Assembly: GCF_035918095.1 (NCBI RefSeq)
Contig: NZ_CP109137.1
Span: 6,264,001 to 6,328,000 of the forward strand
DNA length: 64,000 bases
Origin: Streptomyces sp. NBC_01750
GTDB lineage: Bacteria > Actinomycetota > Actinomycetes > Streptomycetales > Streptomycetaceae
Direction of reading: 5' to 3'
Shown: piece after piece, positions 1 through 64,000 of the stretch
Numbering within the stretch: the stretch's first letter is position 1
How the letters are laid out: each line of letters starts with the position of its first letter
Position numbers and translations under genes: made by a program
The notes under the pieces: model-generated
The model's input: the letters and a program-made list of their open reading frames with translations, nothing else
Database searches by the model: none
What the model was told of the DNA's origin: nothing

Positions 1-2
1 CG

Positions 3-116
3 CTGGTGCGCGACGAGTTCCCGGTGCCCGGTGGGATCGCTCTGCCGGTGCTCACGGGCGGCGCGTTCACCGCCCGTAATGGCTCAAATAATGAGACGCG
101 CGTCCCACCCACTTGA
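3..116 (+). other. Possible 3' end of an upstream gene
   Basis: A frame open from the window edge ends in TGA at 114-116. Its first ~25 codons have strongly G/C third positions, but the last dozen (around AATAATGAG) look like promoter DNA rather than coding sequence. It may be the tail of a gene that starts outside the window. No family is recognised, and the opposite strand is also open here, so the direction is uncertain. Confidence 0.2.
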
Positions 117-149
117 CAGTGACAGCGCGCCGGGGGGAGGGTCATTGCC

Positions 150-191
150 ATGCGCACCCGAATTCTCGTACTTGAAAAGCGCGTCGGCTGA
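150..191 (+). CDS. Branched-chain amino acid leader peptide of ilvB
   Basis: A 13-codon ORF reads [13 protein letters not shown] and stops at TGA 189-191. A strong purine-rich ribosome site (GGGGGGAGG, about 132-140) lies just upstream. Four consecutive codons (Ile-Leu-Val-Leu) are for the end products of the pathway encoded downstream, the classic design of an attenuation leader peptide. The ORF lies about 40 bases before a Rho-independent-type hairpin and 135 bases before the ilvB start. Ribosome stalling at these codons when branched-chain aminoacyl-tRNAs are scarce would favour an antiterminator fold. The peptide itself probably has no other function. Confidence 0.85.
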
Positions 192-231
192 GCAGAGCCA
201 TGAAGGCCCTGCAGACCCCTCCCGACGCGCT

Positions 232-265
232 CCCCTCGCTTGCCTCACGGCACGAGGGGTTTTTT
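232..265 (+). terminator. ilvBNC attenuator hairpin
   Basis: CCCCTCG (232-238) pairs with CGAGGGG (253-259) and is followed directly by six T residues (260-265). T-tracts of this kind are uncommon in such GC-rich DNA. The hairpin lies between the leader peptide (stop at 191) and ilvB, so it must be read through for operon expression. It is the terminator half of a transcription attenuator. Confidence 0.85.
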
Positions 266-324
266 GTTGCACCGGAACATCTCAAACCCTCGCAAAAACC
301 CTCAGCTTCGAGAAGAGAATGCCG

Positions 325-2187
325 ATGACCGAGCAGGCCACCGGGGCCCACCATCCGCAGCCGCGGGCCCGAAGCGGCGGACCGACATCCGCCACCGTTG
401 AGCACGTCACGGGCGCGCAGTCCCTCATCCGTTCTCTCGAGGAAGTGGGGGCCGACACGGTATTCGGCATCCCCGGCGGCGCCATCCTCCCCGCGTACGA
501 CCCGATGATGGACTCCAGCAAGGTCCGTCACATCCTGGTCCGCCACGAGCAGGGCGCCGGCCACGCCGCGACCGGATACGCGCAGGCCACCGGCAAGGTC
601 GGCGTGTGTATGGCCACGTCGGGCCCCGGCGCCACCAACCTGGTCACCCCGATCGCCGACGCGCATATGGACTCGGTCCCGCTGGTCGCGATCACCGGCC
701 AGGTCTCCTCCAAGGCGATCGGCACCGACGCCTTCCAGGAGGCGGACATCGTCGGCATCACCATGCCGATCACCAAGCACAACTTCCTGGTCACCAAGGC
801 CGAGGACATCCCGCGGACCATCGCCGAGGCCTTCCACATCGCCTCGACGGGACGCCCCGGCCCGGTCCTGGTCGACATCGCCAAGGACGCCCTCCAGGCG
901 CGGACCACCTTCAGCTGGCCGCCGCAGCAGGACCTGCCCGGCTACCGGCCGGTGACCAAGCCGCACGCCAAGCAGATCCGCGAGGCCGCCAAGCTGATCA
1001 CCCAGGCCAGGCGCCCCGTGCTGTACGTCGGCGGCGGCGTCCTCAAGTCCCGCGCCACCGCCGAGCTGAAGGTCCTCGCAGAGCTCACCGGCGCCCCCGT
1101 CACCACCACCCTGATGGCGCTGGGCGCGTTCCCCGACAGCCACCCGCTGCACGTGGGAATGCCGGGCATGCACGGTGCGGTCACCGCCGTCACCGCGCTG
1201 CAGAAGGCCGACCTGATCGTCGCCCTCGGAGCCCGCTTCGACGACCGCGTCACCGGCAAGCTGGACAGTTTCGCCCCGTACGCCAAGATCGTCCACGCCG
1301 ATATCGACCCGGCCGAGATCGGCAAGAACCGCACCGCGGACGTCCCGATCGTCGGCGACGCCCGCGAGGTCATCGCCGACCTGGTCCAGGCCGTCCAGGC
1401 CGAGTACAGCGAGGGCCACACCGGCGACTACACCGCCTGGTGGAGCGATCTCAACCGCTGGCGCGAGACCTACCCGCTCGGCTATGAGCAGCCGAACGAC
1501 GGCAGTCTCTCCCCGCAGCAGGTCATCCAGCGCATCGGCGAGCTCGCCGACCCCGACACCATCTACGCGGCGGGCGTCGGCCAGCACCAGATGTGGGCCG
1601 CCCACTTCATCAACTACGAGCGGCCGGCCACCTGGCTGAACTCCGGCGGCGCCGGGACGATGGGGTACGCGGTCCCGGCCGCGATGGGCGCCAAGGCCGG
1701 TCAGCCGGACCGGATGGTCTGGGCGATCGACGGCGACGGCTGCTTCCAGATGACCAATCAGGAGCTCACCACCTGCGCGCTGAACAACATCCCGATCAAG
1801 GTCGCGATCATCAACAACGGCGCGCTCGGGATGGTCCGCCAGTGGCAGACCCTCTTCTACAACCAGCGCTACTCCAACACAGTGCTGCACTCGGGTCCCG
1901 AGGACGGCATCGCGGTGGAGGGCAAGTCCAGCGGCGGCACCCGCGTTCCCGACTTCGTCAAGCTGTCCGAGGCGATGGGCTGCTACGCACTGCGCTGCGA
2001 GTCCCCGGACGACCTTGACAAGGTCATCGCCGAGGCGAACGCCGTCAACGACCGCCCCGTCGTGATCGATTTCATCGTCCACGAGGACGCCCAGGTCTGG
2101 CCGATGGTCGCCGCGGGCACCTCCAACGACGAGGTCATGGCCGCGCGTGGCGTCCGCCCCGACTTCGGCGACAACGAAGACGACTGA
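325..2187 (+). CDS. ilvB: Acetolactate (acetohydroxyacid) synthase large, catalytic subunit
   Basis: This thiamine diphosphate enzyme condenses two pyruvates to acetolactate, or pyruvate plus 2-oxobutyrate to acetohydroxybutyrate, the first common step of valine, leucine and isoleucine synthesis. The 620-aa protein has the normal family length. The N-terminal domain has [12 protein letters not shown] and the cofactor-activating Glu75 in [15 protein letters not shown]. The C-terminal ThDP/Mg motif runs from [11 protein letters not shown] to IINN. The start at ATG 325 is preferred because GAGAAG at 310-315 is well spaced; ATG 319 in the same frame is possible. An open frame reaches back to 31 through the leader, but the attenuator makes that start impossible. 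First gene of ilvBNC, controlled by the upstream leader. Confidence 0.97.
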
Positions 2188-2226
2188 GCCGAGAGTCCGA
2201 GAGAGAAGACCGAGAGAGACCGACAC

Positions 2227-2751
2227 ATGTCCAAGCACACGCTCTCCGTCCTGGTCGAGAACACCCCAGGCATCCTCGCCAGGATCGCCGCGCTGTTCTC
2301 CCGCCGCGGCTTCAACATCGACTCGCTCGCCGTCGGTGTCACCGAGCACCCCGACATCTCCCGCATCACCATCGTGGTCAATGTCGAGGACCTGCCGCTG
2401 GAACAGGTGACCAAGCAGCTCAACAAGCTGGTCAACGTTCTGAAGATCGTCGAGCTCGAGCCGGGCGCCGCGATCCAGCGCGAGCTCGTCCTGGTGAAGG
2501 TCCGCGCCGACAACGAGACCCGCTCCCAGATCGTCGAGATCGTCCAGCTGTTCCGCGCCAAGACCGTGGACGTCTCGCCCGAGGCGGTCACGATCGAGGC
2601 CACCGGTTCGAGTGACAAGCTCGAGGCGATGCTCAAGATGCTCGAGCAGTTCGGCATCAAGGAGCTCGTCCAGTCCGGGACGATCGCCATAGGGCGCGGC
2701 GCCCGGTCCATCACGGACCGGTCCCTGCGCGCCCTCGACCGCAGCGCCTGA
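2227..2751 (+). CDS. ilvN: Acetolactate synthase small, regulatory subunit
   Basis: The 174-aa regulatory partner of IlvB. The N-terminal ACT domain begins HTLSVLVENTPGILARIAALF, with FNIDSLAVG and the ISRITIVV strand, and binds valine for feedback inhibition in this family. The C-terminal half (about residues 80-165) is the ALS small-subunit domain with FRAKTVDV. It starts 39 bases after the ilvB stop, with a purine-rich stretch (GAGAGAAGACCGAGAGAG) upstream, and clearly belongs to the same transcript. Length is typical for actinobacterial IlvN. Confidence 0.97.
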   Translation: MSKHTLSVLVENTPGILARIAALFSRRGFNIDSLAVGVTEHPDISRITIVVNVEDLPLEQVTKQLNKLVNVLKIVELEPGAAIQRELVLVKVRADNETRSQIVEIVQLFRAKTVDVSPEAVTIEATGSSDKLEAMLKMLEQFGIKELVQSGTIAIGRGARSITDRSLRALDRSA

Positions 2752-2781
2752 CCGGAACCGGCCAGGGCCGTGCTCGCATAG

Positions 2782-3873
<1,092 letters not shown>

Positions 3874-3884
3874 GCCTGACGGCG

Positions 3885-3910
3885 GGGCCGGGACGAGCGA
3901 GTCCCGGCCC
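3885..3910 (+). terminator. Terminator after ilvC
   Basis: GGGCCGGGAC (3885-3894) and GTCCCGGCCC (3901-3910) form a perfect 10-bp stem with a 6-base loop, 11 bases after the ilvC stop. It lacks a T-tract, as is common in Streptomyces. The remaining ~220 bases to serA carry no recognisable gene and presumably contain the serA promoter. Confidence 0.7.
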
Positions 3911-4130
3911 TCTGCCACTGTGTCCGGCCGCGCTCCTGCGCTTCTCCACTCTGTCCAGCCACGGACGGGTGATCCTGCCTTCAAGGCGCAAGACGCACCT
4001 TGTGGCACCACTACACTTCTCAAGACATACGCGTCAGGCCCACAGTGTCGTGCGTCTTCCACGCGGCTAGCCCCCTCCACCGCCTGCGGCCGTCGGGACG
4101 GCCGTCCGCAATGGACTAGTGAGGACTCAC

Positions 4131-5723
4131 GTGAGCTCGAAACCTGTCGTACTCATCGCTGAAGAGCTGTCGCCCGCCACCGTCGACGCGCTGGGCCCGG
4201 ACTTCGAGATCCGGCACTGCAACGGCGCCGACCGTGCAGAGCTGCTCCCGGCCATCGCCGATGTCGACGCGATCCTGGTCCGCAGCGCCACCAAGGTCGA
4301 CGCGGAAGCCATCGCCCTCGCGAAGAAGCTGCGGGTCGTCGCCCGCGCCGGCGTCGGCCTCGACAATGTCGATGTCTCCGCCGCCACCAAGGCCGGCGTG
4401 ATGGTCGTCAACGCGCCGACCTCCAACATCGTCACCGCCGCCGAGCTCGCCTGCGGTCTGCTGGTCGCCACCGCGCGTAATATCCCGCAGGCCAACACCG
4501 CTCTCAAGAACGGCGAGTGGAAGCGGTCCAAGTACACCGGCGTGGAGCTGAGCGAGAAGATCCTCGGCGTCGTCGGTCTCGGCCGGATCGGCGTCCTGGT
4601 CGCGCAGCGGATGTCGGCCTTCGGCATGAAGATCGTCGCCTACGACCCCTATGTGCAGCCTGCGCGCGCCGCGCAGATGGGCGTCAGGCTGCTCTCGCTC
4701 GACGAGCTGCTCGAGGTCTCGGACTTCATCACCGTGCATCTGCCGAAGACCCCGGAGACGCTGGGGCTGATCGGCGACGAGGCGCTGCACAAGGTCCAGC
4801 CGCACGTCCGTATCGTCAACGCCGCGCGCGGCGGGATCGTCGACGAGGATGCGCTGGCCTCCGCGCTCAAGGAGGGCCGGGTCGCCGGAGCGGGCCTCGA
4901 CGTGTACGCGAAGGAGCCCTGCACGGACTCCCCGCTCTTCCAGTTCGACCAGGTCGTCTGCACCCCGCACCTCGGCGCGTCGACGGACGAGGCGCAGGAG
5001 AAGGCGGGCATCTCGGTCGCCCGTTCCGTACGCCTCGCGCTCGCCGGTGAGCTGGTACCCGACGCGGTCAACGTCCAGGGCGGAGTCATCGCCGAGGACG
5101 TGCGCCCGGGTCTGCCGCTCGCCGAGAAGCTCGGCCGGATCTTCACCGCGCTGGCGGGCGAGGTCGCGGTCCGCCTCGACGTCGAGGTGTACGGCGAGAT
5201 CACCCAGCACGATGTGAAGGTGCTCGAGCTGTCCGCGCTCAAGGGCGTGTTCGAGGATGTCGTCGACGAGACCGTGTCGTATGTCAACGCCCCGCTGTTC
5301 GCGCAGGAGCGCGGTGTCGAGGTCCGGCTGACGACGAGCTCGGAGTCCCCGGACCACCGCAATGTCGTCACCGTCCGCGGCACGCTCTCGGGCGGCGAGG
5401 AGGTCGCGGTCTCCGGCACACTGGCCGGCCCCAAGCACCTCCAGAAGATCGTCGCGATCGGCGACCACGACATCGACCTGGCGCTCGCCGACCACATGGT
5501 CGTCCTGCGGTACGACGACCGTCCCGGTGTCGTCGGCACGGTCGGCCGGATCCTCGGCGAGGCCGGACTGAACATCGCGGGCATGCAGGTCTCGCGCGCG
5601 GAGGAGGGCGGCGAGGCGCTCGTCGTGCTGACCGTTGACGACACGGTGCCGCAGTCGGTGCTGTCGGAGATCGCGGACGAGATCGGCGCGGCGTCGGCCC
5701 GCACGGTGAACCTCAACAGCTGA
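4131..5723 (+). CDS. serA: D-3-phosphoglycerate dehydrogenase
   Basis: NAD-dependent oxidation of 3-phosphoglycerate, the first step of serine synthesis. The 530-aa length is the long type with a catalytic/NAD core (about 1-315), an intervening domain and a C-terminal ACT domain (about 455-530, beginning VLRYDDRPGVVGTVGRIL). The NAD site is GLGRIGVLVAQRMSAFG, followed by the acidic end of strand 2 (YDPY). The catalytic Arg/Glu/His set is in VNAARGGIVDE and TPHLGASTDEA. GTG 4131 is preferred because GAGGA lies just upstream and the protein then reads MSSKPVVLIAEELSP; an in-frame GTG at 4119 overlaps that ribosome site. Monocistronic between two hairpins. Confidence 0.96.
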   Translation: MSSKPVVLIAEELSPATVDALGPDFEIRHCNGADRAELLPAIADVDAILVRSATKVDAEAIALAKKLRVVARAGVGLDNVDVSAATKAGVMVVNAPTSNIVTAAELACGLLVATARNIPQANTALKNGEWKRSKYTGVELSEKILGVVGLGRIGVLVAQRMSAFGMKIVAYDPYVQPARAAQMGVRLLSLDELLEVSDFITVHLPKTPETLGLIGDEALHKVQPHVRIVNAARGGIVDEDALASALKEGRVAGAGLDVYAKEPCTDSPLFQFDQVVCTPHLGASTDEAQEKAGISVARSVRLALAGELVPDAVNVQGGVIAEDVRPGLPLAEKLGRIFTALAGEVAVRLDVEVYGEITQHDVKVLELSALKGVFEDVVDETVSYVNAPLFAQERGVEVRLTTSSESPDHRNVVTVRGTLSGGEEVAVSGTLAGPKHLQKIVAIGDHDIDLALADHMVVLRYDDRPGVVGTVGRILGEAGLNIAGMQVSRAEEGGEALVVLTVDDTVPQSVLSEIADEIGAASARTVNLNS

Positions 5724-5742
5724 GACCGGCGGAATACGTCAG

Positions 5743-5782
5743 AGGGCCCGGCCCGCCGCGATCACGCGGCGGGCCGGGCCCT
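5743..5782. terminator. Bidirectional terminator between serA and the MFS gene
   Basis: AGGGCCCGGCCCGCCGCG at 5743-5760 is followed by loop ATCA and a perfect complementary arm at 5765-5782, an 18-bp stem. It serves two convergent genes, serA ending at 5723 and the exporter ending at 5797. Confidence 0.85.
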
Positions 5783-5796
5783 TTGTGTGTGTACGG

Positions 5797-7362
5797 TCAG
5801 CTCGCCGTGACCGGTTCCGGCGCCGGCTCCCCGGCGGGCGCCGGCTCCTCGTCCGTGGATGTCCTGCGCAGCAGGGCGGCGGCGAGAACAGCGGCTGCGA
5901 CCAGCAGCACCGCACCGCCCACGGCGGCGAACTGCATACCGTGGACGAAGGCCTCGCGCGCGGCGTCCAGCAATGCTTCCCCGGGCCGGCCGGGGAGTCG
6001 TCCGGCGACCACGGCCGCGCCGCCGAGCGTCTCGCGGACCGAGTCGAGGGAGTCGGCCGGCAGCCCCGTGGGGGCGGAGCCGGCGATGTCGTGGCGGTAG
6101 ACAGCGGTGCCGAGGCTGCCCAGGACCGCCATCCCGAGCGCTCCGCCGAACTCTTGCCCGGTCTCCAGCAGTGCGGCGGCGGAACCGGCCTTCTCGGCGG
6201 GGGCGCCGGCCAGAGCCATGTCCGAGACCAGTGCCATCACGGTGACGATGCCGCAGCCGATGACGGCCGCGCCGGCCAGCAGGATCCACAGGGAGTCCGT
6301 ACCGGTCAGGCTGAGCAGTGCGTAGCCGGCCGCGGCGGCGACGAAACCGCCGGCGATGACATACGCCCGGTCGGTCCTCCGGGCGAGCGCGGTGCCGACC
6401 GGGGCGGCGGCGCCCACCGCGAGGGACGGGGCCAGGCTCCACAGCGCGGCCTCCATGGTGCCCATGCCGAGCACGGACTGCAGGTACTGGGTGGTGAAGT
6501 AGGCCGAGCCCATGATCGCGAAGGCGGCGATGGTGTTGAGCGCGATCCCGGAGCCGAAGACGCGGCCCTGGAAGAGGTCACGGCTGATCATCGCGTCGGG
6601 GCGGGTGCGCTGGCGGCGTACGAACAGCGCGCCGACGATCAGGCCGGCCGCGATGCACAGTGCCATGGCCGGGCTGAAGCCCTCGGCCGCGATCTCCTTG
6701 AGTCCGTACACGACCGGCAGGACGGCGCCCATCGACAGCGGCACGCTCAGCAGGTCGAAGCGGCCGGGGGCGGGGGCCTTGAACTCCGGTACCAGTACGG
6801 GCACCAGAACCAGCAGAAGCAGCATCGCGGGCACGTTGATCAGAAAGACCGAGCCCCACCAGAAGTGGTTCAGCATGACGCCGCTCATCACCGAACCGAG
6901 CGCGATTCCGCCGGCCATGGCCCCCGACCAGATGCCGATCGCCTGGCTGCGCTGCTTGTCGTCCTGGAACATGTTGCGGACCAGCGCCAACGTCGACGGC
7001 ATCAGGGTGGCGCCGCCGATGCCGAGCAACGCCCGTGCGGCGATGAGCATTTCGGCGTTCTGTGCGTAGGCCGCACCGACGGAGGCGACGCCGAAGGCGG
7101 TGGCGCCGACCAGCAGGAGCCTGCGGCGTCCGATGCGGTCGCCGAGCGAGCCCATCGTGATGAGGAGCCCCGCGAGGGCGAAGGCATAGATGTCGAAGAT
7201 CCATAGCTGCTGGGTGCTGCTCGGGTCCAGCTCGCGGGTGACTTGAGGGATGGCGAAGTAGAGGACGGAGACGTCCATCGAGACGAGGAGGAGCGGCAGC
7301 AGGAGGACGACGAAGGAAGTCCATTCCCGGCGGCCGGCGCGACGTGCGGTGGAGTTCGGCAT
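5797..7362 (-). CDS. MFS drug exporter, DHA2 (14-TMS, EmrB/QacA-like) family
   Basis: A 521-aa integral membrane proton antiporter. The first helix begins near residue 15 (FVVLLLPLLLVSMDVSVLYFA, with the D-V-S motif that follows helix 1 in DHA2 proteins). The loop 2-3 motif is GSLGDRIGRRRLLL, and FLINVPAMLLLL is the WxxxFLINVP signature of this branch. About 14 hydrophobic segments can be counted, and the C-terminal tail is Glu/Pro-rich. It is divergent from a TetR regulator across ~95 bases, the usual arrangement for an inducible efflux pump repressed by its neighbour. The substrate cannot be predicted. Confidence 0.88.
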   Translation of the reverse strand: MPNSTARRAGRREWTSFVVLLLPLLLVSMDVSVLYFAIPQVTRELDPSSTQQLWIFDIYAFALAGLLITMGSLGDRIGRRRLLLVGATAFGVASVGAAYAQNAEMLIAARALLGIGGATLMPSTLALVRNMFQDDKQRSQAIGIWSGAMAGGIALGSVMSGVMLNHFWWGSVFLINVPAMLLLLVLVPVLVPEFKAPAPGRFDLLSVPLSMGAVLPVVYGLKEIAAEGFSPAMALCIAAGLIVGALFVRRQRTRPDAMISRDLFQGRVFGSGIALNTIAAFAIMGSAYFTTQYLQSVLGMGTMEAALWSLAPSLAVGAAAPVGTALARRTDRAYVIAGGFVAAAAGYALLSLTGTDSLWILLAGAAVIGCGIVTVMALVSDMALAGAPAEKAGSAAALLETGQEFGGALGMAVLGSLGTAVYRHDIAGSAPTGLPADSLDSVRETLGGAAVVAGRLPGRPGEALLDAAREAFVHGMQFAAVGGAVLLVAAAVLAAALLRRTSTDEEPAPAGEPAPEPVTAS

Positions 7363-7374
7363 GCCGAGAAATGT

Positions 7375-7434
7375 ACGGCCGTATTAAACGCCCGTCTAGT
7401 ACGTCTGTGTAAAACGTAGGTATAGGACAGTTGT
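7375..7434. promoter_or_regulatory. Divergent promoter/operator region of the MFS exporter and TetR gene
   Basis: The spacer is strikingly AT-richer than its surroundings and contains TACGT...ACGTA (7400-7418) and several TAG(G)TA-like hexamers usable as -10 boxes in either direction. The TetR protein encoded to the right most likely binds here. The exact operator is not resolved by eye. Confidence 0.45.
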
Positions 7435-7458
7435 ATGTCCGCGCGGTACGCTGCCGGC

Positions 7459-8034
7459 ATGGGACACCGTGAGGATCTGCTCGAAGGCGCCAAGCGCTGC
7501 CTGCTGGAGAAGGGCTACGCCCGGACGACCGCGCGCGACATCGTCGCGGCCTCCGGCACCAACCTGGCCTCCATCGGCTACCACTACGGCTCCAAGGAGG
7601 CACTGCTCAACCAGGCCTTCCTGGCGGTGACCGAGGAGTGGGGCGACGCGGTCGGCCCGGCCAACAGGCAGGCGCCCGACATGGCAGCGGATCCCTTCGA
7701 GCGATTCGAGAAGACCTGGGAGCAGGTCATCGCCGCGGCCGATGCCAGCCGCCAGGTCTGGAAGCTCCAACTGGAGGTCGTATCACGGCTCGACGACGAC
7801 GAGAAGCTGCGCGAGGCCATCAAGGAGCCGCAGTCGGAGGGCCGGTTGGGGATGGCAGAGGCCTTCCTCGGTATGGACCCGAAGGCCGATCCGGAGAAGG
7901 CCAGGGTGGCGGGCATCTTCTACCAGGCGCTGGTGGCAGGCGTGATGATCCAGTGGATGGCGGACCCGGAGACGGCGCCGTCGGCGAAGGACCTGACGGA
8001 CGGGCTGCGGGCGATCCTGGAGAAGAAGGGCTGA
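7459..8034 (+). CDS. TetR-family transcriptional regulator
   Basis: About 191 aa from ATG 7459; an in-frame ATG at 7435 would add eight residues, and neither has a clear ribosome site, so a leaderless start is plausible. The N-terminal helix-turn-helix reads ARTTARDIVAASGTNLASIGYHYGSKEALL, the canonical TetR pattern ending in YHYGSKE. The C-terminal ligand-binding domain (about 80-185) is helical and resembles the class annotated as TetR_C in actinobacterial efflux repressors. It is divergent from the DHA2 exporter, so it is inferred to repress that pump and itself. An inverted repeat follows the stop. Confidence 0.88.
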   Translation: MGHREDLLEGAKRCLLEKGYARTTARDIVAASGTNLASIGYHYGSKEALLNQAFLAVTEEWGDAVGPANRQAPDMAADPFERFEKTWEQVIAAADASRQVWKLQLEVVSRLDDDEKLREAIKEPQSEGRLGMAEAFLGMDPKADPEKARVAGIFYQALVAGVMIQWMADPETAPSAKDLTDGLRAILEKKG

Positions 8035-8045
8035 GGTGCCCGTGC

Positions 8046-8109
8046 GGGTCCGCGGATTCGTGAGCCATCGCGGACCCTGACCCGGGGGTGCCGGCGCCGG
8101 CACCCCGGG
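8046..8109 (+). terminator. Two tandem hairpins after the TetR gene
   Basis: GGGTCCGCG (8046-8054) pairs with CGCGGACCC (8069-8077). Immediately after it, CCCGGGGGTGCCGGC and its complement cover 8081-8109. Both are strong GC stems starting 12 bases after the stop codon, suited to transcription termination. Confidence 0.65.
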
Positions 8110-8214
8110 AGTCCCTGAGCTGCTGCCAGGTTCCCGGCGTCTGCTGAGAAACGCGTAACAGGGTTGATCATTTTCCGGTGCCCGCAGCGGTCCGTCACAC
8201 GGTGAGGACGACCT

Positions 8215-8355
8215 TCACGCGGTGATGACGACCTTCGCGTGTGCGTGCTCCACTTCGAGGTACCGGATCGCCTCGGGTACCTCGCTCAACGGGTAGGTCC
8301 GGTCAATGACCGGGGTGACCTTTCCGTGCTCGACGAGTTCCCTCATGCGTCTGGA
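8215..8355 (-). pseudogene. C-terminal remnant of a zinc-type NADP-dependent alcohol dehydrogenase
   Basis: Reading the minus strand to the stop at 8215-8217 gives ...RMRELVEHGKVTPVIDRTYP, then LSEVPEAIRYLEVEHAHAKV and VITA. This is the standard end of the MDR (quinone-oxidoreductase/alcohol dehydrogenase) superfamily. Only about 45 codons remain of a gene normally ~330 codons long. Homology stops near 8355, where the sequence turns into unrelated DNA next to a transposase scrap. There is no catalytic domain and no cofactor site, so it is non-functional. The likely cause is an insertion/deletion event associated with the neighbouring IS5-type remnant. Confidence 0.75.
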
Positions 8356-8493
8356 TCGACGCGGCCGAAGACCGCGCCGTCGTCAGAGGTCGTTTCTCCG
8401 CTGTTTCGTCCCGCGGATGTTGTTTGGTCTCACGGGGCGGGGCGCGCCAGGTTGGGGTGGCTTCGCAGGCGAGGCGGCGAGGCAGGACGACGA

Positions 8494-8614
8494 ACCCCCC
8501 GCCGTCCCGGCCGGCACCGTCGGCGCGGACGGTGCCAGCCGCCCACAGGGACTGTGAGTCGACGATCGCGGCCGTCGGCGTGTGGCTGCAGGCGTAAACT
8601 GCTGGGCAAATCAC
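8494..8614 (-). mobile_element. IS5-family transposase remnant
   Basis: The minus-strand frame from 8614 reads SHTPTAAIVDSQSLWAAGTV then RADGAGRDGG. This closely follows the IS5-group DDE transposase stretch that carries the first catalytic Asp (pattern PTAAVIDSQSV.AADTV...GYDGGKKV). Only ~40 codons are recognisable. The frame then decays into Arg/Pro-rich sequence before the GKKV.GRKRH segment would begin. No terminal inverted repeats were identified. It marks an old insertion at the left edge of the island that carries the hybrid kinase. Confidence 0.6.
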
Positions 8615-8769
8615 CCTTTTAACTATTTTAACCTTGCAATTCTGGCAGGGGCGTAGCCAGAACCGTCGGACCCGGCGTCCGATCTGCCCGGAAGGTCCGC
8701 AGAGAGTGGCCGTCGGCAGCCTTGGGAGGGAGCGGGCGGATCACATAGGCGCCAGGAGGAAGTTTCTCG

Positions 8770-11700
8770 ATGACCCGGCCCGATGACCCGCGCACCGCGG
8801 CGGCCCGGATGTTCGCCGAGGCCGGCGCGTTCGGCGAGCTTCTGGCCGGGATCGACTGGGCGGCGACGCCGCTCGGGCCCCCCGAGTCCTGGCCGGGGCC
8901 CCTGGTGGACACCCTGCGCCTCATGCTCACCTCTGAGCACGGGATGGCTCTGTACTGGGGCGCCGAATTCGCCACGCTGTACAACCTGGGCTCCACACCC
9001 ATTGTCGGCGCCAAACACCCCTGGGCGCTCGGCAGGCCCTACAAGGATGTGTTCCCCGAGGTCTGGGTCCACCCCGTGAGCTCCCACTTCCACTATGTGA
9101 CCGACACCCGCAAGCCCCTGCTGATCCCCGATGAGCCGCTCATCATGGAGCGCCACGGCTTTCCGGAACAGTGCTACTTCGACTCCGCCTTCCAGCCCGT
9201 GCTGCTGGACGACGGCACCGCCGGCGGCGTGCTGCAGATCATCACCGAGACCACCGGCCGGGTACTGGGCGAGCGCCGGCTGCGCCTGCTGAGCGAGACC
9301 GGCGCCCGCACCGCCGGGCTGCCCACCCCGGGCGAGGTCGCCCGCGTCGTCGCGGAGGTGCTGGGCTCCTATCCCGAGGAGATCCCGTTCCTGGGCCTGT
9401 ACCTGGCCTCGGAGCCGGGGATGCTGCGGCCGGCGGCCTCCGCCGGGCTCCGGCCGGCGCCCGAGGCCGTCTCGCTGAGTGCGGCCGACGGGTCGGAGGT
9501 CGCGGCCCGGCTGGCGCAGGTGGTCGCCGAAGGTGCCCCTGCCACGCTGCCGGCCGCCGCGCTCACCGGCGGCAACACGGCCGGGCAGCACGCCGCGGCC
9601 CCCCGGCTCCCGGTCGAGCAGGCGCTGGCCCTGCCGCTGCACTGCGCGGGCCAGGTGGAGGGCGTCCTGGTGGTGGGCGTCAACCCCTGCTTCCCGCCGG
9701 CCGGGGCCTACCGGGACTTTTTGGAGGTGCTCGCCGCCGCCGTGGCCGGGGCGCTGACGGCCGCGCTCGCCCACGACGAGCAGCGCCGGCGGGCGGAGGC
9801 GCTGGCCGAGCTGGACCGGGCCAAGACCACCTTCTTCGCCAACGTCAGCCACGAGTTCCGCACCCCGCTCACCCTGCTCATGGGCCCGCTCCAGCAGGCC
9901 CTGGCCGACGAGGACCGGCCCGAGCGGCGCGAGCAGCTGGAGCTGGCCGAGCGCGGCGCCCTGCGCCTGCTGAAGCAGGTCAACACCCTCCTGGACGTCG
10001 CCAGGGCCGAGGCCGGGCAGATGCGCCCGGCCCTCGAGCCGGTCGACCTCGCCGGTGCCACGGCCGAGCTGGCCGGGGTGTTCCGCTCCGCGTTCGAGGC
10101 GGCCGGGCTGACGCTGGAGGTGGACTGCCCGCCGCTGCCCCAGCCGGTGTCCCTGGACCGGGAGATGTGGGAGAAGATCATCCTCAACCTGCTCAGCAAC
10201 GCCCTGAAGTTCACCTTCACCGGCGGCGCCCGGGTGCAGGTGGCCGCGGCCGGCGGCCGGGCCCGGCTGACCGTGACCGACACCGGCACCGGCATCCCCG
10301 CGGACGAACTGCCGCGCCTGTTCGAGCGCTTCCACCGGGTCCGCGGCGCCCGCTCCCGCTCCCACGAGGGCAGCGGCCTCGGCCTGGTGCTGGTGAAGGA
10401 CCTGGTGGAAGCGCACGGCGGCACTGTCGGCGTGGACAGCCGGCTCGGCCAGGGCACCACCGTCACCGTGGACCTCCCCATCGCCGCCGCCCACCGGCCC
10501 CGCCCGGACCCGCCCGCAGCCGGCGCCGGATCCCCCGGGGAAACCCCCAGGGACGGCGGAGGCGGCCGGCCCGGCAGCGCCGCGGCCTATGTGGACGAGG
10601 CGCTCGGCTGGCTGGCGGCCGACCCCGTCCCCGCCGCGGCCACTCCCGCGGCACGCACCCCGCAGGCCCCCGCGACCCACGATGCCCCCCACGGCCCCGG
10701 CCCGCACGAAACCGAACGCCCCCACCGGGCCCGCCTCCTGGTCGTCGACGACAACGCCGACATGCGCGCCTACCTCACCCAGCTCCTGCAGCCCGACTAC
10801 GACGTGCTGCTCGCCGCCGACGGCCGGGCCGCCCTGGAGATGGCCCTGGCGCAGCCGGTGGAGATGGTGCTCAGCGACGTGATGATGCCCCGCATGGACG
10901 GCTTCGAGCTGGTCCGGGCGCTGCGCGCCGACCCGCGCACCGCCCGCCTGCCCATCGTCTTGCTCACCGCCCGCGCCGGCGAGGAGGAATCCGCGCAGGG
11001 CCGGCACGCCGGCGCCGACGACTACCTGGCCAAACCCTTCTCCGCGCGCCAGCTGCTGGCGCGCGTCCGCACCGGGTTGGAACTGTCCCGGCTGCGCGAA
11101 CAGGTCCTGACCGAGACCCGCAACCAGCTGGCCGTGCTGGCCTCCCTGGCCGACGCGGGCCTGCGGCTGTCCGCCACCCTCGACCCGGACCGGATACTGC
11201 AGACTGCCGGCCAGATCCTGCTGCCCGACCTCGCCGACCAGATCAGCATCCACCTCACCGCCGCGGCACCCGCCCCGGCGCAGTCGCCCCCGGCATACAT
11301 CGCCGGCACCCCCCTTCTTGCCCGCGAGGCCCTGGCCACCGCCGCCACCCACGCGATCAACGGCACCGCCCCAGCCCCAGCCCCAGCCCCAGCCGGACCG
11401 CACCCGGCGCCCGCCGCCGTGCTGGCCCTGCCGCTGCACGCCCACGACCAGACGCTGGGGGCCCTGGTACTGGTCCGGCACACCGACTACTCCGCGGTCG
11501 AACACAAGTATCTGGAGAACCTCGCCCACCGCCTGGCTCTGGCCTACGACAACGCCACCCGGTACCACAACGAGCGCCGCCTCGCCCTGACCCTGCAGCG
11601 CGCCCTGCTGCCCCACCGCCTGCCCCAGGTGCCCGGGGTGCGCCTGGCCACCCACTACCGGGCCAGCAACCGCGGCGCCGAGGTCGGCGGCGACTGGTAC

Positions 11701-12354
11701 GACGTGCTCGCCCTGCCCGACGGTGCCGTGGGGCTGGCCATCGGCGACGTCATGGGCCACGACGTGGAAGCCGCCATCGTGATGGGCCAACTCCGCTCCG
11801 CCCTGCACAGCCTCGCGATGGAGGGCGCGGGCCCGGCCCGGGTGCTGGCCAGGCTGGACGCCTACCTGCAGTCGCTCGCCACCGAACGCTTCGCCACCTG
11901 CCTGTACGCGGTCTACGACCCCCACCGCCACCGCCTGCGCTACGCCGCCAGCGGGCACCTGCCGCCCCTGCTGGTAGCCGCCGACACCGCCTACCTGGAG
12001 CTGCCCCCGGCGCTGCCGCTGGGACTGGGCAGCACCCCGGTCGACCGCGAGGTGGCGTTCCCGCCCGGCACCAGCCTGCTGCTGTACACCGACGGCCTGG
12101 TGGAAAACCGGGCGCTGTCCCTGGACGACTGCCTGGCGGCCCTGCGCCAGACCTGCGGCGCGCTGCCCGCCGCCGCCCGCACCGACCCCCAGCAGATCAC
12201 CGAACGGGCCCTGGAGCTGCTGAACACCCCCGACCGGGTCGACGACGACACCGCCCTGCTCGCCGCCACCGCCGAACCATCGTGTCGAACCGGCGACCCG
12301 CAGGCTGACGGAAGTGCCGTACAACCGACCGCTACTGCTCGTAGTCATTGCTGA
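8770..12354 (+). CDS. Hybrid histidine kinase / response receiver / SpoIIE-type PP2C phosphatase
   Basis: A 1194-aa multidomain signalling protein without membrane segments. Order: PAS-like sensor (1-180, DWAATPLGPPESWP then a redox/light-type PAS fold), GAF-like region (about 180-330), HisKA with phospho-acceptor His361 in VSHEFRTPLTLL, HATPase_c (N-box LNLLSNALKF near 473; DTGTGIP; GSGLGLVLVK), and receiver with acidic pair D660/D661 and phospho-site D703 in SDVMMPRMDG. A second GAF follows (about 790-940), then a SpoIIE/PP2C domain with metal ligands D975 (GGDWYD), D993 (IGDVMGHD), D1108 (YTDGLVENR) and the DDDTALLA end. The start has AGGAGGA at 8755-8761. All catalytic residues appear intact. 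Codon use is even more C-rich than in neighbours, and the gene is flanked by gene remnants, suggesting acquisition. The last ~30 residues look non-homologous. Confidence 0.9.
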   Translation: MTRPDDPRTAAARMFAEAGAFGELLAGIDWAATPLGPPESWPGPLVDTLRLMLTSEHGMALYWGAEFATLYNLGSTPIVGAKHPWALGRPYKDVFPEVWVHPVSSHFHYVTDTRKPLLIPDEPLIMERHGFPEQCYFDSAFQPVLLDDGTAGGVLQIITETTGRVLGERRLRLLSETGARTAGLPTPGEVARVVAEVLGSYPEEIPFLGLYLASEPGMLRPAASAGLRPAPEAVSLSAADGSEVAARLAQVVAEGAPATLPAAALTGGNTAGQHAAAPRLPVEQALALPLHCAGQVEGVLVVGVNPCFPPAGAYRDFLEVLAAAVAGALTAALAHDEQRRRAEALAELDRAKTTFFANVSHEFRTPLTLLMGPLQQALADEDRPERREQLELAERGALRLLKQVNTLLDVARAEAGQMRPALEPVDLAGATAELAGVFRSAFEAAGLTLEVDCPPLPQPVSLDREMWEKIILNLLSNALKFTFTGGARVQVAAAGGRARLTVTDTGTGIPADELPRLFERFHRVRGARSRSHEGSGLGLVLVKDLVEAHGGTVGVDSRLGQGTTVTVDLPIAAAHRPRPDPPAAGAGSPGETPRDGGGGRPGSAAAYVDEALGWLAADPVPAAATPAARTPQAPATHDAPHGPGPHETERPHRARLLVVDDNADMRAYLTQLLQPDYDVLLAADGRAALEMALAQPVEMVLSDVMMPRMDGFELVRALRADPRTARLPIVLLTARAGEEESAQGRHAGADDYLAKPFSARQLLARVRTGLELSRLREQVLTETRNQLAVLASLADAGLRLSATLDPDRILQTAGQILLPDLADQISIHLTAAAPAPAQSPPAYIAGTPLLAREALATAATHAINGTAPAPAPAPAGPHPAPAAVLALPLHAHDQTLGALVLVRHTDYSAVEHKYLENLAHRLALAYDNATRYHNERRLALTLQRALLPHRLPQVPGVRLATHYRASNRGAEVGGDWYDVLALPDGAVGLAIGDVMGHDVEAAIVMGQLRSALHSLAMEGAGPARVLARLDAYLQSLATERFATCLYAVYDPHRHRLRYAASGHLPPLLVAADTAYLELPPALPLGLGSTPVDREVAFPPGTSLLLYTDGLVENRALSLDDCLAALRQTCGALPAAARTDPQQITERALELLNTPDRVDDDTALLAATAEPSCRTGDPQADGSAVQPTATARSHC

Positions 12355-12430
12355 GGAAGCTGCGGATTTGCCAATCCACTGCCAACGAACTGTCTTGATT
12401 GCTGATGAAGTCGCGGATCCTGGAACAGAT
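12332..12430 (-). other. Orphan 31-codon fragment with an internal repeat
   Basis: Minus-strand frame bounded by TAG (12431-12433, also the stop of the regulator gene) and TAG (12332-12334). It reads ICSRIRDFISNQDSSLAVDW then QIRSFLSNDYEQ, without any start codon. IRDFISNQD and IRSFLSNDY are related repeats, and the DNA shows the same duplication. Base composition is much lower in GC than the surroundings. It overlaps the 3' end of the hybrid kinase gene. It looks like the C-terminal scrap of a foreign gene; family unknown. Confidence 0.4.
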
Positions 12431-13768
12431 CTAGAGCCGTGCCGCCTTCAGAGCCATGTGCAGCAGCAGCCGGTCCTCGCCGTCGTCCAGGTCCAGGCCC
12501 GTGAGCTGCTCGACGCGCGAGAGGCGGTAGTAGAGCGTCTGGCGGTGGATGCCGAGCGCCGCCGCGGTGCGTCCCGCCTGGCCCGCGCAGTCGAGGAACA
12601 CCTCGGCAGTGCGGGCCAGTTCGCTGTGCGAGCGGTCGAGCAGCTCGCGTACGGCGGGGTCGTGCGCCGTGTTCGCGGGGAGCGCGGTCAGCATGCGGTA
12701 CGGGCCGACGGCCGACCACTCGGCGACCGGCCCGAACCGGGGCTCGGCCCGGGCCGCGCGGGCCGCGGAAGCCGCCTCCAGCCAGGCGGTGTTGAGCCCG
12801 GCGAGGCCACGCCGGGGCGTCGCGACCCCGGCGGTCGCCGCGTCCCCGCCCGCGGCGGCGCGGAGCCGGTCCGCCGCGGTGAGGGCGGGTGAGAGGGTGT
12901 CTGCGGAGCGGAGCCGTACAAGGGCGGCGAGTGCGTGGCCGTGGGGGGACCGGCCGTCGTGCGGGTGCGGGGCGCCGGACGAAGAGGCGTCGCCTCTGCC
13001 GCGAGGCGCGCGGGTCGCGGCGCGCCTCGCGGAGGTGCCGGTGCTCGCGCCGCTGCCGGGGTCCCCGGCCCCGTCCGGGGCCGTATCCGGTGGCCCGGTT
13101 TCGAGTTGCCCGGACCGGCCGTCGTCGCCGGCTCCCGCCTCCCACGGCACCGTGCACAGCGCCGCCGCACCCGGCAGCGAGCGCGACGACGGGGCATCGG
13201 CCGCGGTCCACGGCGTCACGCACACCACCGCGTGCAGGCCGTCCGCGCTCGCGCCGCCCAGCGCCGCGCGGAGCGCCGCCACCGCCATGTCGTACTGCCA
13301 GCCGCCCTCCGCCGTCAGGACCGCGCGGAACTCACGGGACAGATCCGTGCCCGCCCGCTCCTCGTCGGCGAGCAGCGTGCCGATCCTGGCCGTGACCTCC
13401 ATCGCCGCGGCGAGCTGAGCCTGCGTGGGTCCCGGGGCCGCGTCGAGCAGCCATACGTATCCGAGCACGATGCCCCCGTGGCGTACCGGAAGGCAGATCC
13501 GGTCGCGGAAGACCCCCGCTTCCGGGGCCGCCGGGATCCGGACCGGGTCCGTCGCACGTGCGATGCCGAAGTCCTCGAACCAGGCACGGACCGCCGGCGT
13601 GGACTTCCGGGTCAGGATCGAACGGGTCCTGACCGGGTCCATCGCGATGTCGTCGTCGCTGTCGTGCGCGCCGAAGGCGATCAGGCCGAAGTCGCGGTTC
13701 TCCAGCGTCGCGGGGACGGCCAGCAGTGCCGAGATCTCGTCGACCAGCTCTTGGTAATCGCCCTTCAC
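12431..13768 (-). CDS. PucR/CdaR-type transcriptional regulator, likely of proline catabolism
   Basis: About 445 aa from GTG 13768 (start uncertain; the frame is open up to 13816). An N-terminal GAF-like ligand domain (about 1-130) precedes a variable Gly/Ser/Pro-rich middle (about 205-290). The C-terminal PucR helix-turn-helix (HTH_30) includes [19 protein letters not shown], then [12 protein letters not shown]. It is divergent from the proline dehydrogenase gene with a perfect palindrome between them. Regulators of this class activate put genes in other actinobacteria, so a proline-responsive activator is the best inference. Confidence 0.85.
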
Positions 13769-13788
13769 GCCGACATTCTCGCACCCCT

Positions 13789-13804
13789 TCAGACATATGT
13801 CTGA
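13789..13804. promoter_or_regulatory. Perfect 16-bp palindrome, probable PucR-type operator
   Basis: TCAGACATATGTCTGA is exactly self-complementary. It lies 21 bases upstream of the regulator start and about 150 bases upstream of the proline dehydrogenase start, between the divergent genes. No other comparable symmetric site is in this spacer. It is the obvious binding site for the regulator encoded to the left. Confidence 0.65.
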
Positions 13805-13957
13805 GATCCGGACCACGAATGCGTGACAGGTGTCGATGGCAGTGGATCGGAGCGATCCTTAGGTTTCACGGTGGTTCTTCGTGCCGTTCCGGATGCGTTG
13901 TCTGACGTTCCGCTGCGTCTCCGCCCCGGCCCTGTCCGTACTCTCGTGGAGGTCCCC

Positions 13958-14884
13958 GTGCTGGGTCCCGTCATCCTCGCCGCGTCGCGCAGCGACAAGA
14001 TGCGCCGTATCGTCTCGGCAGCCCCGGTCACCAAGCCCGTGGTGAACCGCTTCATCGCCGGTGAGACGGTCCAGGAGACGGTCCCCGTCGTCCGGAACAC
14101 GGCCGACCGGGGTCTCGAGGTCACGCTCGACGTCCTCGGCGAGGACATCACCGACCCGGCGGAAGCGCTGTGCGCCCGCGACGCCTACCTGGAGCTCATC
14201 GAGGCCCTCGAGCCGCTGGAGCTCGGGGTCCGCGCCGAGATGTCGGTGAAACTCTCCTCCTTCGGCCAGGCGCTGCCCGGAGGGCACGACCTCGCGCTGA
14301 AGAACATCACGACGGTCGTCGAGGCCGCCGCCGGGATCGGCACCACGGTCACCCTCGACATGGAGGACCACACCACCATCGACTCGACGCTCGCGATCCA
14401 CTCCGAACTGCGTGAGCGCTTCCCGCAGACCGGTGCCGTCGTCCAGTCGTACCTCTTCCGCACCGAGGACGACTGCCGCGCGCTGGCCGCGGCAGGCTCA
14501 CGCGTACGTCTGGTCAAGGGCGCCTACAAGGAGCCCGCGACCGTCGCCTACCAGGACAAGACCGAGGTCGACAAGGCCTACATCCGCTGCCTGAAGATCC
14601 TGATGGAGGGTGAGGGCTACCCGATGGTCGGGTCGCACGACCCCCGCATCATCTCCATCGGCCAGGAGCTCGCCCGCCGGGCGGGCCGCAAGCTCGACGA
14701 GTACGAGTTCCAGATGCTGTACGGCATCCGGGAGGCCGAGCAGCACCGGCTCGCCGCCGAGGGCCACCGGATGCGTGTCTACATCGCGTACGGCACCGAC
14801 TGGTACGGATACTTCATGCGCCGCCTCGCGGAGCGCCCCGCCAACCTCGCGTTCTTCCTGCGTTCGCTGGTCAGCCGCGGCTGA
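13958..14884 (+). CDS. Proline dehydrogenase (monofunctional)
   Basis: FAD-dependent oxidation of L-proline to delta-1-pyrroline-5-carboxylate, feeding electrons to the respiratory chain. At 308 aa it is the monofunctional bacterial PRODH size, a beta8alpha8 barrel. Family motifs include VTLDMEDHTTID, VRLVKGAYKEP and the C-terminal YGIREAEQHRLAAEGHRMRV, followed by YIAYGTDWYGYFMRRLAERP, which holds the substrate Tyr/Arg residues. GTG 13958 is chosen because GGAGG lies 7 bases upstream and the product then begins MLGPVILAASRSD. Its partner P5C dehydrogenase follows after 40 bases. Confidence 0.93.
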   Translation: MLGPVILAASRSDKMRRIVSAAPVTKPVVNRFIAGETVQETVPVVRNTADRGLEVTLDVLGEDITDPAEALCARDAYLELIEALEPLELGVRAEMSVKLSSFGQALPGGHDLALKNITTVVEAAAGIGTTVTLDMEDHTTIDSTLAIHSELRERFPQTGAVVQSYLFRTEDDCRALAAAGSRVRLVKGAYKEPATVAYQDKTEVDKAYIRCLKILMEGEGYPMVGSHDPRIISIGQELARRAGRKLDEYEFQMLYGIREAEQHRLAAEGHRMRVYIAYGTDWYGYFMRRLAERPANLAFFLRSLVSRG

Positions 14885-14924
14885 ACCCCCCAACTGACCT
14901 ACTGATTAAGGAGATTCGGCACTC

Positions 14925-16556
14925 ATGGACGCTGTGACCCAGGTCCCCGCGCCGGTCAACGAGCCGGTTCACTCCTACGCGCCCGGGAGCCCCGAGCGCG
15001 CCCGTCTCGAGGCAAAGCTCAAGGAGCTGTCCGAGAACCCGATGGAGCTGCCGATGACGATCGGCGGCGTCCGGCGGATGGGCGGCGGCGAGCGCGTCGA
15101 CGTCGTGCAGCCGCACAACCACAAGGCCGTCATCGGTACGTTCGCCGCTGCCACGCAGCAGGACGCGCAGGACGCGGTCGACGCCGCGCTCGCCGCCGCG
15201 CCCGCGTGGCGTGCGATGTCCTTCGACGACCGCGCCGCGATCATCCTGCGCGCGGCCGAACTGCTGGCCGGTCCGTGGCGCGAGACGCTCGCCGCCTCCA
15301 CCATGCTGGGCCAGTCGAAGACCGCTCAGCAGGCCGAGATCGACACCCCCTGCGAGCTCGTCGACTTCTGGCGCTTCAACGTCAAGTACGCCCGTGACCT
15401 GCTCGCCGAGCAGCCGCCGGCCAACTCGCCGGGCGTGTGGAACCGTATGGACCACCGCCCGCTCGAGGGCTTCGTCTACGCGATCACGCCCTTCAACTTC
15501 ACTGCGATCGCGGGCAACCTGCCGACGGCCCCCGCCCTCATGGGCAACGTCGTCGTCTGGAAGCCGTCCCCGACCCAGACCCACGCCGCCGTGCTGCTGA
15601 TGCAGATTCTGGAGGAGGCCGGTCTGCCGAAGGGCGTCATCAACCTGGTGACGGGCGACGGTATCGCCGTCTCCGAGGTGGCGCTGAACCACCCCGAGCT
15701 GGCCGGTATCCACTTCACCGGCTCGACCAAGACCTTCCAGCACCTGTGGAAGACGGTCGGCAACAACATCGAGAAGTACCGTTCCTACCCGCGCATCGTC
15801 GGCGAGACGGGCGGCAAGGACTTCGTCGTCGCCCACCCGAGCGCCGACCGCGCGGTGCTGAAGACCGCGCTGACCCGTGGCTCCTTCGAGTTCCAGGGCC
15901 AGAAGTGCTCGGCGTCCTCGCGTGCGTACATCCCCGCCTCGATCTGGAACTCCGGCTTCAAGGAGGAGTTCGCGGCCGAGGTCGACGGCATCAGGATGGG
16001 TGACGTCACGGACCTGACGAACTTCATCGGTGCCGTGATCGACGAGCGTGCCTTCGCGAAGAACAAGGCCGCGATCGACCGTGCTGCCGCCGACCCGACC
16101 TGCACGATCGTCGCCGGTGGCACGTACGACGACTCGGTGGGCTACTTCGTCCGCCCGACCGTCGTCGAGTGCACGGACCCGGGCAACGAGGTCTTCACGA
16201 CCGAGTACTTCGGCCCGTTCCTGGCCGTCCACGTCTACGAGGACGACCAGTACGACGCCATGCTCGAGCAGATGGAGTCGGCGTCGGACTACGCCCTGAC
16301 CGGCGCGGTCATCGCCAACGACCGTGCGGCGGCGGCGCACACGATGGAGAAGCTGCGGTACGCCGCGGGCAACTTCTACATCAACGACAAGTCGACCGGC
16401 GCCGTCGTCGGCCAGCAGCCCTTCGGCGGCGGCCGCGCGTCCGGCACGAACGACAAGGCCGGCGCCCCGCAGAACCTGATGCGCTGGACGCTGACCCGCG
16501 CGATCAAGGAGACGCTGGTCCCGCCGACGGACTACACCTACCCGCACATGGGCTGA
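14925..16556 (+). CDS. pruA: L-glutamate gamma-semialdehyde (1-pyrroline-5-carboxylate) dehydrogenase
   Basis: NAD-dependent oxidation of glutamate semialdehyde to glutamate, completing proline breakdown. The 543-aa protein belongs to the ALDH superfamily, P5CDH group 1. It has PFNFTAIAGNLPTAPALMGN (oxyanion Asn), the NAD-binding HFTGSTKTFQHLW, catalytic Glu in GETGGKDFVVAHP and nucleophile Cys in FEFQGQKCSASSRAYIP. The C-terminal PFGGGRASGTNDKAG is also typical. AAGGAG at 14908-14913 supports ATG 14925. It is co-transcribed with proline dehydrogenase, so the pair recreates the PutA pathway from separate polypeptides. Confidence 0.96.
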   Translation: MDAVTQVPAPVNEPVHSYAPGSPERARLEAKLKELSENPMELPMTIGGVRRMGGGERVDVVQPHNHKAVIGTFAAATQQDAQDAVDAALAAAPAWRAMSFDDRAAIILRAAELLAGPWRETLAASTMLGQSKTAQQAEIDTPCELVDFWRFNVKYARDLLAEQPPANSPGVWNRMDHRPLEGFVYAITPFNFTAIAGNLPTAPALMGNVVVWKPSPTQTHAAVLLMQILEEAGLPKGVINLVTGDGIAVSEVALNHPELAGIHFTGSTKTFQHLWKTVGNNIEKYRSYPRIVGETGGKDFVVAHPSADRAVLKTALTRGSFEFQGQKCSASSRAYIPASIWNSGFKEEFAAEVDGIRMGDVTDLTNFIGAVIDERAFAKNKAAIDRAAADPTCTIVAGGTYDDSVGYFVRPTVVECTDPGNEVFTTEYFGPFLAVHVYEDDQYDAMLEQMESASDYALTGAVIANDRAAAAHTMEKLRYAAGNFYINDKSTGAVVGQQPFGGGRASGTNDKAGAPQNLMRWTLTRAIKETLVPPTDYTYPHMG

Positions 16557-16697
16557 TCTCCGCCCACCCGGCCGACGCCCCCACCGGGCCGACGCCCCCT
16601 CGTGACCCCGCCCCCGCTCCGGCCCCCACGCCGGCCGGGGGCGGTCCACGTTCGTCGGGTTTAGGCTGCTGTGAGGGGGCGCCGGAAGGAGAGTGAG

Positions 16698-16937
16698 ATG
16701 CCAGGTTCCACTACTCTCGGCCCCGGGCACGGGATCGACTGGATTGAGCACACCGACGCCGTGCGGGTGGCCTCCGTGATGCGGGAGTTGAGCGCGCTAC
16801 TGTCGATGGACGGGCCGAACCGGCTCACTGATGCGCAGGTCAGCGTCTTGTGCGGGGGACTGGTGCATCACCGGCACGAATTCGGTGAGTGGGTCGAGCG
16901 GCTTGCGCAGGACCTGACCCGGAAGGTGTCGTCGTAA
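16698..16937 (+). CDS. Small conserved-looking protein of unknown function
   Basis: A 79-aa soluble protein, with GGAAGGAGAG directly upstream of ATG 16698. It contains an amphipathic helical middle (DAVRVASVMRELSALLSMDG) and a HHRHEFGEWVERLAQDLTRK end. No signal peptide, membrane segment, cysteine pair or nucleic-acid-binding motif is visible. Coding character (third-position GC) is strong. It stands alone between the P5CDH gene and a convergent ArsR gene. Family not recognised. Confidence 0.6.
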   Translation: MPGSTTLGPGHGIDWIEHTDAVRVASVMRELSALLSMDGPNRLTDAQVSVLCGGLVHHRHEFGEWVERLAQDLTRKVSS

Positions 16938-16976
16938 CGCTGCGGTCCGGGAAGCCGTCACCCGGCCGGGAAAACG

Positions 16977-17369
16977 TCACCCGGCCGCGGAGTCCGCGCC
17001 CGTTGCCGGATCCGCTTCCGGGTCTGCCTCCGCGCCCTGGTCGGCCTCGGCCAGGCGCTTGATGGCCGAGAGACGGGTGTCCCACTCGCCGGCGACCCGG
17101 TCCATCCACCGGGCGGTGGCGCCCAGCCGCGCCGGCAGGACCGTGTACCGCGCCTCCCGGCCCTCCCGTCGGCCGGCGACGAGGCCGGCCCGGTCGAGGA
17201 TCGCGAGGTGCTTCACGATCGCCTGCCGGCTGACCGGCAGCTCTGTCGCCAGGACCGTGGCGGTCGCCTCCCCGTGCGCGGCGAGGATGTCGAGTATCCG
17301 GCGCCGGGTCGGGTCCGCCAGTGCGGACAGGACCTCCGCCACGGTGTCCCGGTCAGCGTCCTCCGTCAT
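16977..17369 (-). CDS. ArsR-family winged-helix regulator
   Basis: A 130-aa metal-independent ArsR/SmtB-type repressor. The winged helix reads VLSALADPTRRRILDILAAH, ATVLATELPVSRQAIVKHLA and LVAGRREGREARYTV. No cysteine metal site is present. The acidic low-complexity tail (Ala/Glu/Asp-Pro repeats after residue 110) is unusual. Its ATG overlaps the stop of the upstream SRPBCC gene as ATGA (17366-17369), so translation is coupled. ArsR plus SRPBCC pairs are frequent in actinobacteria and act as a small autoregulated unit. Confidence 0.88.
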   Translation of the reverse strand: MTEDADRDTVAEVLSALADPTRRRILDILAAHGEATATVLATELPVSRQAIVKHLAILDRAGLVAGRREGREARYTVLPARLGATARWMDRVAGEWDTRLSAIKRLAEADQGAEADPEADPATGADSAAG

Positions 17370-17821
17370 GCCGCCAGTCGCTCCGTGTACTGCTTGATGT
17401 TGTCCATCTGGCCGGTCCAGCCGCTCGCGTGGCTCTCGTACCCCGCGGTGGCGGCCTTGTCCTCGGGGATGACGAGGTCGGCGAAGCCGGTCTCCACCAC
17501 GCGCAGACGGGTGCCGTCGCCGTCCGGGGTGAGGGTGAACTCCACCAGGGTGGAGTTGCCTTCGACGGCCTGCTCGCCCGGGTGGGCACTGGCCCAGCGG
17601 TACGAGAAGTGGTGCGGCGGGTCGACCTTCACGATCGTGGTCGGGAACTGCCCGTACTCGCCGTGATCCAGCTGCATGGTGCCGCCCGGGCGCAGGTCGA
17701 CCGGGGTCGGCCTGCCCTGTCCGAACCAGGAGCCGACGTGCTCGGGCTCGGTGAGCACCGCCCACACGCGCTCCACAGGTGCGGCAATGGTGATCTCGCG
17801 TTCGATCCGGTCCTCGCTCAT
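17366..17821 (-). CDS. SRPBCC (AHSA1-like) family protein
   Basis: A 151-aa START/SRPBCC fold protein of the activator-of-Hsp90-ATPase-homologue class. It begins IEREITIAAPVERVWAVLTE, continues with GSWFGQGRP, and has the late strand TLVEFTLTPDGDGTRLRVVE and a C-terminal helix GWTGQMDNIKQYTERL. These proteins form a hydrophobic ligand cavity; the ligand here is unknown. It is the first gene of a two-gene unit with the ArsR repressor, behind an inverted repeat. Confidence 0.85.
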   Translation of the reverse strand: MSEDRIEREITIAAPVERVWAVLTEPEHVGSWFGQGRPTPVDLRPGGTMQLDHGEYGQFPTTIVKVDPPHHFSYRWASAHPGEQAVEGNSTLVEFTLTPDGDGTRLRVVETGFADLVIPEDKAATAGYESHASGWTGQMDNIKQYTERLAA

Positions 17822-17860
17822 GGGATGAGCCTCCTGTTCGACTATGACGTGCTACCCAAT

Positions 17861-17890
17861 GGTTGCACTTCCCGGGTGATTAATGCAACC
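17861..17890. promoter_or_regulatory. Inverted repeat upstream of the SRPBCC-ArsR pair
   Basis: GGTTGCA (17861-17867) and TGCAACC (17884-17890) are perfect inverted arms separated by 16 bases. A third GGTTGC half-site lies at 17895-17900. The position, 40-70 bases before the SRPBCC start and before the divergent acetyltransferase gene, fits an ArsR-type operator. Confidence 0.6.
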
Positions 17891-17962
17891 CGTCGGTTGC
17901 GCTACGGGTCGGAGGCCGGGTCCCGTCCCGTCCGCGCCGCGTACCGGAGGAGGATGCGGTGC

Positions 17963-18505
17963 ATGAGTGAGTCGCCGCGCACCGCCCACACCTTCGAACT
18001 CAGCCCCGCCGAGCTCCTCGACATCCGCGGCCTCCTGACGGACGCGTTCGACGGCGACTTCGCCGACGCGGACTGGGACCACGCGCTGGGTGGCGTCCAC
18101 GCGCTGTACTACGAGGGCGGCGAGCTCGTCGCGCACGGCAGCGTGATCCAGCGCCGGGTGATCCACGCCCGCCGCTCGCTGCGTATCGGATACGTCGAGG
18201 CGATGGGCGTGCGCGCCGACCGGCGGCGGCGCGGGCTCGGCGGCCTGGTGATGGACACCCTGGAGCGGGTGATCGACGGGGCGTACGAGTTCGGGGCGCT
18301 CTCCGCCTCCGACGACGGCGCCGCGCTGTACCGGGCGCGCGGCTGGCAGCTGTGGCGCGGCCGGATCGAGGCGCTCGGCCCCGACGGCGTGGTGCACCTC
18401 CCGGACGAGGAGGACTCCACCTATCTGCGCCCGGCCGCAGCCCGGCCGCTGCCGGAACCGTCCGCGGCGCTGCTCTTCGACTGGCGCGAGGGCGACGTGC
18501 TGTAA
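17963..18505 (+). CDS. GNAT acetyltransferase, aminoglycoside 2'-N-acetyltransferase AAC(2')-I-like
   Basis: A 180-aa GNAT protein. It shares several landmarks with mycobacterial AAC(2')-I enzymes: AFDGDFADADWDHALGGVHA near the start, IQRRVIHARRSLRIGYVEAM, the acetyl-CoA loop VRADRRRRGLGGLVMDTLE, GAYEFGALSASDDGAALYRA and the C-terminal LLFDWREGDVL (the mycobacterial enzyme ends CDWRAGDVW). The family acetylates the 2' amine of aminoglycosides, but chromosomal members may have another physiological substrate. ATG 17963 is favoured by GGAGGAGG upstream; ATG 17954 is too close to it. Divergent from the SRPBCC gene. Confidence 0.8.
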   Translation: MSESPRTAHTFELSPAELLDIRGLLTDAFDGDFADADWDHALGGVHALYYEGGELVAHGSVIQRRVIHARRSLRIGYVEAMGVRADRRRRGLGGLVMDTLERVIDGAYEFGALSASDDGAALYRARGWQLWRGRIEALGPDGVVHLPDEEDSTYLRPAAARPLPEPSAALLFDWREGDVL

Positions 18506-18543
18506 CCCGGATCCCGGTCGTGCACCCGGCAGGACGGGACACC

Positions 18544-18579
18544 GAGGCCCACGAGCGGCTGCTCCGCGTCGTGGGCCTC
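18544..18579. terminator. Convergent terminator
   Basis: GAGGCCCACGA (18544-18554) and TCGTGGGCCTC (18569-18579) form an 11-bp perfect stem. It sits between the acetyltransferase stop (18505) and the phospholipase C stop (18593), so it can serve both genes. Confidence 0.8.
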
Positions 18580-18592
18580 AAGGACCTGCCGG

Positions 18593-20626
18593 TCAGCCGC
18601 TGACGCTGGGCGAGCCGGTCTCGATGTGCCCGGTGTACCGCCGCGACCAGGCCGGGTCCACGTCCGCCGTGATGGTGAAGTCGTACCAGCCGTTCTGGTA
18701 CGCCACCGCGTTGAAGTAGTCCTCGGTGGAGCCGCCCGCCGGCACGGTGTAGGTCCAGGGGCCGTCGAACCGGTAGTTGTTCGAGGTGATGGTGAACTTC
18801 ACCGCCGACGAGGCCGAGTTGGTCAGCTTGAACCAGATCGCTTGCTTGCCGGTACCGCTCTCCACGGCGTAGCGCGCCGCCGCCTCGACGGACTTGCCCG
18901 CCTTGGTGGCGTCGCCGGTGAATCGCCGCAGGAAGCGGTTCGGCCCGGCCATGCTGATGTCGTACTTCCCGGCCCCGTACCCCGTGCCGATGTTGAAGTA
19001 GTCGGACGCCGTCCCGCCCGCGTCGACGGTGTACTGCCACGGCTCGGTCGAGCGGTATGCGTTGGGGTGGATGGAGAGGTGCGCGGCACTCTTCGCCGCG
19101 GTGCCCTGGTTGGCCATGGAGAACCAGGCCAGGATCTTGCCGCCGCTCCCGAACTCCAGCCGGTCGAGATTGCCGTTCGGCTGATAGGGCAGGGCGCGGG
19201 CCGGACGCGTACCGGCCTCCTGCGTGGGCAGGGCGTTGTTCGTCGGGACCGGGTTGGGCAGTGGTCCGCAGGTGCTCTGGCCGATGACTTTCGCCGTGCC
19301 GGGCAGGGGCGGCACTCCGTACACCGGATGGGCGAAGTCGAATACGCCGGTGAGGTCGCCGGTCACCTTGCGGCGCCAGGCGCTGATGTTGGGGCAGGCG
19401 GCCGGCTTGCCGATGGCGGAGGTCCACGTCTCCAGGAAGCGCAGTACCGAAGTGTGGTCGAAGACCTCGGAGCTGACCCAGCCGCCGCGGGTCCAGGGTG
19501 ACATCACCAGCATGGGCACGCGGAATCCCAGTCCGTACGGGACGCCGTTCAGGAACTCGCCCGCTGTTCCGGCGGGCGGCGCCGGAGGCGGGACGTGGTC
19601 GAAGAAGCCGTCGTTCTCGTCGTAGTTGAGGAAGAGAACGGTCGAGTCGAAGACCTCGGGGCCGGCGGCGAGCGCCCGGTACACGAGGTCGACGAAGTGC
19701 GCGCCGTCGCCGGGCGGGGCGTACGGGTGCTCGGAGAAGGCCTCGTTCGCCACCACCCAGGAGACCTGCGGCAGGGTCCCGGCCAGCGCGTCGGCCCTGA
19801 TCGCGGCGGCGATGTCGTCCGGGGTCGATCCGGTGACGGCGGGCACCGAGGCCATACCGCGGTCGTACAGGGCGCTGCCGGGCTTGGCAGTCTCGAACTG
19901 CTTGAAGTACGCGAGCCCGTTGTCGCCGTAGTTGTCCTTGGCGTTCTGATAGACCTTCCAGGTCACTCCGGCGCGCTGCAGCGCCTCCGCGTACGTCTCC
20001 CAGGTGAGCCCCGACTCGTCGCCGCCGTCCGAGCTGGAGGCGTCGACCTTGCCGCTCCAGAGGTACGTGCGGTTGGGGCCGGTGGCGCTCAGCGTGGAGC
20101 AGAAGTACGCGTCGCAGATCGTGTAGTTGTCGGCCAGCCCGTAGTGGAACGGTATGTCGCCGCGGTCCAGATAGCCCAGCGTCCGTACATTGCCGACGCC
20201 CCAGACCCAGTTGTCCAGCCTGCCCTTGTTCCAGGCGGAGTGCTGAGAGGTCCAGCTGTGCGGCAGGTCGCCGTTGCACTGGGCGAGGGTCTCGCCGTCC
20301 ACGCCGCCGGCGTCGGGCGTGGCGCTCAGCTTCCACGGGTACTGGCGGCCGAAGCCGTTCGGCTGGTTGAAGACGCTGTTCCCGCCGGCGAGGGTGATGC
20401 CGCTGCGGTCGGCGAAGCCGCGTACGCCCCTGAGCCTGCCGAAGTAGTGGTCGAAGCTACGGTTCTCCTGCATCAGAACGACCACGTGCTTCACATCCGT
20501 GATGGTCCCGGTCGCCTCCGTGGCGCGGATCGTCCCGGTGGCCGCCCCTGCTGTCGACGGAAGGGCGGCCGCGGCGGCCGCCCCCGCGCCCAACGTCACG
20601 AAACCCCTACGACTGATCGGTGTCAT
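18593..20626 (-). CDS. Secreted phosphocholine-specific phospholipase C
   Basis: A 677-aa enzyme of the phosphoesterase (acid-phosphatase-like) phospholipase C family. It cleaves phosphatidylcholine/sphingomyelin headgroups, releasing phosphocholine. A Tat signal (SRRGFVTLGAGAAAAAALP, then A-x-A) precedes the metal-binding HVVVLMQENRSFDHYFGRL. Later motifs are YLDRGDIPFHYGLADNYTIC and FLNYDENDGFFDHVPPP, the signature of the Pseudomonas PlcH/N type. Two C-terminal beta domains (DUF756-like; paired RSTEPWQYTV/FDGPWTYTVPAGG repeats) follow from about residue 470. The start ATG 20626 is set by the Tat motif. Regulation by phosphate is suggested by a PHO-box-like repeat ~95 bases upstream. Confidence 0.92.
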   Translation of the reverse strand: MTPISRRGFVTLGAGAAAAAALPSTAGAATGTIRATEATGTITDVKHVVVLMQENRSFDHYFGRLRGVRGFADRSGITLAGGNSVFNQPNGFGRQYPWKLSATPDAGGVDGETLAQCNGDLPHSWTSQHSAWNKGRLDNWVWGVGNVRTLGYLDRGDIPFHYGLADNYTICDAYFCSTLSATGPNRTYLWSGKVDASSSDGGDESGLTWETYAEALQRAGVTWKVYQNAKDNYGDNGLAYFKQFETAKPGSALYDRGMASVPAVTGSTPDDIAAAIRADALAGTLPQVSWVVANEAFSEHPYAPPGDGAHFVDLVYRALAAGPEVFDSTVLFLNYDENDGFFDHVPPPAPPAGTAGEFLNGVPYGLGFRVPMLVMSPWTRGGWVSSEVFDHTSVLRFLETWTSAIGKPAACPNISAWRRKVTGDLTGVFDFAHPVYGVPPLPGTAKVIGQSTCGPLPNPVPTNNALPTQEAGTRPARALPYQPNGNLDRLEFGSGGKILAWFSMANQGTAAKSAAHLSIHPNAYRSTEPWQYTVDAGGTASDYFNIGTGYGAGKYDISMAGPNRFLRRFTGDATKAGKSVEAAARYAVESGTGKQAIWFKLTNSASSAVKFTITSNNYRFDGPWTYTVPAGGSTEDYFNAVAYQNGWYDFTITADVDPAWSRRYTGHIETGSPSVSG

Positions 20627-20718
20627 TCGCCCGCCCCGGTCACTCGAGTGCCCCTGTGGCACATCGAGCGCAAGGGTCCAGGCAAAGGCCTCAAGGGTCC
20701 ACAGCCGTGCGGGAAGAG

Positions 20719-20740
20719 ATCCGTGAACACCTGCTGAACC
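20719..20740 (-). promoter_or_regulatory. PHO-box-like direct repeat
   Basis: On the minus strand GGTTCAGCAGG is followed directly by TGTTCACGGAT. The GTTCA cores are exactly 11 bases apart, the period of Streptomyces PhoP boxes (11-bp units with consensus GTTCACC). It lies ~95 bases before the phospholipase C start in the correct orientation. Only two units are recognisable. Confidence 0.5.
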
Positions 20741-20785
20741 GCACATTCGAGCTGCGCCCCGATACGGATGAAGGGGACGCGGCGG

Positions 20786-21116
20786 CTATGCCCTGACGAG
20801 CATCTTTCCGAGGTTCTCGCCCCGCAGCATGCCGATGAAGGCGTCCACGATCCGCCCGAAGCCGTCGATCACCGTGACGTCCGGCGAGAGATGCCCGCTC
20901 CGCAGATGCGGGACGAGGAACTCCTCGAACTCGCTCTGCACATCGGTGTGGTTGCGCACCAGCACGCCCTCCAGGCGCAGCGACTTGCCGACCACGTCGA
21001 AAAGATTGCGCGGCGCGGCCGGCGGCTCGGCGGCGTTGTACTGGCCGACCGCCCCGACCCAGGCGATCCGTCCGTGGTCGCGCCACGACGCGATCGCACC
21101 CTCCAAATGGTCGCGG
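20786..21116 (-). pseudogene. 5'-truncated NADP-dependent oxidoreductase (CurA/leukotriene B4 dehydrogenase-like)
   Basis: The last ~110 codons of an MDR oxidoreductase are intact to the stop at 20786. They read DHLEGAIASWRDHGRIAWVG, AVGQYNAAEPPAAPRNLFDV, and finally AFIGMLRGENLGKMLVRA, the hallmark ending of the curcumin/prostaglandin-reductase-like group. Everything before about residue 225 of a ~335-residue protein is missing; at ~21117 the frame continues into meaningless Arg/Pro sequence because a LysR gene begins there in the opposite direction. The catalytic N-domain and most of the NADPH site are lost. Confidence 0.82.
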
Positions 21117-21117
21117 G

Positions 21118-21846
21118 GCGGTGCTCTTCGACCGCGGGCGGCAGGGCGCGACGCCCACCGCCGCCGGGACACGGACGGTGGCGCATGCCCGCCGCATTCT
21201 GCGGCTGCTCGAGGCGATGGGCGCCGAGGCTCGCGGCGCGGAACAGGACACGGTGGCCGGACCGCTGCGTATCGCGGCTTTCCGCAGCGCGGCACTGCAT
21301 CTGCTGCCGCCCGCGCTCGAACGGCTTGTCGCACGTCATCCCGGGATCGAGCCGGAGGTGCGAGTGGTGCGGGAGCTCGGGCGCGGCACGGCGGGAGAGG
21401 TCGCCGACGGGCACGCCGATCTGGGGATCGCGACGATCGGGACGACCTCGCCCGTACCGCCGGAGCTGGTCGGGGGAGTGCTGGTGGAGGAGGGGTACTC
21501 CCTGGTCCACCCGGTCGGGCATCCGTCGCCGCGCTCGCTTCCGCTGGTCGACTGGGCCGAGAACTGCACCGCGTACACCCGCGAATGGTGGGCGGACCAG
21601 CAGTGGCTCCCGAGGGCGACCGTCCAGGCGGAGGATGACGGAGCAGTGCTTTCGATGGTGAGCAGTGGTTTCGGGATGGCGGTCATGCCGGAGCTCTCCC
21701 TGACCGGAGCCCCGGCCGGCGTTGAGATCACCGATCTCGGACCGGAGCGCCTGACGCGCTCCGTGGGCTATGTCACCACCCCTGAACTGGGCCGCACGGT
21801 CGCCGTCCGGGCTCTGATCCGGGAGCTCAGGGCCCTCTCCCGGTGA
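21118..21846 (+). pseudogene. 5'-truncated LysR-family regulator
   Basis: The frame begins VLFDRGRQGATPTAAGTRTV, which corresponds to about residue 50 of a LysR protein, right after the helix-turn-helix. The ~90 aa linker helix and the whole substrate-binding domain (PLRIAAFRSAALHLLPPALE ... LSMVSSGFGMAVMPELSL) are intact to the stop at 21846. The DNA-binding domain is absent, so it cannot act as a normal regulator even if translated from the ATG-less GTG/CTG region or a downstream start. It abuts the truncated oxidoreductase. Confidence 0.82.
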
Positions 21847-22093
21847 GCGCGCGGTGCGCGTCCGGTGATCGCCGTCTCAGATAGTAGGAAGTCCGAGTAA
21901 TTGTGGAGACAGAAGCGCGTACCTGTCCTAGCTTTGTAGAAGCCGAACGTCTCGCTCGATCCAGCGAATGGCGGCCCTGAGCCAGTGCCCCCGCAGGCAA
22001 CCCCTGTGGCACCGCTCACCGCCCCTTCCGGCGCCTCACAGATACATCACCGGCTTTGCCGTGTGGCTTTCTGATCTGAAGGAGTCGATCATC

Positions 22094-22222
22094 ATGCCCG
22101 CTGAGACCGCCCGCCGCGTCCGCCACTCGTCCCGTACGAGCGAGTCCGACCGCAAGAACGCCGCCGCCGCCCTGCAGCGTGCCCTCGACCGCAGGGACAA
22201 CGGCGGCTCCACGGGTCACTGA
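22094..22222 (+). CDS. Small basic protein of unknown function
   Basis: A 42-aa ORF beginning MPAETARRVRHSSRTSESDR, with AAGGAG at 22079-22084 and ideal spacing to ATG 22094. It is Arg/Ser/Ala-rich and predicted soluble, with a helical stretch KNAAAALQRALDRRD. An AT-richer segment (21880-21960, with TAGCTT and TTGTGGA-like hexamers) could hold its promoter. The strong ribosome site argues that it is translated. It is just upstream of leuB but separated by ~245 bases. Family not recognised. Confidence 0.6.
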   Translation: MPAETARRVRHSSRTSESDRKNAAAALQRALDRRDNGGSTGH

Positions 22223-22232
22223 CCCGCCGTCC

Positions 22233-22388
22233 TCACCGCCCGTTTCGCTGACCGCGCCCGACCTCGAAGCGGTCGACGCGCCTGCCGCTCACGGCGGGCG
22301 CGGAGACCTTCTGCTTCGGGGTCGTGCCGGACTCCGCCTCGACCGTGAGGAGGGGGAAGCCGGTGCGGCGCACACACGACCCCTGCAC
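22233..22388 (-). CDS. Possible short gene or gene remnant
   Basis: A 51-codon minus-strand frame from GTG 22388 to TGA 22233 has over 90% G/C third positions. It reads TGFPLLTVEAESGTTPKQKV then SAPAVSGRRVDRFEVGRGQR, which looks like real protein. No ribosome site or family is recognised. It may be a C-terminal scrap of a decayed gene, convergent with the 42-aa ORF. Confidence 0.3.
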   Translation of the reverse strand: MQGSCVRRTGFPLLTVEAESGTTPKQKVSAPAVSGRRVDRFEVGRGQRNGR

Positions 22389-22466
22389 GCCGTGCCGGCC
22401 TATCTGTGGACGTCCATATGGTGGACATCACGTGTCATTGGATGGGACGCGGAGTAGGGTGCCGAT

Positions 22467-23510
22467 ATGTCTCGCAGCATCAATCTCGCAGTGATCCCCG
22501 GTGACGGCATCGGCCAGGAAGTCGTGGCGCAGGGCCTGAAGGTCCTCTCCGCCGTCCTCCCGCAGGACGTGAAGCTGGAGACCAAGGAGTACGACCTCGG
22601 CGCCCAGCGCTGGCACCGCACCGGAGAGACCCTCCCGGACGCGGAGCTCGACTCCCTCAAGAACCACGACGCGATCCTGCTCGGCGCGATCGGCGATCCG
22701 TCCGTGCCGTCCGGCGTGCTGGAGCGCGGGCTGCTGCTCAAGCTGCGGTTCGCCTTCGACCACTACGTCAACCTGCGTCCGTCGAAGCTGTTCCCGAACA
22801 CCGCGACCCCGCTGGCCGGCCGCCCTGACATCGACTTCGTGGTCGTCCGCGAGGGCACCGAGGGGCCGTACACCGGCAACGGCGGCTCCCTGCGCACCGG
22901 TACGCCCGCCGAGGTCGCCACCGAGGTCAGCCTCAACACGGCGTACGGCGTCGAGCGCGTCGTCCGTGACGCGTACGAGCGTGCCGACTCCCGCCCGCGC
23001 AAGAAGCTGACGCTGGTTCACAAGAACAACGTGCTCGTCTACGCCGGTCACCTGTGGAAGAACATCTTCGACAAGGTCGGCCAGGAGTACCCCGAGGTCA
23101 CCACCGACTACCTGCACGTCGACGCCGCGACGATCTTCTTCGTCACCCAGCCGGAGCGCTTCGACGTCATCGTCACCGACAACCTTTTCGGTGACATTCT
23201 CACCGACCTCGCCGCTGCCGTGACCGGCGGTATCGGCCTGGCCGCGTCCGGCAACATCAACCCGACGGGCACCTTCCCGTCGATGTTCGAGCCCGTGCAC
23301 GGCTCCGCGCCCGATATCGCGGGCACGGGCAAGGCCGACCCGACGGCCACGATCCTCTCCGTCGCCCTCCTGCTGCGTCACCTCGGCTTCGAGGCCGAGG
23401 CGGCACGCATCGAGGAGGCCGTCTCCGTAGATCTCGCGGAGCGTGACGGTGCCACGGTCCGTACGACGGACGAGATCGGCGACGCGCTCGCGGTACGAGT
23501 AGCCGGCTGA
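22467..23510 (+). CDS. leuB: 3-isopropylmalate dehydrogenase
   Basis: NAD- and Mg/Mn-dependent oxidative decarboxylation of 3-isopropylmalate in leucine synthesis. The same enzyme type acts on citramalate-derived intermediates of isoleucine synthesis. The 347-aa length is normal for the actinobacterial branch. Diagnostic stretches are [20 protein letters not shown] near the start, the substrate Arg residues in [20 protein letters not shown], the metal ligands in [20 protein letters not shown] and the NAD loop [23 protein letters not shown] 22467 follows a weak ribosome site. An AT-rich stretch (about 22410-22445) may be its promoter. ilvE follows after a hairpin. Confidence 0.96.
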
Positions 23511-23525
23511 CCTGACGGTTCCACC

Positions 23526-23560
23526 GAAGCCGCCGGGTCGCGTCAGCACTCGGCGGCTTC
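23526..23560 (+). terminator. Terminator after leuB
   Basis: GAAGCCGCCG (23526-23535) pairs with CGGCGGCTTC (23551-23560), 15 bases after the leuB stop. The stem is perfect over 10 bp. Confidence 0.7.
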
Positions 23561-23612
23561 TCCTGTGCGGCCTCCGGGTGTCACCATCAACCCTGGACCG
23601 CGTTCACCCTGT

Positions 23613-23641
23613 TTCTTGCACAGCTCCGCTCGGGCGATAAT
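23613..23641 (+). promoter_or_regulatory. Candidate ilvE promoter
   Basis: TTCTTG (23613-23618), then exactly 17 bases, then GATAAT (23636-23641), a near-consensus -10. It sits 100 bases before the ilvE start and beyond the leuB terminator. This implies separate transcription of ilvE with a ~90-base untranslated leader. Confidence 0.5.
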
Positions 23642-23741
23642 CGACCGTGGGCCGCGGCATGCGGGAGAGCTCGGACGTCCTAGCAGTCGCAGCGGCGTGA
23701 GCGCGGTCCGTCACAAACAACCGGTGAAGGAATCTGCACTC

Positions 23742-24830
23742 ATGACGACGCCCACGATCGAGCTCAAGCCTTCCTCGTACTCGCTGTCCGACGCGGAGCG
23801 CGAGGCGATCCTGGCCAACCCCGGATTCGGCCGCCACTTCACCGATCACATGGTGACGATCAAGTGGACGGAGGGGCGGGGGTGGCACGACGCTCAGCTC
23901 GTCCCGTACGCGCCGCTGTCGATCGACCCGGCCAATATGACGCTGCACTACGCGCAGGAGATCTTCGAGGGCCTGAAGGCCTACCGCCGTCCCGACGGCT
24001 CGGTCGTCACCTTCCGCCCCGAGGCGAACGCCGAGCGCTTCCAGCGGTCCGCGGCCCGGCTGGCGATGCCGGAGCTGCCGGTCCAGACCTTCATCGCGGC
24101 GTGCGACGCGCTGGTCCAGCACGACAAGGCGTGGGTCCCGACGCACGGCGGCGAGTCCTCGCTGTATCTGCGCCCCTTCATGATCGCTACCGAGGTCGGC
24201 CTGGGCGTGCGGCCCGCCAACGAGTACCTCTTCATCGTCATCGCCTCGCCCGCGGGCGCCTATTTCCCCGGCGGCGTCAAGCCGGTCTCCATCTGGCTTT
24301 CCGAGGACCGCGTGCGCGCCGTTCCCGGAGGCATGGGCGATGCCAAGACGGGCGGCAACTACGCCGCGTCCCTGCTCGCCCAGGCCGAGGCCGCCGGGAA
24401 GGGCTGCGACCAGGTCGCCTACCTCGACGCCGTCGAGCACAAGTGGGTCGAGGAACTGGGCGGCATGAACCTGTTCTTCGTCTACGGAGACAGGATCGTC
24501 ACGCCCGAGCTCACCGGCTCGCTGCTCGCAGGCATCACCCGTGACTCGCTCCTCCAGCTCGCCAATGACCTCGGCTACAAGTCCGAGGAGGGACGCGTCT
24601 CCATCGACCAGTGGAAGCGCGACACCGAGAACGGCACGCTCACCGAAGTCTTCGCCTGCGGTACGGCCGCGGTCATCACCCCGGTCGGCATGGTCAAGTC
24701 CGCGAGCGGCGAATGGAAGCAGTCCGGCGGCCAGCCGGGCGAGGTCACGCTGCGCCTGCGCGAGGCGCTGCTGGACATCCAGACGGGCAAGGCGGATGAC
24801 GTCCACGGCTGGACCCACCAGCTGGGCTGA
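23742..24830 (+). CDS. ilvE: Branched-chain amino acid aminotransferase
   Basis: PLP-dependent reversible transfer of the amino group between glutamate and branched-chain 2-oxo acids, the last step of valine, leucine and isoleucine synthesis and the first of their breakdown. The 362-aa length fits class IV BCAT of the eukaryote/actinobacterial type. PLP lysine is K202 in [14 protein letters not shown]. Other landmarks are [32 protein letters not shown], and [18 protein letters not shown] 23742 has GAAGGA upstream; the open frame back to 23565 runs through the promoter and is not used. Ends before a strong terminator. Confidence 0.96.
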
Positions 24831-24855
24831 CGCCGGCCGCAGCTGTACGAACGAA

Positions 24856-24888
24856 GGGCCCGCCCCGGATCACACCGGTGGCGGGCCC
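24856..24888. terminator. Bidirectional terminator between ilvE and the NCS1 permease
   Basis: GGGCCCGCC (24856-24864) pairs with GGCGGGCCC (24880-24888), and CCGG/CCGG pair inside. It lies 25 bases after ilvE and 20 bases before the convergent permease stop. Confidence 0.8.
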
Positions 24889-24908
24889 CGTCGTTTCCGC
24901 GCCGTCCG

Positions 24909-26339
24909 TCAGGTGGTGACGTCGACCGAGGACCGCTGGGCCGCGCCGGCCGCGGCCGGGACCGGAGCCCGCGAAGTCAGCAGCGTGTACGTCAGGCCAC
25001 CCACGATGCCGGAGAGGATGAAGCTGCAGTCCACTCCGCCCGTGAGGGCGAGCAGCGGGCCTTCGTAGACCGTCGTGGACACCGCCGTCAGGCCGACCGC
25101 CGCGCCCAGGGCCCAGGATGCCGTGGCCCTGACGTTCCAGCCCGCCCGGTACCAGTAGATGCCACCCCGGGCCCGGCGGTTGAAGACCTGCAGCGCGTCC
25201 GGGTCGTACTGGCCGCCGCAGCGCACGTATCCGATCAGCGTGATCACCGCCCAGGGGGTGCCGATGGCTGTCAGCAGCAGAACGAAGGACGTCATGGCCG
25301 ACTGCGCGTCCCATGCGAAAGAGCCGATGAACACAAACGTGGTCGCGACGACGGCAGCCATCACGGTGGCCTTGGTGCGGGTGGCCTTCGGCAGGATCGC
25401 GTCCAGGTCGAGGCCCATCGAGTACAGCATCAGGCCGGAGTTGCCGATGGAACCCGCCGAGGCCGCGAGGAGCAGTAGTGGCAGGTACCAGAAGGGCGCG
25501 GTGTCGACGAGCGGTCCCGCGTACTCCAGCCCCGCCCGGGCGGCGAGCGCCGTATACGTGCCGAACAGCTGCGGCACCAGCAGGCCCAGGAGGAGACCCA
25601 GACAGCTCGCCCAGTACACCTTGCGGGTGCTGTGGCGCCGCGGCGAGATGTAGCGCGTGTAGTCACCGAGCAGGGTGATGAAGGCGACCGGTCCGCTCAG
25701 CCCGGCGGCGACGGCCGCGAGCAGCCAGGTGGGCCAGAAGGAGCCGAGCAGGTACGGGGTGTCGGGGGGCGCGGCCGTCGTGAAGTCGCCCGCGTAGGCG
25801 AAGACCCCGATCAGCAACAGGATCACCATGCCGATGGACAGCACCTTGCTGAGCCGGAGCAGCAGCCGGTAGCCGTAGATCGCGCCGACGACCGTACAGC
25901 CCGCGAGCAGCGTGTACATCAGGGCGCGGGTGGCCCCGCCGTGGGGCAGCCCGACCAGCCGGGACAGGGCGCCGACCATCACGTCGCCACCGATCCACAG
26001 CGTGAGGGCGGTGTACCCGAGCGAGAGCAGCAGGCCGACGACCGAGCCGACGAGTCGGCCGCGTACGCCGAACTGGGCGCCACTGGACGTGGAGAGGTTG
26101 GTCGCCGTGCGCAGGGAAATCAGCGCGAGCGGGGCCGTGACCAGGATGCCGGCCAGCGTGCCGATGACGATCGAGGTCACTGAGGGCCACAGACCGAGCC
26201 CGAAGGACGGCGGCAGCCAGCCGAAGACGATCACGCCCAGGCAGAGGTTCGAGCCCAGCAGGATGGAGATGAGATCGCGTGGGGTGCTGGTGCGTTCCAC
26301 GTCCGGGATGGTGTCGACGCCGCGCTGTTCTATCGGCAT
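24909..26339 (-). CDS. NCS1-family (cytosine/purine/hydantoin-type) permease
   Basis: A 476-aa membrane transporter with about 12 hydrophobic segments. NCS1 features include the first helix LLGSNLCLGVIVFGWLPPSF, the broken helix 6 region AAGLSGPVAFITLLGDYTRY and the loop PRRHSTRKVYW. The family imports nucleobases, allantoin, hydantoins, thiamine precursors and similar nitrogenous compounds as cation symporters. It is divergent from the urease-like operon across 127 bases that hold two similar palindromes. That suggests it imports the substrate, or a precursor, of that operon. The Pro/Ala-rich cytosolic tail ends RSSVDVTT. Confidence 0.88.
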   Translation of the reverse strand: MPIEQRGVDTIPDVERTSTPRDLISILLGSNLCLGVIVFGWLPPSFGLGLWPSVTSIVIGTLAGILVTAPLALISLRTATNLSTSSGAQFGVRGRLVGSVVGLLLSLGYTALTLWIGGDVMVGALSRLVGLPHGGATRALMYTLLAGCTVVGAIYGYRLLLRLSKVLSIGMVILLLIGVFAYAGDFTTAAPPDTPYLLGSFWPTWLLAAVAAGLSGPVAFITLLGDYTRYISPRRHSTRKVYWASCLGLLLGLLVPQLFGTYTALAARAGLEYAGPLVDTAPFWYLPLLLLAASAGSIGNSGLMLYSMGLDLDAILPKATRTKATVMAAVVATTFVFIGSFAWDAQSAMTSFVLLLTAIGTPWAVITLIGYVRCGGQYDPDALQVFNRRARGGIYWYRAGWNVRATASWALGAAVGLTAVSTTVYEGPLLALTGGVDCSFILSGIVGGLTYTLLTSRAPVPAAAGAAQRSSVDVTT

Positions 26340-26364
26340 AAGGCTGCCCCTGAGACTCGGCTGT

Positions 26365-26379
26365 TTGAGTGGCGCTCAA
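26365..26379. promoter_or_regulatory. Operator-like palindrome, permease side
   Basis: TTGAGTGGCGCTCAA is symmetric apart from the centre. It lies 26 bases upstream of the permease start and matches the box at 26433-26448 at the outer positions (GAGTG..CTCAA), implying that one regulator binds both. The TetR protein encoded 3.7 kb downstream in the same locus is the prime candidate. Confidence 0.6.
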
Positions 26380-26410
26380 TCTGACGCAGGCATTGGTCCT
26401 CCGTCAATGC

Positions 26411-26448
26411 TTCCGTGAAAAGAAACTCACGGTTAGAGTGACACTCAA
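26411..26448 (+). promoter_or_regulatory. Promoter of the urease-like operon overlapped by a second operator palindrome
   Basis: TTCCGT (26411-26416), 17 bases, then TAGAGT (26434-26439) can serve as -35/-10. The -10 is embedded in TTAGAGTGACACTCAA (26433-26448), whose GAGTG-A-CACTC core is symmetric. A repressor on this site would block polymerase directly. AAGGAGGT at 26451-26458 is the ribosome site for the first gene. Confidence 0.5.
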
Positions 26449-26466
26449 ACAAGGAGGTGTGGTGAC

Positions 26467-27147
26467 GTGCGACTGACCCCGACCGAGCGCGACCGGCTGC
26501 TGCTCTTCGGCGCCGCCGAACTGGCGCGGGCGCGCCGGGCCCGTGGCCTGAGGCTCAATGTCCCCGAGGCGACCGCGCTCATCGCGGACACCGTCTGCGA
26601 GGCGGCGCGCGACGGCCGGCGGCTCGCGGAGGCGATCGAGGCGGCCCGCGCCGTGCTGGGTCCCGACGATGTCCTGCCAGGTGTGGCGGATGTGGTCACC
26701 GAGGTGCATGTGGAGGCCGTCTTCGACGACGGTTCACGGCTGGCCGTGGTCTCCGCGCCCATCGGCGGCGGGCTCGGCGACGGCGCGCCCGGCGCCGTAC
26801 TGCCCGCGCCGCCGCATACCGAGCCGGAGCCCGCACTCAGCCTCACCGTGCGCAACACGGCGGCCGTGCCGGTCAGCGTCACCTCGCACTTCCATTTCTT
26901 CGAGGCGAATCCCCGACTCGACTTCGATCGCGCTGCGGCGTACGGCATGCGGCTCTGCGTCCCCGCCGGGTCCTCCGTCCGCTTCGGCCCGGGCGGCGAG
27001 GCCGAGGTCGGCCTGCTGCCCATCGGCGGCGGCCGGATCGCGATCGGTTTCGCGGGCCTGGTCGACGGCCCGCTGGACGCGCCCGGCGCGAAGGAGGAGG
27101 CCCTGCGGCGTGCGGCGGCCTGCGGCTACCTGGGAGCGGACCGTTGA
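26467..27147 (+). CDS. ureAB: Fused urease gamma-beta subunit
   Basis: A 226-aa fusion of the two small urease subunits. Residues 1-100 match the gamma subunit (MRLTPTERDRLLLFGAAELA, ARGLRLNVPEATALIADTVC, VHVEAVFDDGSRLAVVSAPI). Residues ~120-220 match beta (LTVRNTAAVPVSVTSHFHFF EANPRLDFDRAAAYGMRLCV split over this stretch, then GFAGLVDG). GTG 26467 follows AAGGAGGT by 8 bases. Such fusions also occur in some ordinary ureases, e.g. Helicobacter UreA. It is the first gene of ureAB-ureC-deiminase. No accessory nickel-insertion genes (ureD, E, F, G) follow, so maturation must depend on genes elsewhere. Confidence 0.9.
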   Translation: MRLTPTERDRLLLFGAAELARARRARGLRLNVPEATALIADTVCEAARDGRRLAEAIEAARAVLGPDDVLPGVADVVTEVHVEAVFDDGSRLAVVSAPIGGGLGDGAPGAVLPAPPHTEPEPALSLTVRNTAAVPVSVTSHFHFFEANPRLDFDRAAAYGMRLCVPAGSSVRFGPGGEAEVGLLPIGGGRIAIGFAGLVDGPLDAPGAKEEALRRAAACGYLGADR

Positions 27148-27235
27148 GCGCCGCCCCGCGCCATACCCCGCGCAGCGAATCGGGCGGCGCCCCGCGCCTC
27201 GCGCCGTACGCCCACCACGAGTTGGAGGTCCGCTC

Positions 27236-28960
27236 ATGACCGGCAGCGGCACCAGTACCGGTACCGGCACGACCGGAATCGATCCGCACGAGTACGCGGC
27301 CGTGCACGGCCCCCGCGCCGGGGACCGGGTCGTGCTCGGCGACTCCGGGCTCGTGGTCCGCGTCGAGTCGGACACGCAGAAGCCGGGCGACGAGTTCCTG
27401 GCCGGCTTCGGCAAGACCGCGCGCGACGGGCTGCACCTGAAAGCCGCCGCCGTACGCGAGACCTGCGACGTCGTCATCAGCAACGCGCTTGTCATCGACG
27501 CCGTGCAGGGCATCCGCAAGGCGTCGATCGGCATCCGCGAAGGCCGGATCCACGCCATCGGGCGGGCCGGGAATCCGGACACCCTCGACGGTGTCGACGT
27601 CGTCGTCGGTACGGGTACGAGCATCGTGCCGGGCGAGGGCATGATCGCCACCGCCGGAGCCGTCGACACCCACGTCCATCTGCTCTCGCCGCGCATCATG
27701 GAGGCCTCGCTCGCATCAGGTGTCACCACCGTCATCGGCCAGGAGTTCGGCCCGGTGTGGGGCGTCGGCGTCAACTCGCCCTGGGCACTGCGCCACGCCT
27801 TCAACGCCTTCGACGCCTGGCCGGTCAACATCGGCTTCCTGGCGCGCGGTTCGTCGTCCCGCGACGCCCCTCTGGTGGAGGCGCTCGCCGAGGGCGGCGC
27901 CTCCGGTTTCAAGGTCCACGAGGACATGGGCGCGCACACGCGGGCCCTGGACACCGCGCTGCGCGTCGCCGAGGAGTACGACGTCCAGGTCGCGCTGCAC
28001 AGCGACGGTCTGAACGAATGCCTGTCGGTCGAGGACACGCTGCGCGTCCTGGACGGCCGTACGATCCACGCCTTCCACATCGAGGGCTGCGGCGGCGGGC
28101 ACGTACCGAACGTGCTCAAGATGGCGGGCGTACCGAACGTCATCGGCTCGTCGACCAACCCGACCCTGCCATTCGGCCGGGACGCGGTCGCCGAGCACTA
28201 CGGGATGATCGTCTCCGTACACGACCTCAAGACCGATCTGCCCGGCGACGCCGCCATGGCACGGGACCGGATCAGGGCCGGGACGATGGGCGCGGAGGAC
28301 GTGCTGCACGACCTCGGCGCGATCGGGATCACCTCGTCGGACGCACAGGGGATGGGGCGCGCCGGTGAGACCGTACGCCGCACCTTCGCCATGGCCGGGA
28401 AGATGAAGGCCGAACTCGGCCCGATGGAGGGCGACGGGGCGTACGACGACAACGCGCGTGTGCTGCGCTACATGGCGAAGCTGACCGTCAACCCGGCGAT
28501 CGCACACGGCCTCGCGCACGAGATCGGCTCGATCGAGGTGGGCAAGCTCGCGGACATCGTGCTGTGGAAGCCGCAGTACTTCGGGGCGAAGCCGCAGCTG
28601 GTGCTGAAGTCGGGCTTCCCGGCGTACGGGGTGACGGGCGATCCCAATGCGGCGACCGACACGTGCGAACCGCTCGTCCTCGGACCGCAGTTCGGGGCGT
28701 ACGGAGCGACCGCGGCTGACGTCTCGGTCGCCTTTGTGGCGAAGGCCGCGACCGAACTGGGCTCCGACCTGATGCCGACGCGCCGCCGCCGGGTCGCGGT
28801 GCGCGGCACACGCGGTATCGGCCCGGCCGATCTGCGGCTCAACTCCCGGATCGGCGAGGTCGGGGTGGACGGCGGCAGTGGCCTGGTCACGCTCGACGGC
28901 GACCCGGTGCGGTCCGGGCCCGTCGAATCGATCTCCCTCAACCGCCTCTACTTCCTCTAG
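27236..28960 (+). CDS. ureC: Divergent urease-like alpha subunit (nickel amidohydrolase)
   Basis: A 574-aa amidohydrolase aligned over its whole length with urease alpha. All expected nickel ligands are present: H146 and H148 (DTHVH), carbamylated K226 (GFKVHED), H255, H281 and D369, with the same H-H-D spacing (26 and 88 residues) as classic ureases. The general-acid histidine (H329) and flap arginine (R345) are kept. Substrate-pocket positions differ: the GGTGPA.GT.ATTCTPG loop is replaced by GQEFGPVWGVGVNSP and about four residues shorter, the flap cysteine is V328, the next His is D330, and the SSDSQAMG alanine is G372. The His-Glu-Asp-Trp motif is HEDM. It may not be a true urease. GGAGGT precedes ATG 27236; the gap to ureAB is 88 bases. 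Confidence 0.88.
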   Translation: MTGSGTSTGTGTTGIDPHEYAAVHGPRAGDRVVLGDSGLVVRVESDTQKPGDEFLAGFGKTARDGLHLKAAAVRETCDVVISNALVIDAVQGIRKASIGIREGRIHAIGRAGNPDTLDGVDVVVGTGTSIVPGEGMIATAGAVDTHVHLLSPRIMEASLASGVTTVIGQEFGPVWGVGVNSPWALRHAFNAFDAWPVNIGFLARGSSSRDAPLVEALAEGGASGFKVHEDMGAHTRALDTALRVAEEYDVQVALHSDGLNECLSVEDTLRVLDGRTIHAFHIEGCGGGHVPNVLKMAGVPNVIGSSTNPTLPFGRDAVAEHYGMIVSVHDLKTDLPGDAAMARDRIRAGTMGAEDVLHDLGAIGITSSDAQGMGRAGETVRRTFAMAGKMKAELGPMEGDGAYDDNARVLRYMAKLTVNPAIAHGLAHEIGSIEVGKLADIVLWKPQYFGAKPQLVLKSGFPAYGVTGDPNAATDTCEPLVLGPQFGAYGATAADVSVAFVAKAATELGSDLMPTRRRRVAVRGTRGIGPADLRLNSRIGEVGVDGGSGLVTLDGDPVRSGPVESISLNRLYFL

Positions 28961-28972
28961 GAGTCCGACGAC

Positions 28973-29992
28973 ATGACTTTCCGTATGCCGCCCGAGTGGG
29001 CCCCGCACGAGCGCACCTGGATGGCCTGGCCGGGCCCCAATGCCACCTTCACCGGGGACGGTCTCGCCGAGTCCCGCCGAGCGTGGGCGTCCGTCGCCCG
29101 GGCGGTACGCCGCTTCGAGCCGGTCACCGTGGTCGTGGGCCCGGGGCAGGGGGAGGGCGCCCGCGCCCTGCTCGGCCCGGACATCGACCTCGTCGAGCGC
29201 GAGCTGGACGACGCGTGGATGCGCGACATCGGCCCGACCTTCGTCACCGACGGGGCTCGACTGGCAGCCGTGGACTGGGTGTTCAACGGCTGGGGCGCGC
29301 AGGAGTGGGCCAGCTGGGAGCACGACGCGAAGATCGCCCGGCTGGTCGCGGACCTCGTCGGCGTGCCCTCGCACAGCTCACCGCTGGTCAACGAGGGCGG
29401 CGGCATCCATGTCGACGGCGAGGGCACGGTACTGCTCACCGAGACCGTGCAGCTCGGCCCCGAGCGCAACCCGGGCTGGACGAAGGAGGAGGTCGAGGCC
29501 GAGATCCATGCCAAGCTCGGCACGACCAAGGCGATCTGGCTGAAGCGCGGCCTGACCGCGGACTATCCGCCGCACGGCTACGGCACGCTCGGGCATGTCG
29601 ACATCGTCGCCGCATTCGCCGGCCCGGGGGTGATAGTCGCCCACGGCCAGCCGGACCCGGCCCACCCCGACCACGAGCTCTGCAAGGAGAACGTGGAGAT
29701 GCTGAAGTCCCAGAAGGACGCACGGGGCCGCCGTATCGAGGTCGTCGAGGTCCCGGCGCCGACCGTCGTACGGGAGGAGGACGGGGGATGGGTCGACTAC
29801 TCGTACATCAACCACTACGTCTGCAACGGCGGAGTGGTGTTGTGCGCCTTCGACGACCCGCGCGACGAGATCGCGGCGGGCATCTTCCGCCGCCTCTACC
29901 CCGGCCGCAGGGTCACGCTGGTCGACGCCCGCACGATCTTCGCCGCCGGCGGCGGCATCCACTGCATCACACAGCAGCAGCCCAGGGTCTGA
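28973..29992 (+). CDS. aguA: Agmatine deiminase-family (PAD-type) guanidine-group hydrolase
   Basis: A 339-aa enzyme of the peptidyl-arginine-deiminase-like agmatine deiminase family. The family converts a guanidino group to a ureido group plus ammonia (agmatine to N-carbamoylputrescine). Catalytic features are acidic/His residues in DDAWMRDIGPTF, NEGGGIHVDGEGTVL and YGTLGHVDIVAAF, and the nucleophile Cys331 in GGGIHCITQQQP. It starts 12 bases after the urease-like alpha stop with GGAG close by, so it is co-transcribed with it. No aguB-type carbamoylputrescine amidase is nearby, which makes the preceding urease-like complex a candidate for the next step. The true substrate is unproven. Confidence 0.88.
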   Translation: MTFRMPPEWAPHERTWMAWPGPNATFTGDGLAESRRAWASVARAVRRFEPVTVVVGPGQGEGARALLGPDIDLVERELDDAWMRDIGPTFVTDGARLAAVDWVFNGWGAQEWASWEHDAKIARLVADLVGVPSHSSPLVNEGGGIHVDGEGTVLLTETVQLGPERNPGWTKEEVEAEIHAKLGTTKAIWLKRGLTADYPPHGYGTLGHVDIVAAFAGPGVIVAHGQPDPAHPDHELCKENVEMLKSQKDARGRRIEVVEVPAPTVVREEDGGWVDYSYINHYVCNGGVVLCAFDDPRDEIAAGIFRRLYPGRRVTLVDARTIFAAGGGIHCITQQQPRV

Positions 29993-30133
29993 TGTCCCCC
30001 GCCCCTGCGCTCGCGCCGGGACGAGGACGGCTGGATCGCCATGGACGACGGGTGAGATCAGGTAGAACATACGGGTGAATGTGTTCCTCAGCGCGAGATG
30101 CGGCCGCGCTCCGAGCGCGCCGGTGGCCGCCGA

Positions 30134-30745
30134 ATGACCCCCGCCCCGCGCCGCCGCAACATCGCGCCGCCACGAGAGTCCGTCCTCGTCGCCGCCATGG
30201 CCACCATCGCCGAGCGCGGCCTCGACGGGCTCACCATGGCCGGGCTCGGCCGTGAGGTGGGGATGAGCAGCGGGCATCTCCTCTACTACTTCCGTACCAA
30301 GGACGAGCTGCTCCTGCAGACCCTCGAGTGGAGCGAGGGCCGCCTCGGTACCGAGCGCAGTGCCCTGCTCTCCCAACAGGCCACCGCCGCCGAACGTCTC
30401 GACGCATACGTCGATCTCTACGTCCCCGACGGGCCCCGCGACCCGCACTGGACGCTCTGGCTCGAGGTCTGGAACCGCTCGCAGAACGCCGAGGCCGACG
30501 CCCGTGCCCGGCAGGCGGCCATCGAGGGCGCCTGGCACAGGGACCTCGTCGCGCTGATCGCCGAAGGCATCTCGCGCGGCGAGTTCCATGCCGTCGACCC
30601 CGACCGGTTCGCCGCCCGGCTGCGCGCCCTCCTCGACGGTTTCAGCGTCCATGTCGCCGTCGGAATACCGGGCACAGGACGCCCCCAAGTCCTCGCCCAC
30701 GTACGGGAATTCCTCGACGAGACGCTGCTCGGGCCCGCCCGCTGA
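30134..30745 (+). CDS. TetR-family regulator, BetI-like
   Basis: About 203 aa from ATG 30134; ATG 30098 in frame would add 12 Arg-rich residues, and neither has a ribosome site. The helix-turn-helix reads LTMAGLGREVGMSSGHLLYY then FRTKDELLLQTLEW. The C-terminal domain, with HWTLWLEVWNRSQNAEADAR, is the BetI/YsiA-like class that senses small metabolites. It lies downstream of the agmatine deiminase-family gene in the same direction (141-base gap) and before an MHS transporter. It is the likely ligand-responsive repressor of the palindrome-bearing promoters at 26.4 kb. Confidence 0.85.
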   Translation: MTPAPRRRNIAPPRESVLVAAMATIAERGLDGLTMAGLGREVGMSSGHLLYYFRTKDELLLQTLEWSEGRLGTERSALLSQQATAAERLDAYVDLYVPDGPRDPHWTLWLEVWNRSQNAEADARARQAAIEGAWHRDLVALIAEGISRGEFHAVDPDRFAARLRALLDGFSVHVAVGIPGTGRPQVLAHVREFLDETLLGPAR

Positions 30746-30839
30746 CCGACGTCTCGGGAACGCAACGCACGCAAGTACTCCCGATCGTTGCCGCCCGCCG
30801 TCTTGTTGAGGTAGTGCCCCTCCGGCACGGTTTCACCTC

Positions 30840-32171
30840 ATGGGACGAGAGCACTGGAAGAAGATCTGGGTCGGTTCCGCCGGCAACATGGTCGAGTGGT
30901 TCGACTGGTTCGTGTACGCGAGCTTCGCGACCTATTTCGCGGGGGCGTTCTTCCCCGAAGGGAACGACACCGCCAAGCTCATGAACACCGCCGGCATCTT
31001 CGCCGTCGGCTTCTTCATGCGACCGGTCGGCGGCTGGCTGCTCGGCCGGGTCGGTGACCGCAAGGGCCGCAAGGCGGCGCTGACCCTGACCGTCAGCCTG
31101 ATGTCCGCATCCGCGATCCTCATCGCGGTCGCGCCCACCTACGGCGTCGCGGGCTACGGCGGCGCCGTGGTGCTGCTGATCGCCCGCCTCCTCCAGGGCC
31201 TCTCCGTCGGCGGAGAGTACGCGGCCAGCGCGACCTACCTCACCGAGGCCTCCGCCCCCGAGCACCGCGGCTTCGCCTCCAGCTTCCAGTACGTCTCGAT
31301 GACCGCGGGCCAGATCGTCGGCCTCGGTCTGCAGATCATCCTGCAGCGCACCATGTCCGACGACGCCCTGCACAGCTGGGGCTGGCGCATCCCGTTCATC
31401 ATCGGCGCACTGGGCGCGGCGATCGTCTTCTATCTGCGCCGCAACATGCTCGAGACCGATGTGTACGAGGAGTCCGGCGACGACACCCCCGCCGGGGACA
31501 AGGGCACCATCAAGGCCCTGTGGGCGCACAAGCGCGAGGCGTTCCTGGTCATCGCCCTGACCATGGGCGGCACCGTCGCGTACTACACGTACACGACCTA
31601 CCTCACCAAGTACCTCTCCAACTCGGCCGGGCTGCCCAAACAGACCGCGACGCTGGTGTCCTTCTGCGCGCTGCTCGTCTTTGCCTGTCTGCAGCCGCTC
31701 GCCGGCAAGCTCTCCGACCGGATCGGCCGCCGTCCGCTGCTGATCACATTCGCGGTCGGCTCGACCTTCCTGACCGTGCCGATCATGACGATGCTCAAGC
31801 ACGCGGGCTCGTTCTGGCCGGCGCTGGGGCTTGCGCTGCTGGCCCTTGTGGTGATCACCGGCTACACATCGATCAACGCGTGTGTGAAGGCCGAGCTGTT
31901 CCCGACGGGCATCCGCGCGCTGGGCGTCGCGCTGCCGTACGCCATCGCGAACGCGCTGTTCGGCGGCACGGCGGAGTATGTGGCCCTCTGGTTCAAGGAC
32001 GCCGGCCGTGAGTCGGGCTTCTACTGGTACGTGGCGGGCTGCGCGGCGGTGTCGCTGGTGGTCTATCTGTCGATGCGCGAGACGCGTGACATCGACCTGA
32101 ACCGGGTGACGGCGCCGTCCCCCGCGCCGCACGAGGACGCGGTCGCCCCGGCCCCGGCCCGGGTGGAGTGA
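30840..32171 (+). CDS. MFS transporter, metabolite:H+ symporter (MHS; KgtP/ProP-like)
   Basis: A 443-aa, 12-TMS symporter of the MHS branch (alpha-ketoglutarate, proline/betaine, shikimate and citrate carriers). It begins with GSAGNMVEWFDWFVYASFAT, the family's first-helix signature. It has GRVGDRKGRKAALTLTV in loop 2-3, LLQGLSVGGEYAASATYLTE in helix 4-5 and LSDRIGRRPLLI in loop 8-9. A Pro/Ala-rich C-tail follows. It lies 95 bases after the TetR gene and may be part of the same catabolic locus, possibly importing an organic acid, betaine or amine. A repeat-rich spacer follows it. Confidence 0.88.
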   Translation: MGREHWKKIWVGSAGNMVEWFDWFVYASFATYFAGAFFPEGNDTAKLMNTAGIFAVGFFMRPVGGWLLGRVGDRKGRKAALTLTVSLMSASAILIAVAPTYGVAGYGGAVVLLIARLLQGLSVGGEYAASATYLTEASAPEHRGFASSFQYVSMTAGQIVGLGLQIILQRTMSDDALHSWGWRIPFIIGALGAAIVFYLRRNMLETDVYEESGDDTPAGDKGTIKALWAHKREAFLVIALTMGGTVAYYTYTTYLTKYLSNSAGLPKQTATLVSFCALLVFACLQPLAGKLSDRIGRRPLLITFAVGSTFLTVPIMTMLKHAGSFWPALGLALLALVVITGYTSINACVKAELFPTGIRALGVALPYAIANALFGGTAEYVALWFKDAGRESGFYWYVAGCAAVSLVVYLSMRETRDIDLNRVTAPSPAPHEDAVAPAPARVE

Positions 32172-32202
32172 GCGGGCCCCTTTCCCCGGGGCTCGCCCCG
32201 GA

Positions 32203-32272
32203 CCCCGCGCCTCAATCGCCGGCGGGGCTGAATTTCGGCCCCGGGCCCCGCGCCTCAATCGCCGGCGGGGCT
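32203..32272. repeat. Two exact 27-bp copies of a Streptomyces intergenic repeat
   Basis: The 27-base unit CCCCGCGCCTCAATCGCCGG+CGGGGCT occurs identically at 32203-32229 and 32246-32272. A diverged copy lies at 32294-32324 (AGCCCCGCTCCTCAAACGCC...) and an inverted one at 32367-32386 (AGCCCGTCCGGCGATTGAGG). The whole spacer 32172-32509 consists of such GC palindromes and holds no convincing gene. Related units recur at 37478-37520 and around 40662-40801. Confidence 0.85.
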
Positions 32273-32525
32273 CCTGTTGGGGCTCCGCCCCAAGCCCCGC
32301 TCCTCAAACGCCGGAGGGGCTGAGACGTCCCGCCGACGAGGCTGGGCTCCCCGCCCGGAGAAACCCAGCCCGTCCGGCGATTGAGGACGTCCCCCCCCAC
32401 GCCCTGGCGGGCGTGGGGGGCCAGGGGGCGGAGCCCCGGGGCCGCGCCCCAGGGCGGGCAGGCACGGGCGCCCGCATGCTGAGACCCCCGACCGCCCGCC
32501 GCACGGCGTATGGCAGACTGCGACC

Positions 32526-32574
32526 GTGCTTTCGTTCGCCATGATTATGGGCAGCAGGCGCGCCGGTCCTCAGT
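32526..32574 (+). CDS. Weak leader-peptide candidate before cimA
   Basis: GTG 32526 opens VLSFAMIMGSRRAGPQ and ends in TGA; an internal ATG at 32541 gives MIMGSRRAGPQ. It lies ~60 bases before an attenuator-type hairpin. It has only one isoleucine codon, which is meagre for a classical attenuation leader, and no clear ribosome site. Kept only because of its position. Confidence 0.25.
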
Positions 32575-32632
32575 GATCGCCTCGTACCAACCACTACGAC
32601 GCGACCACCGTGCCCCAGACCCGCGCGCAGAC

Positions 32633-32658
32633 CTCTCGCACCCGCGAGGGGTTTTTTC
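32633..32658 (+). terminator. Attenuator-type terminator upstream of cimA
   Basis: CCTCTCGC (32633-32640) pairs with GCGAGGGG (32645-32652; one G-T pair) and is followed by TTTTTT (32653-32658). It lies 105 bases before the cimA start in an untranslated leader. The shape and the GAGGGG-T6 end closely resemble the ilvB attenuator at 232-265, which suggests parallel control by branched-chain amino-acid supply. Confidence 0.7.
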
Positions 32659-32762
32659 GTTTTCCGGCCCCACCTCGGCCGGAAGCGGGCAGCGCGCGAA
32701 GATGGGGGCAAGTGGAGCCAGTAATTCCGGGAGCCACTCATCCGACAGGAGTCAACACAGCC

Positions 32763-34376
32763 ATGACCACACAGGCCACGGACACGGAGACCGACGACAG
32801 CTTCCATGTCTTCGACACGACGCTGCGTGACGGCGCGCAGCGCGAAGGCATCAACCTCACCGTTGCGGACAAGCTGACCATCGCACGGCACCTGGACGAC
32901 TTCGGCGTGGGGTTCATCGAGGGCGGCTGGCCCGGCGCCAATCCGCGGGACACGGAGTTCTTCTCCCGTGCCCAGCAGGAGATCACCTTCCGGCACGCAC
33001 AGCTCGTCGCCTTCGGCGCCACCCGCAGGCCGGGCGCCAAGGCGTCCGAGGACCCGCAGGTCAGAGCGCTTCTCGAGTCCGGCGCGCCGGTGATCACACT
33101 GGTCGCCAAATCGCACGACCGGCATGTGGAGCTGGCGCTGCGGACCACCCTCGAGGAGAACCTGGAGATGGTCCGCGACACCGTCTCCTACCTGTGCGAG
33201 CAGGGCCGCCGGGTGTTCGTGGACTGTGAGCACTTCTTCGACGGCTACCGCGCCAATCCGGAGTACGCCAAGTCCGTCGTCCGTTCGGCGGCCGAGGCCG
33301 GCGCCGACGTCGTCGTGCTCTGCGACACCAACGGCGGCATGCTGCCCGCCCAGATCCAGGCCGTCGTCGCCACCGTCCTCGCCGACACCGGCGCCCGGTT
33401 GGGCATCCACGCCCAGGACGACACCGGCTGCGCCGTCGCCAACACCCTGGCCGCCGTCGACGCCGGCGCCACCCACGTCCAGTGCACCGCCAACGGCTAT
33501 GGCGAGCGTGTCGGCAACGCCAACCTCTTCCCGGTCGTCGCCGCCCTGGAGCTCAAGTACGCCAAGAAGGTGCTGCCCGAGGGCGCGCTGGCCGACATGA
33601 CCCGGATCTCGCACGCGATCGCCGAGGTAGTCAACCTCACTCCCTCCACGCACCAGCCGTACGTCGGCGTCTCGGCCTTCGCCCACAAGGCCGGACTGCA
33701 TGCCTCCGCCATCAAGGTCGACCCCGATCTGTACCAGCACATCGACCCCGAGCAGGTCGGCAACACCATGCGGATGCTCGTCTCCGACATGGCGGGCCGT
33801 GCCTCCATCGAGCTCAAGGGCAAGGAGCTCGGCATCGACCTCGGAGGTGACCGTGAGCTCGTCGGCCGGGTCGTCGAGCGGGTCAAGGAGCGCGAGCTCA
33901 GGGGCTACACATACGAGGCGGCGGACGCCTCCTTCGAGCTGCTGCTGCGTACGGAGGCGGAGGGCCGGGCCCGCCGATACTTCCGTACGGAGTCCTGGCG
34001 GGCCATCGTCGAGGACCGCCCCGACGGCACTCACGCCAACGAAGCCACCGTGAAGCTGTGGGCCAAGGGCGAGCGCATCGTCGCCACCGCGGAGGGCAAC
34101 GGCCCGGTCAACGCACTCGACCGGGCGCTGCGCGTCGGCCTGGAGAAGATCTACCCGCAGCTCGCCAAGATGGAGCTGGTCGACTACAAGGTCCGCATCC
34201 TCGAAGGCCGCCACGGCACCGAGTCCACCACCCGCGTACTGATCACGACGGGCGACGGAAGCGGCGAGTGGGCGACGGTCGGCGTCGCCGAGAACGTCAT
34301 CGCCGCTTCCTGGCAGGCCCTGGAGGACGCGTACACCTACGGTCTGCTGCGCGCCGGCGTCGAACCGGCCGAGTAG
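32763..34376 (+). CDS. cimA: Citramalate synthase
   Basis: Condenses pyruvate with acetyl-CoA to (R)-citramalate, a threonine-independent entry into isoleucine synthesis. The 537-aa protein has the HMGL-like barrel (about 14-285): FDTTLRDGAQREGINLTVAD, then GVGFIEGGWPGANPRDTEFF, which is diagnostic of citramalate synthase rather than isopropylmalate synthase. The metal/substrate residues are in VLCDTNGGMLP and GIHAQDDTGCAVANTLAAVD, with SAFAHKAGLHASAI following. A C-terminal LeuA regulatory dimer domain (about 395-530) mediates feedback inhibition. ATG 32763 has GGAG 12 bases upstream. It provides the substrate line for leuB and ilvBNC/ilvE elsewhere in the window. Confidence 0.93.
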   Translation: MTTQATDTETDDSFHVFDTTLRDGAQREGINLTVADKLTIARHLDDFGVGFIEGGWPGANPRDTEFFSRAQQEITFRHAQLVAFGATRRPGAKASEDPQVRALLESGAPVITLVAKSHDRHVELALRTTLEENLEMVRDTVSYLCEQGRRVFVDCEHFFDGYRANPEYAKSVVRSAAEAGADVVVLCDTNGGMLPAQIQAVVATVLADTGARLGIHAQDDTGCAVANTLAAVDAGATHVQCTANGYGERVGNANLFPVVAALELKYAKKVLPEGALADMTRISHAIAEVVNLTPSTHQPYVGVSAFAHKAGLHASAIKVDPDLYQHIDPEQVGNTMRMLVSDMAGRASIELKGKELGIDLGGDRELVGRVVERVKERELRGYTYEAADASFELLLRTEAEGRARRYFRTESWRAIVEDRPDGTHANEATVKLWAKGERIVATAEGNGPVNALDRALRVGLEKIYPQLAKMELVDYKVRILEGRHGTESTTRVLITTGDGSGEWATVGVAENVIAASWQALEDAYTYGLLRAGVEPAE

Positions 34377-34386
34377 CACCCGCCGG

Positions 34387-36258
34387 TCAGGACCGGAGCC
34401 GCCACTTCTGGTTGGCGGCTCCGGTGCACGCCCAGATCTGCGCGCGGGCGCCGTTCGCCGAGGAGTTGTCAGAGATGTCGAGGCACTTGTCCGCCGGGAC
34501 GTTCACCAGATCACCGCTCGACGGTTCGTAGCGCCACTGCTGTGCGCCGGAGCCGTTGCACCCGTACAGCTGGACCTTCGCGCCGTTCGCGGTCGAGCCT
34601 GCGGTCACGTCCAGACACTTGCCGAGCGCCTGGACGGTGCCGTCCGCGCGGACCGTCCAGTGCTGCGCCGCGGAGCCGTTGCACTCCCAGAGCTGGACTG
34701 CCGTGCCGTCCGCGCTGGAGCCGCCCGCCACATCGAGGCATTTGCCCGCCAGGCCGGTCAGGCTGCCCGCCGCGTCCGGGCCGCCGGCCTGTGTGCCGGA
34801 CCAGGTGAAGGTCGCGGATGTCCTGCCGGGCAGTGAGTACGTGGCGTGCCGGCCACCCCAGTCGATGGTGATCGTCTGCGCCGCCGCCCCGTCGTTGTAC
34901 GCGATCAGTGCCTTCGAGCCGTCGGGGTTGCGCCAGGCCACGTTCGGCACCGCCGAGCTCGCCGTCGAGGCGATCCGTTGGGCGCCCGGCCGCACGAACT
35001 TCGTGAGGTGGCCCATCGTGTAGTACTCGATCATGTAGTCGACCTGGCCGTGCCGGCCGTCGCCGTTGTGCACGGTGATCAGTCCGTCGCAGACTCCGCA
35101 GCCGCCGTTGTGCGGGCCCCGGTTCTGGTCGACGGCAAGGGACCACTTCGTCACCGACCGGGCCCAGTTACGGGTGTAGTCGATGATGTTGGTCATGTCC
35201 TCGCGCTGCTGGTCGGCGATCCAGGTGCCGCCGGAGTGCTCGGTCTGGAAGGCGTCCAGCTGCGGATACTGGTTGTGCACCTCGGTCTGCCTGGAGACGT
35301 TCCCGCCGTAGCCGTGCCAGGCGATCCCGCCGAAGTTCGGGTGGCTGCGGACCGCCGCGTCCTTCACTGTCGGGGCGGCGTACGCGTCGTAGGTGTCCCA
35401 GTTCCAGTCGTGCGCCAGGACCTTGGTCGGCAGGCCCGCCGCCTGGAGCTTCGGCAGCAGCTCGCTCTTGGTGAAGTACGCGAGACCCGAGCCGTTCCAG
35501 CTCATCGAAGGGTAACTGTCGCAGCAGGTCGGCTCGTTCTGCGCGGTGACGTAGTCGACCGGGATGCCCTGGTCGCGGTAGGCCTGGAGATACTTCACGA
35601 AGTAGCCGGCGTAGGCGCCGTAGTGCTCGGCCTTCAGCCATCCGCCGTTCAGCTGCCCGCTGTCCTTCATCCAGGCGGGCGCCGTCCACGGCGAGGCCAT
35701 CGTGGTGAGCGCCGGATTGAGCTGCTTGGCCTGTTTCGTCAGCGGCAGTACGTCGGCCAGATCGTGCGCGATCGAGAACTTCGACAGCGACGGGTCGGTC
35801 TGGCCGGCCGGTAGGTCGTCGTACGTGTAGCCGAAGCGGGCCAGGTCCGAGCCGCCCATCGGATTACGGACGAAGGAGAGCCCGATCCCCTCGGTCGGCG
35901 AGAAGAGCTTCTTCATCGTCGCGTCACGGGTCGCCTGGGACAGCGCTCCGCTGCTCTTCATCAGCCAGGCCGCGGTGTCCGTGAACGAGGCGCCACCGCC
36001 GGTGAAGCTCTGGTAGCGGGTGTTCTCGTCGACGGTGATGCCGGTGCCGCTGCCGCCGCTGCCCGCCTGGAAGTTGACGGGTGACTGCTGCTCGAGGCCG
36101 CGGGTGACATGACGGCCGCCGGCGTCGTCCGTCGTGGTCAGCCAGATGTTCACCTGCTCGCCGGCGGCCTGCGCGGATCCGGTCGTCAGACCGGTGAGAC
36201 CGGCGGCGGCCAGGGCCGATGCGAGCAGGATCCTGATCGTTCTGGTACGTCGTGCCAT
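34387..36258 (-). CDS. Secreted GH30 glycosidase with C-terminal ricin-type lectin domain
   Basis: A 623-aa exported protein. Residues 1-32 are a signal peptide (ARRTRTIRILLASALAAAGL ... AQA-A). The GH30 catalytic domain (about 35-485) has the acid/base E242 in VTAQNEPTC and the nucleophile E340 in FQTEHSGGT. The ricin-B-like beta-trefoil (498-623) has three GKCLDV/DKCLDI repeats with QHW, QQW and QKW motifs. GH30 covers glucosylceramidases, endo-beta-1,6-glucanases and xylanases. The neighbouring GH3 beta-glucosidase and LacI favour a beta-glucan or glucosyl substrate. Divergent from the LacI gene; it ends 10 bases from the convergent cimA stop. Confidence 0.9.
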   Translation of the reverse strand: MARRTRTIRILLASALAAAGLTGLTTGSAQAAGEQVNIWLTTTDDAGGRHVTRGLEQQSPVNFQAGSGGSGTGITVDENTRYQSFTGGGASFTDTAAWLMKSSGALSQATRDATMKKLFSPTEGIGLSFVRNPMGGSDLARFGYTYDDLPAGQTDPSLSKFSIAHDLADVLPLTKQAKQLNPALTTMASPWTAPAWMKDSGQLNGGWLKAEHYGAYAGYFVKYLQAYRDQGIPVDYVTAQNEPTCCDSYPSMSWNGSGLAYFTKSELLPKLQAAGLPTKVLAHDWNWDTYDAYAAPTVKDAAVRSHPNFGGIAWHGYGGNVSRQTEVHNQYPQLDAFQTEHSGGTWIADQQREDMTNIIDYTRNWARSVTKWSLAVDQNRGPHNGGCGVCDGLITVHNGDGRHGQVDYMIEYYTMGHLTKFVRPGAQRIASTASSAVPNVAWRNPDGSKALIAYNDGAAAQTITIDWGGRHATYSLPGRTSATFTWSGTQAGGPDAAGSLTGLAGKCLDVAGGSSADGTAVQLWECNGSAAQHWTVRADGTVQALGKCLDVTAGSTANGAKVQLYGCNGSGAQQWRYEPSSGDLVNVPADKCLDISDNSSANGARAQIWACTGAANQKWRLRS

Positions 36259-36451
36259 GGGCTGGGCCCTCTCCGGCAGTGGTGTGGGGGACGAGGCGTG
36301 AGTGAACTGCCGCCGCGTACAGCCGTCAAGAGTTTGCGCATTCAGGCCCTGAACACACAACGCCCCACACCTGCACGGAACTTGGGATCCGGCCGATCTC
36401 GGTGTGAAGTCTTGACGACAGGACCCGGTACGAGTTGACTCGCCGCGCATC

Positions 36452-36476
36452 ACCGGTACCGGTTCCGGCACCGGTT
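36452..36476. promoter_or_regulatory. Palindrome cluster before the LacI gene
   Basis: ACCGGTACCGGT (36452-36463) is exactly self-complementary, and a further ACCGGTT half-site follows at 36470-36476. It lies 27-50 bases before the LacI start, in the spacer shared with the divergent GH30 gene. A plausible autoregulatory operator, though it is unlike the usual AGCGCT-centred LacI boxes. Confidence 0.45.
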
Positions 36477-36502
36477 CCAGACCTCGAGGCGGAGGCCCCG
36501 GA

Positions 36503-37516
36503 ATGCCCGTCACGATCGCCGACGTCGCACGTGAGGCGGGTGTCAGCAAGACGACCGTGTCCCGCGTCCTGAACACCAGGGGCGAAGTCGACGCCGGCAC
36601 GGCCGCCCGCGTTCGTGAAGTGATCGCAAGCCTCGGCTATGTGCCCAGCTCGGGCGCTGTCGGCCTGGCCCGCGGCAGCAGCCGTACGGTCGGCATGCTG
36701 ACGCCCCCGCTCACCTGGCCCTGGATGGGCGAAGTCCTCCAGGGAGTCGTGGACACCGTCGAGGCCGCCGGGTACGGACTGCTGCTCTTCACCTGCAATC
36801 GGGGCGCCGAGTCCGTCGGGCACTTCACCAGTCGAGTCTCCGCCCGCGCCTTCGACGGCCTCCTCGTCGTCGAACCCGAGAACACCCTCGACACCATCAC
36901 CGAGATGCACCGCAAGGGACTCCCGGTCGTCCTCATCGACGACCGCGGCCACCACCCCGAGTTCCCGTCCGTCGCCACCACCAACCGGGAAGGCGGTGCG
37001 TCGGCCGCCGGTCATCTGCTGGCGGCGGGCCGCGGCCGTCCCCTGATCGTCACCGGCCGCCGGCACTTCGGCTGCGTACAGGACCGGCTCAAGGGATTCC
37101 TCGAGGTCCTGCCGACCGAGCTGATCGCGGAGGGGGACTTCACCGAGCTGTCGGGGCGGCTCGCGGTCGAGCGGCAACTCGCCACCGGCAGGCACTTCGA
37201 CTCGGTCTTCGCGCACAACGACCTCAGCGCCGCGGGTGCGCTGCGGGCGCTGCGTGCCGCGGGCCGGAGCGTGCCGGACGACATCGCTGTCGTCGGCTTC
37301 GACGACATCCCCATGGCCCAGCACACCGAGCCCCCGCTGACCACCGTCCGCCAGCCCATGCGGGAGATGGGCGAGACGGCGGCGCGGATGCTGCTGGCTC
37401 ATCTCGGCGGCACCCCGGCGCCCGACGAACCGGTCGTCCTCCCAACGGAATTGGTCATCCGCCGATCCGCGCCGATGTCGCCGGCGGGGCTCCGAAGGAG
37501 CCCGTCCGGCGATTGA
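36503..37516 (+). CDS. LacI-family transcriptional regulator
   Basis: A 337-aa repressor. The N-terminal helix-turn-helix reads [20 protein letters not shown] then [20 protein letters not shown], with the hinge helix just after. The periplasmic-binding-like ligand domain runs from about 60 to 325, with [20 protein letters not shown] and [20 protein letters not shown]. It probably senses a glucose-containing saccharide and controls the flanking GH30 and GH3 genes. The last dozen residues ([13 protein letters not shown]) are encoded by an invading intergenic repeat, replacing the normal C-terminus. ATG 36503 follows GAGGCGGAGG. Confidence 0.9.
37478..37513. repeat. Intergenic repeat copy inside the LacI 3' end
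   Basis: TCGCCGGCGGGGCTCC (37478-37493) and GGAGCCCGTCCGGCGA (37498-37513) form a long imperfect hairpin of the same type as the 32.2 kb repeats. It encodes the last residues of the regulator, whose TGA (37514-37516) comes from the GATTGAGG edge of the repeat. It can double as terminator. Confidence 0.75.
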
Positions 37517-37568
37517 GGACTCGGCCGGAGGCCGTACATACGTGACCCCCCGCACTGAAGGAGCCGTC

Positions 37569-40500
37569 ATGTCACCCCACCGCACCCGACCACGCCTCAG
37601 AAGCAGCGCCGGAACCGGAATCGCGGTGCTCGCCGCGACCGCCGTACTCACCGGCCTCCTCGCCGCAGCCGTTCCGAGCGCCGCCGCCGACGACCCGGCC
37701 CCGGTCACCGTCGACGCCTTCGAGGGGGAGATCCCCTTCGCGGGCCCCCCGGCCGAAGGGATCTTCACCTGGGGCAGCGACGCCGACGACCAGCCCAAGG
37801 TGGAGTTCAAGGAGCGTGCCGACGCCCCCGAAGGCGCCAAGGTGCTCGAAGGAAGCTACGACATCAGCGGCTGGGGCGGACTCACCCACGACTTCGCCTT
37901 CGACGAGCCCGCCCACGACTGGACCGCGCACAAGGGCATCCGCTTCTGGTGGTACGGACAGAACACCGCCCCGCTGCCGCCCGGCTCCGGCAAGCGCATC
38001 AACTTCGAGCTGAAGGACGGCGGCGCCAACGGCGAGGCCTCCGAGCTGTGGACCACGTCCTTCACCGACGACTGGGAGGGCTGGCATCTCGTCGAGATCC
38101 CCTTCGCCGACTTCGTCTACCGCGCCGACTACCAGCCGGTCGGCGGCATCGACCACATTCTCGGCCTCAACGCCATGTGGGGATACGCGCTCACCCTGCC
38201 CACCGGCGCGCCCGGCACGTTCGCCATGGACGGCGTGGAGCTGTACGGCAAGGCCGACCCGGCGCTGAAGGCGAACGTCGTCACCGACGCCCCCGTGTAC
38301 CCGGTCGACGAAGGCGGCACCGCACAGGTGAAGATCTCCGTCGCCACCACCGGATCGGGCCCGGTCGACGAGCCCGTGACCGTGGCGTACACGACCGAGG
38401 GCGGCACCGCCGAAGCCGGCACGGACTACACACCGGTCTCCGGCACCGTCACCTTCCCGGCCGGTTCTGCCTCCGGCACGTCCCGGACTGTCGCCGTCAC
38501 CACGAAGAAGGACCGCACGGCCGAGTCCGCCGAGACGATCCCGCTGAAGCTCACCGTCACCGGTGCCAAGCCACCGGCCGAGACCCCGCAGGTCGTCGTG
38601 GACGCCCACGGCCTGCCGTATCTCGACAAGCGCCTCCCCGTGAAGAAGCGCGTCGCCGACCTCCTCTCCCGGATGTCCCTCGCGGAGAAGGCCGGCCAGA
38701 TGACCCAGGCCGAGCGCAACGCCCTCAAGTCGCAGGGCGACATCGCCGGTTACGGTCTCGGCTCGCTGCTCTCCGGCGGCGGCTCGGTGCCCACCCCCAA
38801 CGCACCGGGGGCATGGGCGAAGATGGTCGACGCGTACCAACTGCGCGCCCAGGCGACGCGGTTCCAGATACCGCTGATCTACGGCGTGGACGCGGTGCAC
38901 GGCCACAACAACGTCATCGGGTCGACGATCATGCCGCACAACATCGGCATCGGGGCCGGCCGTGACCCGTCCGTCGCCGAGAAGACCGGCGCGGTGACAG
39001 CAGAGGAAGTACGCGCCACCGGCATTCCGTGGGACTTCGCGCCCTGCCTCTGCGTCACCCGCGACGAGCGCTGGGGCCGTTCCTACGAGGCCTTCGGCGA
39101 GGACCCCGCTCTGGTCACCGCCATGGAGACGGTGATCAGGGGGATGCAGGGCGCACCGTCCGGCAAGGACCTCGACCGCAATGACAAGGTGCTGGCCACC
39201 GCCAAGCACTTCGTCGGCGACGGCGGTACGGAATTCGGCTCGTCCTCCACCGGCTCGTACACGATCGACCAGGGCATCACCAAGGTCACCCGGCAGGAGC
39301 TGGAAGCAGTACACCTCGCGCCGTTCGCGGAGGCGGTGAAGCGCGGCACCGGCACGGTCATGCCCTCGTACTCCTCACTGGACATCCTCGGCGACGACCG
39401 GGGCCCGGTGAAGATGCACGCCAGTGCGGAAATGATCAACGGTGTCCTGAAGAACCGCATGGGCTTCAAGGGCTTTGTCATCAGCGACTGGCAGGCGATC
39501 GACCAGATTCCGGGCGACTACCCGAGCGACGTCCGTACGTCCATCAATGCCGGACTCGACATGATCATGGTGCCGACGAACTACCCGGACTTCCACAGGA
39601 CCCTGCAGGACGAGGTCAACGCGGGCCGTATCTCCGAGGCCCGGATCAATGACGCCGTGTCCCGGATCCTGACCCAGAAGTTCACACTGGGCCTCTTCGA
39701 AAAGCCGTACGCGGACACCTCCAACCTGTCGGAGATCGGCTCGGCACAGCACCGCGCCGTGGCGCGCGAGGCCGCCGCCAAGTCCCAGGTCCTGCTGAAG
39801 AACGACGGCGCGGTGCTGCCGCTGAAGCCGACCCAGAAGGTGTACGTCGCCGGGTCCAACGCCGACGATCTCGGCAACCAGGCCGGCGGTTGGACCATCA
39901 CCTGGCAGGGCTCCTCCGGAAAGATCACCACGGGTACGACCATCCTGGAGGGCATGAGGGAGGCCGCCCCCGACGCGGTCACCTACTCCAAGGACGCCTC
40001 CGCGCCCACCGGCGGCCATGACGTCGGCGTGGTCGTGGTCGGCGAGACCCCGTACGCCGAGGGCATCGGCGATGTCGGCAACGGCCACGACCTGGAGCTG
40101 AGCGCCGCCGACAAGGCCGCCGTCGACAAGGTCTGTGCCGCGATGAAGTGTGCGGTGCTGATCGTCTCCGGCCGCCCCCAGCTCATCGGCGACCGCCTCG
40201 GTGACGTCGATGCCCTCGTCGCCTCCTGGCTGCCGGGAACGGAGGGCGACGGCGTCGCCGACGTCCTCTACGGGAGGAAGCCCTTCACCGGGCAGCTCCC
40301 GGTCACCTGGCCGAAGTCCCAGGCGCAGCTGCCGATCAATGTCGGGGACAAGGCGTACGACCCCCAGTACCCGTACGGCTGGGGTCTGACCACGCTCAGG
40401 AAGCCGCCGACGGGTGGTGAAGTCACCCTCAAGGCCCTCGCCGTCGCGGCGAGAATCCTTCAGGCGGCGGGCCGGGCGGACTCGCCGGAGGCCAGGGCGC

Positions 40501-40655
40501 TCGTCTCGCAGGCCCGGCTGATCGCCCAGCAGAAGATCGGTCAGCAGGTGACGGCGGCGGTCGCGAAGCCGTTCGCGGAGGCGGACCACCTCCTGCTGAC
40601 GGGCGACCTGACGGAGGCGGTGGCGAAGCTGACGCTGGCGTACAGGCTGAGTTAG
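37569..40655 (+). CDS. Secreted multidomain GH3 beta-glucosidase
   Basis: A 1028-aa exported enzyme. The signal peptide is about 1-40 (GIAVLAATAVLTGLLAAAVP, then AAADDP). A CBM11-like jelly roll follows (about 45-225, with GIRFWWYGQNTAPLP and GWHLVEIPFADFVYR). A Calx-beta domain (about 235-345) has YTTEGGTAEAGTDYTPVSGT. GH3 N and C domains (about 360-955) carry YGVDAVHGHNNVIG, LATAKHFVGDGGT and the nucleophile Asp in GFKGFVISDWQAI. The tail (about 960-1028) is helical and unassigned. ATG 37569 has GAAGGAG upstream. It lies 52 bases after the LacI gene, which probably controls it; it would finish hydrolysis of oligosaccharides from the GH30 enzyme. Confidence 0.92.
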   Translation: MSPHRTRPRLRSSAGTGIAVLAATAVLTGLLAAAVPSAAADDPAPVTVDAFEGEIPFAGPPAEGIFTWGSDADDQPKVEFKERADAPEGAKVLEGSYDISGWGGLTHDFAFDEPAHDWTAHKGIRFWWYGQNTAPLPPGSGKRINFELKDGGANGEASELWTTSFTDDWEGWHLVEIPFADFVYRADYQPVGGIDHILGLNAMWGYALTLPTGAPGTFAMDGVELYGKADPALKANVVTDAPVYPVDEGGTAQVKISVATTGSGPVDEPVTVAYTTEGGTAEAGTDYTPVSGTVTFPAGSASGTSRTVAVTTKKDRTAESAETIPLKLTVTGAKPPAETPQVVVDAHGLPYLDKRLPVKKRVADLLSRMSLAEKAGQMTQAERNALKSQGDIAGYGLGSLLSGGGSVPTPNAPGAWAKMVDAYQLRAQATRFQIPLIYGVDAVHGHNNVIGSTIMPHNIGIGAGRDPSVAEKTGAVTAEEVRATGIPWDFAPCLCVTRDERWGRSYEAFGEDPALVTAMETVIRGMQGAPSGKDLDRNDKVLATAKHFVGDGGTEFGSSSTGSYTIDQGITKVTRQELEAVHLAPFAEAVKRGTGTVMPSYSSLDILGDDRGPVKMHASAEMINGVLKNRMGFKGFVISDWQAIDQIPGDYPSDVRTSINAGLDMIMVPTNYPDFHRTLQDEVNAGRISEARINDAVSRILTQKFTLGLFEKPYADTSNLSEIGSAQHRAVAREAAAKSQVLLKNDGAVLPLKPTQKVYVAGSNADDLGNQAGGWTITWQGSSGKITTGTTILEGMREAAPDAVTYSKDASAPTGGHDVGVVVVGETPYAEGIGDVGNGHDLELSAADKAAVDKVCAAMKCAVLIVSGRPQLIGDRLGDVDALVASWLPGTEGDGVADVLYGRKPFTGQLPVTWPKSQAQLPINVGDKAYDPQYPYGWGLTTLRKPPTGGEVTLKALAVAARILQAAGRADSPEARALVSQARLIAQQKIGQQVTAAVAKPFAEADHLLLTGDLTEAVAKLTLAYRLS

Positions 40656-40706
40656 TCCCCCAGCCCCGCGTACGGCCTTCGGGCGTGCCCTCAATCGCCG
40701 GACGGG

Positions 40707-40760
40707 CTTGATTTTCGCCGGTCGGCCTGAATCTTCAGGCCGACCGGCGAAAAATTCAAG
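40707..40760. terminator. Very strong hairpin after the GH3 gene
   Basis: A perfect 20-bp stem: 40712-40731 (beginning TTTTCGCCGG) pairs with 40734-40753 (ending CCGGCGAAAA) around a 2-base loop. It extends outward with CTTGA/TCAAG past a small bulge. Its T/A-rich feet make it a terminator in either direction. The rest of the spacer (40656-40927) is GC repeat sequence like that at 32.2 kb and holds no gene. Confidence 0.85.
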
Positions 40761-40927
40761 CCTCGCCGGCGATCGAGGCGCGGGGTCCGGGGCGGAGCCC
40801 CAGGGCAGGGCGGGCCCATAGTCGGCCTCGCCGGCGACTGAGCGCGCAGGGGCCCGGGGGCGGACCCCCAGTTCCCCGCGCCTCGGCGCTCGTCCGGATT
40901 CGCACCTGTTCAGGTAGCGTCGGAAGT

Positions 40928-42262
40928 ATGAAGACCAGGCTGTTCACCGCAGTGTCCGGTCTGTTGCTCGCGTTCTCGGCGACCGCCCTCGTGGCGGCCC
41001 CGGCAGCGCAGGCGGCCACCGGCCCCGAAACCGTGGCCGCGGCGCTGAAGAAAAGCCCGGTGTACGTGGACCCGCGCGCCACCGGCCAGCTGTCCAAGGC
41101 CGACGCGAACGCCCTCGCCAAGAAAATCAAGGACGCGGACAAGCCGGTCTTCGTGGCGGTCCTGCCGAACAACGCGGAGTTCCCGCCGGACTCGGTCCTG
41201 CGGAACATCCGTACCGAGACCGGCATCACCGGCCTGTACGCGATCCGCCTCGGCAACGGCTTCAACGCCGGCGCGGACCGCAGTGTCCTGTCCCACCAGG
41301 CCGTCCAGAACCTGGTCACGGCGGTCAAGACGCCCCCGGGCGCCGACGCCGCCACGCAGCTGAACAACTTCGTCGACCAGGCCCTGCCCCAGACTCGCGG
41401 CAGCGCCCCCTCCTCCTGGGGCGCAGGCCCTGACCAGGGCTCGAACATCGGCTCCCTGGTCACGCTCGGCGTGGTCCTGGCCGCCGGCGGCGCGGGCGCC
41501 TACACGATCATCCACCGCAACCGCCGGAAGAAGGCCGAGGAGGAGCGGGCCGCCCTCGACAAGCTCCGCGTGGTCGTCGACGAGGACATCACGGCCTTCG
41601 GCGAGGAGCTGGACCGGCTCGACTTCCACCCTTCGGAGAAGGGCGCGACCGATGCCATGCGCGCCGACTACGAGCGCGCACTCGACTCGTACGACAAGTC
41701 GAAGTCGCTGATGGGAGCCGCCGGGCATCCCCGTGACGTACGCGAAGTCACCCAGTCTCTGGAGGACGGCCGCTACTCGCTGGCGGTCCTGGACGCACGC
41801 CGCCAGGGTGTTGCCGTGCCGGAGCGCCGGCCGCCGTGCTTCTTCGACCCGCGCCACGGCCCTTCGGTCGCCGACGTCTCCTGGTCGCCGGCCGGCGCAG
41901 CAACCCGTGAGGTCCCGGTGTGTGCCGCCGACGCCGCCCGTCTCGAGGACGGCGAGGACCCGATGGCCCGCACGGTCGAGACGGGTTCCGGCCGCCGTCC
42001 GTACTGGGAGGCGGGACCGGCGTACGGCCCCTGGGCCGGCGGCTACTTCGGCGGCGGCCTGCTGCCCGGCCTGCTGGTGGGCACGCTGCTCGGCAGCATG
42101 CTCTCCACGCCGGCCTACGCGGCCGACTACGGCGGCGGAGACTTCAGCGGCGGCGACTACTCGGGTGCCGACTTCAACTCCTCCGACTTCGGCGGCGGCG
42201 ACTGGGGCGGCGGGGGCGGCTTCGACGGTGGTGGCGGGTTCGACGGGGGCGGCGGCTTCTAG
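40928..42262 (+). CDS. Exported membrane protein, TPM-domain-like, with Gly-rich tail
   Basis: A 444-aa protein. It has a signal peptide (MKTRLFTAVSGLLLAFSATA ... AQAA), then an extracytoplasmic domain (about 32-150) with KSPVYVDPRATGQLSKADAN and KPVFVAVLPNNAEFP, as in TPM-phosphatase-like proteins. A membrane helix lies near 178-198 (SLVTLGVVLAAGGAGAYTII). A charged coiled region (200-280) and a second hydrophobic Gly-rich segment near 368-392 follow. The last ~45 residues repeat GGGDFSGGDYSGADFNSSDF and FDGGGG. Exact role unknown; related actinobacterial proteins are uncharacterised. Monocistronic between the hairpin and a methyltransferase gene. Confidence 0.75.
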   Translation: MKTRLFTAVSGLLLAFSATALVAAPAAQAATGPETVAAALKKSPVYVDPRATGQLSKADANALAKKIKDADKPVFVAVLPNNAEFPPDSVLRNIRTETGITGLYAIRLGNGFNAGADRSVLSHQAVQNLVTAVKTPPGADAATQLNNFVDQALPQTRGSAPSSWGAGPDQGSNIGSLVTLGVVLAAGGAGAYTIIHRNRRKKAEEERAALDKLRVVVDEDITAFGEELDRLDFHPSEKGATDAMRADYERALDSYDKSKSLMGAAGHPRDVREVTQSLEDGRYSLAVLDARRQGVAVPERRPPCFFDPRHGPSVADVSWSPAGAATREVPVCAADAARLEDGEDPMARTVETGSGRRPYWEAGPAYGPWAGGYFGGGLLPGLLVGTLLGSMLSTPAYAADYGGGDFSGGDYSGADFNSSDFGGGDWGGGGGFDGGGGFDGGGGF

Positions 42263-42331
42263 CGGCTCAGCGGCAGCGGTGCCGCAGGCCAAGCGCCGGT
42301 GCCATGCTGGAAGCGAGCCACGGAGGTCGCG

Positions 42332-42955
42332 ATGGGGTTCTACGCCGAGCGAATCGTGCCGCGGATCGTCGATGTCGCCTGCGGCACGAAGACGGTCCAG
42401 CCGCTGCGGCGCCGGGTCTGCGAGGGCCTGACGGGCGAAGTGATCGAGATCGGATTCGGTTCGGGGCACAACGTCCCCTTCTACCCGGCGGCCGTCACCG
42501 GCGTGACCGCGGTCGAGCCTTCCGATGTCGGCTGGCAACTTGCCGGCGACCGCGTCAGGGCGGCCACCGTCCCGGTGCAGCGCGCCGGTCTGGACGGCCA
42601 GGCCCTGCCCTTCGAGAACGACACTTTTGACGCCGCTCTCTCCACCTGGACGCTCTGTACCATCCCGGATGCAGCGGCGGCGCTGCGTGAGGTGCGGCGC
42701 GTCCTCAAGCCCGGAGGGACGCTGCATTTCCTCGAGCACGGGCTGGCCCCGGCAGAGGACGAAAACGTGCGCCGCTGGCAAAGGCGGCTCGAGCCACTGA
42801 ACAAGCGGATCTTCGGCGGGTGCCATCTCACCCGGCCGACCCTCGACATGCTGGCGACCGCGGGATTCACGATCACCGACCTCGATGTCTTCTACGAGAA
42901 GGGCGCACCGAAGCCCATGGGCGCCGACTCCCTCGGCACCGCCCTGTCTCCCTAG
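42332..42955 (+). CDS. Class I SAM-dependent methyltransferase
   Basis: A 207-aa UbiE/Methyltransf_11-like enzyme. The AdoMet motif I is VIEIGFGSGHNVPFYP, followed by the acidic VEPSD after strand 2, LPFENDTFDAALSTWTLCTI (motif post I/II) and REVRRVLKPGGTLHFLEHGL. The substrate (lipid, quinone or small molecule) is unknown. ATG 42332 is supported by CGGAGG; an in-frame ATG at 42299 would add 11 residues. It follows the membrane protein by 69 bases and may share its transcript. Confidence 0.88.
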   Translation: MGFYAERIVPRIVDVACGTKTVQPLRRRVCEGLTGEVIEIGFGSGHNVPFYPAAVTGVTAVEPSDVGWQLAGDRVRAATVPVQRAGLDGQALPFENDTFDAALSTWTLCTIPDAAAALREVRRVLKPGGTLHFLEHGLAPAEDENVRRWQRRLEPLNKRIFGGCHLTRPTLDMLATAGFTITDLDVFYEKGAPKPMGADSLGTALSP

Positions 42956-43256
42956 TCAGCGCTCGGCGACGAAGGCGGCCCACCAGAACCACGGGGCCGC
43001 CCGGTCCGGCGTGCACCTACCGCTCCGCCGGCATGATGTGCAGCCCCGGAAAGGGAGTTCGGCGCAGCACGGGAGGTGCCGGATCTGCTCGCGCTGCACG
43101 GTGTGCCGCCCGGTCGCGGCTTCCGGCTGTACCTGTTCCCGCATGCGGACGGCGTCCGGGTTGGCCCTGAGGGCGGGCCCGTGTCGAATTCATTACGGAA
43201 AGTCGCGAATCGCTACACTGGGTAATTGAACATGATCGTCTTTCTGTGTTTGCTTC
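42956..43256 (+). other. Intergenic stretch with a possible decayed coding fragment
   Basis: Around 43072-43175 one plus frame reads REVPDLLALHGVPPGRGFRL then YLFPHADGVRVG with good codon bias but no start, no ribosome site and no stop-bounded gene structure. It is probably a remnant; family unknown. The last 70 bases are AT-richer (GAATTCATTACGG, TACACTGGGTAATTG) and probably hold the protease promoter. Confidence 0.3.
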
Positions 43257-44510
43257 ATGCCCATGCGCAACAGAACGAGGCTCAGAGCCTTCGCGGCCGC
43301 CGCCCTCACCGCTGCCATGGTGATGGCCGGACCCATGTACGCTTCCGCCCGGTCCGCCCGGGCGTCCGACGAGCGTGCCGCCCCCGCCCCGCTGTACCGC
43401 TCGGCGAAAGCCGTGCCCGGTCGTTACATCGTGACCCTCAGCAAGGCCGTCGACACGGAGTCGGTGATGGGGCAGGTCGGCGTGACGCCGACCTTCACCT
43501 ACAAGTCGGCGATGCGGGGATTCGCCGCCGCGCTCAGCCCGCAGCAGCTCGAGTGGGTGCGGGCGACCCCCGGGGTCATGGCTGTCGAGGAGGATGCCAC
43601 GGTCTCGGTGCTGGAATCCGGGGACGGCGACACCCGGGCAGCGGACTCGTTGGCACGGGCCTCGTTGGCACCGGCATCGTTGGCTCCGGCCGCGTCCTGG
43701 GGGCTGGACCGTATCGATCAGCACAACCTGCCGCTCGACAAGAGTTTCACCGTGAAAACCGGCGGACAGGGTGCCACCGCGTACATCCTCGACACCGGCA
43801 TCGACTACACCCACACCGAGTTCGGCGGGCGCGCCGTATTCGGCTACGACGCCGTCGGGGACGGGTGGAAGGGGCGCGACTGCCATGGCCACGGGACCCA
43901 TGTCGCGGGCACGGTAGCGGGCAAGACGTACGGCGTGGCACGCCAGGCCTCCCTCGTCGGCGTCCGGGTCCTCAACTGCCTGGGCATGGGCAGCTGGTCG
44001 GCTGTGATCGCAGGACTGGACTGGGTGGCGGCCAACGCCAAGCATCCGGCCGTCCTCAATGCCTCCCTCGGCGGCGAGAAGTCGGTCGCGGTGAACAACG
44101 CCATCACCGCCCTGTCGGACAGCGGCGTCCTTCCGGTCGTCGCCGCCGGCAACGATTCGGCGGACGCCTGTGACGCCTCACCCGCGTCCGCGGACCGTGT
44201 GGTGACCGTCGGTGCGACCGACCGCAATGACGAAGAGGCCGACTTCTCCAACTTCGGCGAGTGCCTGTCGCTCTACGCGCCCGGTGTCAGCATCGTCTCG
44301 GCGAGGTTCTTCGGCGGCAGTTCGACCAAGAGCGGCACGTCCATGGCCTCTCCTCATGTCGCCGGTGTCGCAGCGCTCTACGCGGCGCAGCACCCGACGG
44401 CGCTCCCGCAGGAAGTAGCCATCTGGCTCGAGGACGGGGCCACCAAGGACGTTCTCGTCAACGTCAGCCAAGGCTCGCCCAATCGGCTTCTGTACACCAA
44501 CGGCGTCTGA
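43257..44510 (+). CDS. Secreted subtilisin-like serine protease (S8)
   Basis: A 417-aa preproenzyme. Signal peptide about 1-30 (RLRAFAAAALTAAMVMAGPM). The inhibitor I9 propeptide (about 50-120) has VPGRYIVTLSK and MRGFAAALSPQQLEWVRATP. A short Ala/Ser/Leu repeat linker (131-146) precedes the mature S8A domain. The catalytic triad is D179 (YILDTGID), H215 (GHGTHVAG) and S362 (SGTSMASPHVAG), with oxyanion Asn in AAGND. It closely resembles proteinase K/aqualysin-type actinobacterial proteases. ATG 43257 or ATG 43263 are both possible starts. Its function is extracellular protein degradation. Confidence 0.93.
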   Translation: MPMRNRTRLRAFAAAALTAAMVMAGPMYASARSARASDERAAPAPLYRSAKAVPGRYIVTLSKAVDTESVMGQVGVTPTFTYKSAMRGFAAALSPQQLEWVRATPGVMAVEEDATVSVLESGDGDTRAADSLARASLAPASLAPAASWGLDRIDQHNLPLDKSFTVKTGGQGATAYILDTGIDYTHTEFGGRAVFGYDAVGDGWKGRDCHGHGTHVAGTVAGKTYGVARQASLVGVRVLNCLGMGSWSAVIAGLDWVAANAKHPAVLNASLGGEKSVAVNNAITALSDSGVLPVVAAGNDSADACDASPASADRVVTVGATDRNDEEADFSNFGECLSLYAPGVSIVSARFFGGSSTKSGTSMASPHVAGVAALYAAQHPTALPQEVAIWLEDGATKDVLVNVSQGSPNRLLYTNGV

Positions 44511-44528
44511 GGCGTAGCGGACATGACC

Positions 44529-44570
44529 GAGCGCCCGCCCGGCCGTGGTGACGGCGGGGCGGGCGCGCTC
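44529..44570. terminator. Terminator between the protease and YceI genes
   Basis: GAGCGCCCGCCC... (from 44529) pairs imperfectly with ...GGGCGGGCGCGCTC (to 44570) around GTGGTG. It lies between two convergent genes, 18 bases after the protease stop. Confidence 0.65.
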
Positions 44571-44598
44571 GTGGGGCAGGCCGGTCGGGCCTACGGGA

Positions 44599-45231
44599 TC
44601 AGGCCTGCGGCGCGGCCTTGATCGCGGAGATGTCGAAGCTCAGCCTGACCTTGTCGCTGACCATCACGCCACCGGTCTCCAGCGCCGCGTTCCAGGTCAG
44701 GCCCCAGTCGGAGCGGAGGATCTCGGCGCTGCCCTCGAAGCCGACGCGCTCATTGCCGTACACATCGGTGGCGGAGCCGTTGAACTCCAGGTCGATGGCG
44801 AGCGGGCGCGTGACGTCCTTGATCGTCAGGTCACCGGTGATGCGGTACGAGTCGCCGCCGAGCTGCTCCGCGTGCGTCGATCGGAACGTCATCAGCGGGT
44901 ACTTATCGGCATCGAAGAAGTCGCCGCTGCGCAGGTGGCCGTCACGGTCGGCGATCCCGGTGTCGATGCTGGTGATCTTGACGTCGATCTCGGCGGTGGA
45001 GTGGTGGGGGTCGGTGCCGTTCAGCTGCAGGCTGCCGGAGAAGTCGCCGAATGAGCCGCGGACATTGGTGACCATGGCGTGGCGCACCGTGAAGCCGATG
45101 CTGCTGTGGGCGGGGTCGATGCTGTACTCGCCGGTCAGGGCGGCGAGGGCCGGGTCCACCGTGGCGGTCGCGGTGGCGGTCGCGGTGGCGGTCGCGGTGG
45201 TGGTGTCGGTCTTGCGGTTGAAGAGACCCAT
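44599..45231 (-). CDS. YceI-family lipocalin-like protein
   Basis: A 210-aa protein with the YceI beta-barrel (about 32-208), which binds isoprenoid/amphiphilic ligands in family members. Landmarks are TGEYSIDPAHSSIGFTVRHA, TAEIDVKITSIDTG, LRSGDFFDADKYPLMTFRST and GGVMVSDKVRLSFDISAIKA. No signal peptide is seen; the N-terminus is MGLFNRKTD followed by a Thr-Ala repeat tract coded by a 6/12-bp tandem repeat. ATG 45231 has AAGGAG upstream. Repeated GTTCAA/TTGAAC elements in the promoter (45270-45315) suggest control by a MarR-type regulator encoded elsewhere. Confidence 0.88.
   Translation of the reverse strand: MGLFNRKTDTTTATATATATATATVDPALAALTGEYSIDPAHSSIGFTVRHAMVTNVRGSFGDFSGSLQLNGTDPHHSTAEIDVKITSIDTGIADRDGHLRSGDFFDADKYPLMTFRSTHAEQLGGDSYRITGDLTIKDVTRPLAIDLEFNGSATDVYGNERVGFEGSAEILRSDWGLTWNAALETGGVMVSDKVRLSFDISAIKAAPQA
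45161..45206. repeat. Tandem repeat (GCGGTCGCGGTG units) coding a Thr-Ala tract
   Basis: About three and a half 12-bp units, themselves nearly two 6-bp units, lie in frame near the YceI start and encode TATATATATATATV. Multiples of 6 bp keep the frame, so copy-number change would vary only the length of the N-terminal linker. Confidence 0.75.
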
Positions 45232-45267
45232 GACGCACTCCTTGGGGGACGTGGTGGCGTGTTGTTT

Positions 45268-45316
45268 AAGGTTCAACAGAACTGACTGTAAACCCATTCC
45301 GTTCAAAGTTCAACAT
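45268..45316 (-). promoter_or_regulatory. GTTCAA repeats in the YceI promoter region
   Basis: GGTTCAACAG (near 45270) and the direct pair GTTCAAAGTTCAAC (near 45301-45314) lie 40-85 bases upstream of the YceI start in an AT-rich patch. The repetition suggests a regulator site; no exact family assignment. Confidence 0.4.
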
Positions 45317-45470
45317 CTTTGGCATCCTCTCAAGGGGTTCATTCAAAGGACGCGGACGCCCTCTGGCGGACGCGCGTAGAACTCGGGCACCATTTCCCTG
45401 CGCCACCTGCACAGCCGTCCCACCGGAAAACACGGTCCTCAACGGTCACCAGCAGGAGGGATCCCCCGCC

Positions 45471-45983
45471 ATGAAAGTCCGCTCTGCTCTGAGCACGCTC
45501 GCGCTCGTCTCAGGTGCGCTCTTCGCGCCCGGATTCGGTGTCATCAGCGGCGCTACCGACGCGAGCGCCGCCACCAAGATCAGTCATGCCACGGCGACCT
45601 CGATGTTCCGCTCGTCCGGGATCACCTGGTCCTCGTCGGGCGGCTGCTCCGACCGCAACAATCCGACCTGTACGTCGTTCGAGCAGCTCAACCTCGACAC
45701 CGCCAAGGGGGCGCAGACCCTCAAGAGCGCCACCGGCTGTGCGCTCAACATCACCGGCGGCACCGAGACCGGGCACGCGGGTGGCACGTACTCGCACTGG
45801 AACGGCTACAAGCTCGACTACGCCAAGTCCACATGCGTCACCAACTACATCAAGAACACCTTCAGCTACATCGGCGCGCGTCCCGGTGACGGCGCCCCGC
45901 AGTGGAAGTCCGGCTCCGGGAACGTCTACGCGGACGAGGGCAGCCACTGGGACGTCATCTATTACAACTGCGGCGGCTGCTGA
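45471..45983 (+). CDS. Small secreted cysteine-rich protein with an M15 (D-Ala-D-Ala peptidase)-like zinc motif
   Basis: A 170-aa exported protein. Signal peptide about 1-33 (RSALSTLALVSGALFAPGFG ... ASAA). The mature part has six cysteines (59, 67, 90, 122, 167, 170), suggesting three disulfides. SHWNGYKLDYA provides H109-x6-D116 and GSHWDVIYY provides H159, the His...Asp...His spacing style of the M15/hedgehog DD-peptidase clan (SxHxxGxAxD ... HWH). ITGGTETGHAGG just before fits the substrate loop. Cell-wall peptidase activity is inferred, not shown. GGAGGGATCC precedes the ATG. Stands alone between hairpins. Confidence 0.65.
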   Translation: MKVRSALSTLALVSGALFAPGFGVISGATDASAATKISHATATSMFRSSGITWSSSGGCSDRNNPTCTSFEQLNLDTAKGAQTLKSATGCALNITGGTETGHAGGTYSHWNGYKLDYAKSTCVTNYIKNTFSYIGARPGDGAPQWKSGSGNVYADEGSHWDVIYYNCGGC

Positions 45984-45995
45984 GCCGGTGCGGGC

Positions 45996-46033
45996 GGGTG
46001 TCCGGCCGTTTCCCCCATGCCGGCCGGACACCC
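45996..46033. terminator. Convergent terminator
   Basis: GGGTGTCCGGCCG (45996-46008) pairs perfectly with CGGCCGGACACCC (46021-46033). It is 13 bases after the small secreted protein and 8 bases before the GH64 stop on the other strand. Confidence 0.85.
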
Positions 46034-46040
46034 GTGCGTG

Positions 46041-47267
46041 TCAGGACCCGACGGTCAGCGTGAAGCGCCGCGGGTTGCCGTCGTACGCCGCACCGGAGAC
46101 ATCCGGCTGGCCGTCGGGGCGGACGTCGTCGTACGGGAAGGCGTAGCCGATCGGGGTGTTGGCGTGCAGCACGCGTGACCAGTGGTTGGTGGCCGGGGCC
46201 CGGTAGTAGTCGGCCGAGGTCGCGCCGTTCGGCTGGTCGGGGTGGGTCAGCAGGGTCGTCCGGTTGAAGCCGGCGGCGAACCTGGCGAGCAGGCCCTTCT
46301 TGTCGTCCGGGTCGCCGGGGTTGTTGGCGAACGGGCCGTGGTTGCAGGTGAAGATGTCCTTCGAGGTCGGCCTGGCGAAGGTGTGGCCGCCGGCGAAGGT
46401 CATGACGTCGCCGTTGACGCGCCCGGTGCGGATGCCCCGCCCGCCCTGCAGGTCGATCCGCAGATCGGTGGAGCGGTATTTCTGCCAGACCTGATTGATG
46501 TAGTTGTCGAAGACGTTCCGGAAGGGCATCTCCGCGGGGCGGTCGAAGTACGGGGCCATCAGATTCTGCGGTGAGATCACCCGCAGCACCTGGCCGCCGG
46601 AGCCGCGGATGACCAGCTTGTCCCAGGGCTGGCCGTCACGGCCCGCCTGGGCGACAAGTCCGTCGGCGATCTTCTGCAGCGCGCCGTTCGGGAGAGCCGC
46701 GACCCTGTGGGTGGCGTCGCCGGTCAGTGTGAGACCGATCGGGAGTGCGGTCACCAGGTCGACATAGCTGATGTTCGCGTACAGCTGCGACGGGTTGAAG
46801 GTGAACTCCGCGAAGGACCAGGTGCGGCCGTAGTTGGCGTCGGCGGGGGTCGCGAAGGCCGGCTCGACCAAGGCGGGGCCGGGGTTGACGAAGAAGTTGA
46901 GCTTGTTGTCGCGTACGAAGTAGACGCGGGCGCCGAACATCTGCGGCAGCGTCAGCACCACCGGGCCCGCGCCGGCCGGGCGCAGCGGGATGGCACAGTC
47001 GACGGGAAGCGGGGTCTGCGGCGCGGACGGGGACTCGGGGTAGTAGACGCCGCCGCCCGGACGGAGCAGCACCCAGCGTCCGGTGCCCTGCTCATGGCCG
47101 GTGACGTACGCGTTGACCGTGCCGGGCAACGACTTGTTCTCCAGGGCCAGTTCGCAGGTGGGGGCGGCGGCCTTGGCGTGCGTGCTGAGAGCGCTTCCCC
47201 AGGCGGGGTAGGTGAGTGCTGTCGCGGCAGCTGCGGTGCCGGAAAGGAACGTTCTGCGGGATATCAC
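46041..47267 (-). CDS. Secreted GH64 endo-beta-1,3-glucanase
   Basis: A 408-aa exported laminaripentaose-producing-type glucanase. It carries a Tat signal (MISRRTFLSGTAAAATALTY) and then a thaumatin-like two-domain GH64 fold. Typical stretches are ALENKSLPGTVNAYVTGHEQ, RPGGGVYYPESPSAPQTPLP, TWSFAEFTFNPSQLYANISY (with the acidic catalytic-site residues), VDLVTALPIGLTLTG and a C-terminal GYAFPYDDVRPDGQPDVSG. It attacks fungal/plant beta-1,3-glucan. It is divergent from the GH101 gene with a perfect LacI-type palindrome between them, so glucan or other sugar induction is likely. Confidence 0.92.
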   Translation of the reverse strand: MISRRTFLSGTAAAATALTYPAWGSALSTHAKAAAPTCELALENKSLPGTVNAYVTGHEQGTGRWVLLRPGGGVYYPESPSAPQTPLPVDCAIPLRPAGAGPVVLTLPQMFGARVYFVRDNKLNFFVNPGPALVEPAFATPADANYGRTWSFAEFTFNPSQLYANISYVDLVTALPIGLTLTGDATHRVAALPNGALQKIADGLVAQAGRDGQPWDKLVIRGSGGQVLRVISPQNLMAPYFDRPAEMPFRNVFDNYINQVWQKYRSTDLRIDLQGGRGIRTGRVNGDVMTFAGGHTFARPTSKDIFTCNHGPFANNPGDPDDKKGLLARFAAGFNRTTLLTHPDQPNGATSADYYRAPATNHWSRVLHANTPIGYAFPYDDVRPDGQPDVSGAAYDGNPRRFTLTVGS

Positions 47268-47341
47268 GGCATGAACTCCTGGGATCGTGGGGGGTGTCCA
47301 CCACTCTTGCCACGGCTGGGGCGGGCGTCAATAGTTGTGAC

Positions 47342-47355
47342 TGAGAGCGCTCTCA
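47342..47355. promoter_or_regulatory. CebR/LacI-type operator between GH64 and GH101
   Basis: TGAGAGCGCTCTCA is a perfect 14-bp palindrome centred on AGCGCT. It differs from the Streptomyces CebR box (TGGGAGCGCTCCCA) at symmetric positions only. It lies 75 bases before the GH64 start and 133 bases before the GH101 start, so one sugar-responsive repressor could control both. Confidence 0.75.
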
Positions 47356-47487
47356 CGATCTTGGTTGATTCACAAGTTGATGGCTCCGTAGGCGACTTGG
47401 ACTAACGCACCGGGGTTGTTGGACTACTGGCGGCCTCGGCGCACGACGTCGTTGACGGTGGTGAGAGCGAAGGACTACGCAGTCCCC

Positions 47488-50400
47488 ATGCCACGAAGAC
47501 TCCGTGCGGCGTGCGCGTTCGTCGCCGTCTCATCCGCCGTGTTCGCCCTGGCCGGGCCCGCAGTCCCGGCCGCCGCCGTCCCCGCTGCGGCGACTGCCGC
47601 AGCCGAGCGCGAAGCTCCCGTCGTCATAGGCTCCGCCCAGCTCTCGGTCGCCGTCGCCGAGGACTTCCCGAGGGTTCTCTCGTACACCGACCGTGCCAGT
47701 GGGGCCGGGCTTCTCGGGAGTACGGCCCCGGTGACCGCGGTCACCCTCAACGGCAAGGCGTACGGAGTGCGGTCGAAGGGCGAGCCCACCGTCACGGCGT
47801 CGAGCGCCGCGTACACCCTCACCTTCGCCGACCTGCCCGGTGTCGAGATCGACGCGACGCTCTCCGTCTCCGGCCGGGCCACTGCCTTCGAGGTCACCGC
47901 GGTCCGTGACACCGAGGCCTTCCGTGTCGGCACCATCGACATCCCCGGCCATGACCTGGTCTCGGTCGGCAGCTCGGACACCGGCGCCGAGACCGCCTTC
48001 ACCCGGCTCGACCCGGACTCGACGAAGACCGCCGACGTCTTCGACAGGGTGACGGCCGGGACGGCGGCGGACACCGCACCGGTCGGAGCCTCGTACGCGC
48101 TGGTCAACACGGGAGCGCTGGCCGCGGCCGTCGAGTCCAACTCCAGCTACGACAAGCCGAGCGGTGCCACCGGCGGCGACGACGCCCGCTTCTGGCACCA
48201 GGCCCGCAAGGCCGCGGACGGCAGCACCCGCGTCGGCGTCTGGTCCGGACAGTGGACCTACCGGGGGAGTGGCGCTGCGCGCCCGGAGAGCGGCGGGAAC
48301 CTCCCCTGGGCGAAGGTCGTCGTCACACCCGATGCCAACGGCGACAACAAGGTCGACTGGCAGGACGGCGCGGTCGCCTTCCGCATGATCGGGGTCAAGG
48401 CGCCGGGCAGCGGACAGACGCCCGACCGAGTGATCACGCATATCCCGTTCAACTTCGCCAGCCAGGCCACGCACCCCTTCCTGCGGACCCTCGACGACGT
48501 CAAACGGATCTCGCTCGCCACGGACGGGCTGGGGCAGCTGGCGGTGCTCAAGGGGTACGGCTCCGAGGGCCACGACTCGGCGCACCCGGACTACGGCGGC
48601 AACTACAACAAGCGCGCCGGCGGCCTCACGGACCTCAATACACTGCTGAGGGGAGGAAAGAAGTGGGGCGCGTCCTTCGGCGTGCATGTGAACGCCACCG
48701 AGTCGTACCCCGAGGCGCACCACTTCACCGAGAACCTCGTCGACAAGACCAGGCCCGGCTGGAACTGGCTGAACCAGAGCTACTACATCGACCAGCGCCG
48801 TGACATCAACAGCGGTGATCTGGCGCGCCGATTCCGGCAATTGAGGGACGAGACCGACCGCAATCTCTCCTTCCTCTACATCGACGTCTACTACACGCAC
48901 GGCTGGATCGCCGACAGGACGATGCAGGCCGTGCAGGCGCAGGGCTGGACGGTCGGCACCGAGTGGGCCGACAAGTTCGAGCGGGCCTCGCTCTGGTCGC
49001 ACTGGGCCAATGACCTGGACTACGGCGGGGCCACCAACAAGGGCCTCAACTCGCGGATCATCCGGTTCATCCGCAACGGTGAGAAGGACGTCTGGAACAA
49101 CCATCCGGTCCTGGGCCAGACGGCCCTCGAGGACTTCGAGGGCTGGACCGGCGAGACCGATTGGAACGCCTTCTACGGCAATGTCTGGCAGCGCGATCTG
49201 CCGGCCAAGTACCTCCAGCAGGAGCAGATCACCCGCTGGAACGGCAATGACCTGGTCTTCACGGGCGGCGTGCGCGGCACTGTCGAGGACGGCCGCCGCA
49301 CGTTCTACGACCACGGCCGCAAAGTCCTGGACGGCGACCGCTATCTGCTGCCGTGGGACGGCGGCAAGAAGCTGTACCACTACAACAAGGCCGGTGGCAG
49401 CAGTAGTTGGACCGTGACCGGCGCGTCGTCGTACACCGTGTACAAGCTGACCGACAACGGGCGCGTGAAGACCGGCACCGTACGGCCCGTGGACGGCCGG
49501 ATCACGCTGGCCGCGGCTGCCGGACAGCCGTACGTCCTCTACCCGGGCCGCGCGCCCGCCCCGCGGGATCCGCTGTGGGGCCAGGGCGGCCCGGTCGCCG
49601 ACCCCGGTTTCAACGACGCCCGGACGGCCGCCTGGACCAAGCGGGGTACGGTCGCCCGCCACACCGACGGCCAGGGCCGCAACAGCGGCCTGCTGAGCGG
49701 CAGCGGCACGGCCTCCGTCTCCCAGCGGCTGACCGGACTCACGCCGGGCGCCCGCTACACCGCGTCGGCCTGGATCGAGGTCCAGCCGGGCAAGGTACGC
49801 CGTACGACCCTGTCCGCCGGTGGCGCGTCCGTCGTGGTCGAACGCTCGACCGCGAAGGACCAGGTCGCCGCCTCCGACCGGCACGGCACCTACTTCCAGC
49901 GCGCCAAGGTGAACTTCACCGCGCCGCGCGGATCCACCGCCACACTCACGATCGAAGCGGCGGGCGGCAGTACGGCCACCGTCGGCGTCGACGACGTACG
50001 TGTGGTCAGGAACGCTCCGGCGGTCAGACCGGCCACGGTCGTGTACGAGGATTTCGAGGCCGTCGACCAGGGCTGGGGCCCCTTCCTCAAGGGCGACGCG
50101 GGCGGGGTCACCGACCCGCGCACCCACATCGCGCAGAAGCACGCCCCGTACACCCAGGCGGGCTGGAACGGAAAGCTCGTCGACGATGTGCTGAGCGGCG
50201 AAGAGTCCCTCAAGTCCCACGAGGAGAACGCCGGTCTCGTCTACCGCACCGCGCCCTGGACCGTGCCGATGGAGAACGGGCACAGCTACCGGGTGGAGTA
50301 CGACTACCAGTCGAGTCACGCGGCCGCGTACGAGTGGGTCACCGGCTACGACCGGATCGGTGCGGACGGGGTCCCGGCCTCCGTCGAGACCCGCCGCACG

Positions 50401-50682
50401 CCGATCGGACAGCAGGGGGCACCTCCCGGCGGTGGCCCGGGGAGTACCACCGGCCACTTCACCGAGACCGTCACGGCGGGCTGTGGCGACACCTGGACCG
50501 GTCTGCGCAAGCGCGACGACGCCCCGGACGGTGCGGACTTCGTCCTCGACGGCTTCACCGTGACCGACCTCGGTCCGGCCGCCGAGCAGGCGGCGTGCGG
50601 GACGCTCATCGGGGACCCGGCGGCAAGCGCTTTCCGCATGTTCGCGTCATGCCCATTGAAAGCAGGAAGAAGTGCGTGCTAG
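47488..50682 (+). CDS. Secreted endo-alpha-N-acetylgalactosaminidase-like enzyme (GH101)
   Basis: A 1064-aa exported enzyme. Signal peptide about 1-45 (RLRAACAFVAVSSAVFALAG ... A-rich). An N-terminal beta supersandwich precedes the barrel. The GH101 signature FLYIDVYYTHGW places the probable nucleophile at D466, and VGTEWADKFERASLWSHWAN the probable acid/base at E492. Family members release the core-1 disaccharide from Ser/Thr-linked glycans (mucin type). C-terminal carbohydrate-binding-like domains lie at about 700-860 and 875-1035. The last ~25 residues (GTLIGDPAASAFRMFASCPL...) resemble non-homologous read-through. ATG 47488 is chosen for the signal peptide. Confidence 0.85.
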   Translation: MPRRLRAACAFVAVSSAVFALAGPAVPAAAVPAAATAAAEREAPVVIGSAQLSVAVAEDFPRVLSYTDRASGAGLLGSTAPVTAVTLNGKAYGVRSKGEPTVTASSAAYTLTFADLPGVEIDATLSVSGRATAFEVTAVRDTEAFRVGTIDIPGHDLVSVGSSDTGAETAFTRLDPDSTKTADVFDRVTAGTAADTAPVGASYALVNTGALAAAVESNSSYDKPSGATGGDDARFWHQARKAADGSTRVGVWSGQWTYRGSGAARPESGGNLPWAKVVVTPDANGDNKVDWQDGAVAFRMIGVKAPGSGQTPDRVITHIPFNFASQATHPFLRTLDDVKRISLATDGLGQLAVLKGYGSEGHDSAHPDYGGNYNKRAGGLTDLNTLLRGGKKWGASFGVHVNATESYPEAHHFTENLVDKTRPGWNWLNQSYYIDQRRDINSGDLARRFRQLRDETDRNLSFLYIDVYYTHGWIADRTMQAVQAQGWTVGTEWADKFERASLWSHWANDLDYGGATNKGLNSRIIRFIRNGEKDVWNNHPVLGQTALEDFEGWTGETDWNAFYGNVWQRDLPAKYLQQEQITRWNGNDLVFTGGVRGTVEDGRRTFYDHGRKVLDGDRYLLPWDGGKKLYHYNKAGGSSSWTVTGASSYTVYKLTDNGRVKTGTVRPVDGRITLAAAAGQPYVLYPGRAPAPRDPLWGQGGPVADPGFNDARTAAWTKRGTVARHTDGQGRNSGLLSGSGTASVSQRLTGLTPGARYTASAWIEVQPGKVRRTTLSAGGASVVVERSTAKDQVAASDRHGTYFQRAKVNFTAPRGSTATLTIEAAGGSTATVGVDDVRVVRNAPAVRPATVVYEDFEAVDQGWGPFLKGDAGGVTDPRTHIAQKHAPYTQAGWNGKLVDDVLSGEESLKSHEENAGLVYRTAPWTVPMENGHSYRVEYDYQSSHAAAYEWVTGYDRIGADGVPASVETRRTPIGQQGAPPGGGPGSTTGHFTETVTAGCGDTWTGLRKRDDAPDGADFVLDGFTVTDLGPAAEQAACGTLIGDPAASAFRMFASCPLKAGRSAC

Positions 50683-50727
50683 ACCAACGCGCAACCGGTC
50701 TACGTCACTTCCGTTCCGGAGGCTCCC

Positions 50728-53064
50728 GTGCCGCTGCCGTCCGCATGGTCCCGCCGATGGTTTCTCACCACCGCCGTAGCAAGCGCTCTTGGCCTCCTCT
50801 CCCCGGGACGTGCGACGGCCGACGACGAGTACGAGACCCTGCGGCTGCGCTGGCTGGAGATCAGCCTCGGCACCGGCTACGACCCGACCGCCGAGCCGTA
50901 CGCCTCCCGCCTCGCCGAGACGGGAGGGCTTGCCGCCGGGTTCCGCGCCTCCATGGCGCCCACCGACACCTCGCTGTGGCCCGGCTACCGCTTCGACCCG
51001 CCCTCCGGCATCACCCAGAGCTACAGCCGCCTGTGGACCATGACCCAGGCCTACGCACAGCAGGGCACCGGTCTCACCGGCGACGCCGGGCTCCTCGCCG
51101 ACATCATCCGCGGGCTCGACCATCTCGCCGCCAAGATCTACAACCCCTCCACCACCCGCTACGGCAACTGGTGGGAGTGGCAGATAGGCAGCCCCCGCCT
51201 CCTCATGGACATCGTCGCCGTCCTTCACGACAGACTCACCGAGACCCGGCGGGCGCAGGCCTTCGCCGCCGTCGACCACTTCATCCCCGACGCCGTGCTC
51301 GGCGACTACAGCGGCACATCCACCGGCGCCAACCGCGTCGACCTCTGCCGCTCCGTCATCCTGCGCGGCGTCCTCGGCAGGGACTCCGGGAGGATCACGC
51401 CGGCCCGCGACGCCCTCGCGCCCGTCTTCCCGTACGTCACCAAGGGCGACGGGCTCTACGCCGACGGCTCGTTCGTCCAGCACACCTGGGTCGCCTACTC
51501 CGGGACGTACGGACAGGTCATGCTCGACGGACTCGGCCGCCTCTTCGCGCTGCTCGCGGGCTCTGCCTGGGATGTCACCGACCCGAACCGGCAGATCATC
51601 CTGGACAGTGTCGAGCACGCGTACGCGCCGCTGATCTACAACGGGCTGATGATGGACAGCGTCAACGGCCGTGCCATCAGCCGGGGTTACCTCAGGAGCG
51701 ACGAGCGCAAGATCATGCGCAGCGACCACTTCCACGGGCAGGGGCTGATCGCCGCCATCGCGCTCCTCGCGGGCGGGGCCTCCGCCGCCGAGCGGGACCG
51801 CTGGCACGCCCGGATCAAGGGCTGGATCGAACGGGACACCACCACGCCGATCCTCACCGGCCGGCAGTTCGGTGTCGCCGACCTCTCCAGGCTCCACGCG
51901 GTCGCCGCCGCACCCGTGCCCGCCGCGCCCGAGCCGGTCGGCCACCAGCTCTTCGCCTCGATGGACCGGGCCGTGCACCGCCGGCCCGGCTGGGCCGCGA
52001 ACATCTCCATGGCCTCGCAGCGGATCGCGTACTACGAGTGCGGCAACGGCGAGAATCCGCGCGGCTGGCACACCGGCGCCGGAATGCTCTACTGGTGGCC
52101 GGGCGAGGGCCAAGGAGGCAGGTCCGATCAGTACACGGACTGGTTCTGGCCCACCGTCGACCCCTACCGGCTGCCCGGGACGACTGTGTCGACCAAGCGA
52201 CTTGCCGACCTGGCGGGCGGCGAATGGGGCGAGCCCAAGCCCGCCGCGACCTGGGTGGGCGGCGCGAGCGACGGCGAGTTCGCGGCTGTCGGCCAGCATC
52301 TGCTCGGCCTCGGCTCCACCCTGCAGGCCCGTAAGTCCTGGTTCTGCGTCGCCGACGCGGTCGTCTGCCTCGGCGCGGGCATTTCGAGCACCGACGGCGT
52401 GCCCGTCGAGACGGTCGTCGACAATCGCAACCTCGGCGCCGGGGGGACGAACGACTTCACGGCCGGGCGCGGCTGGGCGCACCTCGAAGGCCACGGCGGC
52501 TGGATCTTCCCGGACGGTACGGAGCCGCTGCGCACCCTGCGCGAGGACCGGACCGGCGCCTGGAGCGACATCAACACCACCAGCTCCACCGAGCGGGTCA
52601 CCCGCCGCTACCAGACCCTCTGGCTCGACCACGGCACCGACCCGGCGGATGCGTCGTACGTGTATCTGCTGATGCCCGGAGCGAGCCGCCGCACCCTCGC
52701 GGTCCGCGCCCGGGACGAGCACTGGCTGGAAGTCCTCGCCAACACCAGGGCCTGCCAGGCCGTGTCCGTCCGGTGTCTGGGACTGACCGCCGCGAACTTC
52801 TGGCAGCCCGGTACGGTGGGCCCGCTCACCTCAACGGCCCAGGCGAGTGCCCTCGTACGGAGTAATCGTCGCACCGCGACCCTCCACATCAGCGAGCCGC
52901 CGCGTACCGGAGAGCCCGTGGAGATCACCTGGCACCATCCGGTGCGTAAGGTGACCAGCAAGGACGCGTCTGTCGAGGTGCTCGCCACCGGCCGGTCGCT
53001 GCGGCTGCGAGTCGCCGGTGGCACCGCTGGAGCCAGTCAGCACTGTGAGGTGGCTCTCAGATGA
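50728..53064 (+). CDS. Secreted polysaccharide lyase family 8 (hyaluronate/chondroitin/xanthan lyase-type)
   Basis: A 778-aa exported lyase. It has a Tat-like signal (WSRRWFLTTAVASALGLLSP). The alpha/alpha-toroid (about 35-390) carries WWEWQIGSPR and the catalytic set N202 (GANRVD), H252 (FVQHTWV) and Y261 (SGTYGQV). The spacings of 50 and 9 match those of pneumococcal hyaluronate lyase (N349/H399/Y408). The beta-sandwich domains include NGENPRGWHTGAGMLYWW and GWIFPDGTEP. It cleaves uronic-acid polysaccharides by beta-elimination. GTG 50728 has CGGAGG upstream. It follows GH101 by 45 bases and is probably co-transcribed, forming a host- or animal-glycan degradation unit. Confidence 0.92.
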   Translation: MPLPSAWSRRWFLTTAVASALGLLSPGRATADDEYETLRLRWLEISLGTGYDPTAEPYASRLAETGGLAAGFRASMAPTDTSLWPGYRFDPPSGITQSYSRLWTMTQAYAQQGTGLTGDAGLLADIIRGLDHLAAKIYNPSTTRYGNWWEWQIGSPRLLMDIVAVLHDRLTETRRAQAFAAVDHFIPDAVLGDYSGTSTGANRVDLCRSVILRGVLGRDSGRITPARDALAPVFPYVTKGDGLYADGSFVQHTWVAYSGTYGQVMLDGLGRLFALLAGSAWDVTDPNRQIILDSVEHAYAPLIYNGLMMDSVNGRAISRGYLRSDERKIMRSDHFHGQGLIAAIALLAGGASAAERDRWHARIKGWIERDTTTPILTGRQFGVADLSRLHAVAAAPVPAAPEPVGHQLFASMDRAVHRRPGWAANISMASQRIAYYECGNGENPRGWHTGAGMLYWWPGEGQGGRSDQYTDWFWPTVDPYRLPGTTVSTKRLADLAGGEWGEPKPAATWVGGASDGEFAAVGQHLLGLGSTLQARKSWFCVADAVVCLGAGISSTDGVPVETVVDNRNLGAGGTNDFTAGRGWAHLEGHGGWIFPDGTEPLRTLREDRTGAWSDINTTSSTERVTRRYQTLWLDHGTDPADASYVYLLMPGASRRTLAVRARDEHWLEVLANTRACQAVSVRCLGLTAANFWQPGTVGPLTSTAQASALVRSNRRTATLHISEPPRTGEPVEITWHHPVRKVTSKDASVEVLATGRSLRLRVAGGTAGASQHCEVALR

Positions 53065-53218
53065 ACGGCTTGTTGAACCTCCACAAAGCTTGGGGGTCCT
53101 GAGCTGGTAGTTGGGCTACAGCACGGAATGGTTCTGTTCAAGCCCAACAGGAGATGGCTCCGGAGACTGTGCGGAGTCGACGGCAGGGTTTTCTTGGTCG
53201 GATCCGTAGGGTCGATGC

Positions 53219-54802
53219 ATGACCGTTTTGGACGAGACCTCCAGCGAGCCCAGCGACGCGCGTGGGCGTGTGGCGGAGCTGCACGATCTCCGCGAGCAGG
53301 CCCGGCGCGGGCCGAGTGAGCGTGCGACCCAGGCGCAGCATGCCAAGGGCAAGCTGACCGCTCGTGAGCGGATCGCGTTGTTGCTGGACGAGGGTTCGTT
53401 CAGGGAGGTCGAGCAGCTGCGCCGGCACCGGGCGAGTGGTTTCGGCCTGGAGGCGAAGAAGCCGTACACCGACGGTGTCATCACCGGGTGGGGCACGGTG
53501 GAGGGCCGGACGGTGTTTGTCTACGCGCACGACTTCCGGATCTTCGGCGGGGCGCTGGGCGAGGCTCACGCCACGAAGATCCACAAGATCATGGACATGG
53601 CGATCTCGGCGGGCGCGCCGCTGGTGTCGCTGAACGACGGCGCTGGCGCCCGTATCCAGGAGGGCGTCTCGGCGCTGGCCGGCTACGGCGGCATCTTCCA
53701 GCGCAACACCCGCGCCTCCGGTGTCATCCCGCAGATCAGCGTGATGCTCGGCCCGTGCGCGGGCGGCGCGGCCTACAGCCCCGCCCTGACGGACTTCGTG
53801 TTCATGGTCCGTGAGACCTCACAGATGTTCATCACCGGCCCCGACGTCGTCAAGGCCGTGACCGGCGAGGAGATCACCCAGAACGGGCTCGGCGGCGCGG
53901 ACGTGCACGCCGAGACCTCCGGCGTCGCGCACTTCGCGTACGACGACGAGGAGACCTGCATCGCCGAGGTCCGCTACCTGCTGGCGATGCTCCCCTCCAA
54001 CAACCGCGAGAACCCGCCCACCGCCCACGCCGAGGACCCCGCCGACCGCCGGTCCGACGTCCTGCTGGACCTGGTCCCGGCGGACGGAAACCGCCCCTAC
54101 GACATGCACAAGGTGATCGAGGAGCTCGTCGACGACGGCGACTACCTCGAGATCCACGAACGCTGGGCCCGCAACATCATCTGTGCCCTGGCCCGTCTCA
54201 ACGGCCAGGTGGTCGGCATCGTGGCCAACCAGCCGCAGTCCCTGGCCGGTGTCCTGGACATCGAGGCCTCGGAGAAGGCCGCCCGCTTCGTGCAGATGTG
54301 CGATGCTTTCAATATCCCGATCATCACCCTGCTGGACGTCCCCGGCTTCCTGCCCGGGGTCGACCAGGAGCACGGTGGAATCATCCGGCACGGCGCGAAG
54401 CTGCTGTACGCGTACTGCAACGCGACGGTGCCGAGGATCTCGCTGATCCTGCGCAAGGCGTACGGCGGTGCCTACATCGTCATGGACTCCCAGTCCATCG
54501 GAGCCGACCTCACCTACGCCTGGCCGACCAACGAGATCGCGGTGATGGGCGCCGAAGGTGCCGCCAATGTCATCTTCCGCAGGCAGATCGCCGACGCCGA
54601 GGACCCCGAGGCCATGCGGGTGCGCATGGTCAAGGAGTACAAGGCCGAGCTGATGCACCCGTACTACGCCGCGGAGCGCGGCCTGGTCGACGACGTCATC
54701 GACCCGTCCGAGACGCGCGAGGTGCTGATCGCATCCCTCGCCATGCTCCGCACCAAACACGCCGACCTGCCGTCCCGCAAGCACGGCAACCCCCCGCAGT
54801 AA
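53219..54802 (+). CDS. accB: Acyl-CoA carboxylase beta (carboxyltransferase) subunit
   Basis: A 527-aa carboxyltransferase that moves CO2 from biotin to acetyl-/propionyl-CoA, giving malonyl- or methylmalonyl-CoA for fatty acid and polyketide synthesis. It has an N-terminal half with KGKLTARERIALLLDEGSFR, FGGALGEAHATKI and GPCAGGAAYSPALTDFVFMV. The C-terminal half has FLPGVDQEHGGIIRHGAKLL and LILRKAYGGAYIVMDSQSIG. The family's oxyanion glycines (GGAA, GGAY) are intact. The tiny gene downstream is its epsilon partner, as in the S. coelicolor accB-accE pair; the alpha (biotin) subunit is encoded elsewhere. Upstream 53065-53218 holds no gene. Confidence 0.95.
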   Translation: MTVLDETSSEPSDARGRVAELHDLREQARRGPSERATQAQHAKGKLTARERIALLLDEGSFREVEQLRRHRASGFGLEAKKPYTDGVITGWGTVEGRTVFVYAHDFRIFGGALGEAHATKIHKIMDMAISAGAPLVSLNDGAGARIQEGVSALAGYGGIFQRNTRASGVIPQISVMLGPCAGGAAYSPALTDFVFMVRETSQMFITGPDVVKAVTGEEITQNGLGGADVHAETSGVAHFAYDDEETCIAEVRYLLAMLPSNNRENPPTAHAEDPADRRSDVLLDLVPADGNRPYDMHKVIEELVDDGDYLEIHERWARNIICALARLNGQVVGIVANQPQSLAGVLDIEASEKAARFVQMCDAFNIPIITLLDVPGFLPGVDQEHGGIIRHGAKLLYAYCNATVPRISLILRKAYGGAYIVMDSQSIGADLTYAWPTNEIAVMGAEGAANVIFRRQIADAEDPEAMRVRMVKEYKAELMHPYYAAERGLVDDVIDPSETREVLIASLAMLRTKHADLPSRKHGNPPQ

Positions 54803-54832
54803 CCCTGCGAAGAGTCTGGAGCCCGAACAGCT

Positions 54833-55051
54833 ATGAGCACTTCTGCTGAGTCCTCCGCGTCCTCCTCCCTGCTGCGCGTCGAGAAGGGGCACGCCGCCCC
54901 CGAGGAGCTGGCCGCGATCACCGCGGTGCTGCTCGCCCGCGCGGCGGCCCAGCCCGACGCTGTCCCGACCCGCCGCGGCCGCACCACGGCCGGCTGGCGC
55001 CGCCTGGAGCGCCAGTCCGGCTTCCGCACGGCTCACAGCTGGCAGGGCTGA
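54833..55051 (+). CDS. accE: Acyl-CoA carboxylase epsilon subunit
   Basis: A 72-aa small subunit that bridges the alpha and beta subunits and raises activity of actinobacterial acyl-CoA carboxylase. It has the family pattern LLRVEKGHAAPEELAAITAV LL with a C-terminal GWRRLERQSGFRTAHSWQG (Trp-rich end). It begins 30 bases after accB, certainly in the same operon, and is followed by a strong hairpin. Confidence 0.93.
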   Translation: MSTSAESSASSSLLRVEKGHAAPEELAAITAVLLARAAAQPDAVPTRRGRTTAGWRRLERQSGFRTAHSWQG

Positions 55052-55073
55052 CGCCCACGGCCTGACGCAGCTT

Positions 55074-55113
55074 GAGAGGGCCCCGCATTCCTTCGGGAGT
55101 GCGTGGCCCTCTC
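55074..55113 (+). terminator. Terminator of accB-accE
   Basis: GAGAGGGCC at 55074-55082 pairs with GGCCCTCTC at 55105-55113. Inner pairing CGCA/TGCG and TCC/GGA closes on a TTCG tetraloop. It lies 22 bases after the accE stop and is followed by TTG. Confidence 0.88.
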
Positions 55114-55134
55114 TTGCGTCTCCCGGGGCTCTGC

Positions 55135-55181
55135 CCCGGATCCCGACCCCGACCCCCGACCCCGGTGGGTCGGGATCCGGG
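55135..55181. repeat. 15-bp inverted repeat in the spacer
   Basis: CCCGGATCCCGACCC (55135-55149) and GGGTCGGGATCCGGG (55167-55181) are perfect arms around a CGACCCC-rich loop. It is sandwiched between the accE terminator and the conservon terminator, giving three consecutive stem-loops in 165 bases. Confidence 0.8.
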
Positions 55182-55195
55182 CCGAAGAACCGTAC

Positions 55196-55237
55196 GAGAA
55201 AGCCCTCGCTCTCCATCAGGAGGGCGAGGGCTTTCTC
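55196..55237 (-). terminator. Terminator of conservon cvn2
   Basis: GAGAAAGCCCTCGCTCTC (55196-55213) pairs with GAGGGCGAGGGCTTTCTC (55220-55237) with a single mismatch and a 6-base loop. It is 36 bases after the cvnD stop on the minus strand. Confidence 0.85.
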
Positions 55238-55272
55238 GGGGACCGGACAGGCGACCGCGACCGCGGTACCGG

Positions 55273-55854
55273 CTACCGCAGGCGGGCCATCAGGGCGTGC
55301 TCGACCAGGGTGATGAGCGCGCTCTTGGCGTCCGCGCGGTGGCGGGCGTCGGTGGTGATGATCGGAGTGTCCGGGCCGATCTGCAGCGCCTCACGGACCT
55401 CTTCGGGGTTGTACGGCTGGTGTCCGTCGAAGCCGTTGAGGGCGATGACGAACGGCAGGCCGCTGTTCTCGAAGTAGTCGACGGCGGGGAAGCAGTCGGC
55501 GAGGCGGCGGGTGTCCACCAGGACCACCGCGCCGATGGCGCCGCGGACCAGGTCGTCCCACATGAACCAGAAGCGGTCCTGTCCGGGCGTGCCGAACAGG
55601 TACAGGATCAGGTCCTGGTCCAGGGTGATACGGCCGAAGTCCATGGCCACCGTGGTGGTGGTCTTGTCCCCGGTGTGGGTCAGGTCGTCGATGCCCGCGG
55701 AGGCAGACGTCATGACGGCTTCGGTACGCAGCGGGTTGATCTCCGAGACGGCGCCGACGAACGTGGTCTTGCCCACGCCGAAGCCGCCCGCCACCACGAT
55801 CTTCGCGCTGGTGGTTGAGCGGGCTGCACCGCCGCTAGAGCTTGCGAAGTCCAC
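55273..55854 (-). CDS. cvnD2: Conservon small GTP-binding protein CvnD (cvn2 copy)
   Basis: A 193-aa Ras-like GTPase of the DUF/MglA-related conservon type. The P-loop is AGGFGVGKTTFVGAVSEI. The DFGRI and LFGTPGQDRFWFMWDDLVRG segments correspond to switch/G3, and ALNGFDG replaces the NKxD base motif. It starts at GTG 55854, overlapping the cvnC end by 20 bases, so translation is coupled. Last gene of cvnA-B-C-D. Conservons work as G-protein-like complexes at the membrane affecting development and secondary metabolism. Nucleotide sequence is almost identical to the second copy at 60429-61010. Confidence 0.95.
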   Translation of the reverse strand: MDFASSSGGAARSTTSAKIVVAGGFGVGKTTFVGAVSEINPLRTEAVMTSASAGIDDLTHTGDKTTTTVAMDFGRITLDQDLILYLFGTPGQDRFWFMWDDLVRGAIGAVVLVDTRRLADCFPAVDYFENSGLPFVIALNGFDGHQPYNPEEVREALQIGPDTPIITTDARHRADAKSALITLVEHALMARLR

Positions 55855-55880
55855 TGAGCACCCTTTCGAGCAGTGTCACG
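55284..55880 (-). repeat. Gene-conversion tract, copy 1 (pairs with 60440-61036)
   Basis: 597 bases covering nearly all of cvnD and the last ~45 bases of cvnC match the second conservon at a constant offset of 5156 with only about eight mismatches counted by eye. Identity collapses abruptly at both ends. Confidence 0.85.
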
Positions 55881-56401
55881 GCTGGCTGGCCGCCGGCGGA
55901 CTCGTCGCCGCCGGGCTGGTGAATGGCAACAAGTCCGGCCTCCGCCAGGTCGGCGACGAGGATCCGGGCAACGCCGAGGGGGATGGTGAGAAGTGCCGAG
56001 ATCTCGGCGACCGACTTGATCTCGAAGCACAGTCGGCAGATCCGCTGGTGCTCGGGCAACTGCCCTTGCAGCCGGGCGGGCTCCGCCGTGGTGCTGACCA
56101 GCGCCTCGATGGCGAGCTGGTAGCGCGGCCGGGTCCGGCCGCCGGTCATGGCGTAGGGGCGCACCAGCGGGTTGTGCGCCGCGGGAGCGGGCTCCGGCGC
56201 CCGTCGCGGCTGCACCGGCTGGATGCGCGGCTGCTGCGGCTGGTCGTACGACGGGTCGTACGGCTGCTGCTGCGGCTGCTGGTAAGGCTGTTGGGCACCC
56301 TGTCTGCTCGGCGTGGAGGGAAAGTTGAAGCGGTTCTGAGAGTGATCACCCGGCGTCTGGTGAGCACCGTCATAAGGGCGTCCGCCTGGGGGTGTTGCCA
56401 C
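55835..56401 (-). CDS. cvnC2: Conservon protein CvnC (DUF742; cvn2 copy)
   Basis: A 188-aa protein. The N-terminal ~80 residues are Gln/Pro/Tyr-rich and disordered (QQPYQQPQQQPYDPSYDQPQ). The DUF742 winged-helix-like domain (about 83-188) has RPYAMTGGRTRPRYQLAIEA, HQRICRLCFEIKSVAEISAL and ARILVADLAEAG, ending LLERVLSGLRKL. GTG 56401 with GGAGGAAA upstream is the start. DUF742 proteins link the sensor-like CvnA/CvnB to the CvnD GTPase. The stop overlaps cvnD. Confidence 0.92.
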   Translation of the reverse strand: MATPPGGRPYDGAHQTPGDHSQNRFNFPSTPSRQGAQQPYQQPQQQPYDPSYDQPQQPRIQPVQPRRAPEPAPAAHNPLVRPYAMTGGRTRPRYQLAIEALVSTTAEPARLQGQLPEHQRICRLCFEIKSVAEISALLTIPLGVARILVADLAEAGLVAIHQPGGDESAGGQPAVTLLERVLSGLRKL

Positions 56402-56497
56402 GTTTCCTCCTCCGACTGCCGGTCGCCGGTCCATGTCCCTGTGGAGCCGCGCCACCGCACCCTATGGTGCGGTGGCGTGAAACGCACTGTCTGCTTG

Positions 56498-56920
56498 TTA
56501 GTTGAGAAGACTTCCCTGGAGCTCTGCACGCAGGTCCGGGGTGAGCACACTGCCCGCCCGGTCCACGAGCAGAGCCATCTCGTAACCCACCAGACCGATA
56601 TCGGCCTCGGGGTGTGCGAGTACGGCCAGCGAGGAACCGTCGGAGACGGACATGATGAAGAGGAAGCCCCGTTCCATCTCCACCACCGTCTGGTTGACCG
56701 CGCCGCCTTCGAAAATCCGGGACGCCCCTGCGGTCAGCGAGGTCAGCCCGGAGGCTACGGCCGCCAGCTGATCGGCGCGGTCACGGGGGAAACCTTCGGA
56801 CATCGCCAGCAGGAGTCCGTCGGCGGAGACCACCACGGTGTGGGACACCCCAGGGGTGTTGTCCACGAAGTTGGTGATCAACCAGTTCAGATTCTGCGCC
56901 GCCTGGCTCATCGGGCTCAC
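56498..56920 (-). CDS. cvnB2: Conservon roadblock/LC7 protein CvnB (cvn2 copy)
   Basis: A 140-aa roadblock/LC7-domain protein, a probable GTPase-activating or docking partner of CvnD. It reads LNWLITNFVDNTPGVSHTVV, VSADGLLLAMSEGFPRDRAD, QLAAVASGLTSLTAGASRIF and so on. The preferred start is GTG 56920, where AGGAGCG is at ideal distance and the cvnA stop is one base away; ATG 56911 is the alternative. 97 bases separate it from cvnC. It is almost identical in protein but not in codons to the copy at 61523. Confidence 0.94.
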   Translation of the reverse strand: MSPMSQAAQNLNWLITNFVDNTPGVSHTVVVSADGLLLAMSEGFPRDRADQLAAVASGLTSLTAGASRIFEGGAVNQTVVEMERGFLFIMSVSDGSSLAVLAHPEADIGLVGYEMALLVDRAGSVLTPDLRAELQGSLLN

Positions 56921-56921
56921 A

Positions 56922-59900
56922 CTAACGCTCCTGGTTGTAGGTACTACTGCCCGGGCCGAAGCCCGATCCGTTCGTGTCCGTCCCCGCGTTGCGTCCCTGC
57001 TGGACACCGCGCCGCAGGTTGCTCAACCTGCCGCGCACGTCCTCCGGGGCGCGGGAGACCTGAGGTCCGCCCTGCGGGGTCTGCTCAGCCGTGCCCTCGA
57101 CGAGGTTCGCCTTGGGTACCCGCCGCGGAAGACCGGAGGGGGTGACCCCGCCCGCCTTCGGATCGCGGAGTTTCTCCGCCCGGTGCCAGCGCTCGTCGTT
57201 GGTCGAGCGCCAGTCCTCGGGGCCGGCACCGTTGCCGCTGCCGTTCGCCTCGGCCTGAGCGCTCTGCGGAGCCTGTTGGGCCTGCTCGGCGGGCTGCTGC
57301 CACTGCTGCTGGGGCTGCGGCTGCTGGGTACCGCCGCGTCGCGGCAGACCGGCGTTGGTTGTCGCCTGGCTGCTGCTCGGAGAGGGTCCGGGACGGTCGA
57401 AGCCTACGCGCTCGGGGGCGTTCGTGGGAGCGCCGGGTGCAGATTCCGGTTCGCTCCGGTACTCCGGCTCGAACCCACCCTGGTACGTAACCTGATTCGA
57501 CCACTCTTCCTGGTGGGACTGGGTGTCGAACTGGTCGTCGTACTGAGACTCCGGAGTCTGCGGAGCCTGGTAATTGGCTTCCGCATATGCCGACTCGTGG
57601 TGCTCCTGGGGCTCGGGGTAACCGTTGGGCTGCTGGTAGCCGTCGTACGCCTGCGGCTGCTGCTGGACGTACTCCTGCGAGTAGTCCTGGCCGTACTCGG
57701 GGGCGTACTGCTGCTGCCCCTGCGAGTAGTCCACCTCGTCGCGGTAGAGCGGCTGCTCGCCGCCCTGTGCCTGCGCCTCCAGCGCGGCACGGCGCTCCTC
57801 ACGCATCAGCGAGCGGCCCACCGGGTCGAGCTGGCCGGAGGCCTCCGAGGCATCCTCGTACCGGGAGTCGTCGAAGCCGAGTTCCGCGGCGGTGCGCATC
57901 GGCGCGGCCTGGACCGGGGCGGGCTCGAACGAATGCTGCTCCGGAATGATCTGCGAGACCGTGAAGTCGTCCTCGGGCAGCGCCTCGCCACCGCCACCGT
58001 GGGTGATGGCGTCGGGAAGCATGACCAGCGAGGTGGTGCCGGCCTGCTCGCCCGAGGGGCGCAGCTGGACCCGGACACCGTGCCGGTCGGCGAGGCGGCC
58101 GACCACGAACAGGCCCATGCGCTGCGAGACAGCGGCGTCCACCGTCGGCGGGTTGGCCAGCTTGTGGTTGATGTCGGCGAAGTCCTCGGCGGTCAGGCCG
58201 ATGCCCTTGTCGTGGATCTCGATCATGACTCGGCCGTCGGGCAGCCGGGTGGCCGTCACGCGGACCTTGGTCTGCGGCGAGGAGAACGTCGTGGCGTTCT
58301 CCAGCAGCTCGGCCAGCAGGTGCACAAGGTCGGTCACGGCCTGGCCGTGGATGTCCGTCTCCGGGACGCCCGTCAGCTCGATGCGCTCGTAGGACTCCAC
58401 CTCCGAGGAGGCGGCGCGGAGCACGTCGACCAGTGGCACCGGCTGGTTCCAGCGGCGGCCCGGCTCCTCGCCGGCGAGGACCAGGAGGTTCTCGCCGTTG
58501 CGGCGCATACGGGTCGCCAGGTGGTCCAGCTTGAAGAGGTTCTCCAGCTGGTCCGGGTCGGCCTCGTTGTTCTCCAGGTCGGTGATCAGGGTCAGCTGGC
58601 CCTCGATCAGCGACTGGTTACGGCGCGAGAGGTTGGTGAAGATCGCGTTGACGTTGCCACGGAGCATGGCCTGCTCGGCGGCGAGCCGGACGGCCTCGCG
58701 GTGGACCTGGTCGAAGGCGCGGGCGACTTCGCCGATCTCGTCCTGGGTGTCGATCGGGATCGGCTGCACACGGGTGTCGACGCGGCCCGGCTCCGTACGC
58801 GAGAGCTGGTCGACCAGCATCGGCAGACGCTGCTCGGCGATGTTGAAGGCGGCGGTACGCAGCTGACGCATCGAGCGGCTCATCTGGCGGGCCATCAGGC
58901 CGGCCAGGATGAACGCGGTGAGCAGGGCGATCACGACGATGGCGCCGTTGAGGATGGCGTCGCGCTTGGCGTCGTCGGAGATCTGGGCGGCCTCGGTCAC
59001 GGCCTTGTCGACGAGACCGGTCTCGATCTCGGTGTAGCCGTCGAACTTGGCGGTGGCCGCGCCCATCCACGTCTCGGGCGTGATGCTGTTCTTCTTGAGC
59101 TGCCTGGGGCTCTGACCCTGGCCGATCAGCTCGGCCATGCCGGTGAAGACCGAGCCGTCCTTCTTGCCCTTCGGCGGGTTGAGGCCGAGGGCCTGCAGCT
59201 TCTTCTCACCGTCGGCGGCCTTGCCCGCCATGATCTGCTTCAGCTTGTCCGTGTCGGCCTGCGTACCGCCGGACACGTACTCGCCGAGGGCGATCTGCTC
59301 GAGGTAGTTGTACGAGTTGAAGGCCACGGTCTGCTTGGCGAACGTGGTCTCGTCCTCGCTGGGGCGGACCAGCAGATGCATGCCGATGGAACGCTGCAGC
59401 GACTCGGCGGCCTTGGCGAGCTGGATGGCGTAGACCGTACGGCCGTAGCTGGTGATGTTGCCGGTGCCGAGGCCGAGCTCGTTGGAGAACTCCATCAGCG
59501 AGTGCTGGACCTTGACGTAGCCCTCTTCGGTGGTGACCGGGTCCAGGGACTTGGTGTACGCGCCCTTGCGGAGGATGGCGAGCGTCGGCTCCTCGGCGCG
59601 GAAGAGGCTCAGACGGCGCTCCAGGCCCTGCTTCTCGGGCATGCCCGAAACGGCCTGGTCGAACTTCCTCTTCGCGGCGTCGGTGGTGCCGTACGCCCTG
59701 GTGACGTCGTCGCTCTGCCGCTGCTGCTCGGTGGTGGCCTTCAGGAGCGGCCCCGCCGTGAGGTCACGCTCGTTGAGCAGGGCCTGACCGTACTCCGAGG
59801 CGGCGCGCACGATCAGCGCCGTCTTCTCGGCGTCCTGCGCCTCGCTCCAGGTGTCGATGGAGGATTTGACCTGGAATCCACCCATCACCAGCCCGACGAG

Positions 59901-60077
59901 CACGGGGATGAGGAGGATCGCGTTCAGGCGGGTGGGCACTCGCCAGTTGCGCGGGGACAGCCGGCTTGAGCTGCCGGCGGCCGGGGCCGGCGGACCGGGC
60001 TCAACCGCAGGCGACGCCGCTATGCGCGGCGGCGGGGTGAAGTTGCCCCGCGCCTGCTGCTCTGCGGAGCTCGTCAT
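56922..60077 (-). CDS. cvnA2: Conservon sensor histidine-kinase-like protein CvnA (cvn2 copy)
   Basis: A 1051-aa membrane protein. A cytosolic Pro-rich N-terminus is followed by helix 1 near 52-70 (LNAILLIPVLVGLVMGGFQV). An extracytoplasmic nitrate/nitrite-sensor-like (NIT) helical domain (about 75-375) precedes helix 2 (AIVVIALLTAFILAGLMARQ). A HAMP linker, a dimerisation helix (LRGNVNAIFTNLSRRNQSLI) and HATPase_c with LLAELLENATTFSSPQTKV, EIHDKGIGL and MGLFVVGRLADRHGVRV follow. The last ~350 residues are disordered and Gln/Glu/Tyr/Pro-rich, ending in a basic conserved tail. It lacks a standard HisKA H-box, as expected for CvnA. ATG 60077 follows GAGGCGAAG. Confidence 0.93.
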   Translation of the reverse strand: MTSSAEQQARGNFTPPPRIAASPAVEPGPPAPAAGSSSRLSPRNWRVPTRLNAILLIPVLVGLVMGGFQVKSSIDTWSEAQDAEKTALIVRAASEYGQALLNERDLTAGPLLKATTEQQRQSDDVTRAYGTTDAAKRKFDQAVSGMPEKQGLERRLSLFRAEEPTLAILRKGAYTKSLDPVTTEEGYVKVQHSLMEFSNELGLGTGNITSYGRTVYAIQLAKAAESLQRSIGMHLLVRPSEDETTFAKQTVAFNSYNYLEQIALGEYVSGGTQADTDKLKQIMAGKAADGEKKLQALGLNPPKGKKDGSVFTGMAELIGQGQSPRQLKKNSITPETWMGAATAKFDGYTEIETGLVDKAVTEAAQISDDAKRDAILNGAIVVIALLTAFILAGLMARQMSRSMRQLRTAAFNIAEQRLPMLVDQLSRTEPGRVDTRVQPIPIDTQDEIGEVARAFDQVHREAVRLAAEQAMLRGNVNAIFTNLSRRNQSLIEGQLTLITDLENNEADPDQLENLFKLDHLATRMRRNGENLLVLAGEEPGRRWNQPVPLVDVLRAASSEVESYERIELTGVPETDIHGQAVTDLVHLLAELLENATTFSSPQTKVRVTATRLPDGRVMIEIHDKGIGLTAEDFADINHKLANPPTVDAAVSQRMGLFVVGRLADRHGVRVQLRPSGEQAGTTSLVMLPDAITHGGGGEALPEDDFTVSQIIPEQHSFEPAPVQAAPMRTAAELGFDDSRYEDASEASGQLDPVGRSLMREERRAALEAQAQGGEQPLYRDEVDYSQGQQQYAPEYGQDYSQEYVQQQPQAYDGYQQPNGYPEPQEHHESAYAEANYQAPQTPESQYDDQFDTQSHQEEWSNQVTYQGGFEPEYRSEPESAPGAPTNAPERVGFDRPGPSPSSSQATTNAGLPRRGGTQQPQPQQQWQQPAEQAQQAPQSAQAEANGSGNGAGPEDWRSTNDERWHRAEKLRDPKAGGVTPSGLPRRVPKANLVEGTAEQTPQGGPQVSRAPEDVRGRLSNLRRGVQQGRNAGTDTNGSGFGPGSSTYNQER

Positions 60078-60428
60078 GCTTCGCCTCACTCGACCAACAA
60101 CCTCTCGGCGTCGGCACCTACGCTGTGCCGTGTGTTTCGTTCAGAGCTCTACTACTCGGGAGTTCGCCGAATTCCAGCACGTGGAGCGGGTCCGTTCCAA
60201 ACAGATGGAATCAGCCATTCCGTGTGGCGTACGCCTCAGATAAACCGGGCATAAAGAACAATCCCCGCCAAATGACGGGGTCAATGTGAGCACAGCGGTA
60301 CCAGTCGTACGCGGCGGGTGTCCGAGGCCCGTTAATTCTCTCTCGAAATGTTATGAACACAAGGGCGGACGGTGTCAAAGGACACCGCCCACCCCTGCAC
60401 AACTACGACAACTGCCGTATGTCGCCGT
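60078..60428. other. Spacer between the two conservons
   Basis: No gene. It must hold the cvn2 promoter and the cvn1 terminator. On the minus strand the hairpin GGTGTC/GACACC, extended by GGGCG/GCCC around 60363-60390, lies ~40 bases after the cvnD1 stop. CCCCG/CGGGG (60265-60282) forms a second small hairpin. An AT-rich patch (60330-60360) lies between them. Confidence 0.6.
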
Positions 60429-61010
60429 CTACTTGAGCCGGGCCATCAGGGCGTGCTCGACCAGGGTGATGAGCGCGCTCTTGGCGTCCGCGCGGTGGCG
60501 GGCGTCGGTGGTGATGATCGGAGTGTCCGGGCCGATCTGCAGCGCCTCACGGACCTCTTCGGGGTTGTACGGCTGGTGTCCCTCGAAGCCGTTGAGGGCG
60601 ACGACGAACGGCAGACCGCTGTTCTCGAAGTAGTCGACGGCGGGGAAGCAGTCGGCGAGGCGGCGGGTGTCCACCAGGACCACCGCGCCGATGGCGCCGC
60701 GGACCAGGTCGTCCCACATGAACCAGAAGCGGTCCTGTCCGGGCGTGCCGAACAGATACAGGATCAGGTCCTGGTCCAGGGTGATACGGCCGAAGTCCAT
60801 GGCCACCGTGGTGGTGGTCTTGCCCCCGGTGTGGGTCAGGTCGTCGATGCCCGCGGACGCGGACGTCATGACGGCTTCGGTACGCAGCGGGTTGATCTCC
60901 GAGACGGCGCCGACGAACGTGGTCTTGCCCACGCCGAAGCCGCCCGCCACCACGATCTTCGCGCTGGTGGTTGAGCGGGCCGCACCGCCGCTAGAGCTTG
61001 CGAAGTCCAC
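60429..61010 (-). CDS. cvnD1: Conservon small GTP-binding protein CvnD (cvn1 copy)
   Basis: 193 aa, the same length as the cvn2 copy, and differing by about four residues (for example FVVALNGFEG versus FVIALNGFDG, HTGGK versus HTGDK, final K versus R). The P-loop AGGFGVGKTT and the LFGTPGQDRF region are intact. It starts at GTG 61010, overlapping cvnC by 20 bases exactly as in cvn2. Last gene of the second conservon. Because the two D proteins are interchangeable in sequence, cross-talk between the two systems is likely. Confidence 0.95.
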   Translation of the reverse strand: MDFASSSGGAARSTTSAKIVVAGGFGVGKTTFVGAVSEINPLRTEAVMTSASAGIDDLTHTGGKTTTTVAMDFGRITLDQDLILYLFGTPGQDRFWFMWDDLVRGAIGAVVLVDTRRLADCFPAVDYFENSGLPFVVALNGFEGHQPYNPEEVREALQIGPDTPIITTDARHRADAKSALITLVEHALMARLK

Positions 61011-61036
61011 TGAGCACCCTTTCGAGCAGTGTCACG
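60440..61036 (-). repeat. Gene-conversion tract, copy 2 (pairs with 55284-55880)
   Basis: Partner of the tract at 55284-55880 with ~98-99% identity by manual comparison, while flanking conservon genes differ freely, including at synonymous positions. Confidence 0.85.
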
Positions 61037-61398
61037 TCCGGCGTGCCGCCGGCCTCTCCGTTGCCCGGCTGATGGATCGCCACCATGCCGGCCTCCGCCA
61101 GGTCGGCCACGAGGATCCGCGCGACACCGAGTGGCATCGACAGCAGCGCCGAGACCTCGGCCACCGACTTGACCTCACGGCACAGGTGGCAGATCCGCTG
61201 GTGCTCGGGGAGCAGCCCGGCGAGGTGCGCCGGGTCGGCCGTGGTGCTGACCAGCGCCTCGATGGCGAGCTGGTAGCGCGGCCGGGTCCGGCCCCCGGTC
61301 ATGGCGTACGGGCGCACCAACGGCTGGTCGCCCTCAAATCCGTACGACGCGTCGACTGAGGCGCCGTACGGATCGTGAGAGGCGGGTGGCGGGGTCAT
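60991..61398 (-). CDS. cvnC1: Conservon protein CvnC (DUF742; cvn1 copy)
   Basis: 135 aa, shorter than its paralogue because the Gln-rich N-terminal region is almost absent (MTPPPASHDPYGASVDASYG instead). The DUF742 core is conserved: RPYAMTGGRTRPRYQLAIEA, HQRICHLCREVKSVAEVSAL, LGVARILVADLAEAGMVAIH and the final LLERVLSGLRKL. ATG 61398 has GGAGG upstream. The stop overlaps cvnD. The His-Cys pair in ICHLC is shared in form with ICRLC of the other copy. Confidence 0.93.
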   Translation of the reverse strand: MTPPPASHDPYGASVDASYGFEGDQPLVRPYAMTGGRTRPRYQLAIEALVSTTADPAHLAGLLPEHQRICHLCREVKSVAEVSALLSMPLGVARILVADLAEAGMVAIHQPGNGEAGGTPDVTLLERVLSGLRKL

Positions 61399-61522
61399 GA
61401 ATCCTCCGGGCGTGACAGCAAGTGGTCTGCGTGCCGTCTGACTGGGCCGGTGGGGGGCCGGTGGGCGACCTGACAGTGGCGGTGCGGTGGCGCGTACCTG
61501 AATACCTGTGGGGGGAGGCGGT

Positions 61523-61936
61523 TCAGTGCAAGAGACTTCCCTGAAGCTCGGCGCGCAGGTCCGGAGTGAGGACGCTGCCGGCCCGGTCGACCAGAAGCGC
61601 CATCTCGTAACCGACGAGGCCGATGTCGCAATCGGGGTGTGCGAGTACGGCCAGTGAGGAACCGTCGGAGACGGACATGAGGAAGAGGAAACCGCGCTCC
61701 ATCTCGACGACGGTCTGGCTGACCGGACCGCCTTCGAAGATCCGGGACGCCCCCGCGGTCAGCGAGGTGAGTCCCGACGCCACGGCCGCCAGCTGGTCGG
61801 CGCGGTCGCGGGGGAATCCTTCGGACATTGCCAGCAGAAGACCGTCGGCGGAGACCACCACCGTGTGAGACACCCCAGGGGTGTTGTCCACGAAGTTGGT
61901 GATCAACCAGTTCAGATTCTGCGCCGCCTGGCTCAT
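61523..61936 (-). CDS. cvnB1: Conservon roadblock/LC7 protein CvnB (cvn1 copy)
   Basis: 137 aa from ATG 61936 (TTG 61945, adjoining the cvnA stop, would add MSP as in the other copy). The roadblock/LC7 domain is nearly identical to CvnB2, with changes such as GGPVSQTVVEMERGFLFLMS for GGAVNQTVVEMERGFLFIMS and HPDCDIGL for HPEADIGL. The DNA differs at many synonymous sites, in contrast to cvnD. AGGAGCG lies ~14 bases upstream. Confidence 0.94.
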   Translation of the reverse strand: MSQAAQNLNWLITNFVDNTPGVSHTVVVSADGLLLAMSEGFPRDRADQLAAVASGLTSLTAGASRIFEGGPVSQTVVEMERGFLFLMSVSDGSSLAVLAHPDCDIGLVGYEMALLVDRAGSVLTPDLRAELQGSLLH

Positions 61937-61945
61937 CGGACTCAA

Positions 61946-64000
61946 CTAACGCTCCTGCTGGTGAGTGGGGCCGAGGTTGAAGCTGCCGGTCGCCGAGCTG
62001 TTCTGCTGGCGACCCTGCTGAATGCCCCGTCGGAGATTGGTCAGCCGGCCGCGTACGTCATCGGGAGCACGCGAAACCTGCGGACCGGCCTGGTGGCTCT
62101 GCTCCTGCGCGGTCCCGGGCACCAGGTTGGCGCGCGGGACCCGACGGGGCAGACCGGAGGTGGTGACGCCGCCCGCCGCGGGCTTTCTGACCCGCTCGGC
62201 CTGGCGTACCAACTCGTCATTGGGTGAGGTGCGCCAGGCGGCACCACTCGTGTTGGGCGCGTTGCCCGGGGTCACCGGGGTCGGCGCCGGGGTGCGCTGC
62301 GGCATCGGCGGAACGGGTCGCTCCGTCGGCTGCGGCGGGACGGCCGGAGCCTGCGGCTGCTCGGCGGGCTGACCGCTCTGCGGGCCGTGGAACCAGTTCG
62401 TCTCGAGGGTGTCGTAGAGCGGCGTACGGCCGTCGCCGGGACCGGCCGGCGGCAGTGCCTCCGGCTGGGGCTGCGGCGGCAGTGCGTTGTGCGCCGGACG
62501 CGGTGTTCCGTAGTCGGCGGTGTCCCGTCCGCCGCGCCGACGCGGGGCGGGGGAGGGAGCCGGCGGCTGCGGGGCGCCCATGTCCGGACGGGCGTACTGG
62601 CCCGTGGACGAGGAGTCCTGGGCACCGAACACATCGGGACGTACGAACTGCCCGGTGGAACCGGCACCGGAGCCTGCGCCCCGGTCACCGCCGCGCGGCG
62701 GCGGCCCGTTGAAGTCGGGCCGCGGGAACTCGGCCGTGGAGCCGGCACCGCGGGTGGATTCGTTGTCCTCGTGGCCGCGCGGCGCGTCCACGGACGGACG
62801 CTGCTGCGGGGCGGCCTGCTGCTCGTTGCCCCAGCTGGTGGTCTGCGGCCGCTGCGGCCGCTGCGGTTCTTCCCGGCGGTGCGAGGGGCTGCCACCGGGC
62901 AGTTCGGCGCGCGGGCCGCCGGAGGGCGGCAGCTGACGGCCGCGGTCGCCCGCGCCCGGAGTACCCTGCTGGAAGCCGTTCTGGCGTGTCTCGTTGCGCA
63001 CCGGAGGGTTCTGCGCAGCGCGGCCCCCGCCCGAGCCGAAGGCGCCGGCGAGACCGCCGCCCTGACCCTGGCTCTGACCGCCCTGCGGGCCGTTGCCCTG
63101 GCGGGGCGGCAGCGCGGCACGCGGAGTCCCGCCCGCACCGACCTGGCCGCGCGGCGCACCGGTGCCGAGCCGGCCGCCGGCCGGAGCACCGCCGGCCGGA
63201 GCACCGCCGAGACCGGGACGGCTGCCGCCGCCGTTCGCACCGGAACCGCCGGCCGGACGGCCGCCGAGTCCCGCGGCGCCGGAAGCCTGGCCGCCCGCAC
63301 CGGGCATGTTCGGCGCCTTCTTGCCGCCGTGGGCGACATCGACGGGCAGCATGACCAGCGCGGTCGTACCGCCGGAGTCGGAGGGACGCAGCTGGATACG
63401 GATGCCGTGCCGCAGGGACAGCCGGCCGACCACGAACAGACCCATCCGTCGCGACACCGAGACGTCCACGGTGGGCGGCGAGGCGAGTCGCTCGTTGATC
63501 GCCGCGAGGTCCTCGGGGGAGAGGCCGATACCGGTGTCGTGGATCTCGACGAGTACACGCCCGTCGGGCAGCGCGTGACCGGTGACGCGGACCTTGGTCT
63601 GCGGCGAGGAGAAGGAGGTCGCGTTCTCGAGCAGCTCGGCGAGGAGGTGCACAAGGTCGTTGACGACACGTCCCGCGACCTCGGTCGTGGGGACCGAGGC
63701 GAGTTCGATGCGCTCGTACTGCTCCACCTCGGAGGCGGCGGCACGGAGCACGTCGACCAGCGGAACCGGCCGGGTCCACCGGCGGCCCGGCTCCTCGCCC
63801 GCGAGGACGAGGAGGTTTTCGCCGTTCCGGCGCATACGGGTCGCGAGGTGGTCCAGCTTGAAGAGCGAGGAGAGCTGGTCCGGGTCGGCCTCGCGGGACT
63901 CCAGCTCGGAGATGAGCGAGAGCTGACGCTGGATAAGACCCTGGCTGCGGCGCGAGAGGTTGGTGAACATCGCGTTGACGTTGCCTCGCAGCAGCGCCTG
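61946..64000 (-). CDS. cvnA1: Conservon sensor-kinase-like protein CvnA (cvn1 copy), C-terminal part
   Basis: Only the cytosolic part is in the window; the frame runs uninterrupted off the right edge, so the start lies beyond 64000. Visible are the dimerisation helix (LLRGNVNAMFTNLSRRSQGL), HATPase_c with LLAELLENATSFSSPQTKVR, EIHDTGIGLSPEDLAAINER and MGLFVVGRLSLRHGIRI, and a ~440-residue disordered tail. The tail is Gly/Ala-rich at first (GGRPAGGSGANGGGSRPGLG), then Pro/Arg/Gln-rich, very different from the tail of the cvn2 copy. It ends with the shared basic motif VTTSGLPRRVPRANLVPGT. NIT domain and membrane helices are presumably upstream. Confidence 0.93.
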   Translation of the reverse strand, partial: QALLRGNVNAMFTNLSRRSQGLIQRQLSLISELESREADPDQLSSLFKLDHLATRMRRNGENLLVLAGEEPGRRWTRPVPLVDVLRAAASEVEQYERIELASVPTTEVAGRVVNDLVHLLAELLENATSFSSPQTKVRVTGHALPDGRVLVEIHDTGIGLSPEDLAAINERLASPPTVDVSVSRRMGLFVVGRLSLRHGIRIQLRPSDSGGTTALVMLPVDVAHGGKKAPNMPGAGGQASGAAGLGGRPAGGSGANGGGSRPGLGGAPAGGAPAGGRLGTGAPRGQVGAGGTPRAALPPRQGNGPQGGQSQGQGGGLAGAFGSGGGRAAQNPPVRNETRQNGFQQGTPGAGDRGRQLPPSGGPRAELPGGSPSHRREEPQRPQRPQTTSWGNEQQAAPQQRPSVDAPRGHEDNESTRGAGSTAEFPRPDFNGPPPRGGDRGAGSGAGSTGQFVRPDVFGAQDSSSTGQYARPDMGAPQPPAPSPAPRRRGGRDTADYGTPRPAHNALPPQPQPEALPPAGPGDGRTPLYDTLETNWFHGPQSGQPAEQPQAPAVPPQPTERPVPPMPQRTPAPTPVTPGNAPNTSGAAWRTSPNDELVRQAERVRKPAAGGVTTSGLPRRVPRANLVPGTAQEQSHQAGPQVSRAPDDVRGRLTNLRRGIQQGRQQNSSATGSFNLGPTHQQER

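Follow-up and report, generated by a model that had tools for sequence, protein, structure and literature searches.

A urease relative linked to a guanidino deiminase in Streptomyces sp. NBC_01750 probably acts on a substituted urea rather than on urea itself

Gene content of the urease-like locus

The window, a 64,000-nucleotide stretch of contig NZ_CP109137.1 of Streptomyces sp. NBC_01750, carried the following genes and putative sites around a set of urease-like genes.

24909-26339, minus strand: NCS1-type permease (PF02133, 296.6 bits; far below the TIGR00800 cut-off), divergent from the urease-like genes
26364..26379, no strand: palindrome 1, putative operator-like site, pattern TWGARNRNNRYTCWAA, in the NCS1/ureAB intergenic region
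26433..26449, no strand: palindrome 2, putative operator-like site, immediately 5' of ureAB
26467-27147, plus strand: fused urease gamma/beta subunit, UreAB-like (NF009671, 312.7 bits vs cut-off 243; PF00547, PF00699)
27236-28960, plus strand: UreC-like amidohydrolase of 574 aa, metal ligands retained, urea pocket altered (PF00449, PF01979)
28973-29992, plus strand: PAD_porph guanidino deiminase, agmatine-deiminase-like (PF04371, 365.2 bits; TIGR03380, 298.5 bits, below 381.8)
30098-30745, plus strand: BetI-type TetR regulator (PF13977, PF00440)
30840-32171, plus strand: MHS-type MFS transporter, adjoining the cluster but not conserved with it

The gene order, the coordinates and the 12-bp gap between the UreC-like and PAD_porph genes agreed with the original prediction, which had also assigned an NCS1 importer and an MHS carrier to the pathway. 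The divergent NCS1 permease is present here and probably serves as importer in this genome, but it was matched in 5/20 related loci and was ruled out as a constant component, leaving it an optional part. The MHS gene had no match in the 20 related loci compared, and the carrier was dropped from the system. The TetR gene was matched in 12 of these 20 loci. Since neighbour genes of the compared loci were called with a simple GC-based gene finder, their starts are approximate. The palindrome pattern TWGARNRNNRYTCWAA occurred 0 times in 100 shuffles of the window and was found in 21 of 118 loci (14 distinct places). The two palindromes are candidate sites of the linked TetR, which probably controls the divergent promoter through them.

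Metal site, pocket and maturation of the UreC-like protein

All three urease subunit types, alpha, beta and gamma, were represented by their domains (PF00547, PF00699, PF00449, PF01979), and the UreC-like protein matched PDB ureases with E-values down to 8e-152. It passed the broader subfamily model NF009686 (732 vs 354 bits) and fell below the cut-off of the urease-alpha equivalog TIGR01792 of NCBIfam (633 vs 680 bits). The metal ligands H146, H148, K226 (the carbamylated Lys position), H255, H281 and D369 were all found as predicted, as were H329 and R345, and H228 was likewise present. Alignment with jack bean urease (3la4, from which the jack bean numbering was counted) bore out the predicted changes in the pocket: the loop GPAAGT is rewritten as GPVWGV, four loop residues are missing, and C592, H594 and A636 are replaced by V328, D330 and G372. 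Jack bean A440 lies opposite V179, a pairing that is uncertain because V179 adjoins an alignment gap. We take A440, C592, H594 and A636 to be residues of the urea pocket.

Across 33 author-selected clade proteins in the alignment, with identity down to about 50%, Q169, W175, V328 and G372 were invariant, as expected under selection and not decay. In other clade members V328 is Ala or Ser, and two (L124 and L132) retain the flap Cys. The change at the flap Cys means little by itself, since a UreC with an otherwise canonical loop (L021) also has Val there, and it was rejected as a sole marker. The rewritten pocket and the absence of accessory genes beside the UreC-like gene could be taken to indicate a non-hydrolytic subunit, a scaffold or sensor with a retained metal site. 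Such a role is very improbable, as none of the six metal ligands varies among the 33 aligned proteins, nor does the catalytic His or Arg, and the small subunits are retained.

The relatives of the UreC-like protein formed a clade in Actinomycetota that a single branch separated from the sampled canonical ureases, with an SH-aLRT support of 97 (30/53 rows). The split held with the pocket columns removed (SH-aLRT 98, 37/72 rows), in a tree to which archaeal, Bacteroidota, Bacillota and Chloroflexota rows had been added. It should be noted that these were quick trees with SH-aLRT support and no bootstrap, sampled without any fused-UreAB urease from proteobacteria of the kind described for Bradyrhizobium in an excerpt of PMC2492869. 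A check set beforehand was whether the UreC-like clade nests among ordinary ureases, and it did not nest among the canonical ureases sampled.

The original prediction had noted that no ureD/E/F/G genes are nearby, which held for ureD/F/G, none being found near the UreC-like gene in the loci compared. Among 80 loci listed of 588, ureD/F/G occurred within the DNA available around 0/19 signature loci vs 58/61 loci with the canonical flap Cys. Loci were assigned to the signature class if they had W175, G372 and a flap residue other than Cys; L124 and L132 were added by hand on the basis of the loop, and four of the 19 (L119, L121, L122 and L129) overlap genomes already sampled. The same genome encodes a canonical-pocket UreC at 1.36 Mb together with UreF and UreD. 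Within the window's family, UreF occurs in 89 of the 99 clade carriers, which makes activation in trans possible there.

In a genome-wide search for UreF and UreD outside the family, neither protein was found in 22 of 25 genomes with a non-canonical UreC, many of this set being incomplete assemblies; 19 of the 22 belong to the signature clade. In the other three, G218, G665 and G758, a further UreC match lies on a UreD-bearing contig; the one that was read, in G218 (L035), has a different loop. With seven genomes from the window's family, 29 genomes with a non-canonical UreC (26 of the signature clade) yielded neither UreF nor UreD. Both were found in all five comparison genomes whose only UreC matches were at 44-47% (pocket read in two, L073 and L080). 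Several relatives thus seem to do without the helper proteins of ordinary ureases. Nickel, which the original prediction had assumed, is not to be taken as given, since many relatives lack UreD or UreF. NikA-like Opp-type binding proteins at two loci (L034 and L040) were discarded as evidence of nickel import (122 and 127 bits vs a cut-off of 600). At a single locus (L081), MgtE_N and NRAMP genes adjoin the cluster, a hint on the metal only.

These data bear on whether the complex is a second true urease with a relaxed sequence, hydrolysing urea and matured in trans by UreDFG of the canonical operon, its link with PAD reflecting joint nitrogen scavenging. Retention of all metal ligands with H228, H329 and R345, and UreF in 89/99 family carriers, are consistent with this, and excerpts of the literature place SCO5525-5526 of S. 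coelicolor among urea-utilizing genes (PMC3293853) and treat ure(AB)C as a urease cluster (PMC2492869). However, the pocket positions are altered yet invariant in the aligned clade, the clade is not nested among the canonical ureases sampled, and both UreF and UreD were not found in the 29 genomes above. A deiminase, moreover, releases no urea, which leaves the pairing with PAD unexplained. We consider a second true urease quite unlikely.

Linkage to the deiminase and the proposed route

The window's family was surveyed in 150 genomes, and PAD_porph was present in 99/99 clade-bearing genomes vs 9/51 others, 42 of the 51 lacking it; the list was compiled by hand from match tables, one of which misses the weakest matches, and the Fisher test ignores relatedness. 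The nine genomes with PAD outside the clade-bearing set were G421, G436, G107, G442, G448, G399, G520, G515 and G526. G421 and G436 do carry a clade UreC, as fragments truncated where the contig ends (L105 and L118; L101). In G107, G442 and G448 no second UreC match is listed and the PAD gene lies close to a contig end, so an assembly gap and gene loss look alike there. G399 and G520 have PAD with no UreC in the DNA read.

The PAD gene varies in position, being downstream (window, L034), upstream (L081, L083, L085) or divergent (L086, L089, L133), and clade-linked paralogues are down to 38% identical. Residues D85, E141, H208, D210 and C331, presumably the guanidino-modifying catalytic site, were invariant in 20 linked enzymes. 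Some paralogues of a second cluster type start with Tat-like or lipoprotein-like signals, as judged by eye and by a simple pattern. Among the 80 loci listed of 588, PAD lay near 7/19 signature loci and 0/61 canonical-flap-Cys loci.

A Kribbella locus (L133) contains Pot-type importer genes (names below cut-offs), PAD, ureABC-like genes, and a class-III aminotransferase and alanine-dehydrogenase pieces, both of which look incomplete as deposited. Its aminobutyraldehyde dehydrogenase scored 678 bits on the subfamily model, above the threshold of 615, and missed the equivalog cut-off (551 vs 909). The layout of this single locus resembles agmatine-to-GABA breakdown, with a urease relative apparently in the place of AguB. 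A distant aldehyde-dehydrogenase match in L041 (26%) was not used.

Taken together, these features suggest a guanidino catabolic route in which the product of the deiminase is hydrolysed by a UreD/UreF-independent, UreABC-like amidohydrolase (probability about 0.6). The PAD_porph enzyme would take ammonia off a guanidino group, giving a monosubstituted urea, R-NH-CO-NH2, which would be N-carbamoylputrescine if the substrate were agmatine. Agmatine is a guess, as the score of the PAD_porph enzyme does not reach the curated threshold for agmatine deiminases. The ureido group would then be hydrolysed to free amine, ammonia and CO2 by the UreABC-like complex, acting as a binuclear metal amidohydrolase whose pocket has been rebuilt and filling the role of AguB with no dependence on UreD and UreF. 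We infer the substrate, direction, metal, maturation and regulation of this route. The core of the original prediction, hydrolysis of a ureido product of the deiminase, gains strong contextual support from the 99/99 co-occurrence, the PAD paralogues in varied orders, the Kribbella locus and the trees, while the MHS carrier, a constant NCS1 importer and nickel as a given find no support.

Alternatively, the proteins may be general ureidohydrolases with lineage-specific substrates unrelated to agmatine, such as N-carbamoyl amino acids and ureidoglycolate-like or hydantoin-derived compounds, with PAD as one feeder of several. This overlaps the guanidino route and differs from it in scope. In a survey of neighbours at 54 author-picked loci, three of them other variants (L038, L098 and L099), partners varied: a hydantoinase/allantoinase-like gene in L098 and L099, glycerate kinase near nine loci and a YtcJ-type amidohydrolase at five, besides PAD. 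Importers differed as well (NCS1, Opp-type, Pot-type). PAD_porph was absent in 17/25 genomes outside the family with a non-canonical UreC and, with glycerate kinase at nine loci, this indicates that the deiminase product is not the substrate everywhere. In the window's family, however, the PAD link holds without exception in 99 carriers, which favours the deiminase product there. Overall, we consider this alternative unlikely.

The hydantoinase/allantoinase class also yields ureido products, so its gene beside the UreC variant in L098 and L099 also fits hydrolysis of a ureido group. Tentatively, and at somewhat less than even odds, Actinomycetota may hold a non-urease branch of UreD/UreF-independent metallo-ureidohydrolases that act on monosubstituted ureas, replace AguB-type enzymes in the breakdown of guanidino compounds and are fed elsewhere by hydantoinases or other sources. 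Ureases are known for a narrow substrate range and for dependence on dedicated nickel chaperones; a broad clade with a retained metal site and an altered pocket, in genomes where no UreD and UreF are found, would suggest that the site can be matured in a second way and that the fold supports another chemistry. Many proteins named urease subunit alpha would then carry the wrong name, and urea use predicted from genomes of Streptomyces and of soil Actinomycetota would have to be revised. Where PAD-type deiminases occur, the complex is also a candidate enzyme for hydrolysing the N-carbamoyl amine.

Comparison with known systems

Among the open-access matches listed, no functional study of the UreABC-like complex was found. 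An excerpt of PMC3293853 annotates the S. coelicolor copy SCO5525-5526 as urea-utilizing and reports that homologues for every step of the arginine-decarboxylase pathway are dispersed in S. coelicolor, so AguB may exist too; a mention of SCO5526 in an excerpt of PMC4991794 concerns nrdABS and was set aside.

The complex shares with canonical nickel urease UreABC (3la4, 4z42, 1fwj) the three subunit types, the metal ligands, the general-acid His and the Arg. It differs in that the loop GGGTGPA.GT.ATT.TPG is replaced by Q[DE].GP.W..G, the flap His-His is lost and Ala636 is Gly. Linkage to ureD/F/G is missing at all 19 signature loci, PAD_porph is linked instead, and many relatives of the UreC-like protein lack UreF/UreD. 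The Helicobacter enzyme UreA2B2 (3qga) is reportedly a true urease with a normal pocket that does not need nickel chaperones, whereas the present complex has a rewritten pocket and a deiminase as its partner. According to an excerpt of PMC11541087, UreA2B2 is an iron urease, a paralogue beside the nickel enzyme.

Hydantoinase, allantoinase and dihydropyrimidinase have the amidohydrolase superfamily in common with the UreC-like protein. Their binuclear sites with carboxylated Lys are not known to need chaperones for their formation, and they act on cyclic ureides and have no UreA/UreB-type subunits. The deiminase shares the Asp, Glu, His, Asp and Cys site of the AguA/PAD_porph family, common to the 20 linked enzymes, but the window's protein falls below the equivalog cut-off and, along one stretch, is shorter than plant agmatine deiminase. 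AguA followed by AguB yields putrescine, ammonia and CO2, as stated in an excerpt of PMC9397018. The step proposed for the UreABC-like complex would be that of AguB, the N-carbamoylputrescine amidohydrolase. AguB is a nitrilase-type enzyme, whereas the UreC-like protein lacks the nitrilase fold and, as a urease-family metal amidohydrolase, has amidohydrolase and urease domains.

The urea pocket of the UreC-like protein

The window belongs to a 9-Mb actinobacterial genome and carries the following genes, flanked by leuB/ilvE and cimA (window coordinates):

24909-26339, minus strand: NCS1 permease, divergent
26467-27147: fused UreAB
27236-28960: UreC-like protein
28973-29992: PAD_porph, a deiminase of the agmatine-deiminase-like family
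30098-30745: BetI-type TetR regulator
30840-32171: MHS transporter

The best matches of the UreC-like protein, among those listed, were mostly from Streptomyces, and its score lay above the broad urease-alpha subfamily cut-off but below the equivalog cut-off (633 vs 680 bits). The same genome contains a second UreC with a canonical pocket, adjoined by UreF and UreD. In an alignment to jack bean urease, from which the jack bean numbering was counted off, the UreC-like protein retains all metal ligands, H228, H329, and R345, where we take H228 to be the urea-carbonyl histidine and H329 the general-acid histidine. The jack bean GPAAGT loop reads GPVWGV and is four residues shorter, C592, H594, and A636 are replaced by V328, D330, and G372, and A440 lies opposite V179, an uncertain pairing that adjoins the gap. 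Sequence inspection thus bore out the original prediction of intact nickel ligands and altered urea-contacting residues.

Clusters consisting only of ure(AB)C were already noted in S. coelicolor and S. avermitilis in PMC2492869. In that paper's tree (root SCO1234), Streptomyces UreC falls together with copies from Bradyrhizobium and Pseudomonas that go with a fused UreAB; these rows were left out of both our trees. PMC3293853 presents SCO5525-5526 as urea-utilizing and places SCO5527 among arginine-decarboxylase-pathway homologues. A search of the open-access literature found no functional study of the UreABC-like complex among the matches listed. The genes are already known, and no account of their likely function was found in that literature.

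Sequence comparison indicates that the altered pocket is a trait of a clade. In a phylum sample, 88 of 396 genomes had any UreC match, and matches of at least 87% identity were confined to the window's genus. In a second class, inferred to be Thermoleophilia, any match was found in 64 of 299 genomes and full-length matches of at least 55% (query: UreC of genome G208) in 20, all with Q[DE].GP[VI]W.LG, HEDV, H[IV]EG, and SSD.QGMGR and without the His-His flap. The ligands, H228, H329, R345, Q169, W175, V328, and G372 were invariant across 33 aligned clade proteins, an author-selected set beyond which V328 varied (Ala, Ser, and Cys in loci L124 and L132). Q169 was retained in 19/19 signature loci of the named-genome scan, among the matches listed.

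Among 53 UreC proteins placed in a first tree, the 30 signature proteins were set apart from the rest by one branch (SH-aLRT 97), and another branch split off the 14 canonical proteins (SH-aLRT 100). A second tree of 72 rows, with pocket columns removed and 20 rows added (archaea, Bacteroidota, Bacillota, Chloroflexota, and more Actinomycetota), again placed the signature rows (37) on one side of a branch (SH-aLRT 98). There the canonical label required two changes, and the Thaumarchaeota record L163, so labelled, carries a VTVGI-type loop.

Two more non-canonical UreC groups were found, L071/L072 and the EPAW-loop loci L027/L031/L033. The latter three and L038 have a divergent UreC with a shorter loop and the flap IVHEGNP, and in L038 Pot-type importer genes adjoin it. 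L015, L019, L074, L075, L078, and L163 combine the VTVGI-type loop and Ala636-to-Gly with a retained Cys-His flap; ureD and ureG adjoin two of these UreC genes, as seen in L035 and L037.

Association with the deiminase

The clade, defined in the window's family (presumably Streptomycetaceae) by a UreC match of at least 75% identity, was present in 99 of 150 genomes. PAD_porph occurred in all 99 of these vs 9 of the 51 others (Fisher p about 1e-28, kinship ignored). Two of the nine show clade fragments at contig ends, and in G399 and G520 the sequence examined contains PAD and no UreC. In the family sample the clade thus appears to depend on PAD and not the reverse, which fits a UreC-like protein acting downstream of the deiminase. 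Among 80 listed loci of named genomes, PAD was near 7 of the 19 signature loci and, within the DNA covered, near none of the 61 loci with the canonical flap Cys. D85, E141, H208, D210, and C331 were invariant across 20 linked PAD proteins. The position of PAD varies in the second class: 5' of ureAB (L081, L083, L085), 3' of ureC (L034), or divergent (L086, L089).

A second UreC-like copy in genome G352 is accompanied by a different PAD, at 45% to that of the window, by an Opp-type ABC importer, and by more PAD_porph genes. Clusters of this second type were also found in L109-L112; L108 is a mixture, in which NCS1 stands with Opp genes and a PAD of the second type. L040, L108, and L109-L112 have ureABC-like genes and an Opp-type ABC importer; by tblastn, their PAD-like genes number up to four per cluster, and some begin with Tat-like or lipoprotein-like sequences. 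Such clusters could deiminate a larger guanidino compound both outside and inside the cell.

The NCS1-ureAB intergenic region of the window contains two copies of a palindrome, probably the site of the TetR regulator. The pattern, derived from the same set of loci, was matched 3 times, at 2 sites, in the window vs 0 in 100 shuffles, and was found in 21 of 118 loci (14 distinct places), including L108 and L107, where it lies 5' of a PAD gene without ureC.

Accessory proteins and metal

UreF was absent from 10 of the 99 family carriers. Seven of these had no UreD match, G492 and G517 had UreD, and in G171 UreD was a sub-cut-off fragment adjoining a canonical UreC. That canonical UreC (C1:445167-448932) was found in two parts, one of which contains a stop; the UreC-like copy of this genome is whole. 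Outside the family, 25 genomes with a non-canonical UreC were searched genome-wide: 20 of signature type, 2 like L071/L072, and 3 EPAW. UreF was not found in 23 of them, and UreD was not found in 22. Many are incomplete metagenome assemblies, but G457, G524, G406, and G725 each form one contig with 95-100% completeness. In each of the UreD exceptions (G218, G665, G758), the contig with UreD also carries a second match or fragment of UreC. Both proteins were present in 5/5 comparison genomes with only 44-47% UreC matches. No UreF or UreD match was found in three sampled genomes of the L027/L031/L033/L038 group. The clade thus persists in genomes where UreD and UreF were not found, and we infer that it works without these two proteins.

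The Helicobacter iron urease (PMC11541087) is an earlier case of a urease paralogue that uses a different metal, and the metal here may be nickel, iron, or some other. In L081 (5615-8241), MgtE_N/CBS and NRAMP metal-transporter genes lie 3' of the UreC-like gene, a possible hint to the metal.

Partner genes and a possible agmatine route

Within 5 kb of 54 chosen loci, partners were PAD (27), glycerate kinase (9), Opp-type binding protein (7), NCS1 (5), YtcJ-type amidohydrolase (5), Pot-type binding protein (3), and hydantoinase-like protein (2); Pot-type genes also occur, farther out, in freshwater loci. The hydantoinase-like partner in L098 scored 308 bits against the allantoinase model (cut-off 358) and has a relative in L099; this class likewise yields ureido products. 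The adjoining UreC in both (L098:7929-11525) is a further variant, with loop GGAFDLGIGP and SSDSMGMGR.

In one family of the second class, glycerate kinase adjoins the UreABC-like genes (L087-L093, L095-L097; 9 loci, two kinds of surroundings). PAD_porph was not found in its nine main-genus genomes, and G676 (L097) has two elsewhere. In freshwater actinobacteria (L142, L144, L160, L162; gene families checked in L160 only), one run holds YtcJ-type amidohydrolase, ureAB-ureC-like, C45 acyltransferase-like, D-amino-acid-oxidase-like, and Pot-like importer genes.

PAD_porph was not found in 17 of the 25 non-family genomes with non-canonical UreC, and partners vary and include the hydantoinase-like protein; for the function of the family we therefore prefer the term "ureidohydrolase" to "N-carbamoylputrescine hydrolase". 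In the window, we favour the deiminase product, which would be a monosubstituted urea, as the substrate of the UreC-like complex.

The AguA/AguB chemistry of agmatine breakdown is described in PMC9397018. In L133 (Kribbella catacumbae DSM 19601), PAD is first in a run with a PotA-like ATPase, a PotD-like binding protein, and a fused permease, divergent from ureAB-ureC-like. The PotA-like, PotD-like, and permease scores (356, 113, and 196 bits) are below the equivalog cut-offs (482, 582, and 326). Pieces of a class-III aminotransferase and of an alanine dehydrogenase, and an aminobutyraldehyde dehydrogenase, lie 3' of the UreC-like gene. The aminotransferase is seemingly split between two frames, its second part named by our own reading, the deposited alanine dehydrogenase sequence is short, and the aminobutyraldehyde dehydrogenase passes the subfamily cut-off (678 vs 615) but misses the equivalog one (551 vs 909). 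A second PAD-like gene lies further along, at 14501-15445. This one locus resembles the agmatine to putrescine to 4-aminobutyrate route, with the UreC-like complex in place of AguB.
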